Of a DNA stretch of 64,000 bases, positions 1 to 64,000 are shown piece after piece; position 1 is the first letter of the stretch; every line of letters begins with the position of its first letter. Source of the DNA: Vulcanimicrobiota bacterium (GTDB taxonomy: Bacteria; Vulcanimicrobiota; Vulcanimicrobiia; Vulcanimicrobiales; Vulcanimicrobiaceae); contig JAFAJV010000032.1 of the NCBI GenBank assembly GCA_019235995.1, positions 1-64,000 on the forward strand. The letters are read 5' to 3'. The notes under the pieces are model-generated. The model saw nothing but the letters and a program-made list of their open reading frames with translations. It was not told the DNA's origin and did no database searches. Both the position numbers and the translations under genes were made by a program.

Positions 1-156
1 CTCCAACGTGAGGATGGTCTCCTCGGCCTCACCCAACCGGCGCAGGCAATCCCGGCACTCGGCGACGTGCGCGTCAATCTCGGCCCGTTCACGTTCGTCC
101 AGCGCTCCCGCGGCATAAAGCTCGGCGGAATCGCCGATGTGGAACTCAGGGTCCAT
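1..156 (-). CDS. Anti-sigma factor, zinc-finger type (3' end outside window)
   Basis: Only the first 52 codons are in the window. The ATG at 156 overlaps the end of the sigma-factor gene by 11 nt. The protein starts MDPEFHIGDSAELYAAGALD and then carries HVAECRDC, the H-x3-C-x2-C zinc motif of cytoplasmic anti-sigma domains (zf-HC2). By family knowledge this domain binds the partner ECF sigma factor and holds it inactive until a signal is received. A membrane segment or sensor domain would lie beyond the left edge and cannot be seen. Confidence 0.85.
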   Translation of the reverse strand, partial: MDPEFHIGDSAELYAAGALDERERAEIDAHVAECRDCLRRLGEAEETILTLE

Positions 157-679
157 CGGCGCCCTCCACAGTCAACTCGCGGCGCAGCGCTCGCAGCGCC
201 GCGCTGAGACGGCCTTTCACGGTCCCGATCGGAATTCCAAGATCGGCGGCGACCTCCGCCAGCGTCATGCCGCGATAATACGCGAGCCGCACGACGTCGG
301 CTTGTCCCTCCGTGAGGCGCGTGAGCGCGCGTTGGACGCGCTCACGCTCGATCGGGTCTTCTTCCATCGTATAGTCCTCCGGCGCGTCGGTCCGGCGCGC
401 CGTCTCCCGGGCGCGGCTCTCGCCGCGGACGCGGGTCAACGCGCGGTTCCGCGCGCACACGACCAGGAAGGCCTCGAGGCTGCCGCGCTGCGCCGAGTAC
501 GCCGAGCCGCTTCGCCAAAGATGAAGGAACACGTCCTGGACGCACTCCCGCGCCGCATCCGCGTCGCGCAGAACCCGCAGCGCAGCCGTGCGCATGCGCG
601 GTCCAAACGCACGGTACGCCGATTCGTACGCCGACGCGTCGCGGCGGGCAAATGCGGTTTCGAGCGAGGCATCGCGCAC
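146..679 (-). CDS. ECF-type RNA polymerase sigma factor
   Basis: A 177-aa protein with region 2 (about residues 20-85, including ECVQDVFLHLW) and region 4 (about 110-165, ending in the helix-turn-helix GIPIGTVKGRLSAALRALR). It has no region 1 or 3, which is the ECF (group 4) layout. It starts with GTG at 679, 15 nt after the metallophosphoesterase stop and without a clear Shine-Dalgarno sequence. It is the third gene of a four-gene set with a cupredoxin, a phosphoesterase and the overlapping anti-sigma gene, so the pair probably controls this operon among other targets. Confidence 0.93.
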   Translation of the reverse strand: MRDASLETAFARRDASAYESAYRAFGPRMRTAALRVLRDADAARECVQDVFLHLWRSGSAYSAQRGSLEAFLVVCARNRALTRVRGESRARETARRTDAPEDYTMEEDPIERERVQRALTRLTEGQADVVRLAYYRGMTLAEVAADLGIPIGTVKGRLSAALRALRRELTVEGADGP

Positions 680-694
680 GTCGAGCGCTATTAA

Positions 695-1579
695 CTAGCC
701 AAACGCGCGATCCTGGAGCCGCACCTGCCCGTCGTCGATCTCGACGGTCCGATAGCCGATCGCGCGCAGCAGGTCCCCGCGCGGCAGCGTCACCGGTCCC
801 GGCTTCGGCGCGGCGCCCGGTTTTGGCTGCGGGTACGCCGTCGCGTCGGCGCTGGCGAAGCGAATGTTGCCCTCCTGATGGGTCACGATCTGGTGGATGT
901 GACCGTTGAGCACCGTCACGTTGTCGAAGCGGCGCAGCAATGCGAGCGCTTTCGTTCCGTCTTCGGTGGTCCAGCCCCACTCCGGATAGAGCGCGTAGAG
1001 CGGGACGTGCGTGAACACGACGATCGGCGTCGCCGGCGAAACGGCGGCGAGGTCTTTTTCCAGCCAGCCGAGCTGGTCGCTGCCGAGCAAACCCATCTTT
1101 TCGAAGTTGAAGACATTGAGCAGCACGACGTAGTGCACGCCGCTTGCATCCCACGAGGCCCAGCCGCCAGCCGTGGAGTGCGGGATCTTGAAGTTGGCGA
1201 GGTACGCGTTGAAGTCGTTGCCGACGACGTCGTGCTCTCCGGGTAGGGCGATCAGGGGCGCGCGTAGCTTCGACAGGATCGCGCGCGCGTCGTCGAACTG
1301 CCGCGCCGTCGAGAGATGGGTGATGTCGCCGGTATGGACGACGAACGCAGGTTGCGCCGGCATCGCGTTGATCGCGTCCACCGCCATCTGCAGCGTGGCC
1401 CCGACGTCCGGATTGGCGGCCTGATGAAAACCGATATGACTGTCGCTGATCTGCACGAACTCCACCGTGCCCTCGGCGCCGGCCACGGCGCGCCCGGTGA
1501 GCAGGCCGCCGGAACCAAGCGCGTACGCGATGCCGCCGCCGGTCCACGCGACGTGTTCGAGAAACGAGCCGCGCCTCAA
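695..1579 (-). CDS. Exported calcineurin-like metallophosphoesterase
   Basis: A 294-aa protein with the metallophosphoesterase motifs in order: SDSHIGF (DxH), HTGDITH (GD), LPGEHDVVG (GEHD in place of the usual GNHD), FTHVPLY and LNGHIHQIV (GHxH). Together these build a two-metal site. The start is inferred as TTG at 1579: it overlaps the cupredoxin TGA as TTGA and gives an N-terminus RRGSFLEH followed by a hydrophobic stretch, which looks like a Tat signal. Cyclic-nucleotide phosphodiesterases such as CpdA are the nearest family I recognise, but the substrate cannot be read from sequence. It is co-transcribed with the cupredoxin and the sigma factor. Confidence 0.85.
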   Translation of the reverse strand: MRRGSFLEHVAWTGGGIAYALGSGGLLTGRAVAGAEGTVEFVQISDSHIGFHQAANPDVGATLQMAVDAINAMPAQPAFVVHTGDITHLSTARQFDDARAILSKLRAPLIALPGEHDVVGNDFNAYLANFKIPHSTAGGWASWDASGVHYVVLLNVFNFEKMGLLGSDQLGWLEKDLAAVSPATPIVVFTHVPLYALYPEWGWTTEDGTKALALLRRFDNVTVLNGHIHQIVTHQEGNIRFASADATAYPQPKPGAAPKPGPVTLPRGDLLRAIGYRTVEIDDGQVRLQDRAFG

Positions 1580-1908
1580 GACCCCACCGCCTTCACGACG
1601 ATGGCACCCTTCATGAAGGGGTGGAGCTCGCAGAAATACCGGTAGGTGCCGGGCTTCGTAAACGCGTGATGCCAAACGTCGCCGGTGTCCAAGCCCCTCG
1701 AATCGAAGCTGCCGTCGATGGCGGTGACCGTATGGGCATCGTCGTCGGCATTGACGAACGTGACGGTCTGCCCGGCGACGATCGTCAGCGTCTTTGGATT
1801 GTATGCGTCATCCTTGATATTGACCTCCGGCGCCGCCGGAGAGGCCACCGCCGGGCCGGTCAGCAGCGCGGCGAGTGCGAGTGGTAAGAGTTGTTTCATG
1901 CCGGACAT
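1576..1908 (-). CDS. Secreted cupredoxin (plastocyanin/amicyanin-like)
   Basis: A 110-aa protein with a cleavable signal peptide (KQLLPLALAALLTGPAVAS) and one cupredoxin domain. The likely type 1 copper ligands are visible: His in DDAHTV and the C-terminal cluster YFCELHPFMKG, which supplies Cys, His and Met. Such proteins carry one electron or bind copper in the periplasm. ATG starts are possible at 1908 or 1899. It is the first gene of the set leading to the phosphoesterase, sigma and anti-sigma genes. The 30-nt gap to the upstream GH130 gene leaves open whether the operon begins here. Confidence 0.88.
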   Translation of the reverse strand: MSGMKQLLPLALAALLTGPAVASPAAPEVNIKDDAYNPKTLTIVAGQTVTFVNADDDAHTVTAIDGSFDSRGLDTGDVWHHAFTKPGTYRYFCELHPFMKGAIVVKAVGS

Positions 1909-1938
1909 ATGCCGCCCGGCTCGATCCGGTTGGGGGCG

Positions 1939-2985
1939 TTAACCAGAAATCGTCAGCCGTCCACAACCGATCTGATAGTCTGCCATGCCGTAATAGATGT
2001 CGAACTCGTGCTCCCCGCGGCGATCGATGCCCGTTGGAAACACGATGTGATTGAGGCTGCCGTGCACCTCGCCGCCGAATTCGGGAACGACGAGCGGCTC
2101 GGGAGAACGGTATAGCACTCGATCGACGTGTTGCGCGTCGAGCACGATCAAGCCCGCGCTGTACCGCAGGAGGGTCGAGCCGCTCGGATGCGCGAGCCTG
2201 TCCACCCCGTGGATCACGGATAGCCAGCCTTCGTCTATGCGCACGGGCGGCGTTCCACAGCCGACCTTGATCGTTCCCCAGCCGTCGAGCTGCACGCGCA
2301 GCCGATGCGTTTCGACGGCGGTGCAAAGCGCTCGGATGTCGGCCCGCACGGCATCGAGCGAGACGTAGCCTATGGCGATCCCCTCGCGTTCCTTGGGCGG
2401 AAGTGATTCGATGAACTCGATAGCGGTTGGTCCATCCTGTAGGGAAAGCTCGAGCGTCGGGCGGTGAAAGAACGCGAGCGATTCCAGCCCCTTCGGCGAC
2501 CGTACGGGCTCTGGAAAAAACGCGGCGTCCTTGTCGGCAACAGGCGCACTGCTCTCCTGGAACTGCACGAGACCCAACCGCTCCCACTCCAACCCGTCTT
2601 GCGATATCGCGACGGCAACTTCGGGACCGCGAGGTCCAAACGCCACGTATGCCATCACATAGCGGTCGATGACCGGAATGAATGTAACGCGCGGGTCTTC
2701 ACAACCGTATCCGCCCGGCTCGTCGCGCAGCTCGTACGGCGCCTCCGGCTCTAGCGCGAAGCCGCGCGGCTCGAGCTCGAGCGTCTCCCCGCCTTCGCAG
2801 GCACGATAGGACCCGATACGCGACACGTTTCCTTCGGCTACCATGCGAGGATACAGCTGCAGGACGCCGTCGCGTAACCGCGCGCACGCCGGGTTCATGA
2901 CGCCCAGCTGCGCGTCCGCCATCCCGTCGGGCCTCAGCACCACGCCTCTGCGCCGAAAGCGTAGACTCCTAAACGAGACGCCCAT
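1939..2985 (-). CDS. GH130-family glycoside phosphorylase/hydrolase
   Basis: A 348-aa protein with the five-bladed propeller signatures of GH130: GCEDPRVT, KDAAFFPEP, VGCGTPPVRIDEGWLSVIHG and YYGMADYQIG. Family members phosphorolyse or hydrolyse beta-mannosides (for example mannosyl-glucose or mannooligosaccharides); which substrate applies here is not visible. The ATG at 2985 has a good GGGAGG ribosome site 9 nt upstream. GC content looks low for this window (a block at 2401-2460 counts to about 52%), so recent acquisition is possible. It lies 23 nt after kbl, in the same direction. Confidence 0.8.
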   Translation of the reverse strand: MGVSFRSLRFRRRGVVLRPDGMADAQLGVMNPACARLRDGVLQLYPRMVAEGNVSRIGSYRACEGGETLELEPRGFALEPEAPYELRDEPGGYGCEDPRVTFIPVIDRYVMAYVAFGPRGPEVAVAISQDGLEWERLGLVQFQESSAPVADKDAAFFPEPVRSPKGLESLAFFHRPTLELSLQDGPTAIEFIESLPPKEREGIAIGYVSLDAVRADIRALCTAVETHRLRVQLDGWGTIKVGCGTPPVRIDEGWLSVIHGVDRLAHPSGSTLLRYSAGLIVLDAQHVDRVLYRSPEPLVVPEFGGEVHGSLNHIVFPTGIDRRGEHEFDIYYGMADYQIGCGRLTISG

Positions 2986-3008
2986 ATGTCGAAGCCTCCC
3001 CGGAAACG

Positions 3009-4201
<1,193 letters not shown>

Positions 4202-4205
<4 letters not shown>

Positions 4206-5263
4206 GGCCTTGCAACGTCTCCTTTGAAATCGAGTACGATCTTTGCCGCCTCGCCCTTTCTCGTCAGGTCGAACGCGTGCGCAAACTGGTCGTACGGCAG
4301 CACGTGGGTGATGATCGCGGCGGGGTCGACGCGCCCGCTCTTCACGAGGGCCTCGGTCTGATACCACGTCTCGAACATGCATCTGCCGTTGATGCCGAGG
4401 ACCGTGAGACCCTTGAAGATGATTCGCTCGGCAAGGTCAAGGCTCACATCGCGCGACGGGATCCCAAGCAAGGCAGCCGTGCCACCGTTGCGCAGCAGTT
4501 GCAGGCCTTGATCAATCGCCGCGCCGCTCCCGGACATCTCGAGCAGCACGTCGACGCCGTCGCCGCGCGTACGCCCTCGAACCTCGTCGACGAGCCCGGC
4601 CTGCGTCGCCAAGAACGTCGCGTCGGCCCCGAGCTGCTTGGCAAGCTCGAGCTTGGCCGGATTGACGTCGATCGCGTATACCGCGGTCGCGCCCGCGGCG
4701 CGCGCCACCGGGATCGCCATCAGCCCGATCGAACCGACGCCCGTAATCGCAACGCTCTTCACGCTGACGCCCGCGGCCATGACGGTGTGCACGGCGTTGC
4801 CCAACGGATCGAAGATTGCCGCATAGACGTCGGGAATCGCGGGATCGAGGCGCCAGACGTTATATTCGGGGATGGCGACGTATTCCGCGAATGCACCGTC
4901 GCGGTCCACGCCGATGATCTCGACGTGCTCGCAGATGTGGGCCTTCCCGGTGCGGCACAGCAGGCACGTGAGATCGACGATGTGGCCTTCCGCCGAAACG
5001 CGCTCCCCGACACGGACCGCACGCACCGCGTCCCCGACGGCTGCGACCGTTCCCATGAACTCGTGACCGACGACCAGCGGCGGCTTGACGCGTTGCTGGG
5101 CCCAGCTGTCCCAGTTGTAAATATGCAGATCGGTTCCGCAAACTCCGGCCTTTTCGACGCGGATCAGGACGTCCGTTGGCCCGATCGGCGGCACGGGCAC
5201 CTCGGTCAACAGAAAGCCGGGCTCGGGGCCCGGCTTCACCAGTGCCCGCATCGCAGAAGCCAT
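4202..5263 (-). CDS. tdh: L-threonine 3-dehydrogenase
   Basis: A 353-aa medium-chain zinc dehydrogenase that oxidises threonine to 2-amino-3-ketobutyrate with NAD+. The catalytic zinc residues are in VCGTDLHIYNWDSW and VGHEF, and the Rossmann motif is GVGSIGLMAI. The structural-zinc loop reads VDLTCLLCRTGKAHIC: the first of the usual four Cys is Asp, the other three remain. ATG starts are possible at 5263 or 5251; neither has a clear ribosome site. It is followed by kbl with a 4-nt overlap and preceded by cysA at 42 nt. Confidence 0.94.
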
Positions 5264-5304
5264 GACGGCGCGGTATTTCACTCGAGACGCGGGAAACCCC
5301 CGCG

Positions 5305-6342
5305 TTAGCCGGCGCGCTCGTTGTTGGTAAAGATGGCGGGATCGCGGGGCGTGACGAAGATCTCTTCGCCGGCGCGCAACGCGAGCTCTCGGAAACGCTC
5401 CGGCGCCATTTCGACTCTTACGGGAGCGCCCCACTCGGTGACCGCCTCGACCTTGACGACGGGGCCCGCCGCGTTGATGTGCTTCGTGGTCGCGCGGAAG
5501 AAGTTCGCGCTTACCGGCCGGCGCGCGACTTCGAGCGCGTGCGGGCGAACGAACACGAGATGACCCGTGGCCTCTGCTCCGATGTACGCCGTCCCGTCGT
5601 CGACGCGACCGTGAAACAGGTTGACGTTGCCCAAGAAATTGTAGACGAATGAGGTCGCCGGCCGATGGTAGACCTCCTCAGGGCTGCCGACCTGCTCGAC
5701 TCTGCCGCAGTTCATCACTGCAACCTGGTCGGCCACTTCCAGCGCCTCATCTTGGTCGTGCGTCACGAAGACGCTCGTGACGCCGACCTCATCGTGCAGC
5801 TGGCGAAGCCACCGGCGCAGCTCCAGCCGCACTTTCGCGTCCAGCGCGCCGAAGGGCTCGTCCAGCAGCAGCACGCTCGGCTCGACGGCGAGGGCGCGCG
5901 CGAGCGCGACTCGCTGCCGCTGCCCGCCCGAGAGCTGCGACGGGTAGCGCCCAGCCTGATTCTGCAGCCCGATCAGCTCCAGCAGCTCGGTAACGCGCAC
6001 GCGAATGCGCCGTCCGCTCGGGCGCGTACCGCGAGGCCGAACGCGCAGCCCGAAGGCGATGTTCTCGAAGACGGTCATGTGTCGAAACAGCGCGTAGTGC
6101 TGGAACACGAAGCCGACGCGCCGCTCGCGCGCAGTCCGCGTGCTGAAATCTTCACCGTCGAACCGCACGACGCCGGTATCCGCGACCTCCAGTCCGGCGA
6201 TGATGCGCAGCAGCGTTGTCTTGCCCGAGCCCGATGGACCGAGGAGCGCCACGAGCCGTCCGCTCGGAATATCGAGGCTTACGCCCTCGAGCGCGGTGAA
6301 GGTGCCGAACCGCTTGGTAATGTTTTGTACCGTTATGCTCAT
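5305..6342 (-). CDS. cysA: Sulfate/thiosulfate ABC transporter ATP-binding protein
   Basis: A 345-aa ABC ATPase with Walker [10 protein letters not shown], signature [15 protein letters not shown] and Walker [13 protein letters not shown], followed by a C-terminal TOBE-like region (about residues 235-340). It energises sulfate uptake through the CysT/CysW channel. The ATG at 6342 is 1 nt after the cysW stop. It is the last transporter gene of the operon, and tdh follows 42 nt later. Confidence 0.95.
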
Positions 6343-6343
6343 G

Positions 6344-7210
6344 TCATGATACTCGCGCGGCGTGTGCCCGACCGGCGCCGACTCGCCACTCGACGAGGCT
6401 CTTGATGATGAGGGTCGCGAGCGCCAGAAGCGTCAGGAGCGACGCGACCGCGAAGGCCGGCACGAACTGGTAGTCGTTGTAGAGGACCTCGATCTGCAGC
6501 GGCATCGTATTCGTCAAGCCGCGAATGTGCCCGGAAACGACGCTGACCGCGCCGAACTCACCCATCGCGCGGGCGTTGCAGAGGATGACGCCATAGAGCA
6601 GCGCCCACTTGACGTTGGGCAGCGTCACCCGCAAGAACGTCTGCCAGCCGCTGGCGCCGAGTGTCAGCGCGGCTTCCTCCTCATCGTTTCCTTGCGCCGC
6701 CATGAGCGGGAGCAACTCTCGCGCTATGAACGGAAACGTCACGAAGATCGTGGCCAAGACGATCCCCGGTACGGCGAAGATGATGTGGACGTTATGCGCA
6801 GTCAGCCAGGGCCCCAGGGCGCCCTGCGCGCCGAAAAGGAGCACGTAGATCAGCCCTGCCACCACCGGTGAGACGGAAAACGGCAGATCGATCAGCGCCA
6901 TCAAGAGCGTCTTGCCGGCGAACTCGAATTTTCCGATCGCCCATGCGGCGCAGACGCCGAACACCAGGTTCGCGGGGACGGCGAGCGCCGCCGCCAGGAG
7001 CGTCAGTCGGATCGCCGCCAGGCTGTCGGGATCGCGGAAGCTCGCGAAATACGCGGCGACGCCCTGCCCGAATGCGACGGTGAAGATGAGCGCCAGCGGC
7101 GCCAGCAGGAAGGCGCCGAGAAAGACCACGGTCGCCGCGATGAGCGCGTAGCGTACCTCCGCCGATTCACCGACGGCAGGCGCACGCGGCGCGGGAATCG
7201 CTCCTACCAT
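6344..7210 (-). CDS. cysW: Sulfate ABC transporter permease CysW
   Basis: A 288-aa inner-membrane permease with about six hydrophobic segments. The ATPase-docking EAA loop lies around [27 protein letters not shown], and [15 protein letters not shown] is typical of the CysW family. The ATG at 7210 overlaps the stop of a 35-codon ORF as ATGGTAG and has no good ribosome site of its own. Its translation therefore probably depends on ribosomes finishing that ORF. Confidence 0.94.
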
Positions 7211-7311
7211 AGATACTTGGTCGACTGTAAGGCCAGGATCAGCAGCGCTGCCAAGGGCAGTCCGGGAACGACGGGTTTTTCACTGTGGGCCTTGCTATTG
7301 CAGTGGATCAT
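7204..7311 (-). CDS. 35-aa hydrophobic ORF coupled to cysT and cysW
   Basis: ATG at 7311, TAG at 7204-7206. The start overlaps the cysT stop as ATGA and the stop overlaps the cysW start as ATGGTAG. A GAGG ribosome site lies 5 nt before the ATG. The peptide has a short charged N-terminus (MIHCNSKAHSEKP) and one hydrophobic run (GLPLAALLILALQ), so it could be a single-pass membrane microprotein. I do not recognise it. It may be a small transporter subunit, or it may only be a coupling device that feeds ribosomes to cysW. Confidence 0.6.
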   Translation of the reverse strand: MIHCNSKAHSEKPVVPGLPLAALLILALQSTKYLW

Positions 7312-8192
7312 GGTACCTCGAGTGCTGGGCGAAGCGCAGTTGCGTCGACGGAGGTCTGGCCCTCCCGGCGAGTGCTCCATCGTTGCAGCATGTTGATTCC
7401 AAAAAGAAAAACGAATGCAACTATCAGCATGACGACCGCGATTGCCGTCGCCCCGCTGTAATCGTACTCCTCGAGCTTCGTGACGATCAGCAGCGGCGCG
7501 ATCTCCGTGCGCATGGGCATGTTGCCGGCGATGAAGATCACTGAGCCGTACTCGCCGACGCCGCGGGCGAAGGCGAGCGCGAATCCGGTAAGCGCGGCAG
7601 GGAAGATCGCAGGATAGAGCACGCGTGCGAAGGTTTGCCAGCGCCCGGCGCCGAGGCTCGCCGCGGCCTCTTCCAGCTCCGTGTCGAGATCTTCGAGGAC
7701 GGGCTGTACCGTGCGCACCACGAAAGGCAGCCCGACGAACGTCAGCGCGACGATGATCCCCAGGCGCGTGAAGGCGACGTGCACGCCGGCCGCGGCGAGA
7801 GGCGCGCCGAACCAGCCGTGCGAGGAGTACAGGGTGGTGAGCGCGATTCCGGCGACCGCGGTCGGAAGCGCAAACGGCAGGTCTACGAGTGCGTCGAGGA
7901 TGCGCTTGAACGGAAACGTGTAGCGCACGAGCACCCATGCGACGAGCGTCCCGAACGCAAAGTTCAGCAACGCGCCGATCAGGGCCGCGCCGAAGCTCAA
8001 GCCGTAGGCGGCCAACGCGCGCGGCGTCAGGACGACGCGCCAGAACTCGTGCCAACCGATCTTTGAGGTCTCGACGAACGTGGCCGATAGCGGAATCAAC
8101 ACGATCAACGATAGGTAGAGGATCGTGAAGCCGAGCGTCAGCCCGAATCCGGGAATGATACTTTGCCGTCGTCCGATCATTGATCGAAGCAT
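7308..8192 (-). CDS. cysT: Sulfate ABC transporter permease CysT (CysU)
   Basis: A 294-aa permease, the partner of CysW. It has about six membrane segments and the family motifs LVDLPFALPTAVAGIALTTL and ARGVGEYGSVIFIAGNMP. The EAA loop is at ELEEAAASLGAGRWQTFARV. ATG starts are possible at 8192 (chosen, 2 nt after the sbp stop) or 8180. Its TGA overlaps the ATG of the 35-codon ORF. Confidence 0.94.
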   Translation of the reverse strand: MLRSMIGRRQSIIPGFGLTLGFTILYLSLIVLIPLSATFVETSKIGWHEFWRVVLTPRALAAYGLSFGAALIGALLNFAFGTLVAWVLVRYTFPFKRILDALVDLPFALPTAVAGIALTTLYSSHGWFGAPLAAAGVHVAFTRLGIIVALTFVGLPFVVRTVQPVLEDLDTELEEAAASLGAGRWQTFARVLYPAIFPAALTGFALAFARGVGEYGSVIFIAGNMPMRTEIAPLLIVTKLEEYDYSGATAIAVVMLIVAFVFLFGINMLQRWSTRREGQTSVDATALRPALEVP

Positions 8193-8194
8193 CG

Positions 8195-9202
8195 CTAATG
8201 CGGCTGATAGATCTGGTCGAAGATGCCGCCGTCGGCGAAGTACGTTTCCTGCGCTCGCCTCCAACCGCCGAATCGGTCGATTGTGACGAGTTTCATCTCG
8301 GGGAACTGCGCAGCATAGCGGCGAGCTACGGCGGGAAGGCGGGGCCGGAAGTAGTGGCGCGCGATGACGTCCTGACCGGCGGGCGAGTAGAGATAGCGCA
8401 GATACGCCTCGGCGATCGCACGCGTGCCCCTCTTGTCCGCGACGCCATCCACGACGGCGACCGGCGGCTCCGCCAAAATGCTCAGCGACGGGCGCACGAT
8501 CTGGAAGCGTCCGCGACCGAGCTTGTCGACCGCGAGCAGCGCGTCGCTCTCCCACGCGATCAAGACGTCGCCCAAGCCGCGCTCGACGAACGTGGTCGTC
8601 GAGCCGCGTGCGCCCGAGTCGAGCACCGGGACGTTCTGGTAGAGCTTCGCGACGAACGCCTTGGCCGAGGCGTCGTTTCCGCCACGCCGTGCGAGCGCGT
8701 AGGCCCAAGCCGCCAAGAAGTTCCAGCGGGCGCCGCCCGATGTCTTGGGGTTGGGCGTGATCACGCTGGTGCCGGCGCGAACGAGGTCGTCCCAATCGCG
8801 GATGTGCTTGGGATTGCCTTGGCGCACCAAAAAGACGATCGTCGACGTGTAGGGAGTGCTGTTATCGGGCAAGCGCGTTTGCCAGTTCGGCGGAAGCAGC
8901 TTCGCCTTGTCCGCGATCGCATCGATGTCGTATGCGAGCGCGAGCGTGACGACGTCGGCTTGCAGACCGTCGATGACCGCGCGCGCCTGCTTCCCGGACC
9001 CGCCGTTGCTCTGTTGCACCGTGACGCTCTGGCCCGTCTTCGCCTTCCAGTAGCGCGCGAAGACGCCGTTATAGTCGTCGTACAGCTCGCGGGTCGGATC
9101 GTACGATACGTTGAGGATCGTCGCGGGCGGCGCGCCGGCAGCGGCACCCGCGCCCCCGGCCGCCAGCAATACCCCAAGCGCGATCCACGCAGAAATCCTC
9201 AT
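8195..9202 (-). CDS. sbp: Periplasmic sulfate-binding protein
   Basis: A 335-aa solute-binding protein with a signal peptide ([21 protein letters not shown]). Family motifs seen are [43 protein letters not shown] and [13 protein letters not shown]. It captures sulfate or thiosulfate and delivers it to CysT/CysW. It is the first gene of the operon. Its upstream region (9203-9302) carries the bipartite element also found before the porin gene. Confidence 0.95.
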
Positions 9203-9244
9203 AACGGAAAGGAAGCCCCTCTTTTTATTGGTCGAAAAAGTAAA

Positions 9245-9288
9245 CTGGGGTCACTTTCGTGCAGCGAGGAATAATGACCTTGGTCAAC
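9245..9288 (-). promoter_or_regulatory. Bipartite operator candidate upstream of sbp
   Basis: Two blocks on the plus text, CTGGGGTCACTTTC (9245-9258) and TGACCTTGGTCAAC (9275-9288), start 30 nt apart. The second contains the inverted repeat TGACC-TT-GGTCA. The same two blocks with the same 30-nt spacing occur before the porin gene at 11495-11538. The element lies 43-86 nt upstream of the sbp start and is the best candidate for a shared sulfur-responsive control site. The regulator is unknown. Confidence 0.55.
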
Positions 9289-9302
9289 AAGTGCGGGAAA
9301 AG

Positions 9303-9334
9303 AGAGCCGCCCGGCGGCATTGCCGGGCGGCTCT
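9303..9334 (-). terminator. Rho-independent terminator of the porin gene
   Basis: A perfect 13-bp stem (9303-9315 with 9322-9334) and a 6-nt loop. Read on the minus strand, the stem is followed by CTTTT. It sits 22 nt past the stop of the porin-like gene and upstream of the sbp control region, so it separates the two transcription units. Confidence 0.85.
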
Positions 9335-9356
9335 TCTCTTCACGTGCTTGGGAGCG

Positions 9357-11462
9357 TTAGAAGTCGTACTCGATCTGCGCGCGATTGTACTTGAAAAGGG
9401 GAAGACCGCCGAACTCCGACTGTCCGATCGGCGCGCTCGGCGCGCAGATCGTGGTGCCGGCGGCGCCGCAGAACGTGTTCGAGAGCGTGCGCTGGATGTA
9501 CCGATAGCGCAGCACCAAACCGTGATACGTGCCCTTGCCGGAGTAGCGGCTGAAGCGATAGCGTCCGTCGAGCACCCAGATATTGGTGTTCTCGGGCGCC
9601 AGCGCGTTGCCGTAGTTGTACCACGCGTCGGTGCCGATGAAGACCCACTTCTTGTTGGTCGACGTGTACTGCAACCCGACTTTCCAGGACGTGCCCGGGG
9701 CGCGCCGGTCGACCATGCCCTGCGAGACGCTCGTCGTAAACAGCGGATCGCTGTCGTAGTTGTCGGTGTACGGGCTGGCCCAGCCCCCGTAGTAGACCTG
9801 GGTGAGCCCGGTCTTCGCGTTGGTGAAGCACTGCGCCGCGTTAAGGGGCAGGAAGTACGCCAGAGTCGCCTTGGCAGAGATCTGGTAGTTCGAGTTGTTG
9901 CAGGTCACGTCCGTCGGCAGATTGATCGTGTCGCTCTTCCATGGAATCGCGTCGTAGCCGGCGGTTAGAAGGAAGTTCTTGTCGATCGTGGCGCCGATCT
10001 GAACGCCGTAGGCCTGGCTGTTAATCTTGCCGATGAAGGATTGGCCCGCATTTTGCTCGGTGCCGCCCTGTACCGCGATGAACGGAGCCCAGCTTCCGGG
10101 GAACGTGTACTGGGCGTCGCCCCACCACATGTTGACGAGGTCGCTGACGCCGTAGAAGTAGCCGTCGGCTGCGAACCCGGTTCCCGACGGCTCGGCGAAC
10201 CCGACCTTGCCCATCGCGAAGCCGTTCGTGTTGATCCCCTGACCGCCCGGAACGATGATGTTGTTGGCCAGACCGTTGTTGCCCGCCGGATAGCTGGTCA
10301 ACAGCGTCTGCCGGCTGAACGCCGAGCTGGTGCGATTCTCATACGCCAGCATGTCCGCACCCTGAACGGTGATGCCGCCGGGCGACGTGTAGCCGAGATA
10401 GCCGCCCTCGAATGCCGCGGGCTTCAAGCGCGAGTCCGCCGGATTCGCCCACGGTGAACTGAACGTGATGTTGCCCAACGCGCCGTCCCAGCCGTAGGCC
10501 TTGTACTTCAGGTACGCCTCGTAGAACGTGCTCAAGGTGAAGCCCGGAAGCGTGTCGTCCGGATTTGTGTTGGGGGGCACCTGCGAGACGCACGGCATGC
10601 CCTTGATGTGCGCGGCCGGGACCACGCACGGGCCATCGATCGGATTGGCGTACAGATACGTGCCGCCGATGTCCCAGCCGCTTCCCGGGAAGTTATAGTC
10701 GCCGCCGAAGGCGACCGCGCTGTTCCACGTCGCCTGGTTGACGCCCGCGGTGCTGTATTTCGCGCCCGGCGTGAAGTTGAACTGCGCTCCCGGGTTATTC
10801 GACGCGTTCTGCCGCGTGAAATAGTACGAACGGACGAATCCGTGAATGGATAGCGGGTTTGGCGTCCGCGGCGGCGGCGGCGGCGCGGCCGCGGGTGGCG
10901 GCGGAGGAGCCGGAGGCGGCGCTTCCGTCGGGGGTGGAGTCGCGGGAATGTAGCGCACGACCACGAGGCGCCGATCCGGCACCCACTGCACGTACGCGCC
11001 CATTCCCTCGGAGATGACGCGCACCGGCACCAGCACGTCGCCCTGGTAGAGGACCGGCGGCACGTCGAGCGGACGCGATTCGCCGTTGATGATGACCTCC
11101 GGCTTGCCGACCGTCACGCGGACCTCGGAACCGGACTTCGAGACGACGGCCGTCTTGCTCGATGGGTCGTAGGAAACCGTAGCACCCATCTGCTCGAACA
11201 TCGAGCGCAAAGGAATCAGGATGGTCCCGCCGCGCACGAGCGCGGCCAACACCCGTGCCTGCTTGAGGATGTCGGGGCGCGAGTACACGTGGCGATCGTT
11301 GTAGAGAATCGGAATCTGCCCTGAGGGCGGACTGCCGAAATTGGGGGGCGGCGCGGACCCCGTCTGCGCCACCGGAGTCGTCGCGCCGTACGCCGGCAGC
11401 GCGATGGCTACCGCGCCGACCACGGCCGCGATCAGCCCCGCGCGAGCACAAGCAGTCTTCAT
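9357..11462 (-). CDS. Outer-membrane beta-barrel protein with N-terminal copper-amine-oxidase-N-like domain
   Basis: 701 aa. Order: signal peptide (MKTACARAGLIAAVVGAVA), a copper-amine-oxidase N-like domain (about residues 40-155, with ILIPLRSMFEQMGATVSYD and VLVPVRVISEGMGAYVQW), a Pro/Ala linker (about 160-190), then a long Gly/Tyr/Trp-rich region. That region has alternating strand patterns and ends in YDF, the terminal Phe used by the BAM machinery. This fits a channel tethered by a periplasmic domain. The ATG at 11462 is chosen because it opens the signal peptide; AGGAGG lies 12 nt upstream. The upstream element shared with sbp suggests a role in sulfur-compound uptake. Confidence 0.75.
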   Translation of the reverse strand: MKTACARAGLIAAVVGAVAIALPAYGATTPVAQTGSAPPPNFGSPPSGQIPILYNDRHVYSRPDILKQARVLAALVRGGTILIPLRSMFEQMGATVSYDPSSKTAVVSKSGSEVRVTVGKPEVIINGESRPLDVPPVLYQGDVLVPVRVISEGMGAYVQWVPDRRLVVVRYIPATPPPTEAPPPAPPPPPAAAPPPPPRTPNPLSIHGFVRSYYFTRQNASNNPGAQFNFTPGAKYSTAGVNQATWNSAVAFGGDYNFPGSGWDIGGTYLYANPIDGPCVVPAAHIKGMPCVSQVPPNTNPDDTLPGFTLSTFYEAYLKYKAYGWDGALGNITFSSPWANPADSRLKPAAFEGGYLGYTSPGGITVQGADMLAYENRTSSAFSRQTLLTSYPAGNNGLANNIIVPGGQGINTNGFAMGKVGFAEPSGTGFAADGYFYGVSDLVNMWWGDAQYTFPGSWAPFIAVQGGTEQNAGQSFIGKINSQAYGVQIGATIDKNFLLTAGYDAIPWKSDTINLPTDVTCNNSNYQISAKATLAYFLPLNAAQCFTNAKTGLTQVYYGGWASPYTDNYDSDPLFTTSVSQGMVDRRAPGTSWKVGLQYTSTNKKWVFIGTDAWYNYGNALAPENTNIWVLDGRYRFSRYSGKGTYHGLVLRYRYIQRTLSNTFCGAAGTTICAPSAPIGQSEFGGLPLFKYNRAQIEYDF

Positions 11463-11494
11463 AGAGAGAAGGAGCCTCCTGTTCACGGAAGTAA

Positions 11495-11538
11495 CTGGTG
11501 TCAACTTCTGGGGTTTACATGGGTTGACCTGGGTCAAC
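11495..11538 (-). promoter_or_regulatory. Bipartite operator candidate upstream of the porin gene
   Basis: Blocks CTGGTGTCAACTTC (11495-11508) and TGACCTGGGTCAAC (11525-11538) match the pair before sbp, with the identical 30-nt offset. The outer block extends to a perfect inverted repeat of 7+2+7 nt (GTTGACC-TG-GGTCAAC, 11523-11538). It lies 33-76 nt upstream of the ATG. On the minus strand each block presents TTGAC, so one may also serve as a -35 box. Confidence 0.55.
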
Positions 11539-11622
11539 ATTTGGCCAGCAAACGATCTCCCGTCGCGGCGAGTTGGTCGCGGGACGATTGTACATGACAC
11601 TGCAAATAGTCTAGCGGCCGCT

Positions 11623-11654
11623 GATTAAGGCGCTCTTAACGCTCGCTGAACCTG
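11623..11654. promoter_or_regulatory. Possible Pho box (three 11-nt-spaced repeats)
   Basis: TTAAG (11625), TTAAC (11636) and TGAAC (11647) recur every 11 nt, the spacing known for PhoB-type boxes. It lies between the pstB stop and the porin gene, about 160 nt upstream of the porin start, next to phoB-phoR-pstB. The match is imperfect and could be chance. Confidence 0.3.
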
Positions 11655-11662
11655 GATGGCGG

Positions 11663-12454
11663 TCAGCCGTAGCGACCCGTGATGTAGTCTTCGGTTCGCT
11701 TGTCTTTGGGCTTGGTGAAGATCGTCGCCGTCGTACCGCTTTCGAGCAGCTGGCCCATCAGGAAAAAGGCGGTATTTTCGCTGATCCGCGCCGCCTGCTG
11801 CATCGAGTGGGTCACGATCACGACCGTGTAGTCTTTCTTGAGCTCTCCGATGAGGTCTTCGATCTTGCTCGTCGCGATCGGATCGAGCGCGGAAGCTGGC
11901 TCGTCCATCAGGATCACCTCGGGATCGACGGCGAGGCAGCGCGCGATGCAGAGCCTCTGCTGTTGCCCGCCCGAAAGGGCCAGCGCAGAGCGGTCCAGGC
12001 GGTCTTTGACCTCGTCCCACAGCGCGGCGTGCCTGAGGCTTCGCTCGCAAACGCTCATGAGAGCCTCTCGGTCGCGCTCCCCATGAATTCGCGGACCGTA
12101 TACTACGTTATCGAAGATGGATTTCGGAAACGGGTTTGGGCGCTGAAAGACCATGCCTACGCGGTAGCGGATCGTCACTGGATCGATGTCGGGCGCATAG
12201 ATGTCTTGATCGTCGAGCAAGACGCGGCCTTCGACGCGAGCCCCCGGCGTCAGGTCGTGCATACGATTCAGCGCGCGGATGAACGTGGACTTGCCGCAGC
12301 CCGACGGTCCGATCAGGGCCATCACGCGATTCGCCGGGACATGCAGCGAGGCGCTTCGAATGGCGTGAAAGGCCCCGTAGTAGACGTCGAGATTTTCGAC
12401 GCTGATCTTCGGCTCCGTCGAAATCGAAACGGCGCCTTCCGTGCTCACGAGCAT
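11663..12454 (-). CDS. pstB: Phosphate ABC transporter ATP-binding protein
   Basis: A 263-aa ABC ATPase closely matching PstB: Walker [16 protein letters not shown], the PstB hallmark [17 protein letters not shown], signature [16 protein letters not shown], and Walker [14 protein letters not shown]. It powers high-affinity phosphate uptake and, in many bacteria, takes part in signalling to PhoR. ATG at 12454 is chosen; an in-frame TTG at 12505 would add 17 residues. The usual partners pstS, pstC, pstA and phoU are not in the window. It lies downstream of phoR in the same direction. Confidence 0.94.
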
Positions 12455-12514
12455 GCGCCGCCGTTCTTCGTCATTCGATCCAAAATGCCCGTCATCCGAT
12501 ACCAAATGTGCGTC

Positions 12515-13696
12515 TTAAGGACGTTTAATGCGCATGATGGGAAGGCGAATCGTAAACGACGTGCCCCTTCCCAGCATCGATTCCGCCGAGACTGAGCCGC
12601 CGTGAGCGTCGATGATCCCCTTGGCGATTGCGAGCCCGAGGCCCGCTCCGCCGCTGCCGCGAGTACGCGAACGGTCGACGACGTAGAATCGCTCGAAGAT
12701 GTGCGGAAGGTCGCGGTACGGTATGCCCTCCCCGTTGTCGCGGACGCGAAGCACCGCGTCGCTGTCGCGGGCATCGAGCTCGACCCGAATGCGGCCGCCG
12801 TCCGAAGTGTGGCGCAGCGCGTTGTCGATTAGGTTCACGAAGACTTGCGCCAGGCGGGCGGGATCGGCTTCGACGCGCACCGGCCGGAGGGCGGTGAGCT
12901 CCAGAGAGATGCCCTTGTTGAAGGCCTGCTGCTCGAACGATGCGACGATCGGGCGCGCAATCTCTTCCAGGTCGACGTCGCGCAAGTCCAACTTCAACTG
13001 TCCCGACTCGGCGCGCGCCTGCTCCAGCAGCTGACCGACGAGCGCCGTTAGCCGGTCCACCTGCGCGAGCGCCTGCGGAACGAAGAGATCGCGAGCCTCT
13101 TCTTCCGGGGCCTCGAGCACCGTCTCGAGCATCAGCTTGATTGAGGAAAGCGGCGTGCGTAGCTCGTGCGAAACGTTCGACAAGAACTCCTTGCGCGCGC
13201 GGTCGAGGCGCACCAGGCCCGTCTGATCGTCGGAGAAGATGACGACGCGAGGCAGACTGCCGTTTTCGTCGGAAAGCGGCGACACCGAGATACGATAGGT
13301 ACGCTGACCCTGCGCGCCGGTGAGCATGAGCGGCGCGACGGAGGCCTCGCCCCCCAGCGCGTCGGCAATGCGGTACTCGAGCTCTACGTTATGGATGGCC
13401 TCGATGATGTGGAGGCTGGTCGCCCTACTGGAGTCGAAGCCGAACGCCGTTCCGGCGGCCGCATTGGCGAACTCCACGCGCCGCTCGCGATTGACCAAGA
13501 TGACGCCGATCGGCAACGCTCCCACCAGCCTTGCGAATCCGCTGTCGACGGCGAGCGCCGCGGGCTCGGCAGGGGCCGGCGTTTCGTTCGCTTCGGACGG
13601 TGCGGCCTTCGTTGTCGGCCGAAAGAAGCGGGCCGCGGCGAGTCCGCCGGTGAGTCCGGCGAGCAGCGCGAGTATCGGCCACTCGAGCGGAGTCAA
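12515..13696 (-). CDS. phoR: Phosphate-regulon-type sensor histidine kinase
   Basis: A 393-aa kinase: one N-terminal membrane segment (PLEWPILALLAGLTGGLAAA), a linker, a PAS-like domain (LVGALPIGVILVNRERRVEF), the phospho-acceptor SNVSHELRTPLSS, then N box NLIDNALRHT and G boxes DNGEGI and GAGLGLAIAKG. There is no periplasmic sensor domain, as in PhoR. The start is inferred as TTG at 13696, overlapping the phoB TGA as TTGA. It should phosphorylate the response regulator encoded just upstream. Confidence 0.92.
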   Translation of the reverse strand: MTPLEWPILALLAGLTGGLAAARFFRPTTKAAPSEANETPAPAEPAALAVDSGFARLVGALPIGVILVNRERRVEFANAAAGTAFGFDSSRATSLHIIEAIHNVELEYRIADALGGEASVAPLMLTGAQGQRTYRISVSPLSDENGSLPRVVIFSDDQTGLVRLDRARKEFLSNVSHELRTPLSSIKLMLETVLEAPEEEARDLFVPQALAQVDRLTALVGQLLEQARAESGQLKLDLRDVDLEEIARPIVASFEQQAFNKGISLELTALRPVRVEADPARLAQVFVNLIDNALRHTSDGGRIRVELDARDSDAVLRVRDNGEGIPYRDLPHIFERFYVVDRSRTRGSGGAGLGLAIAKGIIDAHGGSVSAESMLGRGTSFTIRLPIMRIKRP

Positions 13697-14430
13697 GCTT
13701 TGAACATGTAGCCGCGGCTGCGAACCGTGAGGATGTGACGCGGCGACCGGGAGTCTTCTTCGATCTTCTCGCGCAGCCAGCGAATGTGCACGCTCACCGT
13801 TTGCTGCTCCCCTTCGAAGTCGTATCCCCACACCTTGTCGAGCAGGGTCTGCCGCGTCACGACCCGTCCCTGATTCTCCATCAGCACGCGCAACAGCCCG
13901 AATTCCTTGGGCGCGAGCGAGACCTCGGCGCCACGTACCGTGAGCTGCTGCCGGGACGGGTCGAGGACGATCTCTCCAAGCGCGATGGCTTCGTCGTGCC
14001 CGCTGGGCAGCGTGCTCTGGCGGCGCAGCCGCGCCTTGACGCGCGCGAGAAACTCGTGCAGCGCGAACGGCTTGGTGACATAATCGTCCGCGCCCAGTTC
14101 CAGCGCCAAGACCTTGTCGATCTCCTGGTCCTTGGCGGTCAGCATAATGATCGGCACGGGGCTGAACTTCCGGATCTCCTTGCAAACCTCGACGCCGTCC
14201 AGGACCGGCAGCATGATATCGAGCACGACCAGGTCCGGTTGCTCGCGCTGTGCCATCGCGATCGCGCTGCGGCCGTCACCCGCCGTTACGACGGCGTAGC
14301 CACTGCGCTCGAGATTGAAGCGCAGCGTTTGAAGGATCGCGGACTCGTCGTCCACGATCAGGATCTTCTTATTGACGTCCGGACTCTTGACGACCGTCAC
14401 TCGCGGCGGCCGTATCTCCGTTCCATTCAT
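13693..14430 (-). CDS. phoB: PhoB-type response regulator
   Basis: A 245-aa OmpR-family regulator. The receiver domain has the acidic pair in LIVDDE, phospho-acceptor Asp71 in LVVLDIMLP and Lys in DDYVTKPF. The C-terminal winged helix ends SVHIRWLREKIEEDSRSPRHI. The ATG at 14430 overlaps the end of the upstream dehydrogenase gene by 62 nt; a GTG at 14400 would give a more usual N-terminus (VTVVKSPDVNKK). It is followed by phoR and pstB and probably controls phosphate-starvation genes. Confidence 0.92.
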   Translation of the reverse strand: MNGTEIRPPRVTVVKSPDVNKKILIVDDESAILQTLRFNLERSGYAVVTAGDGRSAIAMAQREQPDLVVLDIMLPVLDGVEVCKEIRKFSPVPIIMLTAKDQEIDKVLALELGADDYVTKPFALHEFLARVKARLRRQSTLPSGHDEAIALGEIVLDPSRQQLTVRGAEVSLAPKEFGLLRVLMENQGRVVTRQTLLDKVWGYDFEGEQQTVSVHIRWLREKIEEDSRSPRHILTVRSRGYMFKA

Positions 14431-15289
14431 ACGCTTTTGCTATCGCGCTGTAGTCCAGCGCGCCGTCCCCTTCTGCAGAGCGAGTCGTGTAGAGTTGATA
14501 TGCCAGCCCGGTCGCCGGCATCGGAAGGTTGGTCGCACGAGCGGCGTCGAGGGCCGCCGCCAGATCTTTGCGGAGCAGATCCAGCGCGAACCCTCCCTGG
14601 AAACTCCCCGCCAGCCACGTCTTGGGCAGCCACTCCGCAAGCAGATAGTTCGATGCCGTCGCCGACGCCAGGACCTCGCGCACGGTGCCCAGATCGGCTC
14701 CCGCGCGCTGCGCGAACACGAGGCCCTCTACGTTGGCGATCATGACGTTCGCGATGATGATCTGGTTGACCAGCTTGACGGTCTCGCCCATTCCGACGGG
14801 ACCCAAATGATGCGGACGCCCCATCGCGCGCAGGACGGGCTCCGCGCGGGCGAACGAGGCCGCCGACCCGCCGACCATGATCGTCAGCGTGCCGTCGCGC
14901 GCGCGCGCCGGTCCGCCGCTGACCGGGGCGTCGATGAACTCGACGCCGAGCTCGCCGAGACGCTCGCCAAACCGGCGCGAGGCGACCGGCGAGATCGTGG
15001 ACATGTCGATGACCAGGAGTCCGCGCCTCGCGCCCGTCGCGACTCCGCGCGGAGCGAAGAGCACGGCCTCGACGTCGGGGGCGTCCGGAACGCAGATCAC
15101 GATCGCGTCGCAGTCGCGCGCCAGCTGGGCGGGATCCGCGGCCTCGGTGATGCCGTCGGGACGGAGCCGCTCCAGCGCCGCTCGACGCCGATGCACGCTT
15201 GCGGTCACGCCGAATCCAGCCTTGCGCAACGACCGAGCCATCGCCTCACCCATCGCGCCCAAGCCGACGAATCCGACCCGCTCAATCAC
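14369..15289 (-). CDS. 3-hydroxyisobutyrate/tartronate-semialdehyde reductase family dehydrogenase
   Basis: A 306-aa beta-hydroxyacid dehydrogenase. The N-terminal Rossmann motif is GFVGLGAMGEAMARSL, the substrate-binding motif is FIDAPVSGGPARARDGTL, and the catalytic Lys lies in GMGETVKLVNQ. These enzymes oxidise or reduce small hydroxy acids with NAD(P); the substrate is not evident. The GTG at 15289 has AAGGGG 6 nt upstream. The C-terminal tail (about 15-20 residues past EWNG) overlaps phoB and is probably non-conserved. It is divergent from the aldolase gene across 59 nt. Confidence 0.88.
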   Translation of the reverse strand: MIERVGFVGLGAMGEAMARSLRKAGFGVTASVHRRRAALERLRPDGITEAADPAQLARDCDAIVICVPDAPDVEAVLFAPRGVATGARRGLLVIDMSTISPVASRRFGERLGELGVEFIDAPVSGGPARARDGTLTIMVGGSAASFARAEPVLRAMGRPHHLGPVGMGETVKLVNQIIIANVMIANVEGLVFAQRAGADLGTVREVLASATASNYLLAEWLPKTWLAGSFQGGFALDLLRKDLAAALDAARATNLPMPATGLAYQLYTTRSAEGDGALDYSAIAKAYEWNGDTAAASDGRQESGRQ

Positions 15290-15348
15290 GAGCGGCCCCT
15301 TTGGGCGTGGCCTCAGGATAACCTTCGGAACTCGGCGAAGGCGCGGAG

Positions 15349-16278
15349 ATGACCACCGCCACGGCAGCTCCTTCGATCGTTCGCCCGACCTTCGATCAGA
15401 TGAACCTCTCCATCGGCAAACGGACGAGGCTGCACCGACTGATGTACGAGCACGGTCCTGCGAACGGCACGTTGATGATGCTGCCGATCGACCAGGGGCT
15501 GGAGCATGGTCCCATCGACTTCTTCGACAATCCCGCGGCGATCGACACGGATTGGATCTATCGCCTAGCGGTGGAAGGCAACTTCTCCGGTATCGCGTTG
15601 CACATCGGCCTGGCCGAGAAGTACCAGAAGCACTACGCCGGCCGGGTTCCGCTCCTACTGAAGGTCAACGGCAAGACGAACATCCCGCCCGACGACGACG
15701 CGTTCAGTCCACTGACGTCATCGGTCGAGGACGCCATCCGGCTCGGCGCGGACGCCGTCGGCTACACGTTGTACGTCGGGAGCCCCTCGCAAGAACTCGA
15801 CATCGCGCAATGCAACGAGGTGCGCCGCGAGTGCGACCGCTACGGCATGCCGCTCGTGATCTGGGCCTATCCGCGCGGCTCTGCCGTGAAGGCGAAGGGC
15901 GGGATCGATTCGCTCTACGCGGTCGATTACGCCGCGCGCGTCGCGTGCGAGATCGGCGCGGACGTCATCAAGCTCAACGAGCCCGTGTGGAAGCCCGACG
16001 ACGCCTCGAAGCTGCCCAAGCCCTACGACACGCTCGCGTTCGACGACGTCGAGGGCCTACGGAAGGTCGTCAAATCTGCGGGCCGCAGCCTCGTGCTCGT
16101 CTCGGGCGGAAGCAAGATGGGCGACAACGCGACCATTCACAAAGCACACGTCGCGATGGCTGCCGGTTGCGTGGGGTTGATCTTCGGCCGAAACATGTGG
16201 CAACGCAAGTGGGACGAAGCTCTCTCGATGGCCTCGCGCGTACACGAGGTCCTCTCGAACTACGGCCAACAACAGTAA
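15349..16278 (+). CDS. Class I fructose-bisphosphate aldolase (DhnA/FbaB type)
   Basis: A 309-aa protein of the archaeal-type class I aldolase family: MLPIDQGLEHGP near the N-terminus, WAYPRGSAV, ADVIKLNEP (Schiff-base Lys region) and LVLVSGGSKMGD. It cleaves or forms fructose-1,6-bisphosphate in glycolysis or gluconeogenesis. The ATG at 15349 has GAAGG 7 nt upstream. It is a single gene, divergent from the dehydrogenase and convergent with the small zinc-ribbon gene, ending 13 nt before it. Confidence 0.92.
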   Translation: MTTATAAPSIVRPTFDQMNLSIGKRTRLHRLMYEHGPANGTLMMLPIDQGLEHGPIDFFDNPAAIDTDWIYRLAVEGNFSGIALHIGLAEKYQKHYAGRVPLLLKVNGKTNIPPDDDAFSPLTSSVEDAIRLGADAVGYTLYVGSPSQELDIAQCNEVRRECDRYGMPLVIWAYPRGSAVKAKGGIDSLYAVDYAARVACEIGADVIKLNEPVWKPDDASKLPKPYDTLAFDDVEGLRKVVKSAGRSLVLVSGGSKMGDNATIHKAHVAMAAGCVGLIFGRNMWQRKWDEALSMASRVHEVLSNYGQQQ

Positions 16279-16290
16279 GAACTCCGGCTT

Positions 16291-16324
16291 GTCATCCCGA
16301 GTGAAGCGAAGCGGAGTCGAAGGA
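16291..16324. repeat. Dispersed gene-end repeat, copy 1
   Basis: A 34-nt imperfect palindrome beginning GTCATCCCGAGTGAAGCG and ending GTCGAAGGA. This type of sequence recurs after genes in many environmental genomes. Here it forms the last ten codons and the stop of the minus-strand zinc-ribbon gene (tail SFDSASLHSG). A related copy is at 48640-48672. Confidence 0.6.
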
Positions 16325-16561
16325 GGCGCAGTCCGCGCAATACCAGCCGACCGCGCCGCCGTGCTGTTGCGGGACCATGTGCTCTCTCGGGTCGCGGCGT
16401 CCGCAGCCCGCGCAGGCGTACGTCTGCCCGACGGGAGCGGGCTTCGTCGCGCTCTCGTGACGCTTCGCAACGTAGAAGGCGAGATAGATCAGCAGGCCGA
16501 TGACCCATGGCGCCCACGCGAAGAACGCATCGAAAGCGCCCCCGGAAATCTCGGCAATCAC
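16292..16561 (-). CDS. Small membrane protein with zinc ribbon
   Basis: An 89-aa protein with one or two hydrophobic stretches near the N-terminus (FFAWAPWVIGLLIYLAFYVA) and a C-terminal CxxC pair (YACAGCGRRD and WYCADC) forming a rubredoxin-like zinc ribbon. The GTG at 16561 overlaps the ferredoxin TGA as GTGA, so it is made together with the ferredoxin. The last ten residues come from a dispersed repeat and are probably not functional. I do not recognise a family. Confidence 0.65.
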   Translation of the reverse strand: MIAEISGGAFDAFFAWAPWVIGLLIYLAFYVAKRHESATKPAPVGQTYACAGCGRRDPREHMVPQQHGGAVGWYCADCASFDSASLHSG

Positions 16562-16800
16562 TTCTTGAAGTATTCGGCGTTAATTTCGCTGTAGTTCTGC
16601 CACTTCTCGGGCACGTCCGAATCCGCGAAAATCGCCTCTACCGGGCAAGCCGAAACGCAGGCGCCGCAATCGATGCAGACTTCCGGATCGATATAGAGCA
16701 TTTCGTCCTCGTCCTTACCGTGAATGCAGTCGACCGGACAGACGTCGACACACGACTTGTCCTTGGTTCCGATGCACGGTTCGGTGATGACGTAGGCCAT
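16558..16800 (-). CDS. fdxA: 7Fe ferredoxin [3Fe-4S][4Fe-4S]
   Basis: An 80-aa ferredoxin. Cys9, Cys17, Cys21, Cys25 and the second set Cys42, Cys45, Cys48, Cys52 follow the Azotobacter FdI pattern. Position 12 is Thr, where that protein has a free Cys, which supports a 3Fe-4S plus 4Fe-4S protein. It is a small soluble electron carrier. The ATG is at 16800. It is followed by the zinc-ribbon membrane protein with a 4-nt overlap. Confidence 0.92.
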   Translation of the reverse strand: MAYVITEPCIGTKDKSCVDVCPVDCIHGKDEDEMLYIDPEVCIDCGACVSACPVEAIFADSDVPEKWQNYSEINAEYFKK

Positions 16801-16836
16801 GACGTTTCAGCTTCCCCCGCAGGAGAACCGCGCCCT

Positions 16837-17097
16837 TCAGACCGCGGGCCTGCCGCGGATCGCGCGCAACAACCACAATAAGACGATCGCGCCGATCAGC
16901 GCGCAGAGCATGCTTGGTAGATTGAATCCGGTGACTCCCACGTGGCCGAACAAGCCGTAGACCCACCCGCCGATCAACGCGCCGACGATGCCGACGATGA
17001 TGTCGGTGATGATGCCGCCGGGGGCTTCCCCCGGCACGATCCAGCGAGCAACCAGTCCGACGATCAGGCCAAAGATGACCCAAGCAAGAATCCCCAA
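16837..17097 (-). CDS. GlsB/YeaQ/YmgE family membrane protein
   Basis: An 86-aa protein with three hydrophobic segments rich in Gly. The family motifs are VIFGLIVGLVARWIVPG and IVGALIGGWVYGLFG. These proteins are called transglycosylase-associated or general-stress proteins; their biochemical role is not known. The start is TTG at 17097 with a strong AAGGAGG site 7 nt upstream. Confidence 0.9.
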   Translation of the reverse strand: MGILAWVIFGLIVGLVARWIVPGEAPGGIITDIIVGIVGALIGGWVYGLFGHVGVTGFNLPSMLCALIGAIVLLWLLRAIRGRPAV

Positions 17098-17130
17098 CGT
17101 CTTCCTCCTTCAGCGTCCAAACTTCGTACA

Positions 17131-17146
17131 GGGAGAAGGCTCTCCC
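17131..17146 (+). other. Short hairpin in the 69-nt divergent region
   Basis: GGGAGA (17131-17136) pairs with TCTCCC (17141-17146) around loop AGGC, 21 nt before the SIMPL gene start. It may shape the mRNA leader. I could not assign a promoter in this short divergent gap. Confidence 0.25.
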
Positions 17147-17166
17147 GCGGTGGACGATACGACATT

Positions 17167-17868
17167 ATGAAGCATACCATCCTTTGCCTCCTTTCCACGT
17201 TCGCATTCGCTGCGGCCGGTGCAGCCGCCGCTCCGGCCGCGAGCACGGAGATCAGCGCCGCAGGAACCGGAAGCGTCTCGATGCCGCCGAACATCGCAAC
17301 GGTTACCGCCGCTATTGAGACCAATGCAGCGAACGCCGACGAGGCGATCTCACAAAACAACGCAGTGTATAGTCGGATCGTTTCCGGGCTCGAGCGATCC
17401 GGCATCGCTCGCAGCGACATTTCGCTCGCGTACTACAACGTCAATTACAACGCCCCGCCGCGCGTCATGCCGCCGAATCCGACGGGCGAACGTTACGGCT
17501 ACACCGTCGCGCGCAGCTTTTCCGTCAAAGTGCGGGACATCGCGAACGCCGGGCGAGTCAGCGATACATGCATGAGCTCCGGCGCCACCGCAATCAACGG
17601 CGTCAGCTTCGGTCTCTCGGATCCGCGCACGGCGCGCCAGCAGGCAACGGCGAAAGCTGTTGCGGAGGCGCGCGCCAATGCCGAGGCGATCGCTGGAGCA
17701 GCGGCGATGCGAATCGTCGGCATCAAGAGCATCGACCTTACCAACGAGCCGTCCGGACCGATGCCACTCATGCGCGCAGCCGCCGTGGCCGCGCCGGCCA
17801 CGCAGTTCGACCAGTCCAACGTGAACGTGACGGTATCGGTCAGCGTGGTTTTCGTCGCCGAACCATGA
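17167..17868 (+). CDS. Secreted SIMPL-domain protein (DUF541)
   Basis: A 233-aa protein with a signal peptide (KHTILCLLSTFAFAAAGAAAA) followed by a SIMPL domain: ISAAGTGSVSMPPNIATVTA at its start, then the helix NAVYSRIVSGLERSGIARSD and the strand YTVARSFSVKVRDI. Family members form periplasmic oligomers of unclear function. The ATG at 17167 opens the signal peptide; there is no obvious ribosome site. It lies 48 nt upstream of the Clp-type ATPase, in the same direction, so the two may share a transcript. Confidence 0.85.
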   Translation: MKHTILCLLSTFAFAAAGAAAAPAASTEISAAGTGSVSMPPNIATVTAAIETNAANADEAISQNNAVYSRIVSGLERSGIARSDISLAYYNVNYNAPPRVMPPNPTGERYGYTVARSFSVKVRDIANAGRVSDTCMSSGATAINGVSFGLSDPRTARQQATAKAVAEARANAEAIAGAAAMRIVGIKSIDLTNEPSGPMPLMRAAAVAAPATQFDQSNVNVTVSVSVVFVAEP

Positions 17869-17916
17869 GGAACCGGAAGGCGAAACCTCTCGCGCCGAAG
17901 GCCGGTAGAGTAGACG

Positions 17917-19848
17917 ATGACGTTTGATTGTGAATCGTGCGCCGCGCGACCTGCGGTGACGTCGTATGGCGGACGCCGCCTTTGCAACTTGTGCGCCCAG
18001 AAGCGCGCTGCCACCAGCGCGCTTCCGTTCGTGGGGGCGGCGCTCGCGGCAGCCGGCTTGATCGCCGGAAGCGCGCTGCTCGCCGAAAAAATGCAGGGCG
18101 GAGGAGCCGCCTCGCCGCTGGACGAGCTCGGCAAGCGCTTTCGCGGCGGCACGCCGACCCTGGCGGCGTACTCCCGCGATCTCACGGAGCTTGCGCGCAA
18201 CGGTAAGCTCGATCCGGTCATCGGCCGCGATCGTGAGATCGACCGGGTCGTGTCGATACTCGCACGGCGCAGCAAGAACAACCCGTGCCTGGTCGGGGAA
18301 CCGGGCGTCGGCAAGACCGCGATCGTCGAAGGTCTCGCCGCACGAATCGTCGCGGGAAACGCGCCCGCATCGCTACGCGGCAAGCGCGTTCTCGCGCTCT
18401 CGCTCGGCCCGCTCGTCGCGGGCACGAAGTATCGCGGCGAGTTCGAAGGTCGGGTGAAACGAATACTCGACGAGGTCAAGCGGAGCGCCCGGGACGTGGT
18501 GCTGTTCATCGACGAGCTGCATACTCTCGTCGGAGCCGGAGCCGCCGAGGGCGCTCCGCTCGATCTCAGCACGATGATCAAGCCGGAGCTCGCGCGCGGA
18601 GACCTGCAGTGCATCGGCGCGACGACGTTCGACGACTACCGGAAGTACATCGAATCGGATGCAGCGCTCGAACGCCGCTTCCAGCCCGTCATGGTCGAAG
18701 AGCCGAGCATCGACGAGACGATCGAGATCCTTCGCGGCTTGCGCGAGCGCTACGCGCTCCACCATCACGTCGTCATCGGCGAAGACGCGATCGAGACCGC
18801 TGCGCAACTCTCGGCCCGCTTCATCGCGGACCGCTTCTTGCCCGACAAGGCAATCGACCTCGTGGATGAGGCCGCCGCTTCCGTCGCGCTCGCGAATAAG
18901 GGCGCCGTCGATCAGCCGCGCGTCGGCCGCGACGATGTCGCGGCGGTAGTGACGCGTTGGACCGGCATCCCGCAAGACTCTCTCACGGAATCGCAGGCCA
19001 GCCGTCTCCTCGACCTCGAGCGGCTCTTAGCCAAGCGCGTCATCGGACAAACCCGGGCAATCGCCGCGGTATCGGATGCAATCCGGCGTGCCCGCACGGG
19101 GCTGCACGATCCGCGCAAGCCGCTGGGAAGCTTTCTCTTCCGTGGCCCGAGCGGCGTGGGCAAGACGGAGCTCGCCAAGACGCTCGCCGAAGTGCTCTTC
19201 GGCAGCGAGGCGGCCTTGGTACGCATCGATCTTGCCGAGTTCACCGAGCCGCATACGGTCTCGCGATTGCTCGGGGCGCCTCCGGGCTACGCCGGCCACG
19301 AAGAGCCCGGCCAGCTCACGGAGCCCGTCCGGCGCCGGCCGTACTGCGTCGTCTTCTTCGACGAGCTCGAAAAGGCACACCCCGACGTCGCTTCGATCCT
19401 GCTGCAGATTCTCGATGACGGTCGCGTCACCGATTCGAAGGGACGCACCATCGACTTCAGGCACACGCTGATCATCTTGACGACGAATCTGCAGGACGAC
19501 GATCTCGCGATCGCACTTCGGTCGGAGCTGCTCGATAGGATCGACGAGGTCGTGCCGTTCGACGAGCTGGGGCTGACGCAAATCGAGGCGATCGTCACCA
19601 TTCACGTGGAAGCATTGGCTTGCCGTCTCGGCGCTCGCAACGTCGCCCTCAATCTTTCAGACGAGGCAAAGCTGTATCTCGCTCGCGTCTCCATGGGCGC
19701 AGGGAGCGGCGCGCGTTACGTGCAGCGCACGGTCTCGCATTACGTATCGACGCCGCTCTCAACCGCGCTGCTGCGCGGTGAGCTGCGGGAGGGATCGGCC
19801 GCCGACGTGACGCTCGAAGGCGACGTCCTGCGCGTCCGCGCCGCCTAG
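17917..19848 (+). CDS. Clp-type double AAA+ ATPase with N-terminal zinc finger and membrane segment
   Basis: 643 aa. Residues 1-30 form a four-Cys finger (Cys5, Cys8, Cys23, Cys26). Residues about 35-57 are hydrophobic (FVGAALAAAGLIAGSALLAE). Then come AAA1 (Walker A GEPGVGKT at about 127, Walker B FIDELH, pore loop TKYRGEFEGR) and AAA2 (Walker A GPSGVGKT at about 410, FFDELEKAH, pore loop PPGYAGHEEPG). The Clp N-domain repeats are absent and there is no coiled-coil M-domain. In AAA2 the stretch after TTNL runs straight to SELLDRIDE, so the IGF/IGL loop that docks ClpP is missing. It is probably an ATP-driven unfoldase at the membrane, working alone or with an unknown partner. Confidence 0.88.
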   Translation: MTFDCESCAARPAVTSYGGRRLCNLCAQKRAATSALPFVGAALAAAGLIAGSALLAEKMQGGGAASPLDELGKRFRGGTPTLAAYSRDLTELARNGKLDPVIGRDREIDRVVSILARRSKNNPCLVGEPGVGKTAIVEGLAARIVAGNAPASLRGKRVLALSLGPLVAGTKYRGEFEGRVKRILDEVKRSARDVVLFIDELHTLVGAGAAEGAPLDLSTMIKPELARGDLQCIGATTFDDYRKYIESDAALERRFQPVMVEEPSIDETIEILRGLRERYALHHHVVIGEDAIETAAQLSARFIADRFLPDKAIDLVDEAAASVALANKGAVDQPRVGRDDVAAVVTRWTGIPQDSLTESQASRLLDLERLLAKRVIGQTRAIAAVSDAIRRARTGLHDPRKPLGSFLFRGPSGVGKTELAKTLAEVLFGSEAALVRIDLAEFTEPHTVSRLLGAPPGYAGHEEPGQLTEPVRRRPYCVVFFDELEKAHPDVASILLQILDDGRVTDSKGRTIDFRHTLIILTTNLQDDDLAIALRSELLDRIDEVVPFDELGLTQIEAIVTIHVEALACRLGARNVALNLSDEAKLYLARVSMGAGSGARYVQRTVSHYVSTPLSTALLRGELREGSAADVTLEGDVLRVRAA

Positions 19849-19872
19849 CCCGCACGTCGTGAGCTAGGGAAC

Positions 19873-21696
19873 CTAAGGAACGATGGCGCTCGCCGCATTC
19901 GTCGCGGGCGACAGCGCCAGCGCGAGCGGCGCGCTGATGCCGTTCGCCACGGTCGCCCAGGAAGCGCCCGCGTAGGGAGGAGGATACTCCGTGACCGTGT
20001 TGTTGCCATAGTTGGCAACGTAGAGATTGCCGAGCATGTCGATCGCGAGCGCGATCGGCTGGCTTTGTCCTCCGGCAATCGTTGCCGGCGGGTTCGTGTA
20101 CGGCGCGACGTATTCCGTGACCGTATTGGCACCTTGATTGGGCACGAAGAGATTTGCCGAGGCCCCCAGGCCGATCGTGCCTTGTTCGTTGACGCCGTTC
20201 GTGATCGTCGCGATTGGCGTGCTCGAACCGGAGAACGGCGGCGAATATTCGACTACGGAGTTGGGCGTAGAGTTGAGGTTTGCGACGAAGAGGTCTCCGC
20301 GCGAGTCGAGCGCGAGGGAGTTCGGAGCGTTGAGCCCCTTCGAGATGACGGTCGGCGCGCCGCCGTAGGGCGGCGCGTATACGCTGACGGTGTTGGCGGC
20401 CGCGTTGAGCACGAAGAGGTTACCGTTGCCGTCGAGCGCCAGGCTCACCGGATCGTCTACGCTCGCCGTGATGACCTGCGATGGACCGCCGACATAGGGC
20501 GGTGAGTACATCGTCACCGAGTTGCTGCCGTTTCCGTTGGCCACAAAAAGGTCGCCGCGCGCGTCGACGGCAAGAGCCTGCGGATGATTGACGCCGGCCG
20601 AAATCGTGTTCGGCGCCTGGTTGTAGGGCGGAGCGTATGCGGAAACGCTACCGGGCTGGTTGGCGACGAACAAGTCGCCCGCCGCGTCGAAGGTCAATGC
20701 CTGCGGGCTGGTTACGCCGTTCGCGACCGTCGCCAGCGGCGCAACCTGTCCGTTGACGTAGAGCGCGACGGTGCTGATGTTGGAGTTCGCGACACCCAAC
20801 AGTTGGCGAACGTCGACGCGCGTCGTGCCGCTGCACGCCGCGTTCGGCTGCGCGCAGGGATTCGCGGGACCTTGATAGGTCGCGGTCGCGCGCAGGATGC
20901 TCGAGCTCCCGTTGGCGGACGCCGGTCCCGAAACGTAAAACACATTCGGCGCGAGGGCCCCCGCTTGCGTGACGGCGAGCGGAAGCGAACCACCCGCCTG
21001 GCTCAGGGAGAAGATCGCGCCGTAGTTTCCAATGATGATGTTCTGGTTGGCGTCAAGCATCTCCACCAGCAGCGCATGCTTTCCGGCGCCGAAGAGATCG
21101 ATGCCGCCCTGCGCATTGGGCGCGCTCATGAAGGATCCCGGAACGATCTGCATCTGCGCGGGCACGCCGCTCAGCGTGAGGTTGAGAGAGTTGGTAGCGC
21201 TCGACGCGACGTTGAATGCCACGGCGGCGCTTCCAATCGTTCCCGCGTACGTGCCGGCGGGCAGCGTCAGCGCGAGTTGGCACGTCGATCCGCCGGGCGC
21301 CGGCGAACAGCCGGCCGCGTTCGGTCCGACCGTCACGCTCTGGCTGATGCTCGTCGGCCCGTTCATGTTGATGGCGAGCAGCTGCCCACCGTTGGGCGCC
21401 GGCGCTATGCTGCTCACCGTGGGGGCAGCCGGTGTCGTCACCGGGACCGCGCCGGATAGCGGTTGCTGCGGTGGCGGCGGCAGCGTCGGGAGCGTCGGCA
21501 GTCTCGGGTTGCTCTGGCTGGTCGCCGGCACGAAAATCCGCACCACCGTGTTCCCCGAAGCACCGCCGCCTTGCAGCACGCTCGTGCCACCGGGCATCAG
21601 CGCGCCTCCCTGACCGCCGGCACCGGCACAGCCTACAGCGCACGCCGCCGCGGTGAGAACCGCGGCGGTGCGCAATGCCAACGTTCGGCGGGTCAC
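19873..21696 (-). CDS. Secreted (lipo)protein with NHL-like tandem repeats
   Basis: 607 aa. The signal-like N-terminus (TLALRTAAVLTAAACAVGCAG) contains possible lipobox cysteines, followed by a Gly/Pro-rich region. Six tandem repeats of about 42-46 aa plus a partial seventh run from about residue 300 to the end. Each follows the pattern P-x-ALA-D-x-x-G-[ND]-LFVAN-...-[SV]-x-Y-x-PPY, predicting a beta-propeller. Function is unknown; such proteins may bind ligands at the cell surface. GTG at 21696, 4 nt after tlpA, makes it the end of the infB operon. Confidence 0.75.
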   Translation of the reverse strand: MTRRTLALRTAAVLTAAACAVGCAGAGGQGGALMPGGTSVLQGGGASGNTVVRIFVPATSQSNPRLPTLPTLPPPPQQPLSGAVPVTTPAAPTVSSIAPAPNGGQLLAINMNGPTSISQSVTVGPNAAGCSPAPGGSTCQLALTLPAGTYAGTIGSAAVAFNVASSATNSLNLTLSGVPAQMQIVPGSFMSAPNAQGGIDLFGAGKHALLVEMLDANQNIIIGNYGAIFSLSQAGGSLPLAVTQAGALAPNVFYVSGPASANGSSSILRATATYQGPANPCAQPNAACSGTTRVDVRQLLGVANSNISTVALYVNGQVAPLATVANGVTSPQALTFDAAGDLFVANQPGSVSAYAPPYNQAPNTISAGVNHPQALAVDARGDLFVANGNGSNSVTMYSPPYVGGPSQVITASVDDPVSLALDGNGNLFVLNAAANTVSVYAPPYGGAPTVISKGLNAPNSLALDSRGDLFVANLNSTPNSVVEYSPPFSGSSTPIATITNGVNEQGTIGLGASANLFVPNQGANTVTEYVAPYTNPPATIAGGQSQPIALAIDMLGNLYVANYGNNTVTEYPPPYAGASWATVANGISAPLALALSPATNAASAIVP

Positions 21697-21700
21697 GGTA

Positions 21701-22216
21701 CTACCGCAAGAGACGCTCGACGTTGCTGCGCATATCCGAGGCTGAGATCTCGCCGACGACGATCTTGCGGACGATCCCGCCGCGATCGATGAACACGTGC
21801 ACCGGCAGGCCGTTCACGGCATACTGATCGCGCAGCGTTCCGCCGTCGATCACGACCGGATAACTCAGGCGGTGCTCGTCTCGGAACTGCGACGCCTTGC
21901 GTGCGTTCTCGAGAACGTCGACACCGACTACTTGTAGGCCGCGGCTGCCATACCGGCGCGCCAGGGCGTCGATCGCAGGCGCCTCTTGATTGCACGGCGG
22001 GCACCACGTCGCGAAGAAGTTGAGATAGATCGCTTTGCCGTGCAGCGAGGCGAGTGTGAGCGACGGGCCGGGGAGGCTTGGCTCGCTCCAGCCGGGCGCC
22101 GCGCGCCCGACCCGCGCCGGGCCGGCGGCGTCCCCCGGAGAGCCGGCGCCCCCGCCGCGGCCGCAGCCGGCCAGGGCCAGCGCCGCGAGCGCGGCGGCGA
22201 GAACCTCTCTAGCCAT
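21701..22216 (-). CDS. TlpA-like thiol-disulfide oxidoreductase lipoprotein
   Basis: A 171-aa protein with lipobox ALALAGCGR (lipidation at the Cys), a Gly/Ala linker and a thioredoxin fold with active site ATWCPPCNQEAP and the cis-Pro region NGLPVHVFID. It keeps periplasmic thiols reduced or serves cytochrome maturation. The ATG at 22216 overlaps the ribF stop by 8 nt. Confidence 0.92.
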   Translation of the reverse strand: MAREVLAAALAALALAGCGRGGGAGSPGDAAGPARVGRAAPGWSEPSLPGPSLTLASLHGKAIYLNFFATWCPPCNQEAPAIDALARRYGSRGLQVVGVDVLENARKASQFRDEHRLSYPVVIDGGTLRDQYAVNGLPVHVFIDRGGIVRKIVVGEISASDMRSNVERLLR

Positions 22217-23123
22217 AACTCGGATACCCAATCGCGCGGCGGTCATGCAGCATTTGTTCTATCAGTTCGCCGACCCCGGCGAAAAGCCGCTGCTCGCGCA
22301 CGTAGCGCAGCTCGCGCAGGGCGAGCTCGCGGCCGTAGATCGTGTATTGGAAATCGCGCAGCCAGGCCTCTACCGTCCGTTCCGCGCCATGGAACTGCGG
22401 GTTCGTGCCGATCGAAACGAGCGCGGCATAGTCGCGACCGTCGTAACGCGCCACGGCGGAATATACGCCGTCCTTGGGCAACAGCTTGAGGGGGACGCGA
22501 ACGTTCGCCGTAGGAAAGCCCAACGCGTGTCCGCGGCCGGCGCCGACCTCGACGAGACCGCGGATCTCGTACCCGGTTCCTCCTAGAAGCGAGTCCGCGC
22601 GCGCGAGGTCGCCCTCCGAGACGAGCGTGCGAATGCGCGTGCTCGAAATCCGTTCGCCGTCTTCGGCGACGTGCGCTACGGAGGCAAAAGCGACGCCTCG
22701 CTTCGCGAAATAATCGCGCATCATTTCGACGTCGCCGGCACGCCGATGGCCGAATCGAAAAGTCGATCCCACGACGACGCCGCCGACTCCAAGCTGCTCG
22801 ACCAGCAGCGCAAGGAACGCCTCCGGGCGCAGCGTCGCGATGCGGTCGTCGAACTTCACGACGAAACACTCCTCGAAGCCGGCGGACGCAAGGAGCGCGA
22901 GACGTTCCTCCGGGGTCGAGATCAGCGGCGGCTGTGTACCAGGGCGCAGATGCGTGGCCGGATGGTTCGCGAAGGTCAACGCGCCCGAGCGCCACCCCGG
23001 CCTGCGCAGCAGCATCGTCTGTCGAGCGATCTCGCGATGACCGCGATGAAACCCGTCGAAGAACCCGATCGCAAGCGCAAGCGGACGCACCGAGTCGCGA
23101 GCGAGCTCGTGGCGTACCTTCAA
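22209..23123 (-). CDS. ribF: Bifunctional riboflavin kinase/FAD synthetase
   Basis: 304 aa. The N-terminal adenylyltransferase domain has AIGFFDGFHRGH and ISSTRIRTLVSEGDLARA. The C-terminal flavokinase domain has TGYEIRGLVEVGAGRGHALGFPTANV. It makes FMN and FAD from riboflavin. The start is TTG at 23123, overlapping the truB TGA as TTGA. truB-ribF adjacency is common in bacteria. Confidence 0.95.
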   Translation of the reverse strand: MKVRHELARDSVRPLALAIGFFDGFHRGHREIARQTMLLRRPGWRSGALTFANHPATHLRPGTQPPLISTPEERLALLASAGFEECFVVKFDDRIATLRPEAFLALLVEQLGVGGVVVGSTFRFGHRRAGDVEMMRDYFAKRGVAFASVAHVAEDGERISSTRIRTLVSEGDLARADSLLGGTGYEIRGLVEVGAGRGHALGFPTANVRVPLKLLPKDGVYSAVARYDGRDYAALVSIGTNPQFHGAERTVEAWLRDFQYTIYGRELALRELRYVREQRLFAGVGELIEQMLHDRRAIGYPSYG

Positions 23124-23992
23124 AGAAAGACCTTGCGCGGCGCAAGAAGCGTCCCGAGCGCCTCGCCCACCCCGACGAGCGTGCGAGACTCGTCCCGCAC
23201 GAACACGTGCCTGCCGGTCGCGCCCTCAGGGAGCGGAACGACTCGACCCGCGCGAAAATCCGCCGACCCGCGCAAATCCAGCACGATCGTCGGAAACGGA
23301 ATGATATGCTCGGGCGCAATGAGGGCACCCTCGGGGTTGCGCGCGATCTCGTCGAGCGTGCGCGCCTCGTACAGGACGAACGGGCCCGAGGCTTCGCGCA
23401 CGAGCGCGCCCATGTGCGCCGGCGTGCCGAGCGCGGCGCCGAGATCGTGGCAAAGCGTGCGCACGTAGGTTCCCTCGCTGCAGGCGACACGCAGCCGCGC
23501 TGCATTTGACTCAAGACCAAGCATCGTCAATCCGTAGACCGTGACGGGACGCGCGCGCCGCTCGACGATTTTCCCTTCGCGCGCGAGCTCGTAGAGTCGC
23601 CGACCGCGATGACGCGCGGCCGAATACATCGGCGGAGTTTGGGCGATGCGGCCGACGAATCGTGACAGCAGCGGCTCGAGCCGCTTGGGCCAATCCGCCG
23701 GCGGGATCGCGCTCTCGACCGTCTCGCCCTGTGCGTCTTGCGTCGTCGTGGAGCGTCCGAGCACGAGAGTGCACACGTAGCCCTTGCGCTGATCCAGGAG
23801 TAGCGGAATCAAGCGCGTCGCCTTTCCGATCGCCACCGGCAGCACGCCGGCTGCCTGCGGATCGAGCGTGCCGAGATGACCGGCGGCCAGCTTACGATCG
23901 CCGGCGTACAGCGCGTAAATTCGGCGCACCCGCGACACCGCGTGTGCCGAGCTCGGACCGGCCGGCTTGAACAGATTGACGAAACCGATCAC
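23120..23992 (-). CDS. truB: tRNA pseudouridine-55 synthase
   Basis: A 290-aa pseudouridine synthase. The catalytic Asp is in GHLGTLDPQAAGVLPVAIGKAT, and GTYVRTLCHDLG is a second family motif. It isomerises U55 in the T-loop of tRNAs. The start is GTG at 23992, 27 nt after nrnA. Confidence 0.95.
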   Translation of the reverse strand: MIGFVNLFKPAGPSSAHAVSRVRRIYALYAGDRKLAAGHLGTLDPQAAGVLPVAIGKATRLIPLLLDQRKGYVCTLVLGRSTTTQDAQGETVESAIPPADWPKRLEPLLSRFVGRIAQTPPMYSAARHRGRRLYELAREGKIVERRARPVTVYGLTMLGLESNAARLRVACSEGTYVRTLCHDLGAALGTPAHMGALVREASGPFVLYEARTLDEIARNPEGALIAPEHIIPFPTIVLDLRGSADFRAGRVVPLPEGATGRHVFVRDESRTLVGVGEALGTLLAPRKVFL

Positions 23993-24019
23993 GAGCCTGC
24001 CCTAAGCGGAGGCGACGCG

Positions 24020-25000
24020 CTACAAACCTTCGGCGACGAGCGCGGCCTCCACCGCCGGAAACGCATCCGGCAGCGGGCCGCGATACGTCAGGCCGGAGGC
24101 CCGGAAGTGTCCGCCCCCGCCCAGGCGTCCGGCCGCGGCTTGGACGTTGATTCGTCCGCTCGAACGCAAGCTCACGCGAATTTCCCCTTCGATGGCCTTG
24201 AAGAGCGCGGCGACGTCCACGCCCTCTTGCCCAAGCAGCGTGTTGACCATGTCCTCAGTGTCCTCGCCGTCCGCGCCGGTCTGCTCGAGCATCGCGTCGT
24301 CGACGTACGAATAGCAATAGCGACCACCGTGCTCGAACCTCATCTTTTCGACGACGCGTCCGAGCAGTTTCGTCGCGCCGACGCGCTTGCGCAGGAATAT
24401 CTCCTCGGTGATCTGCTCCTTATCGGCGCCGAGCCGCATCAGCTCCGCAGCGAGTTCGAGCGCGTCCGGCGTCGTGTTCGAGTGCATGAAGCCGCCCGTG
24501 TCGGTCATGATCGTCGCGAGAATGCAGGTTGCGATTCGCTCATCGAGCGGCACCCCTAGCTCGCGCAAGAGATGCATCACGACGCTGCCTGTCGAGCACT
24601 CGTGCTCCAACACGTAGTTGAGCTTGCCGAATAGCGAGTTACCCAAATGGTGGTCGATGTCGAGCATGTTTGCCCGATCGACGGGCGGCAGGTACTCGCC
24701 CGCTCGGCGCCAGTCGCTCATGTCGCAGAACACGTACAACGTATCGTCGGGGAGGTCTGCCGGCAGCCGCCGCGACACCAGCTCCGCGTCCGGCAAGAAG
24801 CGTAGGTTGCGCGGCACGCCGTCTTGCTGAAAGTAGGCGACTCGCTTACCGAGGCCCTTGAGCGCGAGGCCGAGCGCGAGCCCCGCGCCGAGCGTGTCGC
24901 CGTCCGGCTTGACGTGGCTGACCATCACGAACGCGCTGCGGCCGCGCAGCTCTTCGACGACGTCCTTCGTCGACGCGATGCCGGAGGTACTTTCGATCAT
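24020..25000 (-). CDS. nrnA: DHH-family oligoribonuclease / pAp phosphatase
   Basis: A 326-aa DHH phosphoesterase: SHVKPDGDTLGAGLAL, DMSDW, MLDIDHH and, in the DHHA1 domain, RLGGGGHFRASG. It degrades nano-RNAs and can dephosphorylate 3'-phosphoadenosine 5'-phosphate. The ATG at 25000 overlaps the rbfA stop by 1 nt (TAATG). The rbfA-nrnA-truB-ribF order is a known arrangement. Confidence 0.93.
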   Translation of the reverse strand: MIESTSGIASTKDVVEELRGRSAFVMVSHVKPDGDTLGAGLALGLALKGLGKRVAYFQQDGVPRNLRFLPDAELVSRRLPADLPDDTLYVFCDMSDWRRAGEYLPPVDRANMLDIDHHLGNSLFGKLNYVLEHECSTGSVVMHLLRELGVPLDERIATCILATIMTDTGGFMHSNTTPDALELAAELMRLGADKEQITEEIFLRKRVGATKLLGRVVEKMRFEHGGRYCYSYVDDAMLEQTGADGEDTEDMVNTLLGQEGVDVAALFKAIEGEIRVSLRSSGRINVQAAAGRLGGGGHFRASGLTYRGPLPDAFPAVEAALVAEGL

Positions 25001-25362
25001 TAACTCTCTTCCGCCGGAGCCTGCGCCGCCGCCTCGCGGAGCGTCTTTGCGAGCGCGATCGCGCGTTCGGCGGAGCGGTCTTCGATGAAAACGAGCTCCG
25101 GCGTGTGCCGCAGATCGATCTTGCGGCCCAGCTCGCCGCGCAGAAATCGCCCGGCGTGCCTGAGCGCGTCCAACGACTGGCGAGCCTGATGACGATCGCC
25201 AATCACCGAGACGAACACCTTACAATGCCGCAAGTCGTCGCTCACTTCGGCATGCGTGACGGTGACGAACGCTAGGCGCGGATCCTGCAGCTCTTGCGAG
25301 ATCAGCGTTCCCAAGATGCGCTGAATCTCGTGATCGATCTTCGCCATCCTCTGCGCCTTCAT
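25000..25362 (-). CDS. rbfA: Ribosome-binding factor A
   Basis: A 120-aa KH-like protein (MAKIDHEIQRILGTLISQEL, DPRLAFVTVTHAEVSDDLRH) that assists 16S rRNA maturation and cold adaptation. ATG is possible at 25362 or 25347. The 214-nt gap to infB is unusual for this pair and holds a dispersed repeat. Confidence 0.92.
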   Translation of the reverse strand: MKAQRMAKIDHEIQRILGTLISQELQDPRLAFVTVTHAEVSDDLRHCKVFVSVIGDRHQARQSLDALRHAGRFLRGELGRKIDLRHTPELVFIEDRSAERAIALAKTLREAAAQAPAEES

Positions 25363-25429
25363 CGCTTTAAGTCCAATGCTGAAGGCGCGATCTCGAGACG
25401 CGCCCACTTGCCGCGCGGGAGAAGCCCGA

Positions 25430-25498
25430 GGGGCGGCACGTATCGCGTAGGCGGCGTGTGAATCCGCCGCGGAGCCACGGATGGCGGGAGCGGCGGAG
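25430..25498. repeat. Dispersed 69-nt intergenic repeat, copy A
   Basis: It lies between infB and rbfA. The core at 25450-25495 matches 55395-55440 at 42 of 46 positions. The core can fold as GCGGCG-TGTGAATC-CGCCGC with the loop conserved, followed by a conserved CCACGGA. Both copies sit in gaps after minus-strand genes, in the same orientation. The rest of the 214-nt gap shows nothing I can identify. Confidence 0.6.
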
Positions 25499-25576
25499 AG
25501 GCCGAGCGATGCCGAGCGCCGGATGCGCGAGGCGAGCGGCCGCCCAAGCGATATGTGCCGCCCCGAAGACCGAGCG

Positions 25577-28198
25577 TCACGCGCGCACCAATTCGGCGGC
25601 GACGTGTTCGAGGGCGTAGGCTTCGATGACGTCGCCTTCTTTGAGGTCTTGGAATTTCGCGACCTGGATGCCGCACTCGAAGCCTTCCGCGACCTCACGC
25701 ACGTCGTCCTTGAAGCGTCGCAGGCTCTCGATCTCTCCATCGAAGACGACGGCGGCGTCGCGAATGACGCGCGCCTTGGCGTTGCGCGTGATCTTGCCGC
25801 TCTGCACGTAGCATCCGACGATCGTTCCGACGCGGCTGACCTTGAACACCTGGCGGACCTCGGCGCGGCCGAGAACGACCTCGCGTTCGATCGGCGAGAG
25901 CATGCCGCGCATCGCCTTCTTGAGATCGTCTTCGATCTCGTAGATCACCTGATAGAAGCGCAGATCGACGCCTTCGTTTTCGGCGAGCCGGCGGGCCGTC
26001 TCGTCCGGACGAATGTTGAACCCGATCAGCACGCCGTTCGACGCGCTGGCGAGATTCACGTCGTTGGGCGAGATAGCGCCGACGCCGCCGTGGATGACCC
26101 GGATCTCGACGTCGTCGGTCGATAGCGACTCCATTCGGGCGCGCAGCGCCTCCAGCGAACCTTGTCCGTCGGCCTTGATGATCAGGTTGAGCACCTTCTT
26201 GCCTTCGGCCGGCATCGTCATGAACGTCTCGAGCGATACGCGCTGGGAGCCGGTCGCGGCCATCCTCACGTCGCGCCGGCGCGTCGCGCGCTTCTCCGCG
26301 GTTTCGCGAGCCACGCGTTCGTCGCTGACGACGGAGAGCGTGTCGCCGGCCGCGGGGACGTCCGAGAGTCCCATCACCTCGACCGGAATCGAAGGACCGG
26401 CTTTCTTGACCTGTTTGCCCTTATCGTCGATCAGCGCGCGTACTTTTCCGAACGTGCCGCCCGCCACGACGATGTCACCGACGCGCAGCGTGCCGTTCTG
26501 GACGAGCACGGTGGCAACCGCGCCGCGACCGCGGTGCAGCGCCGATTCGATCACCACGCCGCTGGCGCGGCGGTTCTTGTTCGCGCGCAGCTCCCGAATG
26601 TCGGCCTCGAGCAGGACCGTGTCGAGGAGGCCGTCGATGCCGTCGCCGGTCTTGGCCGAGACGGGAACCATCTCGACGGTACCGGCCCAATCGACCGGCT
26701 GAAGACCCTCCTCCATCAGTTGCTGCTTGACGCGATCGGGCTGCGCGTCGGGGCGGTCCATCTTGTTGATCGCGACGACGATCGGAACGTTCGCGGCCTT
26801 GACGTGCGCGATCGCCTCCTTGGTCTGCGGCATGACGCCGTCGTCGGCCGCGACGACGAGGATCGCCACGTCGGTGACCTTCGCGCCGCGTGCGCGCATT
26901 GCCGTGAACGCTTCGTGACCGGGCGTGTCGACGAACGTGATCTTGCGATCGTTACGCTCGACGGTGTACGCGCCGATCTTCTGCGTGATCCCGCCCGCCT
27001 CACCGGCCGCAACGTTCGACTGGCGAATCTTGTCGAGCAGCGACGTCTTGCCATGATCGACGTGGCCGAGCACGGTTACGACCGGCGGCCGTGGCGTCAG
27101 CATCTCCGGCTTGTCCTCTTCCTGCTCGACCGTCACTTCTTCGCCGGCTTCCTTGACCACGGCGTTGAAACCGAACCGCTTTGCAATCTGGATCGCGACG
27201 TCGCTTGAAATGTTCTGGTTGATCGTCGCCATCGTTCCGATCTTGATCAACTCGGTGATGACGTCTCGAGCCGGGACGATCATTGACGTCGCGAGCTCTT
27301 GCACGGTGAGCAAGTCCGGGATCTCGATCGTCTCGAGCGTGCGCGCCGGAGCGGCCACAGCGGACTCGCCCTTCTTTTTGCGCTGCCGCTCTTTGTCGAG
27401 GAGCAGCTCCTTCTCGCGGTCTTTCTTGGCCGCAGCCTTGTCCTCGTGGCTGCGCACCCGATCGCCCGGCCGGCCTCCCGTGGACGGGGTGGGCATCTCG
27501 CCGGGGGCGCCCGGGCGGCCCGGAGCCGGGCGCGTCCCGGGCGACATCGGGCGGAAGGGGCCGTTCTCCGGGGGTCGCCGCTGCTGTGGCGGTACCGCAC
27601 GAGCAGGCGCGATGAGGCGCCCGGGTACCGGGCCGCCCTTGCCGCCCTGGCCGGGCATCGCCTGTCCGGGGCGCGGCGCTACGCCGGGACGCCCCGGCAG
27701 ACCCGTTTGCGGACCGGGCGACGCCGACGCAGCCGTGGTTGGGGGCGGAGCCTGGCGACGGGCGACCGAGGGCTGACCGGATGGTACGGGCCGAAGTTGC
27801 GGAATGGCGTCGGCCGCGGGCCGGCTGGGCTTGGGCTCCGGCGCAGTAACCGTAGCGGCGGACGCCGGCGCGGGGCGCGGCGAACCGCCGACGACGGGAC
27901 GAAGCCGCGAAACCGGGGGCGGAGCGGCCGGTTTCGGGGGCGCCTTTGGCGGCGTCGCCTTGGGGGCCGGGGCAGCCTTCGCGGTGGGCTGCGTCGCTGC
28001 CGGCTTGGGAGCCGGCGGCTTCTCCGTGGGCTTGAGCAGCACGCTGCGGACCAGATCCGCGATCTGATCCGGGACGACGCTGAGCTGATTTTTTGCCTCG
28101 AAAACGCCGCCAAGGCGTTCGTTGAAGAGCGTCGTGAGCTCTTTCGAGGTGAGTCCGAGCTCTTTTGCGAGCTCGAATATCCTTACTTTTCCGGCCAA
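25577..28198 (-). CDS. infB: Translation initiation factor IF-2
   Basis: 873 aa. The N-terminal IF2N domain has [18 protein letters not shown]. It is followed by a long Pro/Ala/Lys-rich linker (about 75-290), a second IF2N segment, the G domain ([35 protein letters not shown]) and the beta-barrel domains. It positions fMet-tRNA on the 30S subunit. The TTG at 28198 is chosen because it gives the canonical start [12 protein letters not shown]. Two hairpins lie directly upstream. Confidence 0.95.
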
Positions 28199-28205
28199 AT
28201 TCTCT

Positions 28206-28273
28206 CTCGGGCGCGGTGGCGCCCGAGTCCCATCAGTTGGTGCGCGGAGCCCCAACCGACGGCTTGGCTCCGC
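28206..28273 (-). promoter_or_regulatory. Tandem hairpins in the infB leader
   Basis: A 9-bp stem (28206-28214 with 28219-28227, loop of 4) ends 7 nt before the infB TTG and abuts its GAGAG ribosome site. A second 8-bp stem (28244-28251 with 28266-28273) lies just upstream. The 125-nt ylxR-infB gap otherwise shows nothing. The hairpins could control access of ribosomes to infB or act as an RNA processing site. Confidence 0.5.
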
Positions 28274-28323
28274 TAGGTAATCAAAGGGTCGCCCTCATCG
28301 GAGGGGACGGTCGCCGCGAGATA

Positions 28324-28596
28324 TCATGAGTTCATTTCTTGCATCGGTTCCCTAATTATTAAACCACATTCGGCCGCGGCGGCGCCAAGACCCGGGTATC
28401 GTTTGTTTTTACGTGCGCGCTCCGCGCACTCCGCAGAGCACAGGTACGCACCCCGCCCCGCCTGTTTGCGGCGCGCTCCTCGGAGATCGGCACTCCAGCC
28501 CGACGCCGTAAGCACGAACCGGGTCAGAGCGTCTTGGGCAAAGCGTCGCCGGCAGCCGACGCAGCTGCGGACAGGGTTACTCGCCGTCCTTGCCAA
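28324..28596 (-). CDS. ylxR: YlxR-family RNA-binding protein (RnpM)
   Basis: About 90 aa: PVRSCVGCRRRF at the start, RFVLTASGWSADL, then GRGAYLCSAECAERA, the YlxR zinc/RNA-binding pattern. In Bacillus this protein binds RNase P RNA. There is no ATG or GTG in the right place; TTG at 28596, inside the nusA end (20-nt overlap), is the most likely start. Its position between nusA and infB is the conserved one. Confidence 0.85.
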   Translation of the reverse strand: MARTASNPVRSCVGCRRRFAQDALTRFVLTASGWSADLRGARRKQAGRGAYLCSAECAERARKNKRYPGLGAAAAECGLIIREPMQEMNS

Positions 28597-29791
28597 GGCG
28601 CTCGCGACGAAATTCCTCCAGTTTCCGAATGAGCTCCGCGTCAATCTCGTCGCCGGGCGCCGCCGCCTCCGGCGGTTCGGGTGAAGTCGTCTCGCCGGTT
28701 GCGCGCTCCGCTCGCTCGGCAAGATAGCGCTCGCGCGCTTGCCCCGACTCGCTCTCGCTCGCGATGTCCAGACGCCAGCCCGTAAGCCGTGCGGCGAGGC
28801 GGACGTTTTGACCCTCGCGACCGATCGCGAGCGACAGCTGATAGTCCGGAACGACAACCAGCGCGACACCGTCGTCCTCGAAGAGCTCGACGCCGATGAC
28901 CTTCGCCGGCGCGAGCGCGTTCATGATGAACGTCGCCGGGGTGGGGTCGTAACGAATGATGTCGACCTTTTCGCCGCGCAGGTTGTCGGTCACGTTGGCG
29001 ATGCGGCTCGACTTCGGACCGAGGCACGCCCCGATCGGATCCACTTCTGCGCGGTTGCTGCGCACCGCGACCTTCGAGCGGCTCCCCGGATCGCGCGCGA
29101 TGGCCATGATCTCGACCGTTCCGTCGGCGATCTCGGGCACCTCGAGCTCGAGCAGCCGTTGCACCAAACCCTCGGCGGCGCGCGACAGAATTACCTGCGG
29201 CCCCTTCGGCGACTTCTTGACGTCGAGCACGTAGGCGCGAATGAAATCGTTGATCCGATAGGCCTCACCCGGGACCTGTTCGTCCAAATACATGACGGCC
29301 TCATCGCGACCTTCGAGCGTGATATACATGTTACGCTGCTCGTAGCGCTGCACCGTTCCCGTCACGAGGTCATTGAGCTTGCGCACGTACTTGTTATAAA
29401 CGGTGTCGCGCTCGGCTTCCCGGATGCGCTGCACGATGACCTGCTTAGCCGTCTGAGCAGCGATTCTGCCGAAATCTTTCGGCGTCACCTCTTCGTCGTA
29501 AAAGTCGCCGGCTTGATAGGGCGCCCCCGCCGCCTTCACCGAGATCTCGAGCTTCGGGTCCTGCACGTCCTCCGTGACGATGCGGCGATGAAAGACGCGG
29601 TAGGCGCCGCTTTGCCGATCGACCGTGACGATCGCGTTCGACTCGGTCCCGAAGTGGCGCTTGTAGGCGGTGAGCAAAGCCGCCTCGAGTGCCTCCAGTA
29701 GCATCTCGAAAGAGATGTTGCGCTCTTTCGCGATGGATTGCAGCACGTCGATCAGCTTGTCGTCAGTTGCCGTGTTTTCTACTGTTGCCAT
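28577..29791 (-). CDS. nusA: Transcription termination/antitermination factor NusA
   Basis: 404 aa. The N-terminal RNA-polymerase-binding domain (LIDVLQSIAKERNISFEMLL) is followed by an S1 domain (DLVTGTVQRYEQRNMYITL) and two KH domains (DPIGACLGPKSSRIANVTDN and SLAIGREGQNVRLAARLTGW). The short acidic tail replaces the C-terminal repeats of E. coli NusA. The ATG at 29791 overlaps the rimP end by 29 nt. Confidence 0.95.
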   Translation of the reverse strand: MATVENTATDDKLIDVLQSIAKERNISFEMLLEALEAALLTAYKRHFGTESNAIVTVDRQSGAYRVFHRRIVTEDVQDPKLEISVKAAGAPYQAGDFYDEEVTPKDFGRIAAQTAKQVIVQRIREAERDTVYNKYVRKLNDLVTGTVQRYEQRNMYITLEGRDEAVMYLDEQVPGEAYRINDFIRAYVLDVKKSPKGPQVILSRAAEGLVQRLLELEVPEIADGTVEIMAIARDPGSRSKVAVRSNRAEVDPIGACLGPKSSRIANVTDNLRGEKVDIIRYDPTPATFIMNALAPAKVIGVELFEDDGVALVVVPDYQLSLAIGREGQNVRLAARLTGWRLDIASESESGQARERYLAERAERATGETTSPEPPEAAAPGDEIDAELIRKLEEFRRERLGKDGE

Positions 29792-30299
29792 GCAATTGTT
29801 TCCGTTGTAGCTTATCCCGCTGGAAGTCTTGGCGCGGGTCGAACTCCAGGCGTGCCGACTTGATCGCAGCCAGCGGCAGCAGGAGCTCGCCGGCGTCCGT
29901 CTCCACGACGACGGCTTCGCCGCGCAGGCCCCGCAGCAGGCCGCGATGCGTCTTCGCCCCATTGATGGTGAGCGTCGTCACGATGCGGGCGCGCTGGCCC
30001 GTGAAACGGTGATAGTCGGCCTCGCGATGAAGCGGGCGATCCAGACCCGCAGATTCGATCTCGAGCGTATATGCCTCATTTTGCGTGCCAAGGCTAGCGT
30101 TGATATACGCGGCGACGCGCTCGCAGAGCGCCAAGTCGACGCCCCCCGGGCGATCGATGGTAACGCTCAGCTCGAGCGTGCCGCTCACGGGACGAGCGTG
30201 ATGTTGCACGATCTCGAGACCGTCGAACTGCCGATCGTGCACGATCGCGTCCAGCTGTTGCTCGAACGCCTCAGCGATTCTCGGCGCATCCTTGCTCAT
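29763..30299 (-). CDS. rimP: Ribosome maturation factor RimP
   Basis: 178 aa. The N-terminal domain has GLEIVQHHARPVSGTLELSV and IDRPGGVDLALCERVAAYI; the conserved VESPGLDRPL equivalent reads IESAGLDRPLHREADYHRFT. The C-terminal Sm-like domain follows. It assists 30S assembly. It is the first gene of the nusA-infB operon, with an ATG at 30299 and a leader of about 65 nt. Confidence 0.93.
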   Translation of the reverse strand: MSKDAPRIAEAFEQQLDAIVHDRQFDGLEIVQHHARPVSGTLELSVTIDRPGGVDLALCERVAAYINASLGTQNEAYTLEIESAGLDRPLHREADYHRFTGQRARIVTTLTINGAKTHRGLLRGLRGEAVVVETDAGELLLPLAAIKSARLEFDPRQDFQRDKLQRKQLHGNSRKHGN

Positions 30300-30372
30300 G
30301 GTCGTGTGTATGAGATCCCCTTAGAAGCAGCGAAGCGCGGGACGACACCCACGCTCCTCATGAACCCATCTT

Positions 30373-30401
30373 AGAATAGCGAAAAGTGCGACGGGCCGCA
30401 A
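30373..30401 (-). promoter_or_regulatory. Candidate promoter of the rimP-nusA-infB operon
   Basis: On the minus strand TTGCGG (30396-30401), a 17-nt spacer and TATTCT (30373-30378). Transcription would start near 30366, about 66 nt before rimP. The -10 is good and the -35 only partial. Confidence 0.4.
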
Positions 30402-30652
30402 CCCTACAGTGGGCGCGGCCCCTCGCTCTGTTCTCCTATCTTGCGATCGGCGCGCCGCCGGAAAATCGTCCGGCTGCCGTGGGCGCGCACATGGCGCCCG
30501 CTATTCGGCGCGTACTTCGCGGGCTCGATGGCCCGGCGGATTTTGCGGTTCCAACCGCCCTCCTTCGTGACTGACGAAGTGTGCCGGCTTTCCCAGCACG
30601 CCTAAAATTCTAATGCGACTAACGTCGAAATTCAAGCGGGAAACCGCCGGGG
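30402..30652. other. Intergenic stretch without recognisable gene
   Basis: Between the rimP promoter and the Pro-rich protein gene I see no credible gene, tRNA or known RNA. There is a small hairpin, CTTCGT/ACGAAG with loop GACTG (30563-30579), and a local AT-rich spot at 30600-30615. Part of it must hold the 3' end of the Pro-rich protein transcript. Confidence 0.4.
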
Positions 30653-32068
30653 TCATGGCGACGAAACGGGCGACGGTGCGTACGGCACCAGCAGGCGGCC
30701 GTCGCACGGCTGCGACACCATTCCGTCAACGATCGGCGCGAGGCCGGCGGCGAATGGGCTCAGCGGCTCGTGGCTGCTCGAGCCTCCACCGATCGAGATC
30801 TGGGTGCCGTTGGCGGGCCCCCCATGCACGTCGCTGTGCACGATCGACGAGTCCGACGCCGCGGGATCGGCATAGCCGCCGCGCACCGCCTGTGGATAAC
30901 GTACGAGCCAACCCGTGCAGATCGTCGTCGGCCCGTCCTTGCGCGCGGCGATCACCCACATCTTCACGCGCGCTTCGTTGCCCGTGTTCTTCACCTCGTA
31001 GATGTACTTCGTCTTGGCGAGCACTTCGGGCGGCGGCGTCGGCTCCAGGCGGCCGTTCAGGGAGTACGTCGGCGTGTAGCTCTTGCTGGACGGGTGCACT
31101 GGATTGTTCGGCAGCAGGGACCGCAGCTTGGCATTGATGTTGGGTGCGCCGCTGCGGGCTTTTGGCCCCGCGGTAGCGCGGGCCGCAGGTGCAGGCGTCG
31201 GCGGCACGGCGATCGGACGCGCCGGCGCGGCTTGCGCCTTCGGACCGGCCCCTCGGCTCGGTCCGGGCGACGCGCCGCCGCTGGGGCCGGGGCTAGGGGC
31301 GGTTCCCGGGCTCTTCGCGACGGCCGCGGCGTTCGTCGGGCTGGGGCTCGGCACGCCCGCATGCTGCGCCGGCAAAGACGACGCGCGAATGGCCGGCGCC
31401 GCGCTCGGCGCGGGGCTCGCGCGAGCGATCGCCGCCGCGGTCGGCGACGCCCTCGGCAACGCCGGCGCCGGCGTCGCCGCGCGAGCGGTGGCCCGGACGA
31501 GCGGCACGGCCTTCGGCGATGGGCGCGCCGACGGCGCGCTGGTCGGTACCGGCGACGGCGCGGCGGTCGGCGGCGCCTTCAGCGTGACCGCGACGGGAGC
31601 GACGGTGGGAACGCTCACCGGCGCGGCGGGCAGCTCGTTGCGCGGCTGAGTCTCGAAGATGTTTTGCGTCGGCTGGGGGTTGGGCTGCGGCGTCTGCTGC
31701 GGTATGGGGCGCGGGTTGGGCGGCGCGGTCGGCGCCGTCTTGGCCAGCTCGTGTCGATTGACGGGCAGGCGCTGCGACTGCAGCTGCGCGAGCGGCGCGT
31801 GCTGCAGCGGCGCGACCACTCGGACGTGGGGAACCGGAGCAACGGCGTGTACGGCCGCCGGTTGATTCGCGACGGCGATCGGGGACGTGCGCGAGACGGT
31901 AATCACCTCGCCGCCCTGCACGCTTTCGGTCGCACCCTGTTGCGACGAGCTCACGAGGACGGTGAACAGCAACGCGGCGAGCAGCGCGTGAATAATCAGC
32001 GAGGCTAGGAAGCTGCCCGCGAGTCGCTCCGGATAGCGCCGGTCTTGCGGATCGCGCTCGAACGTCAC
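30653..32068 (-). CDS. Pro/Ala-rich membrane-anchored protein, TonB-like layout
   Basis: 471 aa. A short cytoplasmic N-terminus is followed by one membrane segment (FLASLIIHALLAALLFTVLV), a very long Pro/Ala/Ser-rich region (about 70-330) and a C-terminal domain of about 140 aa (IYEVKNTGNEARVKMWVIAA through TTICTGWLVRYPQAVRGGYA). The first half resembles TonB proteins, which span the periplasm, but the C-terminal domain does not look like the TonB fold. GTG at 32068. It is divergent from pyk and stands alone. Function unknown. Confidence 0.65.
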   Translation of the reverse strand: MTFERDPQDRRYPERLAGSFLASLIIHALLAALLFTVLVSSSQQGATESVQGGEVITVSRTSPIAVANQPAAVHAVAPVPHVRVVAPLQHAPLAQLQSQRLPVNRHELAKTAPTAPPNPRPIPQQTPQPNPQPTQNIFETQPRNELPAAPVSVPTVAPVAVTLKAPPTAAPSPVPTSAPSARPSPKAVPLVRATARAATPAPALPRASPTAAAIARASPAPSAAPAIRASSLPAQHAGVPSPSPTNAAAVAKSPGTAPSPGPSGGASPGPSRGAGPKAQAAPARPIAVPPTPAPAARATAGPKARSGAPNINAKLRSLLPNNPVHPSSKSYTPTYSLNGRLEPTPPPEVLAKTKYIYEVKNTGNEARVKMWVIAARKDGPTTICTGWLVRYPQAVRGGYADPAASDSSIVHSDVHGGPANGTQISIGGGSSSHEPLSPFAAGLAPIVDGMVSQPCDGRLLVPYAPSPVSSP

Positions 32069-32138
32069 GGCGAGGGGTTAAGTGCGCTTAATCGGGCGCA
32101 GGAGCCTGCCGGTGCCGCCGCACAACCCAACGCCCCTC

Positions 32139-33572
32139 ATGGAATCGATTTTGCAGAAACGCACGAAGATCGTCGCGACGGTGGGGCCCGCCTCACGCGA
32201 TCCTGCCGTCCTGCGTTCGCTCTTCATATCGGGCGCCAACGTGCTGCGTCTCAACTTCTCGCACGGCACGCCGGAGGAGCACGCCCAAGCGATCGAGAGC
32301 GCGCGCGCGATTTCCGATGAGCTGGGCATTCACACCGCGCTCTTGCAGGATCTCCCCGGCCCGAAGGTGCGGACCGGGCCGCTCGCGGACGGCATGCGCG
32401 CGGTGCGGCTGGAACGCGGCGCGCGATTCGTCATCACGTCGGAACCGGTGGAGGGAACGACGCAGCGCGTCAGCACGACGTATCGCGACCTGCCGGCCGA
32501 CGTGGCCATCGGCAGGCACCTCTACCTGCAGGACGGCCAAATCACGCTGCTCATCGTTGGAAAGAGCGCGAACGAGATCGAGACGACCGTCGAATTCGGC
32601 GGAGATCTGCGCTCCGCTCAAGGTATCAACTATTCCGATGGCTCGCTGAACATCACGTCCGTCACGAAGCGCGATCTCGAGTTCCTAGAGTTCGGGCTGC
32701 AGCATGGCGTAGACTACGTTGCAGTATCGTTCGTCCGCGCGGCGGAGGACGTCGAACGCGTCAAGGCCTTCATCGCCGAACGCAATCAGCGCGTGCCCGT
32801 CATCGCGAAGATCGAAAAGCACGAGGCGCTGGGCCGCCTGGACGAGATCATCGCCGCGGCCGACGGAATCATGGTGGCGCGCGGAGATTTGGGCATCGAG
32901 ATCCCGATCGAGACGGTACCGATCGTCCAGAAAGAGATCATCGCCAAATGCAATCGCGCGAGCAAGCCCGTGGTGACCGCTACCCAGATGCTCGAATCGA
33001 TGATCGGATCGCCGCGCCCGACGCGAGCCGAGGCGACCGACGTCGCGAACGCGATCCTGGACGGAACCGATGCCGTGATGCTGTCGGGAGAAACGGCGCT
33101 GGGCGCCTATCCGACGGAGGCGGTGAGGACGATGGCCGAGATCGCGCGCGAGGTCGAGCAGCACTATCCCCATGCATCGCTGCGGGATCGCCGCCTGGAG
33201 AACTTCGAGCCGACGATCGCCTCCTCCATCGCCGAAGCCGCTACGCGGGCGAGCGCGGAGCTGAAGATTCCGTATATCGTCACCGGGACGACGACCGGCA
33301 ACACGGCGCACCACATCGCGGCCTTTCGGCCTCAGGCCCGAATCGTCGCGCTGACGCCGGACCGGCGCGTCGCGCGGCGGCTCGCGCTCCTATGGGGCAC
33401 CGAGGCGCTGCTGATCGACACGTACGCTTCGATCGACGTCTTGCTCTACATGACCGAACGCGCGATGGTGCACGAGGGGCTCGTGCGACCCGGAGATCAC
33501 ATCGCGTTCACGACCGGCATGCCAGTGGGTTCCGGAGGCACCAACGTGCTGAAGATCCACCAGATCCCATGA
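32139..33572 (+). CDS. pyk: Pyruvate kinase
   Basis: A 477-aa enzyme of lower glycolysis (phosphoenolpyruvate plus ADP to pyruvate plus ATP). Motifs: TKIVATVGPAS, NVLRLNFSHG, DLPGPKVRTGPL, the signature IEKHEALGRLDEIIAAADGI with MVARGDLGIEIP, TATQMLESM and DAVMLSGETALG. ATG at 32139 is chosen. An in-frame GTG at 32082 has a good GAGGGG site and would add 19 residues, but then only 13 nt would separate it from the divergent gene. Confidence 0.95.
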   Translation: MESILQKRTKIVATVGPASRDPAVLRSLFISGANVLRLNFSHGTPEEHAQAIESARAISDELGIHTALLQDLPGPKVRTGPLADGMRAVRLERGARFVITSEPVEGTTQRVSTTYRDLPADVAIGRHLYLQDGQITLLIVGKSANEIETTVEFGGDLRSAQGINYSDGSLNITSVTKRDLEFLEFGLQHGVDYVAVSFVRAAEDVERVKAFIAERNQRVPVIAKIEKHEALGRLDEIIAAADGIMVARGDLGIEIPIETVPIVQKEIIAKCNRASKPVVTATQMLESMIGSPRPTRAEATDVANAILDGTDAVMLSGETALGAYPTEAVRTMAEIAREVEQHYPHASLRDRRLENFEPTIASSIAEAATRASAELKIPYIVTGTTTGNTAHHIAAFRPQARIVALTPDRRVARRLALLWGTEALLIDTYASIDVLLYMTERAMVHEGLVRPGDHIAFTTGMPVGSGGTNVLKIHQIP

Positions 33573-34993
33573 GGCAGGCGCCCGCCCTGGCGGCATCGTT
33601 GATCTGCGCGGGCGTGACGGCGCCGTCTGCGCAGATACTCAACGGGCTCGAGAGCAAGTACTACGTCGCCGGAGCGCCCCGCGTACGACACTCCTTGGCG
33701 GAGCGGATGCGATACTACCGCGTTCCGGCGGCAAGCGTCGCCGTCATCGACGGTTATCGCGTCGCGTGGGCCTATGCGGCCGGACTGCGCGACGTCGCTT
33801 CCAAGGCCCCCGCAGAACCATCGACGCTGTTTCAGGCGGCGTCGATGAGCAAACCCGTCGCGGCGGCCGGCATCCTCGCGCTATTCGAAGCAAAGCACCT
33901 GGACTTGAACGCGGATGTCAACACGATGCTGCGCTCGTGGCACGTTCCTCCGCCGCCCGGCAACTCGTCCGAACGCGTAACGATGCGCCGTCTCCTGAGC
34001 CATACGGCCGGCATCAACGTCCACGGTTTCGCGGGCTACGACCGCGACGCGGCGCTGCCGACGCTCGTAGAGGTGCTCGACGGCGCGCCTCCGGCGAACA
34101 ACGAGGCGATCCGCGTGGTCGCCGTGCCCGGAAGCGCGACCGCGTACTCGGGCGGCGGAACCTCGATCGCGCAGCAGCTTGCCGTGGACGTGAGCGGCGA
34201 GCCGTTTCCGGCCTTCATGGAGCAAACGCTCCTCGGGAAACTCGGGATGACGAGCAGCACGTTCGATCAGCCGCTCCCGCAAGCACTGTGGCCGCGTGCC
34301 GCGGACGGCTACTATGACGACGGCCGGCCGGTGCATCGCGGATGGCACGTCTACCCGACAATGGCTGCGGCCGGGCTGTGGACGACACCGTCCGACCTCG
34401 CCGCCTTCGTTATCGCTATCCAAAACGCGTTGCGCGGCCGGGGCCAGCCGCCGATCGACGTTACCGTCGCACGCGAGATGACGACGCGAGTTTCGGATGG
34501 GTTCGGGCTGGGTCCCGGAGTGCTGCCAGGCTACTTCTCGCATAACGGGGCGAACGAGGGGTTTCAAGGAATTTTCATCGGCTTGAACGAGGGCGGTAAA
34601 GGCGTCGTCGTAATGACCAATTCCGACAACGGCCTGTTGCTCGCCGATGAAGTCGTGCATTCCGTGGCAAAGGCGTACGGTTGGCCGATCCTCCAGCCGC
34701 AACCCAAGAGCGCGATTCCGTTGAGTTCGGCCGCACTGGAGCCGTGCGTCGGAACCTACGCGGCGGAACTCGACGGCGAACGCGTGACGCTTGCGGTAAC
34801 GACACGCGAAAGCAACGGTGTAACGGCGCTCTTCTTGCGCAGCTCCCTCGACGGCTTCGAGTCGCGCCTCTATGCAGAAGAGCCCACGCGCTTCTTTACG
34901 CTGGGCGGCACATCGTTGCAGTTCGTGCGCGGACCGCGCGGCGAAGTTACGGCCGTTCGGGCCGCCGGCGTGACGTTCGAGCGCCTTCCCTGA
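33569..34993 (+). CDS. Exported serine hydrolase, class C beta-lactamase/PBP family
   Basis: 474 aa with a signal peptide (PALAASLICAGVTAPSA). Active-site motifs: SMSK (SxxK) in FQAASMSKPVAAAG, the Tyr motif AYSGGG, and SHNGANEGF (HxG). A C-terminal beta domain follows (about 370-474). Members are esterases, peptidases or carboxypeptidases rather than true resistance enzymes. ATG at 33569 overlaps the pyk stop as ATGA. The gene overlaps recN tail to tail by 47 nt. Confidence 0.9.
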   Translation: MRQAPALAASLICAGVTAPSAQILNGLESKYYVAGAPRVRHSLAERMRYYRVPAASVAVIDGYRVAWAYAAGLRDVASKAPAEPSTLFQAASMSKPVAAAGILALFEAKHLDLNADVNTMLRSWHVPPPPGNSSERVTMRRLLSHTAGINVHGFAGYDRDAALPTLVEVLDGAPPANNEAIRVVAVPGSATAYSGGGTSIAQQLAVDVSGEPFPAFMEQTLLGKLGMTSSTFDQPLPQALWPRAADGYYDDGRPVHRGWHVYPTMAAAGLWTTPSDLAAFVIAIQNALRGRGQPPIDVTVAREMTTRVSDGFGLGPGVLPGYFSHNGANEGFQGIFIGLNEGGKGVVVMTNSDNGLLLADEVVHSVAKAYGWPILQPQPKSAIPLSSAALEPCVGTYAAELDGERVTLAVTTRESNGVTALFLRSSLDGFESRLYAEEPTRFFTLGGTSLQFVRGPRGEVTAVRAAGVTFERLP

Positions 34994-36659
34994 GCGGGGA
35001 TTGCAAGAGCGCACGCGCGTGGCGCAGCGCCGCGTCGTGCGTCTCGCCGGAAAGCATGCGCGCGATCTCGGCTTCACGCTCCTTGGCACCGTCCAGCTCG
35101 CGCACCCCGATCGTCGTGATACCCGTGCGCTCGGACTTGTCGAGCACGTAATGGCGGTCGGCCCAGGTGGCAAGCTGCGCGAGATGCGTCACGCACACGA
35201 CCTGCTCGCGGCGCGCGAGCGCGCCTAGCCGCGACCCCACCGCGGTGGCCGTCGCGCCGCCGATCGCGGTGTCGATCTCGTCGAAGATCAGCGCGCCGCG
35301 CGCGTCGCGTGCTCGGGAGAGCACGACGACGAGCGCGAGCAGCACGCGCGAGAGCTCGCCGCCGGACGCGACTCGCGCCAGCGGCCGAGCCGGCTCGCCG
35401 GCGTTGGCCGCGAAGAGAAACTCCACCCGCTCCGCGCCCTGCTCGCCGATCCGCTCGAGCGGCTCGAACGCGACGTCGAACGAACCCGACGCGAGCGCGA
35501 TGTCGGCGAACTCGCCGAGAACGCGTTTGCGCAGATCGGCCGCAACCTTTTTACGCAGCGTGCTGAGCGACGCCGCGGCCCGCTCCAGCTCGCACTGTGC
35601 GACGTCGGTCTGCGCGCGAAGCTCGGAGATCGAGCGATCGCGGTTCTCGTAGTCTTCGATCGCGCGCCGCTGCCGGATCGCGAGCTCGACGAGCTCGTCG
35701 AGGCTGCAGCCGTGCTTGCGTTTGAGCCGGTCGAGCAGCGCGAGGCGCGCGTTGATCGCCTCGAGCTCGGCCGGATCGAATTCCGTCCCGTCCAGCGCGC
35801 GCGCGAGCTCGACCGCTAGCTCGCCGGCGTCGGCCTGCAACGCGGCGCCGCGCTGTGCCATATCGTGCAGCTGTGGTGCATACCGTTCGACGCCGCCGAG
35901 GGCGACCGCGGCCGCACCGAGCGCCTCGAGCGCACCGCCCTCTTCACGCACGAGAGCGTTGCGCGCCGCCTCGAGTGCGGTCGCGATTCGCTCGACGTTG
36001 TCGAGATAGCGCCGGCGCCCGTCGAGACGATCCTCCTCGCCGGGCTGCAGCCTCGCGTCTTCGATCTCGCGCACGGTGAAACAGGCGTCGTCGTATCGCT
36101 CTCGGGCGCGGTGCTCGTCCTGCACGAGGGCGCCCAGCGCTGCCCTCGCCGCCGCGGATTCGGCGTGCGCACTCGCGACTGCCTCGCGAGCGCGCATCGC
36201 CGCCGCACCGCCAAAGCGATCGAGCATCTCCAGATGATACGCGGGCGAAAGCAGCCGCTGCGCCTCATGCTGACCGACGATCTCCGCGACCGCTTCGCCG
36301 ATCTCACGGACGTACGCAGCAGTCGCGGGACGGCCGTTGACGCGCACGCTCGAACGGCCGGATTCCGCCATCTCGCGCGTGATGCTCCCTTCTTCACCGT
36401 TATCGAGCTCGAAGCCGTCGGCTTCGAGCCTTGCGCGAAGCGACTCGTCGGCATCGAATGCGAGCGTGACGATCGCCCGGCGTTCGCCGCGGCGCACTGC
36501 GTCCGCGCCGGCCCGGGCCCCCAGGGCGAAGTCCAGCGCGCCGAGCAGCATCGTCTTGCCCGAGCCGGTCTCGCCCGTGAAGATCGTCGCGCCGTCCGCG
36601 AACTCGACATCGGCGCGCGCGATCAGACCGTAGTTCTCGATCTGCAGCCGGCGCAACAC
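34947..36659 (-). CDS. recN: DNA repair protein RecN
   Basis: A 570-aa SMC-like ATPase: Walker A TGETGSGKTMLL, coiled coils in the middle, then LARVASGGELSRVLLAL and LIFDEIDTAIGG. It works in double-strand break repair. The start is GTG at 36659 (TTG at 36656 possible), 15 nt after nadK. It is the last gene of the long right-hand operon; its last 15 or so codons overlap the convergent hydrolase gene. Confidence 0.95.
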   Translation of the reverse strand: MLRRLQIENYGLIARADVEFADGATIFTGETGSGKTMLLGALDFALGARAGADAVRRGERRAIVTLAFDADESLRARLEADGFELDNGEEGSITREMAESGRSSVRVNGRPATAAYVREIGEAVAEIVGQHEAQRLLSPAYHLEMLDRFGGAAAMRAREAVASAHAESAAARAALGALVQDEHRARERYDDACFTVREIEDARLQPGEEDRLDGRRRYLDNVERIATALEAARNALVREEGGALEALGAAAVALGGVERYAPQLHDMAQRGAALQADAGELAVELARALDGTEFDPAELEAINARLALLDRLKRKHGCSLDELVELAIRQRRAIEDYENRDRSISELRAQTDVAQCELERAAASLSTLRKKVAADLRKRVLGEFADIALASGSFDVAFEPLERIGEQGAERVEFLFAANAGEPARPLARVASGGELSRVLLALVVVLSRARDARGALIFDEIDTAIGGATATAVGSRLGALARREQVVCVTHLAQLATWADRHYVLDKSERTGITTIGVRELDGAKEREAEIARMLSGETHDAALRHARALLQSPLREGARTSRRRPERP

Positions 36660-36674
36660 GTAGGGAGGCGACCC

Positions 36675-37520
36675 TTACCGACGCGGGTCTTTGATCGAAA
36701 CGCCCCAGAGCATCTTCGCCTCGAGCCTCTCGAGGAAATGCAGCGGCGTCGTGCGTGCGAAGTGGACGCGCTTGGGATGACAGCGAATCACGACGCTCGA
36801 GCTCGGTGCGACCTCGCTCAGCACGTCGCCGTCGCACTCGAGGTGCGCCTGCGCGCTCTCGAGATCGGACGTGATCTCGATGCGCGACGAGATCGGAACT
36901 ATCAGCGGACGCGAGAAAAGCGTGTGCGGCAGGAGCGGCACGACGCCGAAGGCCTGGACACTCGGCGCGATGAGCGAGCCTCCGGCGGACAGAAAGTATG
37001 CGGTCGATCCCGTGGGCGTCGCGACGCAGATGCCGTCGGCAGCAATGCGGGTTATCGCGCCGGACTCGAAACGCAGGCCGAACGGGACGATGCGCGACAC
37101 CTCTCCCTTGCGGACGACGACGTCGTTGAGGGCGAAGAACCGGCCGTCGCCATACTCGGCTTGCAGCGCGGTGCGCTCGTCCATGAAGAGTCCGCGCTCG
37201 ACCAGCGCCGGGAGGTCCGATAGGCGCGGATCGTCTTCGTCGAGCTCCGTCAGAAAGCCGAGGCGCCCCGTGTTGATGCCCAGCAGCGGAACGTCTCCCT
37301 CCACGGCGAGGCGCGCGGCGCGCAGCAGCGTCCCGTCGCCGCCGACCGTGATGAGCAGCGACGCCGCCGCCACCGCCCCCGCGGTCGTTCCATCGAGCAC
37401 CTCGAACCCGCCGTCGCGGAAGTCCGAGGCGACCCGGCTCGCTATGGAGCGCGCGTGCTCGCGAGCCGTGTCGACGTACAGGCCGACGACCTTTTGTTTG
37501 ATGGCCAGCACAGTCGTCAT
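36675..37520 (-). CDS. nadK: NAD kinase
   Basis: A 281-aa enzyme that phosphorylates NAD to NADP. Motifs: LITVGGDGTLLRAAR (GGDGT), GINTGRLGFL, ALNDVVV and ATPTGSTAYFLSAGG. The ATG at 37520 overlaps the tlyA stop as ATGA. The tlyA-nadK-recN order is found in many bacteria. Confidence 0.95.
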   Translation of the reverse strand: MTTVLAIKQKVVGLYVDTAREHARSIASRVASDFRDGGFEVLDGTTAGAVAAASLLITVGGDGTLLRAARLAVEGDVPLLGINTGRLGFLTELDEDDPRLSDLPALVERGLFMDERTALQAEYGDGRFFALNDVVVRKGEVSRIVPFGLRFESGAITRIAADGICVATPTGSTAYFLSAGGSLIAPSVQAFGVVPLLPHTLFSRPLIVPISSRIEITSDLESAQAHLECDGDVLSEVAPSSSVVIRCHPKRVHFARTTPLHFLERLEAKMLWGVSIKDPRR

Positions 37521-38302
37521 CTTGGGCTGTCTTCGTCGAGCACGGCCTCGATTCGTGCGTCGTCGAACGGCCTTCCGGCGCCCCGGCGCAGCTCCATCAG
37601 AAATTCACGGTTTCCCGCGGGGCCGAGCAGCGGCGAGGGGATCAGGCCTGCCGGACACAGGCCGAGGGCGACAGCCGCCTCGCGCACCTCGCGCAGCACC
37701 GCGGCATGCGTCGAACGCTCGCGCACCACGCCTCCCGAGCCGACGCGCTCCCGGCCGGCCTCGAATTGCGGCTTGACCAGCGCGACGATCCCGCCGTTCT
37801 CGCGCAGATAGCCGGCGGCGCGCGCCAAGATCGTCCGCAGCGAGATGAAGGACGCGTCGATGACGATGAGGTCGAATCCGGCGGGAAACGCGTCATTGCC
37901 CAGGAGCCGGAAGTTCGCGCGTTCCATCACCCGCACGCGCGGGTCGTTGCGCAGCCGCCAGTCGAGCTGCCCGTATCCGACGTCGATCGCCGTCACGCTC
38001 TTCGCGCCGCGCTGCAGCAGGCAGTCCGTGAACCCGCCGGTCGATGCGCCGACGTCGAGCGCCTCCGCGCCGCGCACGTCGATGCCGAATTGCTGCAGCG
38101 CTCGCTCGAGCTTTTCGCCGCCCCGGCTGACGAAGCGCCGCGGCTCCGCGACCACGATCGCCGCATCCGCCCCGACGTTCTGCCCTGCCTTCGTCGCCAC
38201 CGCGCCGTTTACGCTGACGCGCCCCTCCATGATCAGGCTGCGCGCCTGCGATCGGGTGATTTTGTTGCGGTCGGCGACGGCCGCATCGAGGCGGACCTTC
38301 AT
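37517..38302 (-). CDS. tlyA: TlyA-family rRNA 2'-O-methyltransferase (hemolysin-like)
   Basis: 261 aa. The N-terminal S4 RNA-binding domain (KITRSQARSLIMEGRVSVNG) is followed by an FtsJ-like methyltransferase domain: DVGASTGGFTDCLLQRGAKSV, FDLIVIDASFISLRTIL and ALVKPQFEAG. By family it methylates ribosomal RNA cytidines. The ATG at 38302 is 2 nt after the lipoprotein gene stop. Confidence 0.93.
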   Translation of the reverse strand: MKVRLDAAVADRNKITRSQARSLIMEGRVSVNGAVATKAGQNVGADAAIVVAEPRRFVSRGGEKLERALQQFGIDVRGAEALDVGASTGGFTDCLLQRGAKSVTAIDVGYGQLDWRLRNDPRVRVMERANFRLLGNDAFPAGFDLIVIDASFISLRTILARAAGYLRENGGIVALVKPQFEAGRERVGSGGVVRERSTHAAVLREVREAAVALGLCPAGLIPSPLLGPAGNREFLMELRRGAGRPFDDARIEAVLDEDSPR

Positions 38303-38304
38303 CT

Positions 38305-39375
38305 TCAGCGCAGTTGAACAGCCATCTGCCCGACCGCCGAGCCCCAGTCCGGATCGCCAAACGACCATGACGGTGCGTGTAGGTCAGTTAGCGCGTACCA
38401 CAAGTGTCCGCCGCTCGACGCCACGACCGTCGGTGGATATGCCAATGCGACGTTTGTACGCATTACTCGTCCGGTAGCGGAAACGCAGGTTATGGCGTCC
38501 TCGCCATTCGAGGACCCGGTGCATGCAACGTTGTTACGAAGCACCGCAAGGCCGAAGCCGGCACTCGGGGTCAAATCAAAGGTTTTTTGGAGAGCGAAGC
38601 CAGGCGCCGTCTTCGTCAGTAACCGTCCCGCATCAGAAAGTACCCACGCGCTGCCATCGGAGGAAAACGCCAAGCTGGAAAAGTTCGAGACCCCGGCAAG
38701 ATTAGCAAACGTCCAGGTGCCGTCGCCTGGCGAGAATACGCCAACTCGACTCGAGCGTCCATCTCCAACGACCACGTGGCCTCGATAATCGGTGACCGCA
38801 AAAAGCGTGTTCTTCGGGGCTCTCGCATCTTTAGGGAGCCAATGGTCGACGAGCCTGCCACCCTGAAGCTCCATAAGTGCCTGCCTGGACTCGCCTGCGA
38901 ACAGCCTATGTCGGAATAGAACCAGCGTGCCTAAGTCTTCCACGCCCTTTTCGACAGCCAGCGACGGGTGACGGCCGTCGAGGTGCACCGTAGCTATCGC
39001 AACCTCGTGCGGGCTCGGGTACGCTGCCGACAGCGTAAGGCAAGCCGTCGTGCCTGAAAGCGGCTGGATTGTAACTCCTGCGCCAGGGGGTATATTCGGC
39101 AAAAGGCTAGCGTCTTTTAGAGTGAATGACGCCCGCCGAACCTGGCCATCCTTAGCAACGAATCCGGCGGTGAGCGCACCATTTCTACCAGCGGCGTCCA
39201 CGAACCAAACGGCGTCTGCGGTCGCCCGTAATGATCTGACGTGAACGTCCTGTAATACGGTCAGCCGAGGCCGGCTGGTATAGGGCGTGGAGCAGCCGTA
39301 GAAAAACCCTGAGGCGAGCGCGAGCATACTCGCCAACAGCGCGCTCTTCAGCGTGGCGAGCCGGACATCACTCAT
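38305..39375 (-). CDS. Predicted lipoprotein of unknown function, low GC
   Basis: A 356-aa protein with a lipobox (LALASGFFYGCS) and repeated short segments such as GTWTFANLAGVSNFSSLAFS and SDGSAWVLSDAG that suggest a beta-propeller. No family recognised. Three 60-nt blocks counted here give 57-63% GC, against 77% in a tlyA block. It interrupts the usual xseB-tlyA neighbourhood, so it was probably inserted later. ATG at 39375. Confidence 0.7.
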   Translation of the reverse strand: MSDVRLATLKSALLASMLALASGFFYGCSTPYTSRPRLTVLQDVHVRSLRATADAVWFVDAAGRNGALTAGFVAKDGQVRRASFTLKDASLLPNIPPGAGVTIQPLSGTTACLTLSAAYPSPHEVAIATVHLDGRHPSLAVEKGVEDLGTLVLFRHRLFAGESRQALMELQGGRLVDHWLPKDARAPKNTLFAVTDYRGHVVVGDGRSSRVGVFSPGDGTWTFANLAGVSNFSSLAFSSDGSAWVLSDAGRLLTKTAPGFALQKTFDLTPSAGFGLAVLRNNVACTGSSNGEDAITCVSATGRVMRTNVALAYPPTVVASSGGHLWYALTDLHAPSWSFGDPDWGSAVGQMAVQLR

Positions 39376-39417
39376 ATGCCGTTACCGACGCTTTCGGCGT
39401 GTCTGAAAAGCGTCGTA

Positions 39418-39636
39418 CTAAAACGGTATTTGGTCGTCCGGTTTGGCGTCCGACATGGCTTCGTCGATCTGCGCTTGCGCGCTCTTGAGCTGCGCCTCGC
39501 ATTCGCGAGCGAGCACTTTGCCTTCTTTGAACAATGCGATCGCCCGGTCCAGTGTGGTGTTTTCGTCCTCGAGCTCTTTGACGATCGCTTCGATGCGCTC
39601 GAGTTTCGTTTCGAAACCGGGGCCCGCGTCACTCAT
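39418..39636 (-). CDS. xseB: Exodeoxyribonuclease VII small subunit
   Basis: 72 aa, the typical XseB size: FETKLERIEAIVKELEDENT and LDRAIALFKEGKVLARECEA form the helical hairpin that binds XseA. The ATG at 39636 overlaps the xseA stop by 8 nt. Confidence 0.95.
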   Translation of the reverse strand: MSDAGPGFETKLERIEAIVKELEDENTTLDRAIALFKEGKVLARECEAQLKSAQAQIDEAMSDAKPDDQIPF

Positions 39637-40912
39637 CTTCGCTCACGCGTTCGACGTTTGCGGCGAGCCTCCCGTGGAAGAGCCGCGCCTCGATCGTGTC
39701 GCCGACCGATACTTCTGCCGCGTTGCGTAGCGTTCGTCCGGCGTACGTTACGATCGCATAGCCGCGCTCCAGCGGACCCTCCGGGTTGGCCGAAAGAAGC
39801 CGGCTGCGCGCGAGCGCCAACGCGTTCGTTCGCTTGGAAACGACGCGGTCGCGCGACGCATCGAGCTTCACCAGCGTCGCGGTGAGCCGAGCGCCGCGCT
39901 CGGCGACGCGGTGGCGGGGGTTCCGCCGCTCGATGCGATTCTGCAACTGCAGTAGCCGCTCTCGCAGCTGCGAAAGACGGCGATCGATCGCGCGGCGCAG
40001 CCGCTGATCTGCGGCGTCGCGATCGCGCCCGCTTCGAACAATTTTTCTGTCGATCGCGTTGTACAGCAGCCGTTTTTGGTGCGTGATCCTCGCGGTCACC
40101 TCGGCCCACGATCCGGCGATGTACTCCGCCGCCGCGGTAGGCGTCTTGAAGACGGCGTCGGCAACCTCGTCGGCGAGGTGACGGTCGCCGGTGTGGCCGA
40201 TCGCCGTGACCACCGGATGCCGGGCTCGGACGATCGCGCGCACGACCGCCTCCGTGTTGAACGGGTAACGGTCCTCATACGATCCGCCGCCGCGGACAAC
40301 GACGATCGCGTCGGCCTTCGAGCGCGAGGCGCGATCGATTGCCTCCGCGATGTCGATTTCGGCGCCGTCGCCTTGAACTCGCGTCTCGATGAACGTGACG
40401 ACGACGTTGGGGGACTTCTCCCGCAGCGTCGTCTCAAAATCTTCGGCGCCCTGACCGCGCGCCGAAACGAGCGCTACGCGGTGTGGAAAACGCGAAACCT
40501 GGCGCTTGCGTTCTCCATCGAAGAGGCCTTCGGCCTGAAGCCGCTTGCGCAAAGCCTCGACCCGCGCGGCGATCGCGCCGACGCCGAGCGGCGCGATCGC
40601 GACGACTCGGAGCTGATACTCGCTGCTCTTCTCCCAGATTCCGATCGCGCCGGTAGCCACGACTGCGACTCCGTCGTGGACGGGCGGAAACTTTCGAACT
40701 TCCTTCCAGCCCGCGAAGCATTTCAGGACCGCGCGGCTGTCCTTGAGGCTGAAGAAGACGTTACCGCTCGACTGCGGCTTCCAGCCGGATATTTCGCCTT
40801 CGATGGCGATGCGCGTAAGCTCCGGGCGCTTCTCGAGCCAATGCTGCAGCCGCAACGAAAACTGCGACACGGTGAGCTGCAGAACTTGCGGCTCCCGGCC
40901 GAATAGCCTCAT
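39629..40912 (-). CDS. xseA: Exodeoxyribonuclease VII large subunit
   Basis: 427 aa. An N-terminal OB domain (IEGEISGWKPQSSGNVFFSL) is followed by the catalytic domain (VALVSARGQGAEDF, DAIVVVRGGGSYEDRYPFN, VVTAIGHTGDRHLADEVAD) and C-terminal coiled coils. It degrades single-stranded DNA together with XseB. The ATG at 40912 lies 8 nt after the PBP stop. Confidence 0.95.
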   Translation of the reverse strand: MRLFGREPQVLQLTVSQFSLRLQHWLEKRPELTRIAIEGEISGWKPQSSGNVFFSLKDSRAVLKCFAGWKEVRKFPPVHDGVAVVATGAIGIWEKSSEYQLRVVAIAPLGVGAIAARVEALRKRLQAEGLFDGERKRQVSRFPHRVALVSARGQGAEDFETTLREKSPNVVVTFIETRVQGDGAEIDIAEAIDRASRSKADAIVVVRGGGSYEDRYPFNTEAVVRAIVRARHPVVTAIGHTGDRHLADEVADAVFKTPTAAAEYIAGSWAEVTARITHQKRLLYNAIDRKIVRSGRDRDAADQRLRRAIDRRLSQLRERLLQLQNRIERRNPRHRVAERGARLTATLVKLDASRDRVVSKRTNALALARSRLLSANPEGPLERGYAIVTYAGRTLRNAAEVSVGDTIEARLFHGRLAANVERVSEDE

Positions 40913-40920
40913 CTCCGATT

Positions 40921-43029
40921 TCAAGGAACGGGCGTCGGTGACGGAGGCAGCGTCGGAGATTCCGACGGTGACGGCGCCAGCGTGGGCAACTCGGCCGGCG
41001 GCGTCGCGGCCTCCGACGGCATCGTGGGTTGCGGCATCGCGGGTCCAACGTAGGCGTTCGTGCTCGCGCCCGAAGCGTCGTAGCCGGCGCCGTAGCCGCC
41101 GCACGAAGATTCGGTTCCCTTCAGATAATATTCGGAGCCGCTGCCGCATCCGCTGACCTTGACGACCTCGTCGGAAGGAAACGGGAAGTCGTGCGGCGGC
41201 GTTCCCGCCAGGGCGGCCTTCATGAAGCGCGCCCAGATTCGCGCCGGGACGTTGCCGCCGTAGGACTCGTTCATCGGCGTGTAGTCGTCGTTTCCGAGCC
41301 ACACCGCGGCGACGAGGTCCGGTGTGTAGCCGACGAACCAGGCGTCGCGGAAGCTCGACGTCGTTCCCGTCTTTCCGGCCGCAGGTCGCCCGATGATCGC
41401 GTTGGGATATCCCGTCCCGCGCTTGATGACGTCTTCGAAGATCGACGTCATGATGTACGCCGTGCCCGCGCTGACGACGTCGTTGGCTTGGGGAAAGCGA
41501 TCGTCGAGCACGATGCTCCCGAGCGAATCCTTGACGAGGCGAAACGGCGTCGGATCGACGTGCAGCCCTTGATTCGCCAGCGTCGAGTAGCCGCTGGCCT
41601 GATCGAGCACCGTGATGCCCGACGAACCGAGCGCGAGCGAGAGGTTCGCCTCGAGGGGCGACATCACGCCCATCCTGTGCGCGTAATCGATCACGCGGTC
41701 CAGGCCCACCCGCTCGGCGACCTTCACGGCGACGATGTTGCGCGACATGACCAGCGCCTCGCGCAGCGTTATGGCGCCCATGTAGCTGTCGTCGTCGTCC
41801 ATCGGCGACCACTGCGTGCCGTCGCCCATCGGATAGCTCACGGCCGAGTCGTCGATGGTCGTCGAGGCCGGAATGCCCGAATCGATGGCCGCGGTGTAGT
41901 CGTAGATCTTGAAGGAGGAGCCGGGCTGACGGTGCGCCTGCCACGCGCGGTTGAACTGATTGCGCAGCGAGAATCCGGTGCCGCCGATCATGGCGACGAT
42001 CTCCCCCGTGGACGGACGCAACGCGACCAAAGCGGCCTCGTGCGCTCCAATTCCCTCGGCGATGGCCTGCTCCACGCCCCAGCTGACCGCCTCCTGGCCG
42101 ATGCGTTGAATCCGCGGATCCAGCGTGGTGAAAACCTGAAGGCCGCCCTCGTTCACGGCGCTCTTGCCGAAGAGGCGATCCAGCTGCGCGATCGCATAGG
42201 TCGTAAAGTACGGGTACTTGTACCCCTGCAGGCCCGGAGGTCGCTCCGCGATCAGCCCGAGCGGCGCCGCATACGCCGCCTGAGCCTGCGCGGGCGTGAT
42301 GTAGCCGCTCTCGACCATTCGATCGAGCACGTGGCGCTCGCGGTCGGTCGCGAGCGCGGGGTTCGAAAATGGCGAGTACACCGACGGCGCGGCGACGACG
42401 CCCGCGAGCATGGCGGCTTGCGCGAGCGTCAGCTTGTCGACGCTGCGGCCGAAGTAGGCGTGCGCGGCCGCATCCACGCCGTATGCGCCCGCCCCCAGGT
42501 AGATGATGTTGAGGTACCGCTCGAGGATCTCGTCCTTCGTGTAGTAGCGCTCGATCTCGATCGCGAGCAGCGCCTCCTGCACCTTGCGGGCGATGGAGAC
42601 CTGATCGGTCAGAAACAGGCGCCGCGCCAGCTGCTGCGTGATCGTTGAAGCGCCCTGAAGCTGCTGATGCGTGAGGTCCGCGAACGTTGCGCGGAGGATG
42701 CCGCCGAAGTCGACCCCGTGATGATAGTAGAAATTATGATCCTCGTTGGCGATGAACGCGTCGCGCACGGTCACCGGAATGCGCGAGATCGGCACCCAGA
42801 CCCGGTTCTCTTTGTAAACCGAGGCGAGCAACGACCCGTCACGCGCGTAGATGCGCGTCGTGCTGGCGGGCTGGTAGTCGGCCATGCGGCTGATGTCGGG
42901 GAGGTTGCGCGCGTATGCCGCCACCATCCCCGCGACCGCCCCGATGGCGAACAGCACGCACAGCAGGGCGGCGACGCCGAGCCCGGCCCAGACGCGGGAG
43001 CCGCGCCGGCTTCTACGCTTCCTTGGCAT
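40921..43029 (-). CDS. Bifunctional class A penicillin-binding protein (PBP1A type)
   Basis: 702 aa. One N-terminal membrane segment is followed by a GT51 glycosyltransferase domain (EDHNFYYHHGVDFGGILRA, QGASTITQQLARRLFL) and a transpeptidase domain (PGSSFKIYDY for SxxK, SRN, AGKTGTTSSF for KTG). A Pro/Ser/Thr-rich tail ends the protein. It polymerises and cross-links peptidoglycan. ATG at 43029 (MPRKRR) is chosen over 43050; it overlaps the nusB end by 17 nt. Confidence 0.95.
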   Translation of the reverse strand: MPRKRRSRRGSRVWAGLGVAALLCVLFAIGAVAGMVAAYARNLPDISRMADYQPASTTRIYARDGSLLASVYKENRVWVPISRIPVTVRDAFIANEDHNFYYHHGVDFGGILRATFADLTHQQLQGASTITQQLARRLFLTDQVSIARKVQEALLAIEIERYYTKDEILERYLNIIYLGAGAYGVDAAAHAYFGRSVDKLTLAQAAMLAGVVAAPSVYSPFSNPALATDRERHVLDRMVESGYITPAQAQAAYAAPLGLIAERPPGLQGYKYPYFTTYAIAQLDRLFGKSAVNEGGLQVFTTLDPRIQRIGQEAVSWGVEQAIAEGIGAHEAALVALRPSTGEIVAMIGGTGFSLRNQFNRAWQAHRQPGSSFKIYDYTAAIDSGIPASTTIDDSAVSYPMGDGTQWSPMDDDDSYMGAITLREALVMSRNIVAVKVAERVGLDRVIDYAHRMGVMSPLEANLSLALGSSGITVLDQASGYSTLANQGLHVDPTPFRLVKDSLGSIVLDDRFPQANDVVSAGTAYIMTSIFEDVIKRGTGYPNAIIGRPAAGKTGTTSSFRDAWFVGYTPDLVAAVWLGNDDYTPMNESYGGNVPARIWARFMKAALAGTPPHDFPFPSDEVVKVSGCGSGSEYYLKGTESSCGGYGAGYDASGASTNAYVGPAMPQPTMPSEAATPPAELPTLAPSPSESPTLPPSPTPVP

Positions 43030-43426
43030 CGGTGGCATTGGCGACGGCACTCAGCACGCCGTTGACGAATCGCCCGGAATCTTCCGTGGAGAAGCGTTTG
43101 GCGAGGGCGACCGCCTCGTTGATCGCAACCGCGGTCGGCGTTTCGGGGCGGCAGCGCAGTTCGTATGTAGCCATCTCTAAGAGCAGCCGGTCGATCGTCG
43201 GTAGGCGTTCGATCGCCCATCCCTCCAAGAGCGGGCTAACGATGCGATCCGCTTTGGGGGCGTATTCGAGCGTGCCCAGCGCCAGTTCCTCGACGAACGC
43301 GCGCTGTCCGCCGTCGGCGTTCTCGCCGACGACGTCGCGCAGGGCCGCCGCGGGCTCGCAATCGCCGACAACCACGGAGTAGAGCACCTTCAACGCCTGC
43401 TCGCGCGCCGCGCGCCGCGGCGTCAT
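43013..43426 (-). CDS. nusB: Transcription antitermination factor NusB
   Basis: A 137-aa all-helical protein: REQALKVLYSV at the start, the central DRLLLEMATYEL and the end AINEAVALAKRFSTEDSGRF plus VNGVLSAVA. It acts with NusE in rRNA antitermination. The ATG at 43426 overlaps the accC stop as ATGA. Confidence 0.95.
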   Translation of the reverse strand: MTPRRAAREQALKVLYSVVVGDCEPAAALRDVVGENADGGQRAFVEELALGTLEYAPKADRIVSPLLEGWAIERLPTIDRLLLEMATYELRCRPETPTAVAINEAVALAKRFSTEDSGRFVNGVLSAVANATDAKEA

Positions 43427-44766
43427 CGGGGCGTCGGCTCCTTGAGCAAGAGCTCGATGTCGTAGCGCCCGTCGCGAAACTCGGGGGTCGACAGGATATC
43501 GAGGCAGAGACCGACGGTCGTGCTCACGCCTTCGATCAGCGTCTCGCGCAGCGCGCGCTCCATACGGGCGATTGCGACCTCTCGCGTGTCGCCGAACGCG
43601 ACGACCTTGGCAACCATCGAGTCGTAGTATGGCGGTATCGTGGCACCCGCGTACAGGTGCGTGTCCACGCGAATCCCCGGCCCGCCCGGAAACACGACCT
43701 TCGAGACCATTCCCGCGGCGGGAGCGAAGTGATTCTGCGGGTCTTCCGCATTGATCCGGCACTCGATGGCGTGCCCGCGCGCGGCCAGATCGCGCTGCGC
43801 ATAGCCCAGTGACTCGCCGGCCGCGATGCGAATCTGTTCCTTGACGAGATCGATGTTATAGACCATCTCGGTGACCGGGTGCTCCACCTGGATTCGCGTG
43901 TTCATCTCCATGAAATAGACCTCGTCGCCGGCCACGAGGAACTCGAGCGTCCCGGCATTCGTATATCCCACGTACCTCGAAGCGCGCAATGCCATGTCGT
44001 GAAGAGCGGTTCTTGCGCGGGCGGGTAGATTCGGCGCCGGCGTTTCTTCGATGACCTTCTGGTGCGACGGCTTCTGCACGGAACAGTCGCGCTCGCCGAG
44101 GTGAACCAAGTTGCCGAAGTCGTCGCCGAGGACTTGCACCTCGATGTGCCGCGGCGCAACGATCAGCTTCTCGATATACAGGCGCCCGTCTTTGAAGCTG
44201 GCCTCGGCCTCGGCCGTCGCGCCCGCGTACGCGCGCTGCATCTCCGCGGCGTCACGCACGACGCGCATCCCGCGCCCACCGCCGCCCGCCGTGGCCTTCA
44301 GCAGCACCGGATACCCGATGGACCTCGCCACGGACTGCGCTTCCTCGGGGGAAGCGAGCACGTCGCTTCCCGGCGTCGTCGCGACGCCCGCCTCGGACAC
44401 GACCCGCTTCGCGGTGGCCTTGTCGCCCATCAGGGCGATGACGCTCGGCTTCGGTCCGATGAACGTCAGCCCATGGTCGCTGCAGATCTCGGCGAAGCGC
44501 GCATTTTCGGCAAGAAATCCGTAACCGGGATGGATAGCGTCGCAGCGGGTGATGAGCGCCGTCGAGATGATGTTCGGAATGTTCAGATACGAGCGGCCGG
44601 CCGGGCCGGGCCCCACGCAGAACGCCTCGTCCGCTTGTCGAACGTGCAGCGAATCGCGGTCCGCCTCCGAGAAGATCGCCACGGTCGCGACGCCGAGCTC
44701 TTGACACGCGCGATTGATGCGCAGCGCGATCTCGCCTCGATTGGCGATCAAGACTTTACGAAACAT
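43423..44766 (-). CDS. accC: Biotin carboxylase (acetyl-CoA carboxylase subunit)
   Basis: A 447-aa ATP-grasp enzyme: KVLIANRGEIALRINRACQE, the Gly-rich ATP loop TAGGGGRGMRVV, EMNTRIQVEHPVTEMVY and GHAIECRINAEDP. It carboxylates biotin on a carrier protein for malonyl-CoA synthesis. It follows, by 21 nt, the folK fusion whose carrier-like domain lacks the biotinyl Lys, so its true carrier must be encoded elsewhere. ATG at 44766. Confidence 0.95.
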   Translation of the reverse strand: MFRKVLIANRGEIALRINRACQELGVATVAIFSEADRDSLHVRQADEAFCVGPGPAGRSYLNIPNIISTALITRCDAIHPGYGFLAENARFAEICSDHGLTFIGPKPSVIALMGDKATAKRVVSEAGVATTPGSDVLASPEEAQSVARSIGYPVLLKATAGGGGRGMRVVRDAAEMQRAYAGATAEAEASFKDGRLYIEKLIVAPRHIEVQVLGDDFGNLVHLGERDCSVQKPSHQKVIEETPAPNLPARARTALHDMALRASRYVGYTNAGTLEFLVAGDEVYFMEMNTRIQVEHPVTEMVYNIDLVKEQIRIAAGESLGYAQRDLAARGHAIECRINAEDPQNHFAPAAGMVSKVVFPGGPGIRVDTHLYAGATIPPYYDSMVAKVVAFGDTREVAIARMERALRETLIEGVSTTVGLCLDILSTPEFRDGRYDIELLLKEPTPR

Positions 44767-44787
44767 GCGCGCAGGTTCCGGTCTAGG

Positions 44788-45675
44788 TCACCGGGCGACC
44801 GCGAAGAGCGGCTGTCCGTATTCGACCGCTGTCCCATCGATGGCAGAGATCGATACGAGCCTGCCGCCGCCCATGCTATGCACCGGCGTGCGGATGCCGA
44901 GTGCCTCGATGTATCCCAGCTCTCGATCCCCCTCGAAGGTGTCGCCCTCGGCCGGAGCCGGCCGGCTCGCGTGAAAGATTCCGACGAGATCCGCCTTGAT
45001 CGTGTCGACGCGAGGCGCCGCCGTTTTGGTCGGAGCTCGATCCGCTTCACGCCTCGACGCGATCGGCTCGGCAGCACGGAGGGCCACTTCGATGTCGTCG
45101 TCCGGCCGCGTGATTCGAACGCGCACGGCGTCGCCGTCGGCGAGGAACCGCGCGAGGGCGCGAACGCGCTCCGCGATGGAATCGTTCTCTCGAATCGGCA
45201 TCGCCGAATCGCTTTCGCCCAAAGGCGAGACGGACCTGGCTTCGCTCTCCGGTAACGCGTCGCGCAACGCAGCAAACCGCGCGTCGATTTGCGCCAAGGG
45301 CACCAGCACGAACCCCCGCTCGCGAAGATGCGGGTGCGGCACGCGCAGACTGGTTTCGTCGATGTCCAGCTCGTCGTAGAGCAGCAGATCGAGATCGATG
45401 ACGCGCGGTCCCCACCGCTCGCCGGGCGTGCGCCCGAGCCGCTGCTCCGCGGCCTGCAGTGCTTCGAGCAGATCGCGCGGCGACAGTGCTGTCTGCAGCA
45501 AAGCGACCGCGTTGGCGAACCACGGCTGATCCACTTTACCCCAGGGATCGCTGCGATAGATCGACGATTTCGCCAGCAGCGTTCCCAGTTCGCCGATCGC
45601 CGCGAAGGCGCGCTCGACGTTCGCGACCCGTCTTCCCAAATTGGACCCGATGCCGATGTACGCTCGGTGCACCAT
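44788..45675 (-). CDS. folK: Fusion of FolK (HPPK) with a degenerate biotin-carrier (AccB-like) domain
   Basis: 295 aa in one uninterrupted frame. Residues 1 to about 150 form a complete HPPK, the pyrophosphokinase of folate synthesis: YIGIGSNLGRR, SSIYRSDPWG, RWGPRVIDLDLLLYD, VPHPHLRERGFVLVPLAQI. From about 160 the sequence follows AccB: an N-terminal helical part (SIAERVRALARFLADGDAVR) and the barrel (LVGIFHASRPAP, ELGYIEALGIRTPVHS, AVEYGQPLFAV). The biotin site EAMKM is EALGI, so no lysine can be biotinylated. An internal ATG at 45201 could yield the second domain alone. It sits where accB usually does, before accC. Confidence 0.88.
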   Translation of the reverse strand: MVHRAYIGIGSNLGRRVANVERAFAAIGELGTLLAKSSIYRSDPWGKVDQPWFANAVALLQTALSPRDLLEALQAAEQRLGRTPGERWGPRVIDLDLLLYDELDIDETSLRVPHPHLRERGFVLVPLAQIDARFAALRDALPESEARSVSPLGESDSAMPIRENDSIAERVRALARFLADGDAVRVRITRPDDDIEVALRAAEPIASRREADRAPTKTAAPRVDTIKADLVGIFHASRPAPAEGDTFEGDRELGYIEALGIRTPVHSMGGGRLVSISAIDGTAVEYGQPLFAVAR

Positions 45676-46022
45676 CAGCGCGACCGGCACAGCGTCACAG
45701 AAGGAGTCGCGCCGTCGAGAATGCGGGGCTTCGCGATCGTGACGCGCGCGCGTTGGACGCGCCTCTCCTCGAAGACGGCGTCGAGCAGGTCGGCGGCGAG
45801 GCGCTCGAGCAACGCGTAGGACGTCGTGGCCACGATCTGCACGATTCGCTCGTGCAGCGCCGCGTAGTCCAGCGTTGCGCTCAAGTCGTCGGTTGCCGCC
45901 GCATCCGTCAGATCGAGCTCGGCGGATATCGCGATGTCGAACGGCTGTGCCCGCTCGCGTTCGGCGGCGTCGGCGCCGTGCTTGCCGTACGCACGAATAC
46001 CGTCCAGGCTTATCCGGTCCAT
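45675..46022 (-). CDS. folB: Dihydroneopterin aldolase
   Basis: A 115-aa protein of the folate pathway that makes 6-hydroxymethyl-dihydropterin, the substrate of FolK next door. Motifs: ISLDGIRAYGKHGADAAERE, DLSATLDYAALHERIVQI, and the end VQRARVTIAKPRIL. The ATG at 46022 overlaps the folP end by 13 nt; the stop overlaps the folK ATG by 1 nt (TGATG). Confidence 0.92.
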   Translation of the reverse strand: MDRISLDGIRAYGKHGADAAERERAQPFDIAISAELDLTDAAATDDLSATLDYAALHERIVQIVATTSYALLERLAADLLDAVFEERRVQRARVTIAKPRILDGATPSVTLCRSR

Positions 46023-46861
46023 CCGGCCGGCCTCCAATCCCGAACGACCGCGTCGGCTACGGCGATCGCATCACGCGCGGCAGCCACGTCGTGGACGCGC
46101 ACGATATCGATGCCGGCCCCAACCGCAAGCGCGGTGGTCGCGACGGTACCGTACACGCGCTCGCCGGCCTCGCGCCCGGTGAGCTTGCCGATCGTAGACT
46201 TACGCGACGCCCCGAGCATCGTCGGGAAGCCCAACGCGACGAGCCGGCCCAGCGCTCGCAGCACCACGACGTTCTGATCGGCAGTCTTTCCGAACCCGAT
46301 CCCCGGATCCAAGATGATTCTCTCACGCGCGATCCCCCGCGCCAGCGCGCGGCGGCCGCACTCCTCGAGGTATCGCAGCACCGAGTCCACGACGTCGCCG
46401 TCGTAGGTCGTCCCCCTCTGGTTGTGCATCGCGACCACCGGCATCTCGAGCTCGGCCGCTGCGTCAAGCAGCGCGTCGGACGCGCCCCAGACCGAGTTGA
46501 TCATGTCGGCCCCCGCCGCGCGTGCGGCGCGCGCAACCGCCGGCTTGTACGTGTCGACCGAGATGGGCGCATCGGCGAAGCGTTGCCTTAGCGTCGCGAT
46601 AACGGGAACGATGCGTGCCGTCTCGATGCGTTCTTCCACCGGGCGATGACCCGGCCGCGTCGATTCCCCGCCGACGTCCAAGAGGTCTGCGCCGTCGGCC
46701 CATTGCCTCGCCGCGTATTTCGCCGCGGCGACGGGCTCATCGACGCCGTCGCCGGAGAACGAGTCGGGCGTGACGTTGACGATCGCCATCACATAGGTCC
46801 GCTCGCCCCACCGGATGGGCCGACCGCGCAGCGCTAGGGAACCGCGCTCGGCATGTACCAT
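46010..46861 (-). CDS. folP: Dihydropteroate synthase
   Basis: A 283-aa TIM-barrel enzyme joining pABA to the pterin; the sulfonamide target. Motifs: MAIVNVTPDSFSGDG, DLLDVGGESTRPG, ISVDTYKPAVARAA, LDPGIGFGKTADQN, GASRKSTIGKL. The ATG at 46861 overlaps the folC end by 28 nt and leaves a normal N-terminus. Confidence 0.95.
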   Translation of the reverse strand: MVHAERGSLALRGRPIRWGERTYVMAIVNVTPDSFSGDGVDEPVAAAKYAARQWADGADLLDVGGESTRPGHRPVEERIETARIVPVIATLRQRFADAPISVDTYKPAVARAARAAGADMINSVWGASDALLDAAAELEMPVVAMHNQRGTTYDGDVVDSVLRYLEECGRRALARGIARERIILDPGIGFGKTADQNVVVLRALGRLVALGFPTMLGASRKSTIGKLTGREAGERVYGTVATTALAVGAGIDIVRVHDVAAARDAIAVADAVVRDWRPAGWTG

Positions 46862-48159
46862 TCGCGTAGTCCCGCGACGACGAACGTCGATCCGGTCACG
46901 ACGACGACGTCGTCCAACGCGGCCATCCGCCGGGCGACCGTCAGCGCCTCGGTCGGCTCGGTTATCGCGCGGCCCCAACCGCCGAGCGATTCCGCTATCG
47001 TCGCCAAACGTTGGGGACGGATCGCTCTGCGGCCCCGCGCGGCGAACGACGTGAACGTGAACGTCGACGTGACGGTTCCGAGGATCTCGATGATCCTCCG
47101 CGCGTCCTTGCTCTCCCCGATGGCGACCACGTAGTGAATTCGGCGATTCGGAAACGACTCGCGCAGCGAGGCGACGAGAGACGCGGCTTTCTCCGCGTTG
47201 TGCGCGATATCGAAGACGACCGTCGGGTTCGCCCGGACGAGCTCCATCCGGCCCGGAATCTCCACGTCCGCGAGCGCCCGCGCGATCTCGGCCGCAGCCG
47301 GACGCAGCTCGTCGCCGAGCTGCTCCAGCACGGCGATCGCCGTCGCGACGTTGGTGCGCTGGAACGTGCCGGCGGCCGCCAGGCGAAGGCGGTACGAACC
47401 GCGAGGCGTGACGACCGAGAGCATCTGGCCGCCGCGATCCTCGGGGCGCTCGCGTTCGACGCGCACGACGTCCGAAACGAGCACGATGCGCGCACCGACC
47501 TCGCCCGCGACCCGTTCGATCACCGACCGGGCGGCGGCGGGCACCGGCGCGACGACGAGCGGCACGCCCGGTTTGGCGATTCCCGCCTTCTCGAGCGCGA
47601 TCTCCTCGATCGTGCTCCCAAGCACCTCGGTGTGATCGTAGCCGATCGATGTGATCGCGGCGACGACCGGCAGAATCACGTTGGTGCCGTCGAATCGTCC
47701 GCCGAGCCCGACTTCGATCACCGCAACGTCCACGGCTTCGTCCGCGAAGTATTTGAACGATAATGCAAGCAGCGTCTCGTAGTACGTCGGGCGCCCAAAT
47801 CGCTCCGTGGTGCGCGCGATCGCGGGCAGCATCTCATCGAGCAGCGCCGCAAAGCGCTCCTGCGATACTGGCGCGCCGTCGATGCGGGCGCGCTCGGTCA
47901 TCGCATTGAGGTGCGGCTTCGTATGCAGTCCCGTTCGTCTGCCCGCCACGCGCAGGCAGGCGGCGATCATGGTCGCCGTCGAGCCTTTGCCGCTCGTACC
48001 ACCCACGTGAATCGTAGGATAGGGACGGTGCGGATCGCCGAGCTCGCGCAGGAGCGCGCGCATTCTGTCGAGCTTGTAGGCAGCGCGGCGCGAGACCGTC
48101 TCGTCGATCGTTTCGAGCAGATAGGCCTCCGCATCAGCGTAACTACCGACTCGTCTCAT
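46834..48159 (-). CDS. folC: Folylpolyglutamate/dihydrofolate synthase
   Basis: A 441-aa Mur-ligase-like ATPase: P-loop VGGTSGKGSTATMIAACL, VDVAVIEVGLGGRFDGTNV, YDHTEVLGSTIEEIALEKAG and FDIAHNAEKAASLV. It adds glutamate to folates or pteroate. The ATG at 48159 overlaps the moaB stop as ATGA. With folP, folB and folK it makes a four-gene folate block. Confidence 0.95.
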   Translation of the reverse strand: MRRVGSYADAEAYLLETIDETVSRRAAYKLDRMRALLRELGDPHRPYPTIHVGGTSGKGSTATMIAACLRVAGRRTGLHTKPHLNAMTERARIDGAPVSQERFAALLDEMLPAIARTTERFGRPTYYETLLALSFKYFADEAVDVAVIEVGLGGRFDGTNVILPVVAAITSIGYDHTEVLGSTIEEIALEKAGIAKPGVPLVVAPVPAAARSVIERVAGEVGARIVLVSDVVRVERERPEDRGGQMLSVVTPRGSYRLRLAAAGTFQRTNVATAIAVLEQLGDELRPAAAEIARALADVEIPGRMELVRANPTVVFDIAHNAEKAASLVASLRESFPNRRIHYVVAIGESKDARRIIEILGTVTSTFTFTSFAARGRRAIRPQRLATIAESLGGWGRAITEPTEALTVARRMAALDDVVVVTGSTFVVAGLREWYMPSAVP

Positions 48160-48638
48160 TGGTCCGGCGACCGGTCGGCCAGGAGCTCCAGTGCATGCGG
48201 GAGGACCGGGAGCACGATGTCGAGCGTCTCCGCCACCGCCTTCGGGCTCCCCGGCAGATTGATGACGAGCGTCCGATCGCGGACACCGGCCAGCGCACGG
48301 GAGAGCATCGCCGTGGCGGTGTGCGCCAGCGAGGCGGCGCGAATCGCTTCGGCGATGCCGGGCACCTCGTAATCGAGAACGGCGGCCGTCGCCTGCGGCG
48401 TCCGATCGCGCGGCGAGAGCCCGGTCCCACCGCTCGTCAGCACGAGGTCGGCGGCGTGTGAATCGGCGAGGTCGATGAGATGCGCCTGCAACGAGGCCGG
48501 GTCGTCGGAGATGATGCTCTCGCGCACCACGGTATACGCCGCGCCGAGGCGCTCGCGCATGATCGGCACGCACTGGTCGGCACGCTCTCCGGACGCGGCG
48601 CGGTCCGAGAGCACGATCAGCGCAACCTTAAACGTCAT
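48156..48638 (-). CDS. moaB: Molybdopterin adenylyltransferase-type protein (MoaB/Mog)
   Basis: 160 aa. LVLTSGGTGLSPRDRTPQAT is the MoaB/MogA signature, and GSPKAVAETLDIVLP is the conserved C-terminal helix. It adenylates molybdopterin before Mo insertion. ATG at 48638 is chosen; a GTG at 48644 is possible. The start overlaps the moaC tail, inside a dispersed repeat. Confidence 0.92.
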   Translation of the reverse strand: MTFKVALIVLSDRAASGERADQCVPIMRERLGAAYTVVRESIISDDPASLQAHLIDLADSHAADLVLTSGGTGLSPRDRTPQATAAVLDYEVPGIAEAIRAASLAHTATAMLSRALAGVRDRTLVINLPGSPKAVAETLDIVLPVLPHALELLADRSPDQ

Positions 48639-49119
48639 TGTCACCCTGAGCCTGTCTAAGGGCGAAGGAGGATTTGCCGCCGGTCTTGCGCAGCAAGCGC
48701 AGCGAATCGATGACGATGGCCTTGTCGAGCGACTTGGCCATGTCGTAGATGGTCAGCGCGGCGACGCTCGCGGCGACGAGCGCCTCCAGCTCGACGCCGG
48801 TCCGAGCCGACGTGCAGGCCTCCGTCTCGACGCGCAGCGCGCCGTCGTCGCGCCATTCGAAGCGCACGTCGACCTTGTCCAGCGGCAGCGGGTGAGCTAG
48901 GGGAATGAGCGTGGCCGTGCGCTTTGCGGCGAGAATCCCGGCGACCTGAGCGGCGACGAGGGCGTCCCCTTTCTTGAGGGTTGCCTCGCGCAGCGCATTC
49001 CGTGCCGCGACGTTCATGCGAACGACCGCCTCCGCGGTCGCGGACCGAGAAGTCACGTTCTTTGCGGAAACGTCGACCATCGCGATGCTCGCGTCGGCTG
49101 CGAGGTGCGAGGACTTCAC
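48628..49119 (-). CDS. moaC: Cyclic pyranopterin monophosphate synthase
   Basis: 163 aa. MVDVSAKNVTSRSATAEA at the start, LIPLAHPLPLDKVDV and GVELEALVAASVAALTIYDM are the MoaC core. The start is GTG at 49119, overlapping the upstream small gene stop as GTGA. The C-terminal tail (FALRQAQGDNDV) is encoded by a dispersed repeat and is not part of the conserved protein. Confidence 0.93.
   Translation of the reverse strand: MKSSHLAADASIAMVDVSAKNVTSRSATAEAVVRMNVAARNALREATLKKGDALVAAQVAGILAAKRTATLIPLAHPLPLDKVDVRFEWRDDGALRVETEACTSARTGVELEALVAASVAALTIYDMAKSLDKAIVIDSLRLLRKTGGKSSFALRQAQGDNDV
48640..48672. repeat. Dispersed gene-end repeat, copy 2
   Basis: A 33-nt sequence beginning GTCACCCTGAGCCTGTC and ending GCGAAGGAGGA. 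It is related to the copy at 16291 by its two ends. It encodes the RQAQGD-type tail of MoaC and touches the moaB start. Confidence 0.6.
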
Positions 49120-49304
49120 CGGGGTGCGCTTTGGAAACGGGCCCAGATCAAGCACAGCAGGGCCAACACCCACAGGACGACGAGATGGGTGATGTGATGC
49201 GCGTGCTGCGCGCCGGACTGCGTGAAGAAATTGATCTTCCCGAGGCCGTAGAGAATTCCGAGGACGAAGAAGAGGATCGCCAAGGCGATCGCGACGACTC
49301 TCAT
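49116..49304 (-). CDS. Small two-segment membrane protein
   Basis: 62 aa: hydrophobic segments VVAIALAILFFVLGILYGLG and THLVVLWVLALLCLIWARF, with a His-rich connector (QHAHHITH). The ATG at 49304 overlaps the uppP stop (ATGA) and its TGA overlaps moaC (GTGA), so it is translated with both neighbours. Function unknown; the His cluster might bind a metal. Confidence 0.75.
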   Translation of the reverse strand: MRVVAIALAILFFVLGILYGLGKINFFTQSGAQHAHHITHLVVLWVLALLCLIWARFQSAPR

Positions 49305-50161
49305 GTGATCATTCCCTCGCGTGCGAGAATCAGGCAGATTGCGCCCACGATGACACAGTACCAGCCGAACGGGCGCAGATCGTTCGACCGGAAGTAGCGC
49401 GTCAAAAAGGCCACCGAAAGATATGCGGCGACTCCGGCCGCAATTCCGCCGACGATGGCCTGGAGCAACACCACGTGTGCCGCCGGGACGAAGAGCCTCG
49501 GTATCTCGAGCAACGCAGCCGCCAAAATCACGGGCGTCGCAAGCAAGAACGAGAAGCGCGCCGCGTCCTCATGGTCCAGGTCGCACAGCAGCCCGGCGAC
49601 CATCGAAATGCCGGATCGGGAGATCCCCGGCAGCAGCGCGAGCGCCTGAGCCGCGCCGACGGCGAGACTGCCGGCATAGCTCAGACGCTCGATCGGCTTA
49701 TCCTCGCGTCCGGCGCTTCGCCGCTGATGCCGCCGCAGCGCCTCGCCGGCGAACATGACGAGCCCGTTGATCATGAGAAAAAACGCCGCGGGCGCGGGCG
49801 AGCCGAACAGGCGACGCACCGGCGCCTCGAAGATCAAACCGAGAAGGCCGACCGGAATCGTCGCCACGACGAGCCGCCAGCCGATCCGCTCGTCGCGGTC
49901 CGCGCTCAGGCGTCCTCGAACGACGCTCGCGACGAGCGCGCGGACGATCGCGTACCATTCCGCGCGGTAAAACACTACCAGCGCGAGTGCCGTGCCGAGG
50001 TGCAGGACGACGACGAATGCGAGGAATGAGACGCTGGAACGATCCAGGTTGTGCCACCCGAGGACGGCCGGCACGAGGATCGTGTGGCCGAGACTCGACA
50101 CGGGAAACAGCTCGCTCACGCCCTGCAGCAGCGCCAGAGCGAGTGCTTGGAAGAGCGTCAC
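49301..50161 (-). CDS. uppP: Undecaprenyl-diphosphatase
   Basis: A 286-aa polytopic membrane enzyme. GVSELFPVSSLGHTIL and GISRSGISMVAGLLCDLD are the catalytic motifs of the UppP/BacA family. It recycles the lipid carrier for wall synthesis. GTG start at 50161, 16 nt after the tonB stop. Confidence 0.95.
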   Translation of the reverse strand: MTLFQALALALLQGVSELFPVSSLGHTILVPAVLGWHNLDRSSVSFLAFVVVLHLGTALALVVFYRAEWYAIVRALVASVVRGRLSADRDERIGWRLVVATIPVGLLGLIFEAPVRRLFGSPAPAAFFLMINGLVMFAGEALRRHQRRSAGREDKPIERLSYAGSLAVGAAQALALLPGISRSGISMVAGLLCDLDHEDAARFSFLLATPVILAAALLEIPRLFVPAAHVVLLQAIVGGIAAGVAAYLSVAFLTRYFRSNDLRPFGWYCVIVGAICLILAREGMIT

Positions 50162-50177
50162 GAGGGCCGAGCGGCTT

Positions 50178-50807
50178 CTACCACGCCACGAACTTTACGC
50201 TGAAGGTGTAGTCTCCCGCAATCGGCTTGCAGTTGCGGAGCGCCGGCGTGTAACGCGCGTCGCGCGCCATCCCGACCGCGACGAGATCGAGCGATGAATT
50301 TCCGGTGCTCCGCATCACTCCCGTGGAGGTGACTTGCCCGCCGGGATCGAGCTGGACGCGCACGAACGCGACGCCGCTCGTCCCTTCTGCGCGCGCCGCG
50401 GACGCGATGTCGGGCGGCGATGGCGACGCGGCGATCGCCGCCGGCGCGTTCGGTTGGGTGCATCCGCCGGCGGACGTCGTCGCGGCCGGCGGCGGAGGCG
50501 GCGTCGCGGGGGCCGGCGTGGGCGCGGGCGGCGTGCCATAGGCCGTCCCCGCGGGTCCTGCTAGTCCGTTGGGCTTTCGCGGCGGAGCCGAGGCGACCGT
50601 ACGAGGGGCCGGCGTGCGTTTCGGCGGCGGTGGCGGCGGCGTTCGCATCTTCGTCACCGCGATCGTCGCCGGCCGATGTTCGATCGAGACGACCTCAGCC
50701 TGCCCCTGCGGCGTGGGCGTGGGCGGCCGCATGATCAGCGCCACGATGAGATGCACGAGCAGCGAGAGCGCGAACGCAATGACCAGCAAACGCGGGATGC
50801 GTTTCAT
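50178..50807 (-). CDS. tonB: TonB-like energy transducer 1
   Basis: 209 aa: N-terminal membrane anchor (LLVIAFALSLLVHLIVALIM), a Pro-rich spacer, and a C-terminal TonB-type domain (GVAFVRVQLDPGGQVTSTGV, ARYTPALRNCKP, YTFSVKF). It should transmit energy from ExbB/ExbD to outer-membrane receptors. ATG at 50807. Confidence 0.88.
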   Translation of the reverse strand: MKRIPRLLVIAFALSLLVHLIVALIMRPPTPTPQGQAEVVSIEHRPATIAVTKMRTPPPPPPKRTPAPRTVASAPPRKPNGLAGPAGTAYGTPPAPTPAPATPPPPPAATTSAGGCTQPNAPAAIAASPSPPDIASAARAEGTSGVAFVRVQLDPGGQVTSTGVMRSTGNSSLDLVAVGMARDARYTPALRNCKPIAGDYTFSVKFVAW

Positions 50808-50828
50808 GCCTCATGACACGCTGGGTGA

Positions 50829-51560
50829 CTAGTCGGGTTGGAAATCCGCGCGGAAGAGATAATCACCCGTCGTCGGCTGGCAGTTCACGAGCTTCGGCGA
50901 GTACGTCGACTGCCGAGCCGCGCGCAACGCCGCCTGATCGATCGACATGTTGCCCGAACTCTTGTACACCTTGGCGGTAATCAAATTGCCGCTCGGCCCG
51001 ACCGTGACTTCGACGTTGACGGTCACTGCGCCGAGTCCCAGATCGAGCGCCGACTGCGGATAGTCGGGCTGGACCGGATTCGTAACCGTCGCCTCGACGT
51101 TCGGATTCGCGCAGGCGGGCTTGGGCGTCCCGGCCGGAGCGGCAGCCGCTTGCGGCCCCGCGGTGCCTTGACCCGCAGGTGCGCCGTTCTCGGTACCGGA
51201 CTTGGGCTGCGCGACGGTGTTTTCCGTCGATCCCGAGGCGGCTCGGCTCGTGGTGTGAACGAGATTCACCTTGAGCTTCTGCTGCTGCACCTGCTGCTGC
51301 TTGGGCGGCGGCGTTGATTGGGGCGGCGGCGTCGGCGTGGGAGGCGGCGTCGGAGTCGGCGGCGGCGGCGTATGAACGATCGCCTTGTGGATTTTCGAAA
51401 CGGTTACTTCTTCGGTCTTATTCTCTTCGCTGTGCTTGAGGATGTTCGGGAAGATCGAGCCGATCGCCAAGTGCGCGACGATCGAGATCACGAACGCCCA
51501 TCCAATGAAGCTGCGGACGCGCTCACCGGTGGTGATGTAGCCAGATCCGCGCTTGGCCAT
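50829..51560 (-). CDS. tonB: TonB-like energy transducer 2
   Basis: 243 aa: anchor FIGWAFVISIVAHLAIGSIF, a spacer rich in Pro and Gln (TPPPKQQQVQQQ), and a TonB-type domain (VTVNVEVTVGPSGNLITAKV, SIDQAALRAARQSTYSPKLV). It is a paralogue of the adjacent transducer. It starts directly after exbD (3-nt gap); ATG at 51560. Confidence 0.88.
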   Translation of the reverse strand: MAKRGSGYITTGERVRSFIGWAFVISIVAHLAIGSIFPNILKHSEENKTEEVTVSKIHKAIVHTPPPPTPTPPPTPTPPPQSTPPPKQQQVQQQKLKVNLVHTTSRAASGSTENTVAQPKSGTENGAPAGQGTAGPQAAAAPAGTPKPACANPNVEATVTNPVQPDYPQSALDLGLGAVTVNVEVTVGPSGNLITAKVYKSSGNMSIDQAALRAARQSTYSPKLVNCQPTTGDYLFRADFQPD

Positions 51561-51563
51561 CGC

Positions 51564-51989
51564 CTACTGGTTGACTCCCTGGGGCGTGCCCTGAACGTGG
51601 TTCGCGAGGCCGAAATCGGTGAGATCGACGGATTTTGCGGCGTCCATCACCTGGAGTATTACCCCATAGCTGGCCTTGGGATCGGCCTTGATGATCACGC
51701 TCTTGAAGCGGCGGCCGGTCGCATCTTGCAACTGTCCGAACGCCGCCTTCGCGTCGGCGATCGTCACCGTATTGGACCCGATCTGGACGTGATCGTGCTC
51801 GTCGATGATCACCACGATCTGTGAGGGTTGAACCTTGTCCTTGTTGTAGGCCTCGGGAAGCTTCGGCTCTTTGGTGACCGACGCTAAAATGATGAAAATG
51901 ATGAGCAACACCAACAGCACGTCCGTAAACGGCGTGATGTTGATCGTCGACATTACCTCATCTTCGCCTCCACCGGTGGAAACGGCCAC
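51564..51989 (-). CDS. exbD: ExbD-family proton channel subunit 1
   Basis: 141 aa. The conserved membrane segment ITPFTDVLLVLLIIFIILAS contains the key Asp. The periplasmic domain follows (SQIVVIIDEHDHVQIG). GTG start at 51989. A second exbD precedes it, 15 nt away. Confidence 0.93.
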   Translation of the reverse strand: MAVSTGGGEDEVMSTINITPFTDVLLVLLIIFIILASVTKEPKLPEAYNKDKVQPSQIVVIIDEHDHVQIGSNTVTIADAKAAFGQLQDATGRRFKSVIIKADPKASYGVILQVMDAAKSVDLTDFGLANHVQGTPQGVNQ

Positions 51990-52004
51990 GTGCTAAACCC
52001 TCCC

Positions 52005-52415
52005 CTATGACGTGACGAAGCCGACGTCTTCGAGCCCGGCGTTCTTGGCGGCGTCCAGAATCCGAATGATGACCCCGTACGGCGCCTTGGCATCGGCAAT
52101 GATGGCGACGTGATGGTGCGGCTTCTTCTTCGATGCATCGTACATGATGCGATAGATGCCCGCCTGATCGGTCTTCGTACCGTCGACGAAGATGACGCCC
52201 TTGTTGTTGACGTCGACCTCGATGTCGTTCTTGTTCTTGTTTTGAGTCGACGGATTGTTATTCTTGTTGGGCAGCTCTTTCTCGAAGCCCGGCGGCGCGA
52301 CCAGCGCGGCGAGAATCATGAAAATGATGAGCAGCACGAGCAAAACGTCGGTGAACGGCGTGATGTTGATCTCCGCCATTACCTCTTGCTCTTGTTGTGC
52401 CGAGAGCAGTCCCAT
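52005..52415 (-). CDS. exbD: ExbD-family proton channel subunit 2
   Basis: 136 aa with the segment ITPFTDVLLVLLIIFMILAA (Asp kept), then an Asn/Lys-rich stretch (LPNKNNNPSTQNKNKN) and the periplasmic domain. ATG at 52415, 17 nt after exbB. Confidence 0.93.
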   Translation of the reverse strand: MGLLSAQQEQEVMAEINITPFTDVLLVLLIIFMILAALVAPPGFEKELPNKNNNPSTQNKNKNDIEVDVNNKGVIFVDGTKTDQAGIYRIMYDASKKKPHHHVAIIADAKAPYGVIIRILDAAKNAGLEDVGFVTS

Positions 52416-52432
52416 GGTCGTGCCTTACCGGC

Positions 52433-53101
52433 CTATTTGCTCGCTTTTGTCGGTTGATAAAGGTCCGTCGGAATCGGCGAGCCGGTGTTGTGGAAGTGAA
52501 GCATTTCGGCGAGCTGGTTGGCGGCGACGATCATCTCTTGGTTGTAATTCTTGATCCGCGACTTGAAGAAGTTAAAGAAGACCACGGCGATAACGGCGAT
52601 GATCAGACCCGTCGCCGTCGTGATGAGCGCCTCCGACACGCCTGCCGCGACGACGGCGGGCGTCGAATTGCCCTTGAGCGCGATGTCTTGGAACGCGCGG
52701 ATGATGCCCAAGACGGTTCCGAACAGTCCGACGAACGGTGCGATGACGGCGATCGTTCCGATGATGGCGAGATTGCGCTCCAGCGAGTTGAGGTGTTCCA
52801 TCAGCGCGATCGAGAGCGCGTCGGTGATGTCGGTGCGATTCTTCTCGCCGCGACGCAGTCCGAACTCGAGGATCCTCGGAAGCATCCCGCGGTTCTTCTT
52901 ACAGATTGCAATGGCCCCGTCGAGGTCGTCTTCCGAAACCTTGGTGCCGATCTGCCGCAGCAGGCCCTTGGTATCGGAGTGCTGCATGCCGAAGAAAACT
53001 AGGCGTTCGATTACGACGGCGAGACCGACGATAGAAATGAGCAGCAGAAGCCACATATCCCAGCCGCCCTGCTGCATGAGACCCATAAATCCCGAAAACA
53101 C
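52433..53101 (-). CDS. exbB: ExbB/TolQ-family proton channel protein
   Basis: 222 aa with three membrane segments: WLLLLISIVGLAVVIERLVF, the pair around IAVIAPFVGLFGTVLGIIRA, and EALITTATGLIIAVIAVVFF. It forms the motor pentamer around ExbD. GTG at 53101 is chosen (ATG at 53086 also possible); GGAGG lies 12 nt upstream. It is the first gene of the Exb/Ton cluster, after a 97-nt gap with no clear promoter. Confidence 0.94.
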   Translation of the reverse strand: MFSGFMGLMQQGGWDMWLLLLISIVGLAVVIERLVFFGMQHSDTKGLLRQIGTKVSEDDLDGAIAICKKNRGMLPRILEFGLRRGEKNRTDITDALSIALMEHLNSLERNLAIIGTIAVIAPFVGLFGTVLGIIRAFQDIALKGNSTPAVVAAGVSEALITTATGLIIAVIAVVFFNFFKSRIKNYNQEMIVAANQLAEMLHFHNTGSPIPTDLYQPTKASK

Positions 53102-53198
53102 GGCTCTACGATCCCTCCACTAAACGTGCTCTCCGCGGCGGGTTCCCGCCCCGTGAGGCCGCGACATTGGCCTACCCCTGCCTAAAGTCCTGGTAACC

Positions 53199-54587
53199 TT
53201 AACTACCGCTTCCCGACTGAGCGGCCGGCGCCGCATTCAGGTTCTTTTTCGTGAACGATTCGATCTGTAGCGAGAGCGCCTCATTGCCCTCGGCTTTCGC
53301 TTGCTGGTCGGCCTTGTCCAAGGCAGCGGCCGCCCTTTTCTTCGTGCCGTCGTCGTGGCTCGACGCCCACTGACCCGTCAACGCGATGCCTTCGGCGAAA
53401 TTGGCGGCGGCGTCGTTGGGCTTGAGCGCGAGGGCCTTGTCGGCATACGCCTGCATCCGTTTGTAGTCCGGCTTGTCCATCTTCGCAACCAAGAACGCCT
53501 CCTGCGTATAGGCTGTGACGGCTACCTCCGGATCGCCGCTTGCAGCGGCCTGATCGAAGGCCTTGAAGGCGGCGTCGTAATTCTTCGCGTTCGCGGCGTC
53601 GACGCCGGCCTTGAGCAAGTTGCTCCCGAGGACGCGGCCCGGCATCGTGCTGTTGGGATCGAGCTGCTTGACCTCGGCAGCCAGCGCCTGCATGTCCGCG
53701 GTGTCGTTGGTCTGCATGTAGGCGTTCATGAGGGCCGTATCGATGGCAACCTTGGCGTTGGTCGGCGTCTTCGGATCGGCGAACGCCGCGGCGCGTACCT
53801 GCTTGAGCGTTGCGATGGCGTCCGAATACTGTTTGCTCGCCAGCTGCGCCTGGCCGAGGGCATATTTCGAGTTCGTGTTCGGTTCGATCGCGACGGCTTT
53901 CTGTGCGTACGCCATGGCCTTGGCGGGGTCGCTCGCCGCGACGTCGACGGCGGCCCTCGCAAGGCTCTGAGCGGCGATCGGCTTGAACTGCTGGCCCACC
54001 GTCCCGACCTTATCAAAGGCGGCTGCGGCCGTCGCGTAGTCGCCGCTGTCGAACGCCGCTACTCCGAGCATCTGTCGCAGCGACTCGTCTCCTGGCGAGG
54101 ACAAGAGCTCCATCTGCGCCTTCGACTTAGCCTCGGAGTACTGCTTGGCGCGAATGAGCGCCGCGACTTGGCTCGCGGCGCCGCTGAGCGAGCCCCCCGC
54201 GGGGACGGCCCCCGACTCGGAGCTTTCGCTCGGCGTGGTCGCTACCGACTTGCCGTGAAACTGCAGCGTGAAGTCATAAAACGCCGTGATCGGCGTCGAG
54301 CCGCGGTGCGCCGGGCGATACGTCGAGTTCTGCGCGATCTCCATCGCCGCGTCGTCGTCGCCGTGATTGGTGGAGCTGATGACCTTCACGGCTCGATGGG
54401 AGCCGTCGGGGTGAACCTCGACCTGAACGACGACCTTGCCGCTGCCGGCGATGGGTTTGCTCGTGGTTCCTTGGTGGATCAGCTTTGCCGGCGCGAACTC
54501 GTTCGCGTACTGAGCGAGTGCCGGGATACCGGCGAAGACGGCGAGCGCCGCGACGGCCGGGGCGACGACTGTGCGGAGAGTTTTCAT
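53199..54587 (-). CDS. Secreted TPR protein with an N-terminal TonB-type domain
   Basis: 462 aa: signal peptide (PAVAALAVFAGIPALAQ), a TonB-C-like domain at about 45-120 (GKVVVQVEVHPDGSHRAVKV, NSTYRP), then at least five TPR-like helical repeats to the C-terminus. There is no membrane anchor. It is placed just before exbB. It may bind TonB partners or receptors in the periplasm. ATG at 54587 with GAGG 6 nt upstream. Confidence 0.78.
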   Translation of the reverse strand: MKTLRTVVAPAVAALAVFAGIPALAQYANEFAPAKLIHQGTTSKPIAGSGKVVVQVEVHPDGSHRAVKVISSTNHGDDDAAMEIAQNSTYRPAHRGSTPITAFYDFTLQFHGKSVATTPSESSESGAVPAGGSLSGAASQVAALIRAKQYSEAKSKAQMELLSSPGDESLRQMLGVAAFDSGDYATAAAAFDKVGTVGQQFKPIAAQSLARAAVDVAASDPAKAMAYAQKAVAIEPNTNSKYALGQAQLASKQYSDAIATLKQVRAAAFADPKTPTNAKVAIDTALMNAYMQTNDTADMQALAAEVKQLDPNSTMPGRVLGSNLLKAGVDAANAKNYDAAFKAFDQAAASGDPEVAVTAYTQEAFLVAKMDKPDYKRMQAYADKALALKPNDAAANFAEGIALTGQWASSHDDGTKKRAAAALDKADQQAKAEGNEALSLQIESFTKKNLNAAPAAQSGSGS

Positions 54588-54619
54588 GGCGCACCTCACG
54601 CGGAGGTGGTACGAGGCCG

Positions 54620-55345
54620 TCACGCCGGCGGCCTGCGATGTCGCTCGAGGGCCGTTCGCTCGCGAGGCGTCAGCTCGCGAAACCGACCGGGCGCCAGCGC
54701 GCCGATGCTCAAGGGACCGAAGCGCGTGCGCGTGAGCGCCAGAACGCGGTGCCCTAGCGCTTCGAACATGCGGCGTACCTGGCGGTTGCGCCCCTCGTGA
54801 ATGGTCACGTCGACGACGCTCGAATCGCGGCGCACCGCGACGACACGCACCTTCGCGGCCGCCGCGCGGAACTCCGGAAGCATCACGCCCTCGATCAGGC
54901 GATGGACGTCCTCGGAGGAAAGGCGGCCCGCGATCGATGCGCGATAGGTCTTCTCCACGCCGAAGCGCGGATGGAGCAGGCGATGCGCGAGCTCGCCGTC
55001 GTCGGTCAACAGCAGCGCGCCCGACGTCGCGAAGTCCAACCGTCCTACCGGAAACAATCCGGGACGCGTCACCAAGTCCGCGACGCTGGAGCGCCGCTGC
55101 GGATCGCTCATCGTCGTCACGACCCCGACCGGTTTATGCAACAGCAGATACGTGTGCTCGCGCGGAAGCTCGACGACGCCTCCATCCACCTCAACCCGGT
55201 CGCCTTCGTCAATCGTGACGCCTAGCTCGGTCACGACACGCCCATTGACATGCACACGCCCGGTCGCGATTAAATCATCCGCATGCCGTCTGGACGCGAC
55301 TCCCGCCCGGGCCAGAAATTTGTTGAGTCTTGTCGCCTTTCCCAC
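54620..55345 (-). CDS. rluB: Pseudouridine synthase RluB/RsuA family
   Basis: 241 aa: an S4 domain (RLNKFLARAGVASRRHADDL) and the catalytic motif PVGRLDFATSGALLLT, then IHEGRNRQVRRMFEALGH. It modifies ribosomal RNA. GTG at 55345 with an AT-rich stretch immediately before it and no ribosome site. Confidence 0.94.
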   Translation of the reverse strand: MGKATRLNKFLARAGVASRRHADDLIATGRVHVNGRVVTELGVTIDEGDRVEVDGGVVELPREHTYLLLHKPVGVVTTMSDPQRRSSVADLVTRPGLFPVGRLDFATSGALLLTDDGELAHRLLHPRFGVEKTYRASIAGRLSSEDVHRLIEGVMLPEFRAAAAKVRVVAVRRDSSVVDVTIHEGRNRQVRRMFEALGHRVLALTRTRFGPLSIGALAPGRFRELTPRERTALERHRRPPA

Positions 55346-55373
55346 AAAATATTAAGTGGAGGAACGCGCTCGT

Positions 55374-55442
55374 GGGGCGGCTACGTTCCGTTACGGCGGC
55401 GTGTGAATGCGCCGCGGAACCACGGAGGGCGAGAGCGGCGAG
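55374..55442. repeat. Dispersed 69-nt intergenic repeat, copy B
   Basis: It lies between rho and rluB. The core at 55395-55440 matches 25450-25495 at 42 of 46 positions, including the hairpin with loop TGTGAAT. It begins 29 nt upstream of the rluB start and ends 9 nt before the rho stop. Confidence 0.6.
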
Positions 55443-55450
55443 CCGGAAAC

Positions 55451-56854
55451 TTAGTATTTCCCGTTGTCTTCGTAACCGCGCGACATCGACATCGCCTCTT
55501 TGGTAACCGACTGCAAGAACTCTTCGTTCGTGCGCGTCTGCACCATCTTGTCGAGGATGATCTCGGTGATGTCGCCGGTGTTGAGGACGGCGGTCGCGCG
55601 CCGCAGCATCCAGATCTTGCGCATCTCCTCCGGCGAGAGGAGCAGCTCCTCGCGACGCGTGCCGGAGCGCTTGATGTCGATCGCGGGAAAGACGCGCGAC
55701 TCGGCGAGCTTGCGAGTGAGGTTGAGCTCCATGTTGCCGGTGCCCTTGAACTCCTCGAAGATCACGTCGTCCATCTTCGATCCGGTCTCGATCAGCGCGG
55801 TTCCGACGATCGTCAGCGAACCGCCGTTCTCGATCTTGCGCGCCGCGCCGAAGAAGCGCTTCGGCTTGTGGAGCGACGCGGTGTCGAGGCCGCCCGAAAG
55901 CGTGCGGCCGGAGCTGGCGACGACTTGGTTGTAGGCGCGCGCGAGCCGCGTGATCGAATCGAGGAGGATTACTACGTCTTTTCCGAGCTCGACGAGACGC
56001 TTGGCGCGCTCCATCGTAAGCTCGGCGACGGTCGTGTGGTTCTCGGGATGCTCGTCGAAGGTCGAGGCGACGACCTCTCCGTCGATCGTGCGCTGCATGT
56101 CGGTGACTTCTTCGGGCCGCTCGTCAACGAGCAACGCGATGATGTGCGCGTCGGGATGGTTGATCGAAATGCCCTGGGCGATGTTCTTGAGCAGCGTCGT
56201 TTTCCCGGCCTTGGGCGGCGAAACGATTAGGGCGCGCTGGCCTTTGCCGATCGGGGAGAACAGGTCGATGACGCGCGTCGAAAGCTGCGTCGAACGATTC
56301 TCGAGCTTGAACCGCTCCTCCGGAAAGATCGGCGTTCCCTTTTCGAACACCGGCCTGCCCTTGATGGCCTCCGGGTCGAGTCCGTTGACTTTATCGACGC
56401 GAATGAGCCCGTAATACTTCTCGCTCTCCTTCGGGCGACGGGCCTGCCCTTCGACCATGTCTCCGCGCCGAAGCTCGAAGCGCCGTATCTGCGACTGACT
56501 GACGTAGATGTCATCGTTGCCGATGTAATAGCCGGCGCGGCGCAAGAACCCATATCCCTCGGGCAGGATGTCGAGAATGCCGCTGGCGACCTCGATTCCG
56601 GAGCGCGCGATCTGCGCCGCAAGCAGCAGCGCGACGATCTCGTCCTTCTTGACCTTCGCCGGCGTCGGAATTTCGACTTCGAGCTCCTTCGCGATGTCGA
56701 GAAGCTCGCTCTTGGTCTTTTCGCCGAGCTGAGCGGCGGTGAGCATCGGCGGTGCTTCGACTTGCGGAAGCTGCTCGTGATACGGCGCCGGATGCTGCCC
56801 AAAGTGATGCCGGCGACGCGATCGGCGACGGCGGCCGCCGCCCGGCTGGCGCAT
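55451..56854 (-). CDS. rho: Transcription termination factor Rho
   Basis: 467 aa: an Arg-rich N-terminus (GGGRRRRSRRRHHFG), the Rho N-domain (TAAQLGEKTKSELLDIAKEL), a cold-shock-like RNA-binding domain (GILDILPEGYGFLRRAGYYI) and the hexameric ATPase (SPPKAGKTTLLKN, LLVDERPEEVTDM, VILLDSITRLARAYN). ATG at 56854 is chosen; a GTG at 56929 would add 25 residues. The leader is long, about 190 nt. Confidence 0.95.
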   Translation of the reverse strand: MRQPGGGRRRRSRRRHHFGQHPAPYHEQLPQVEAPPMLTAAQLGEKTKSELLDIAKELEVEIPTPAKVKKDEIVALLLAAQIARSGIEVASGILDILPEGYGFLRRAGYYIGNDDIYVSQSQIRRFELRRGDMVEGQARRPKESEKYYGLIRVDKVNGLDPEAIKGRPVFEKGTPIFPEERFKLENRSTQLSTRVIDLFSPIGKGQRALIVSPPKAGKTTLLKNIAQGISINHPDAHIIALLVDERPEEVTDMQRTIDGEVVASTFDEHPENHTTVAELTMERAKRLVELGKDVVILLDSITRLARAYNQVVASSGRTLSGGLDTASLHKPKRFFGAARKIENGGSLTIVGTALIETGSKMDDVIFEEFKGTGNMELNLTRKLAESRVFPAIDIKRSGTRREELLLSPEEMRKIWMLRRATAVLNTGDITEIILDKMVQTRTNEEFLQSVTKEAMSMSRGYEDNGKY

Positions 56855-57051
56855 ATCGTTATTGAAGCGTTGTTCTATGTTGGGGCGATGTTCCGTTTGC
56901 AGAAGAGTATCTCGCTGTAAGAGCCGCACACGTCAAGCTTGCAGATCGAGTACGAGGCGAGGCTGCCTGCGTTTTTCAGACCGGCGACGTGAGCGAGGGG
57001 ATGTCAAAAGTTGTCGCAGCCGTCAGCAAAGCAACGCGGCACGACGAACAC

Positions 57052-57080
57052 ACTATAACACAGGGCCACGCAGCCATCAA
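57052..57080 (-). promoter_or_regulatory. Promoter of rho
   Basis: On the minus strand TTGATG (57075-57080), a 17-nt spacer and TATAGT (57052-57057) with the extended -10 TG. It lies at the very end of mpg. The start would be near 57045, leaving a leader of about 190 nt, a length compatible with Rho autoregulation known in other bacteria. Confidence 0.6.
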
Positions 57081-57676
57081 GCCGGGCTCAAGCGAGCAGG
57101 GCCGCTCACGTAGGGATTTCCTGCTTCGTAGAAGCGCAGGCGCCTGCGAGCGGCTTTGGTCACGCCGATCCGGCGGCTGCGCCCGACGCGCGCACGCTTT
57201 CCGGCGGTCCGCGCTAGCCAAAGCTCGGGATCGGTCAACGGATCCAGACCATCAAACGAGCGATCGATCGCGAGTGCGCGGCAGAGCCGGCCGGGGCCGC
57301 GACAGAGATCGCGGATCGTCGCCGCCTCGCGTCGCGTCCGCATGAGATCGAGGCCATCGAGCGGCTCGAGCGCGCGAACGAGCACGCCTGCGCCCTCGCC
57401 GTCCGGCTCGCTCGACAGATTGAAACAGAACGACGTTCCGTAAATTTGATAGACGTACGCCCGATGAGGCGGCCCGAAAAGCGTCGCGTTGCGGCGGCTC
57501 TTACCGCGATACCCGTGGCACGCGGGATCGCCCGGGAGATAGGCCTCCGTCTCCACAATCCGTCCGGCAGCCACGCCGTTGTCGCTCTCGCGCACGAGCA
57601 CGCAGCCCAACAACGCCACCGCAAGGGACTCGGTTTCGACGGGCAGGCATGCCGGCGCGAGCCGGGTGAAGGTCAT
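57077..57676 (-). CDS. mpg: 3-methyladenine DNA glycosylase (AAG/MPG type)
   Basis: A 199-aa enzyme removing alkylated purines: LAVALLGCVLVRE, GRIVETEAYLPGDPACHGYR (catalytic Glu), RAYVYQIYGTSFCFNL and GPGRLCRALAID. The ATG at 57676 overlaps the preceding gene as ATGA. Confidence 0.94.
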   Translation of the reverse strand: MTFTRLAPACLPVETESLAVALLGCVLVRESDNGVAAGRIVETEAYLPGDPACHGYRGKSRRNATLFGPPHRAYVYQIYGTSFCFNLSSEPDGEGAGVLVRALEPLDGLDLMRTRREAATIRDLCRGPGRLCRALAIDRSFDGLDPLTDPELWLARTAGKRARVGRSRRIGVTKAARRRLRFYEAGNPYVSGPARLSPA

Positions 57677-58086
57677 GCCGCCAAGTTCAGCGCTACTTCG
57701 GCTCGTGCCCTTTGGGTCAGATCGTCCGTCGCTCCGGCAACGACGCTGCAACTGGCAAGCGAATTCAAGACGCAGCGCAGACGGACGTATGCGAGCGCAA
57801 GCGTCTCCGGCGGTTCGCGCCGTTTGGCGATTTCGTCCACCAACTCCGCGTCGTTGAGGACGAAACGCAGATGATCGAAGCCGCGGTCGCGCAGCGCACG
57901 GGCCACGGCGCTCAACGCGGCGTAGCCCCCGGCTCGGGCGCAGCCGGCCCGCGGGATAGTCCGAAAGGCGAGCCTCACCACTCTGGGCGCACCGGAGCCG
58001 GCCAGGTGCGCGTAGGCTAAACCCAGCCCACGCGGCCCGACCGCGTAGCCGATTGCTGCTTGCACCCCTGACTCCGAAGCCTGCAT
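57673..58086 (-). CDS. Possible RNase H-like protein
   Basis: 137 aa. The spacing of LSAVARALRDRGFDHLRFVL, NDAELVDEIA and TQRARAEVALNLA resembles the RNase H fold used by RNase HI relatives, but the catalytic acidic residues are not clearly conserved. It is coupled to mpg (ATGA), which suggests a DNA-related role. ATG at 58086. Confidence 0.5.
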   Translation of the reverse strand: MQASESGVQAAIGYAVGPRGLGLAYAHLAGSGAPRVVRLAFRTIPRAGCARAGGYAALSAVARALRDRGFDHLRFVLNDAELVDEIAKRREPPETLALAYVRLRCVLNSLASCSVVAGATDDLTQRARAEVALNLAA

Positions 58087-58130
58087 TCCATCAGCCTCGT
58101 ACCCAGTTTATAGCGAACGTATGTTCGAGG

Positions 58131-59276
58131 TCAAGCGATTTGGGCGGGCTTTTGCAGGCTCTGGTAGATCGCGAGCGTTCGGTCCGTCTGCGTCGCTAGC
58201 GAGAAGCGTTCGGCGGCTCGACGTGCCGCGGCGGCGACCGCATCGTTTGGGCGCCCGGGGATCTCGCGGAGAGCCCGTGCGAAAGCGGCGGGAGTGGGGT
58301 CAGCAGTGATACCGGCGCCGCCGAGGACGTCGCGGCTTTGCGCCGAGTCGGAAGCGATCACACGAGCGCCGGCCGCAAGCGCCTCGGCGAGCACCAGCCC
58401 CTGGGTCTCGGTAGTGCTCGGCATCACGAAGGCGTCCGCGCTCGCGTAGAGATCGGGAAGCTCCTCACGCGCGATCGCACCGAGAAACCGCGTCTGCGCG
58501 CTCACTCCGCTGCGGCGCGCGAGCTCTTCGAGCTCGGGGCGGAGCGGGCCGTCCCCGGCAATTGCAAGGCGCACTGACGAATCGCGCAGCTCGCCGAGCG
58601 CCTGCAGCAGCAGCTCGACGTTCTTCTCGCGAGCGAGGCGGCCGACCGCGAGCAAGAGACGGTCGCCGGGCCGCGCCCCGAGCCTAGCGCGGAGCGCGTC
58701 GTCGCGCCGCCCGGCGCCGAAACGAGCGATGTCGATGCCGCTCGGTACGACCTCGACACGCACGCGGACGCCCACTTCCGTCAGGCGCTGCGCCATCGCG
58801 CGCGTCGGCACGATGACCGCATCCGTCAGGTTCGCGAACGCGCGTGTCAGCTGCGTCGCCGCAAACCGCGTGGCGTTCGGCTCGAACGGAACGTAGTGCG
58901 CGTAGGCCTCGAGCTGCGTGTGATACGTATAGACGAGCGGCATGCCGTAGCGGCGCGAATAGCGCAGCCCCATCCAACCGGTGACGAACGGTGAGTGGAC
59001 GTGCACGACGGAGAGGCGCTTGATGACGCCGTTGAGATTGCGCCGGCTCACGACGGGAAGCGTCAGCCGATATGGCGTCCGCGTCGGCAGCGGCAGCGAC
59101 GGCATTCGCAACACCGGACCATCGGCCTCGTCGTGTCCCGGCATCCGCGGCGCAAAGCAGTAGACGAGGTGTCCGCGCGCGCGGAGGGCCTCGGCGAGGC
59201 CCTCGACCGACGCCACGACGCCGTTGATCACCGGACGGTAAATCTCGGTGAAAAAACCGATGCGTAGCGATTCCAT
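58131..59276 (-). CDS. GT4-family glycosyltransferase
   Basis: 381 aa: RIGFFTEIYRPVINGVVASV at the N-terminus, VVHVHSPFVTGWMGL, PSGIDIARF, the donor-site VGRLAREKNVELLL and PSTTETQGLVLAEALAAG (EX7E). It resembles diacylglycerol glucosyltransferases and mannosyltransferases that build glycolipids; the acceptor is unknown. ATG at 59276. Confidence 0.9.
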   Translation of the reverse strand: MESLRIGFFTEIYRPVINGVVASVEGLAEALRARGHLVYCFAPRMPGHDEADGPVLRMPSLPLPTRTPYRLTLPVVSRRNLNGVIKRLSVVHVHSPFVTGWMGLRYSRRYGMPLVYTYHTQLEAYAHYVPFEPNATRFAATQLTRAFANLTDAVIVPTRAMAQRLTEVGVRVRVEVVPSGIDIARFGAGRRDDALRARLGARPGDRLLLAVGRLAREKNVELLLQALGELRDSSVRLAIAGDGPLRPELEELARRSGVSAQTRFLGAIAREELPDLYASADAFVMPSTTETQGLVLAEALAAGARVIASDSAQSRDVLGGAGITADPTPAAFARALREIPGRPNDAVAAAARRAAERFSLATQTDRTLAIYQSLQKPAQIA

Positions 59277-59372
59277 CGACGCCTTTTTCGCTCTGTAGCC
59301 CGGCGGAGCCCGGCGAGAAGGGCCCTCCTTGCACGATGTGACTTTGGACATACCTGGGCGCCGAGCGGGATG

Positions 59373-59381
59373 TGCTATAGT
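59373..59381 (+). promoter_or_regulatory. Candidate extended -10 promoter of the 3D-domain gene
   Basis: TGC-TATAGT (59373-59381) fits an extended -10, though no -35 is visible. Transcription from here leaves a leader of about 185 nt containing a perfect 8-bp hairpin (59396-59403 with 59419-59426, 15-nt loop). The 295-nt divergent region shows no other gene; I could not match the leader to a known riboswitch. Confidence 0.35.
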
Positions 59382-59571
59382 GCCCGGGTCAGTTTGAGCC
59401 TGCCAAAACGAACAGCAAGCAGGCTCCGAGTGTCTTGGCGTTTCCGTAGGATCCACCCAGCGGCCGCCTTGCGCCGCTTCCAAACAATGCGACTCTCCGC
59501 TCATCGTTTGCCTCTGTGCATGGTGTACAGCGCGAACCTCGGCGTCGAGCCGGAACGAAAGGGATACAGGG

Positions 59572-60258
59572 TTGATCGGACGCGTACTTTGCGCCACCGT
59601 CGCGGCTGCCGCGCTTTGCGGATATCCGGCCTTTGCGGCCACGCCGCTCGGCGGCGGCGGAGCCGGCAATGTAACTTGGCACAAGGACGGCGTGCTCACG
59701 TGGGAACGCGTCGAGCACCGCGCCATCGCACCGCCGACGGTCCATCGCCTGACGCCCGCGCTACAGCCCGGAGCCTCCAAGGTCGTCGCGCACGGCGCGC
59801 CTGGGCTCCGCGAGGTGGACGCACGTTACGCCCAGCGTGACGGCGGCAGCGTAACGCGCGTCGTACTCTGGTCCAGCGTCGTTCGCGTGGCGCGGCCCCG
59901 TGTCGTCGAAGACGGAATCGGTTACTCGCCGCTCGCTGCATTCGAAGCGCGCGGCGTCGCACGCATGGCCTTTCTAGCACGGGACGCAATGGAGATGGTC
60001 GCCACGGCCTATACCGCGGGCTGCGGCGGCTGCGACGGAATGACCGCGATCGGGCGCCGCGCCGGCCACGGCATCGTCGCAGTAGATCCGCGCGTCATTC
60101 CGCTCGGAACACGGCTCTATATTCTCGGCTACGGCCCCGCAATTGCCGGCGACACCGGCGGCGCGATCGTCGGCCATCGCATCGACCTGGGATTCGACTC
60201 GCTGCGCGACGCCATGCTCTTCGGGCGGCGCGACGTCACGGTATACCGCCTGAAGTAG
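59572..60258 (+). CDS. Secreted G5/3D-domain protein
   Basis: 228 aa: signal peptide (RVLCATVAAAALCGYPAFA), a G5-like domain at about 60-125, and a C-terminal 3D domain (AVDPRVIPLGTRLYILGYG, VGHRIDLGFDSLRDAMLFG) with the three Asp that give its name. Such proteins are wall lytic or resuscitation factors. The start is TTG at 59572. rsmA follows 14 nt later. Confidence 0.85.
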   Translation: MIGRVLCATVAAAALCGYPAFAATPLGGGGAGNVTWHKDGVLTWERVEHRAIAPPTVHRLTPALQPGASKVVAHGAPGLREVDARYAQRDGGSVTRVVLWSSVVRVARPRVVEDGIGYSPLAAFEARGVARMAFLARDAMEMVATAYTAGCGGCDGMTAIGRRAGHGIVAVDPRVIPLGTRLYILGYGPAIAGDTGGAIVGHRIDLGFDSLRDAMLFGRRDVTVYRLK

Positions 60259-60260
60259 CG

Positions 60261-60266
60261 TACAAT
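60261..60266 (+). promoter_or_regulatory. -10 element for a possible leaderless rsmA mRNA
   Basis: TACAAT ends exactly 6 nt before the rsmA GTG at 60273, the spacing expected if transcription starts on the GTG itself. No -35 or ribosome site is seen. Confidence 0.4.
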
Positions 60267-60272
60267 GGCGGG

Positions 60273-61103
60273 GTGCTCAGCCCCCGTAAGCTCCTCGCTC
60301 TGGCGGGCATCCGGCCGCGCAAGCGCTACGGACAAAACTTCCTCGTCAACGGTTCTGCAGCGCGCCGCATTGCGCGTCTGAGCGTGGCGCAAGCTCGCCC
60401 GGGTACGCGAATGCTCGAGATCGGCGCCGGCACCGGCGCGCTCACGATCGCTCTCCTCGAAGAAGGCGCCGACGTGACCGCGCTCGAGATCGATCCCGAG
60501 CTCGTCGCGCTGCTGCGCTCTCTGCCCGAGTTGGCCGCCGCCCGCATCGTCGAGGCGGACGCGTCGAACTTCGACTACCGCGCGTGGTCCGGGACCGACG
60601 CGTGGCGCGTCGCGGGGAACCTGCCCTACAACGTCGCGACGGCGTTAATGTTGCAGCTCGTCGAAATGGACGGCGGTCCCGACGCACTGACCGTCATGGT
60701 GCAAAAGGACGTTGCGGAACGGCTCACCGCTTCGCCGGGCACGCCCGCCTATGGCAGCCTGTCGGTCGCGATCCAGTACGCGATGACGGTCAAACTTGCA
60801 TTCACGCTGGCTCCGCAATCGTTCTTTCCCCCGCCGAAGGTCTACTCGAGCGTCGTGGAGCTTCGCCGGCGCGCCGAGCCTGCAGCGCGCGTGCGCGACC
60901 GCACGCTGTTCTGGAAGGTCGTTCGGGGCGCGTTCGCGTACCGGCGAAAAACGCTCGTCAACAGTCTCGCGCTTTCGCTCGATATCGATCGAGCGGCGAT
61001 CGTGCGGGCGCTGGAGCTCAGCAACATCTCTCCGGAGCTACGCGGTGAACGACTCGACCTCAGCGATTTCGCCCGACTGGCCGACGCGCTGGCCGAAGGA
61101 TAG
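60273..61103 (+). CDS. rsmA: 16S rRNA dimethyladenosine methyltransferase
   Basis: 276 aa (KsgA): YGQNFLVNGSAARRIARL, the SAM site LEIGAGTGALTIALLEEG, VAGNLPYNVATALML, and QSFFPPPKVYSSVVEL. It methylates two adenosines near the 3' end of 16S rRNA. GTG start at 60273. Confidence 0.95.
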   Translation: MLSPRKLLALAGIRPRKRYGQNFLVNGSAARRIARLSVAQARPGTRMLEIGAGTGALTIALLEEGADVTALEIDPELVALLRSLPELAAARIVEADASNFDYRAWSGTDAWRVAGNLPYNVATALMLQLVEMDGGPDALTVMVQKDVAERLTASPGTPAYGSLSVAIQYAMTVKLAFTLAPQSFFPPPKVYSSVVELRRRAEPAARVRDRTLFWKVVRGAFAYRRKTLVNSLALSLDIDRAAIVRALELSNISPELRGERLDLSDFARLADALAEG

Positions 61104-61788
61104 CTTCAGGCGGCCTTCGACGTGGGTCGTGACGGCGTTGTTGCTCCTGCTCGTCCTGGCGGCTTCGCTCGCTGCGCTCAAGCAGGGTCCGGTCGCGCCG
61201 ATGAGCCCGCTGCTGCTCGACCTGGGCATCCTGCTCCAGCTCGTCGTAGAGGCGATATTCGCTGCAATCGTTCTCGCGGTGCTGCCGGCCCTTTCCAAAT
61301 TCAGCCTGCGCCAGCTGGGATTTCGCCTGCCGAGCGCGGCGAACGTCGGGACGGCCATACTCGGCGCGGTGGGCATGGTGATCGTCGCGAACGGCGGCGC
61401 CTCGCTGATCGACTATCTCCTCCACAGCCAGCATCAGCAAGACATCGTCCAGATATTTAGGGCGCTGCACGATCACACGACGATCGTGATCTTCGCGGTA
61501 TTTGCGATCGTCTTCGCGCCGTTCGCCGAAGAGACGTTCTTCCGCGTCTTTTTCTTCAATTTGGGCCTGCGCTACAGCGGCTTCTGGGGGGGCGCCGTCC
61601 TCAGCGGATTGCTATTCGGGATCGCGCACGGCGACGCGTACGCCGCCCTGCCGCTGGCGCTGGGCGGCATCGTCTTGTGCGCCGTCTACTATCGCACGCG
61701 CAACGCCTGGGCTCCCATGATATCTCACGCATTGTTCAACAGCGTTTCCATCGTCGCGCTGCTCTTCATCCCAAAGATCAGCCAGTAA
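61045..61788 (+). CDS. CPBP-family intramembrane metalloprotease
   Basis: 247 aa with about six membrane segments. Motifs: FAEETFFRVFFFN (EExxxR), LLFGIAHGDAYAALPLALG and PMISHALFNSVSI, the three metal-site regions of CAAX/Rce1-like proteases. GTG at 61045, inside the rsmA end, with GGAG 8 nt upstream. Its end overlaps the convergent GT9-like gene by 11 nt. Confidence 0.88.
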   Translation: MNDSTSAISPDWPTRWPKDSFRRPSTWVVTALLLLLVLAASLAALKQGPVAPMSPLLLDLGILLQLVVEAIFAAIVLAVLPALSKFSLRQLGFRLPSAANVGTAILGAVGMVIVANGGASLIDYLLHSQHQQDIVQIFRALHDHTTIVIFAVFAIVFAPFAEETFFRVFFFNLGLRYSGFWGGAVLSGLLFGIAHGDAYAALPLALGGIVLCAVYYRTRNAWAPMISHALFNSVSIVALLFIPKISQ

Positions 61789-62869
61789 GCTCACGCGCCG
61801 TTTCGACCACGACGCGGGCGTCGATGGTGCGCGAGTCGACGTAGCGCAGGCGGTGTGCGAGCGACGGCGGCTTCGTCGTCGTCGCCGGACGCCGGTCGAA
61901 CCCGCGTTCACGCACGTAACTCCCAACGATGTGTATTGCATCCGGATTCGGCTCGTCGTACCAGTCGGGGTGATGGGCCAGCCAGATGCCGACGCTCGGC
62001 ACGCCTCCGCGAGCCATCGTCACATGCAGCGGGCCGGCCGGGATGCCGACGAACAGGTGCGCGCGGGCGGCGAGCGCCTCGTAGAGCCGCGCAAACGGCT
62101 CCGCGACGCCGGCGAATAGCTCGCGAAAGCCGCTAACGCCCTCGCCGAGCCGTTCCTCGTCCATGGATATGAAGCGCCAGCGCGGCGACCCCGCGCGCAT
62201 CGCAGCGACGAACTCGCGCGCTTCGGAGCCGTCTCCCCAGTTCTTACGCGACGCCGTTACGCCGGTTCGCGAGATGACGCAGAGCAGCGTGCCGGGCGGC
62301 GCAAGCTCCGCGAGGCGCTCGTCGACCAGCCGTCGCGTGGCTGCCGGCGCCCCGAATTCGAGCGCGTTGCGCAGCGGCCCCGACAGGTCGAACGTCGCCA
62401 GTCGCTCCGGCCGCACCAGCAGGCGCGCTAGATTGCGAGCCTTGGTGTGGAACGGATACGGCGTGCGCCCCTCCGTCTCGGGATAATCGGTCCAGAGTAC
62501 GACGCCGGGATCGAACTGCCGCACGCGCTCGTCCAGCGGCGCCGGAAGCTCGAGCGTTACGAGTCGCCCGTCGCAGTGCTTGCGGTTTAGGCCGAGATGT
62601 CGCGCGCCGCACTCGCTGCCGTCGCCCGGCGCGCGCGTGCCGCTGAGCAACGCGCGCACCCGCGGGTTGCCTTCCATCAAGCTTACGTAGTCGTCGCCGA
62701 ATCGCGTGATGGCGTAGGCGTTGGACGGCTCGAGCAGCGGGAGGACCGCACCGAAGTGGACCCAGTCGCCCAGGCCGTGCGGCCAATAGATCAGGACGCG
62801 ACTGTCGTGCAACGCGGCGAACCGTCCGCGATCCTCGCGCACGGCACGCACCCGCAACGATGCGCTCAC
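61778..62869 (-). CDS. Glycosyltransferase family 9-like protein
   Basis: 363 aa: VLIYWPHGLGDWVHFGAVLP at the start, LLCVISRTGVTASRKNWG in the middle and AHLFVGIPAGPLHVTMARGG towards the end match the heptosyltransferase (GT9) fold. GTG at 62869 overlaps the upstream gene stop as GTGA. Substrate unknown; it may build surface polysaccharide. Confidence 0.78.
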   Translation of the reverse strand: MSASLRVRAVREDRGRFAALHDSRVLIYWPHGLGDWVHFGAVLPLLEPSNAYAITRFGDDYVSLMEGNPRVRALLSGTRAPGDGSECGARHLGLNRKHCDGRLVTLELPAPLDERVRQFDPGVVLWTDYPETEGRTPYPFHTKARNLARLLVRPERLATFDLSGPLRNALEFGAPAATRRLVDERLAELAPPGTLLCVISRTGVTASRKNWGDGSEAREFVAAMRAGSPRWRFISMDEERLGEGVSGFRELFAGVAEPFARLYEALAARAHLFVGIPAGPLHVTMARGGVPSVGIWLAHHPDWYDEPNPDAIHIVGSYVRERGFDRRPATTTKPPSLAHRLRYVDSRTIDARVVVETARELTG

Positions 62870-64000
62870 TGCGACACGGGAACGCCGCCGCAAAGACGCC
62901 TCGGCATGCGTCCGGCGAGGCTGCCGAAGAACGCGGCTGCATTCGTGTCGTAGGCTGGGCAGCGCGGAAAGAGCGGATCGGCGTTCGGGTCGAGTCGCAC
63001 GCGCGGATTCGCGGCCGCGACCGCCCACACGCCTTCGTCGCGCCTCTTCAGCAGCACCGCCCGATCGCCGTCCCGAAGCGCAAGCGCGCGTGCATATGCG
63101 TGCCAGTCGACGACGTAGGGCCAGCGGCCCGGGCGCAGCACCGTGTCGTTAAAGGCGAGCAGCACGAGCACCGCCGCCACGATCATGTATCTCGCGAAAC
63201 GCGGCTGGCGCAGAACGCCGAACGCCGCGGCGATCGCGGAAGCCGAGACAAGCGCCGCGGTGTAGTGCGAGCCGACGCGGCTCGCCTCGTAGTTCCACGG
63301 CCTCATCAAGACGATCTCCGCGAGCAGCGGTACCCCCAAGAGCAACCACCATCCGACGGCGACCGGCGCGAACGCAAACGGCGCGAGCAGCAGAAACAGC
63401 ATCGAAAGCTTGCTGCCGGGGTCGAACACGGCCAGCGAGTACCGCGGCAGGTTCGGTGCGGTCGCGGCGGCTCGCTCGACGAGCCAAAAGCCGACCCCGT
63501 TGCAAATCGCGAGCGCGGCGAGGGCGATGCCGATGCGCCGGTCCCACCACAGCGCGCACGCGACCGCGAACCAGAGCACGAAAAGAATCTGGTCCTCCTT
63601 CAACCCAAGGAGGAGCTGCCCGGCGATCAGCGCGGGCACGAGCGCGCGCCGCCGAACGAACAGCGCCGCGCCAAAGGCGAGAAGCGGCGCGAACACGTTC
63701 TCCGAGAAATTGTCGTAGCTCAGCCCCTGTGCCGAGGGCGTCAGCAGGTACGCGATGCCCAGCACGTTGGCGGACCGCGCTCCCAACCCCAGCTCGCGTG
63801 CGAAGAGCGCGAGCGGGATCGCGGCGGCGGCGACGGCCAACACTTGCACGACGATCAGCGTCTCCGCACGCGGAAACAGTGCGACCACGGGAACGAGGGC
63901 CGCGAGCGCCCACGAGTCGTGCACCGCGAGATGCGGCCGCCATTCACCGTAATTCCACGACGAGCCGTGCCGCAGGTTCACCAGCGTTTGCAGATAGGTC
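62866..64000 (-). CDS. DUF2079-type polytopic membrane protein (5' end outside window)
   Basis: About 378 codons are seen, reading through to the window edge (TYLQTLVNLRHG at the edge). Multiple membrane segments; SSWNYGEWRPHLAVHDSWAL and LLGLKEDQILFVLWFAVACA are typical of DUF2079, a family related to GT-C transferases. The real start lies beyond 64000. It is coupled to the GT9-like gene. Confidence 0.82.
   Translation of the reverse strand, partial: TYLQTLVNLRHGSSWNYGEWRPHLAVHDSWALAALVPVVALFPRAETLIVVQVLAVAAAAIPLALFARELGLGARSANVLGIAYLLTPSAQGLSYDNFSENVFAPLLAFGAALFVRRRALVPALIAGQLLLGLKEDQILFVLWFAVACALWWDRRIGIALAALAICNGVGFWLVERAAATAPNLPRYSLAVFDPGSKLSMLFLLLAPFAFAPVAVGWWLLLGVPLLAEIVLMRPWNYEASRVGSHYTAALVSASAIAAAFGVLRQPRFARYMIVAAVLVLLAFNDTVLRPGRWPYVVDWHAYARALALRDGDRAVLLKRRDEGVWAVAAANPRVRLDPNADPLFPRCPAYDTNAAAFFGSLAGRMPRRLCGGVPVSQ

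Follow-up and report, generated by a model that had tools for sequence, protein, structure and literature searches.

A lysine-less AccB paralogue beside accC in a Vulcanimicrobiota bacterium and its relatives, in some fused to FolK

Results

The window, i.e., the whole 64-kb stretch of DNA analyzed here, contains a run of genes in the order folC-like, folP-like, folB-like, folK::accB-like, accC, and nusB-like, followed by a gene for a penicillin-binding protein (all named by eye except folK and accC). The folC-like reading was found within 46834-48573, further upstream of the folP-like gene (46010..46978, minus strand), and the folB-like gene (45675..46037, minus strand) overlaps the start of folK; these three were named from their translations, as was the nusB-like gene after accC (43013..43426, minus strand, start approximate). 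The folK::accB-like fused ORF (44788..45675, minus strand) encodes 295 aa counted from the ATG at 45675, with a GTG at 45690 as the other candidate start, and ends with a stop at 44788. After a gap of 21 nt, the ATG at 44766 opens accC, encoding biotin carboxylase (43423..44766, minus strand; NCBIfam accC, 647.9 bits, cut-off 626.5), which a search of its own genome identified as the single standalone accC above the cut-off. The initial annotation described a single frame comprising a complete HPPK and a full-length AccB-like region, lying in the accB position 21 nt ahead of accC. Pfam, NCBIfam, and profile alignment confirmed the composition of the frame, and its placement is supported both by the coordinates and by the finding that accC is the next gene in every locus of the order that was read, usually at a gap of -11 to +27 nt.

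The N-terminal part of the fusion is a complete HPPK (FolK) domain (45283..45663, minus strand; TIGR01498) with catalytic-type residues retained, matching Pfam PF01288 at 3.6e-38 and NCBIfam folK at 137.5 bits against a cut-off of 54.1. Alignment to solved HPPKs located the GR, GPR, DLD, and VPH motifs, so that the substrate- and metal-binding motifs of the family (TIGR01498) are all present; what sets this protein apart from other FolK proteins is the C-terminal AccB-like fusion, seen in one genus plus six genomes outside it. A second FolK-type domain was also observed in G000 and in the majority of genomes of the order, in relatives usually within an open frame of ~500 aa.

The C-terminal part has the architecture of a full-length BCCP and no biotinylation site

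Profile and profile-profile matches assign the remainder of the frame (44791..45201, minus strand) to the AccB family. The BCCP model (TIGR00531) matches this part weakly (1.6e-4), and its 22-25 bits fall below the curated cut-off of 115.2, a weak criterion alone given that many true AccB proteins of the group also score below it. With a profile built from 13 relatives, the top PDB match was full-length E. coli BCCP (4hr7), in an alignment that spans the N-terminal segment as well as the barrel. Profile-profile comparison with the Eremiobacterota AccB family (31 canonical AccB) aligned 130 columns at a probability of 99 and placed Gly102 of the AccB-like domain opposite the lysine column of AccB. 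In the same comparison, the segment ahead of the lysine site lacks about five residues relative to that of AccB, suggesting that the partner contacts of the AccB-like protein may differ from those of AccB.

The AlphaFold2 model of the AccB-like domain consists of an N-terminal helix (residues 9-22; 45136..45177, minus strand), whose homologue in E. coli BCCP is the N-terminal segment, a beta-hairpin (residues 27-40; 45082..45123, minus strand), a disordered linker, and a biotinyl-type barrel lacking the biotin site (residues 65-136; 44794..45009, minus strand). The barrel was modeled with pLDDT 89-98, in line with the earlier proposal that this domain can still fold as a biotinyl barrel. A model of the whole fused protein, derived from six sequences, reached a mean pLDDT of 45 and was not used. 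The best PDB fold match of the barrel is the Arabidopsis BCCP1 domain 9a87, followed by E. coli BCCP and other biotinyl domains. As the initial annotation had read, the barrel carries EALGI in place of EAMKM/EAMKL (44893..44907, minus strand; sequence and alignment of homologues), and in the model Gly102 occupies the turn between two strands from which the biotinylated lysine usually projects. The domain thus combines the helix-hairpin and barrel of BCCP over its full length with the absence of the biotinylated Lys found in E-[AV]-M-K-[LM] of functional carriers. It resembles bacterial AccB/BCCP (TIGR00531) in having helix and hairpin, linker, and barrel in the same order and in being encoded before accC, but differs in the Gly for Lys substitution (throughout the order), the shorter pre-site segment, and scores far below the cut-off. 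Judged from its sequence, the C-terminal part is a non-biotinylated AccB paralogue of full-length architecture.

A separate canonical AccB that retains the lysine had been predicted to exist elsewhere in the genome, and one was indeed found: a protein of 148 aa with EAMKL, whose gene is flanked by hisS and a gmhA-like gene. The same genome encodes AccD once above the cut-off and has a single biotin ligase gene, on another contig. A motif-less BCCP paralogue and a normal BCCP therefore coexist in the same organism, as is characteristic of BADC-type proteins.

Loss of the lysine is invariant across the order and the barrel is under purifying selection

The organism is a member of Candidatus Eremiobacterota, to which most named relatives belong as well. 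A match to the AccB-like protein was present in 99/103 genomes of the order; in two that gave no good match (G019 and G031), the contigs stop at folK, short of the AccB-like gene. We read 93 loci of the order, in one of which (G012) the frame is broken at the fusion junction, leaving its site unread. In all 92 remaining homologues, Gly occupies the lysine position within an invariant E-x-L-G, the Met preceding the lysine is replaced by Leu, and lysine itself occurs in none. By comparison, E-[AV]-M-K is present in 32/32 canonical AccB proteins of the group. Because glycine is carried by 92/92 readable homologues of the order, an assembly error, chance, or a point loss of the lysine can be ruled out. 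Among pairs within the genus, median dN/dS was 0.18 for the barrel, 0.29 for HPPK, 0.44 for the N-terminal helix and hairpin, and 0.83 for the linker; strong purifying selection acts on the barrel.

A tree of 125 rows groups the AccB-like proteins of the Eremiobacterota class into a single clade (SH-aLRT 89), separate from the AccB encoded in these genomes; the class branch is the supported part of this tree, and deeper forks and a single origin are not resolvable from it. In a sister family of the same class (f3), the gene also lies beside accC, and its site reads EALK in 8/14 and EALR in 6/14. With Lys retained in 8/14, the loss of biotinylation in this family is not certain. Two species of one f3 genus differ at the former biotin site, with Lys in G120 (L237) and Arg in G121 (L235), a difference that fits loss of biotinylation without proving it. 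In remoter members of the phylum, the site is occupied by N, G, R, or in one case K, and the gene again lies beside accC. Two taxonomic labels deserve mention. The sequence of G133, one of these remoter members, is identical to that of a contig titled Armatimonadetes (L104), indicating that the phylum of the classification tool and the names given by submitters do not correspond one-to-one, and a contig titled Rhodospirillales (L097) that contains an Eremiobacterota-type gene with accC is probably a mislabelled MAG.

Fusion to folK is restricted and retains an internal start element

A check of related genomes for the same fusion found it across the genus, in 15/16 readable loci, with the exception of G012 (L017), and in one genome from each of six other genera (g4, g16, g18, g23, g25, and g34). 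In G012, the folK frame ends just past the conserved ATG, which could reflect either a real break or an assembly indel. In g34, the sister species of the fused genome is unfused. The majority of homologues are unfused and encode free AccB-like proteins of about 130-150 aa; a separate folK lies upstream in 34 loci, while folK is absent from the ~1.5 kb examined upstream in 37/93 loci of the order. The functional unit therefore appears to be the AccB-like protein with AccC, since adjacency to accC is universal and adjacency to folK is not. We regard the folK fusion as a side event and a minor part of the finding, with the intact fused frame in 15/16 loci of the genus hinting that the fused form may matter too.

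The ATG at 45201, which the initial annotation had singled out for independent translation, is real and has a conserved counterpart in relatives. When unfused genera were aligned on the start of the AccB-like gene, two shared blocks became apparent, one G-rich near -36 and the other, GCGAA, near -17, and a two-block model was trained on these unfused genera only. In the window, this model identified AGGTCCG (45231..45237, minus strand) and, 10 nt ahead of the ATG, GCGAAAG (45212..45218, minus strand), i.e., the element AGGTCCG N12 GCGAAAG at 45212-45237, which is common to unfused relatives. The ATG itself (45199..45201, minus strand), which fused and unfused relatives have at the corresponding position, is the probable start of a free AccB-like protein of 137 aa. 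The junction site is the top hit of the model over the whole minus strand of the 64-kb window, and among fused genes it ranked first in 11/19 and within the top six in 17/19 (of up to 1375 positions), ranks that are not independent, as the fused genes are mutually related. The two exceptions are a site interrupted by N and a genome where another ATG is probably meant. Fused genes of the genus retain the junction ATG; G008 and G061, two genomes of other genera that also have the fusion, show only GTG or TTG there. Because the bases concerned are non-coding in unfused genomes, the sharing of the element is not due to protein constraint. The element resembles a translation signal or, alternatively, a promoter whose leader would be very short, and a scan of the 64-kb window indicated no clear regulon, with other high-scoring sites not located before genes at that spacing, barring possible chance cases. 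These results imply that the free AccB-like protein is probably also made from fused genes.

Lysine-less AccB-like proteins occur in other bacterial groups

Lysine-less AccB-like proteins were also detected in Ktedonobacteria (Dictyobacter and Ktedonosporobacter; L103, L105, L111, L124, and L127), and a separate EAMKV AccB was present in 5/5 Ktedonobacteria genomes tested. In L105, the lysine-less gene lies between efp-like and xseA-like genes, a neighborhood that we take to be the ancestral surroundings of accB. On Armatimonadota contigs, the lysine-less protein is encoded ahead of accC and a nusB-like gene. In two of these (L106, 4219-4593; L110, 4258-4698), a pilin-like gene with a prepilin N-terminus was seen between the lysine-less AccB-like gene and accC. 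The proteins from Ktedonobacteria and Armatimonadota thus share with those described above the absence of lysine at the site and an accB-type gene neighborhood, but they differ in their site residues (N, R, G, and others), and the Ktedonobacteria gene lies by an efp-like gene rather than accC.

Discussion

Based on the data presented above, we consider it probable that the AccB-like protein is a non-catalytic subunit of acetyl-CoA carboxylase (ACC), BADC-like in its working, that now occupies the ancestral place of accB. Plant BADC proteins are BCCP-like, are not biotinylated, and bind both BCCP and BC (PMC11926652). The protein described here is likewise a motif-less BCCP paralogue coexisting with a normal BCCP, with its association with BC indicated by gene order where that of the plant proteins was established by biochemistry. 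In contrast to the plant proteins, it is bacterial, encoded beside accC, and at times fused to FolK, and the likeness drawn here is one of traits. A second point of comparison is the Chloroflexus BCCP, whose hairpin bridges dimers of biotin carboxylase to form a tetramer of higher activity, with no need for the biotin core (PMC11077971). As in BC1 of Chloroflexus aurantiacus (PMC11077971), an N-terminal beta-hairpin is predicted here, followed by a flexible linker and a barrel, and we infer that the two hairpins are equivalent; in Chloroflexus, however, BCCP is fused to BC and biotinylated, while the AccB-like protein is separate from BC and lacks the lysine.

In the mechanism we envision, the AccB-like paralogue holds the accB position next to accC, with the gene for the true carrier AccB lying elsewhere. 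The retained N-terminal helix, beta-hairpin, and barrel would join the AccB-like protein to the AccC/AccB part of ACC, and this same combination, without the lysine, could fill the BC interface while carrying no carboxyl groups. Binding to AccC and AccB is thus what these features predict, and the AccB-like protein would in this manner set the assembly or activity of ACC, as an activator or as an inhibitor. In this genus, folK would have lost its stop and so become fused to the AccB-like gene, and the retained internal start signal would probably yield the free protein alongside AccC.

The initial annotation proposed a regulatory decoy that binds AccC or biotin ligase. Of the roles to be inferred, one with AccC is the best founded, since accC directly follows the gene in every genome of the order read, while nothing links the gene to biotin ligase. 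The term decoy is also too narrow, as plant BADCs, the nearest described proteins, were initially reported as inhibitors and have since been read as factors of assembly (PMC11926652). If the barrel were bound by the ligase as a non-biotinylatable decoy that tunes the use of biotin, retention of the barrel fold and of AccB-like surroundings at the site would be expected, and both are seen. That the ligase gene lies on another contig, that the conserved neighbor is accC, that Leu replaces the Met ahead of the lysine in all 92 homologues, and that the helix and hairpin outside the barrel are retained nevertheless make this explanation improbable. A coupling of folate and fatty-acid synthesis, in which the AccB-like domain would tether HPPK to AccC, was also part of the original proposal and draws some support from the intact HPPK motifs and from the fusion frame in 15/16 loci of the genus and six genomes of other genera. 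It was not borne out and appears unlikely, since most homologues are free, 37/93 loci lack folK within ~1.5 kb, and the start element is retained inside the fusion; moreover, adjacency of folK is common, making loss of a stop codon a simple route to fusion.

A partnership of the AccB-like protein and AccC in a carboxylase other than ACC might be suspected from the location of canonical AccB away from accC and from two further biotin-carboxylase-carrier fusions in the genome. Since only a single standalone AccC scores above the accC cut-off, ACC must depend on this AccC, and AccD is present once above its cut-off, leaving this explanation highly improbable. As for a decaying, functionless remnant of accB, the missing catalytic lysine and weak family scores would be as expected, but the constancy of E-x-L-G in 92/92 homologues, the dN/dS of 0.18 for the barrel, and the presence of the gene in nearly all genomes of the order lead us to reject it.

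In the literature searched, which left most subscription journals outside, we found no report of a bacterial lysine-less BCCP-like protein, and BADC subunits have been termed unique to plants (PMC11926652). We tentatively suggest, at slightly less than even confidence, that several deep bacterial lineages, Eremiobacterota, Armatimonadota, and Ktedonobacteria, run ACC with a non-biotinylated BCCP paralogue that took over the ancestral accB locus, that the BADC-type subunit, rather than having been invented in plants, belongs to heteromeric ACC as an older or recurrently evolved component, and that one genus makes free and FolK-fused forms from overlapping start signals. For annotation, the locus illustrates that automatic naming at the accB position can label a protein unable to carry biotin. 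Whether BADC acts as an inhibitor or an assembler of ACC has been argued both ways, and a bacterial counterpart beside accC, with a similar protein in cultured Ktedonobacteria, would offer a simpler system in which to settle the action of this subunit. For the organisms themselves, a little-known group of soil bacteria, the finding means that fatty-acid synthesis probably involves an additional, non-catalytic subunit of a type described until now in plants.
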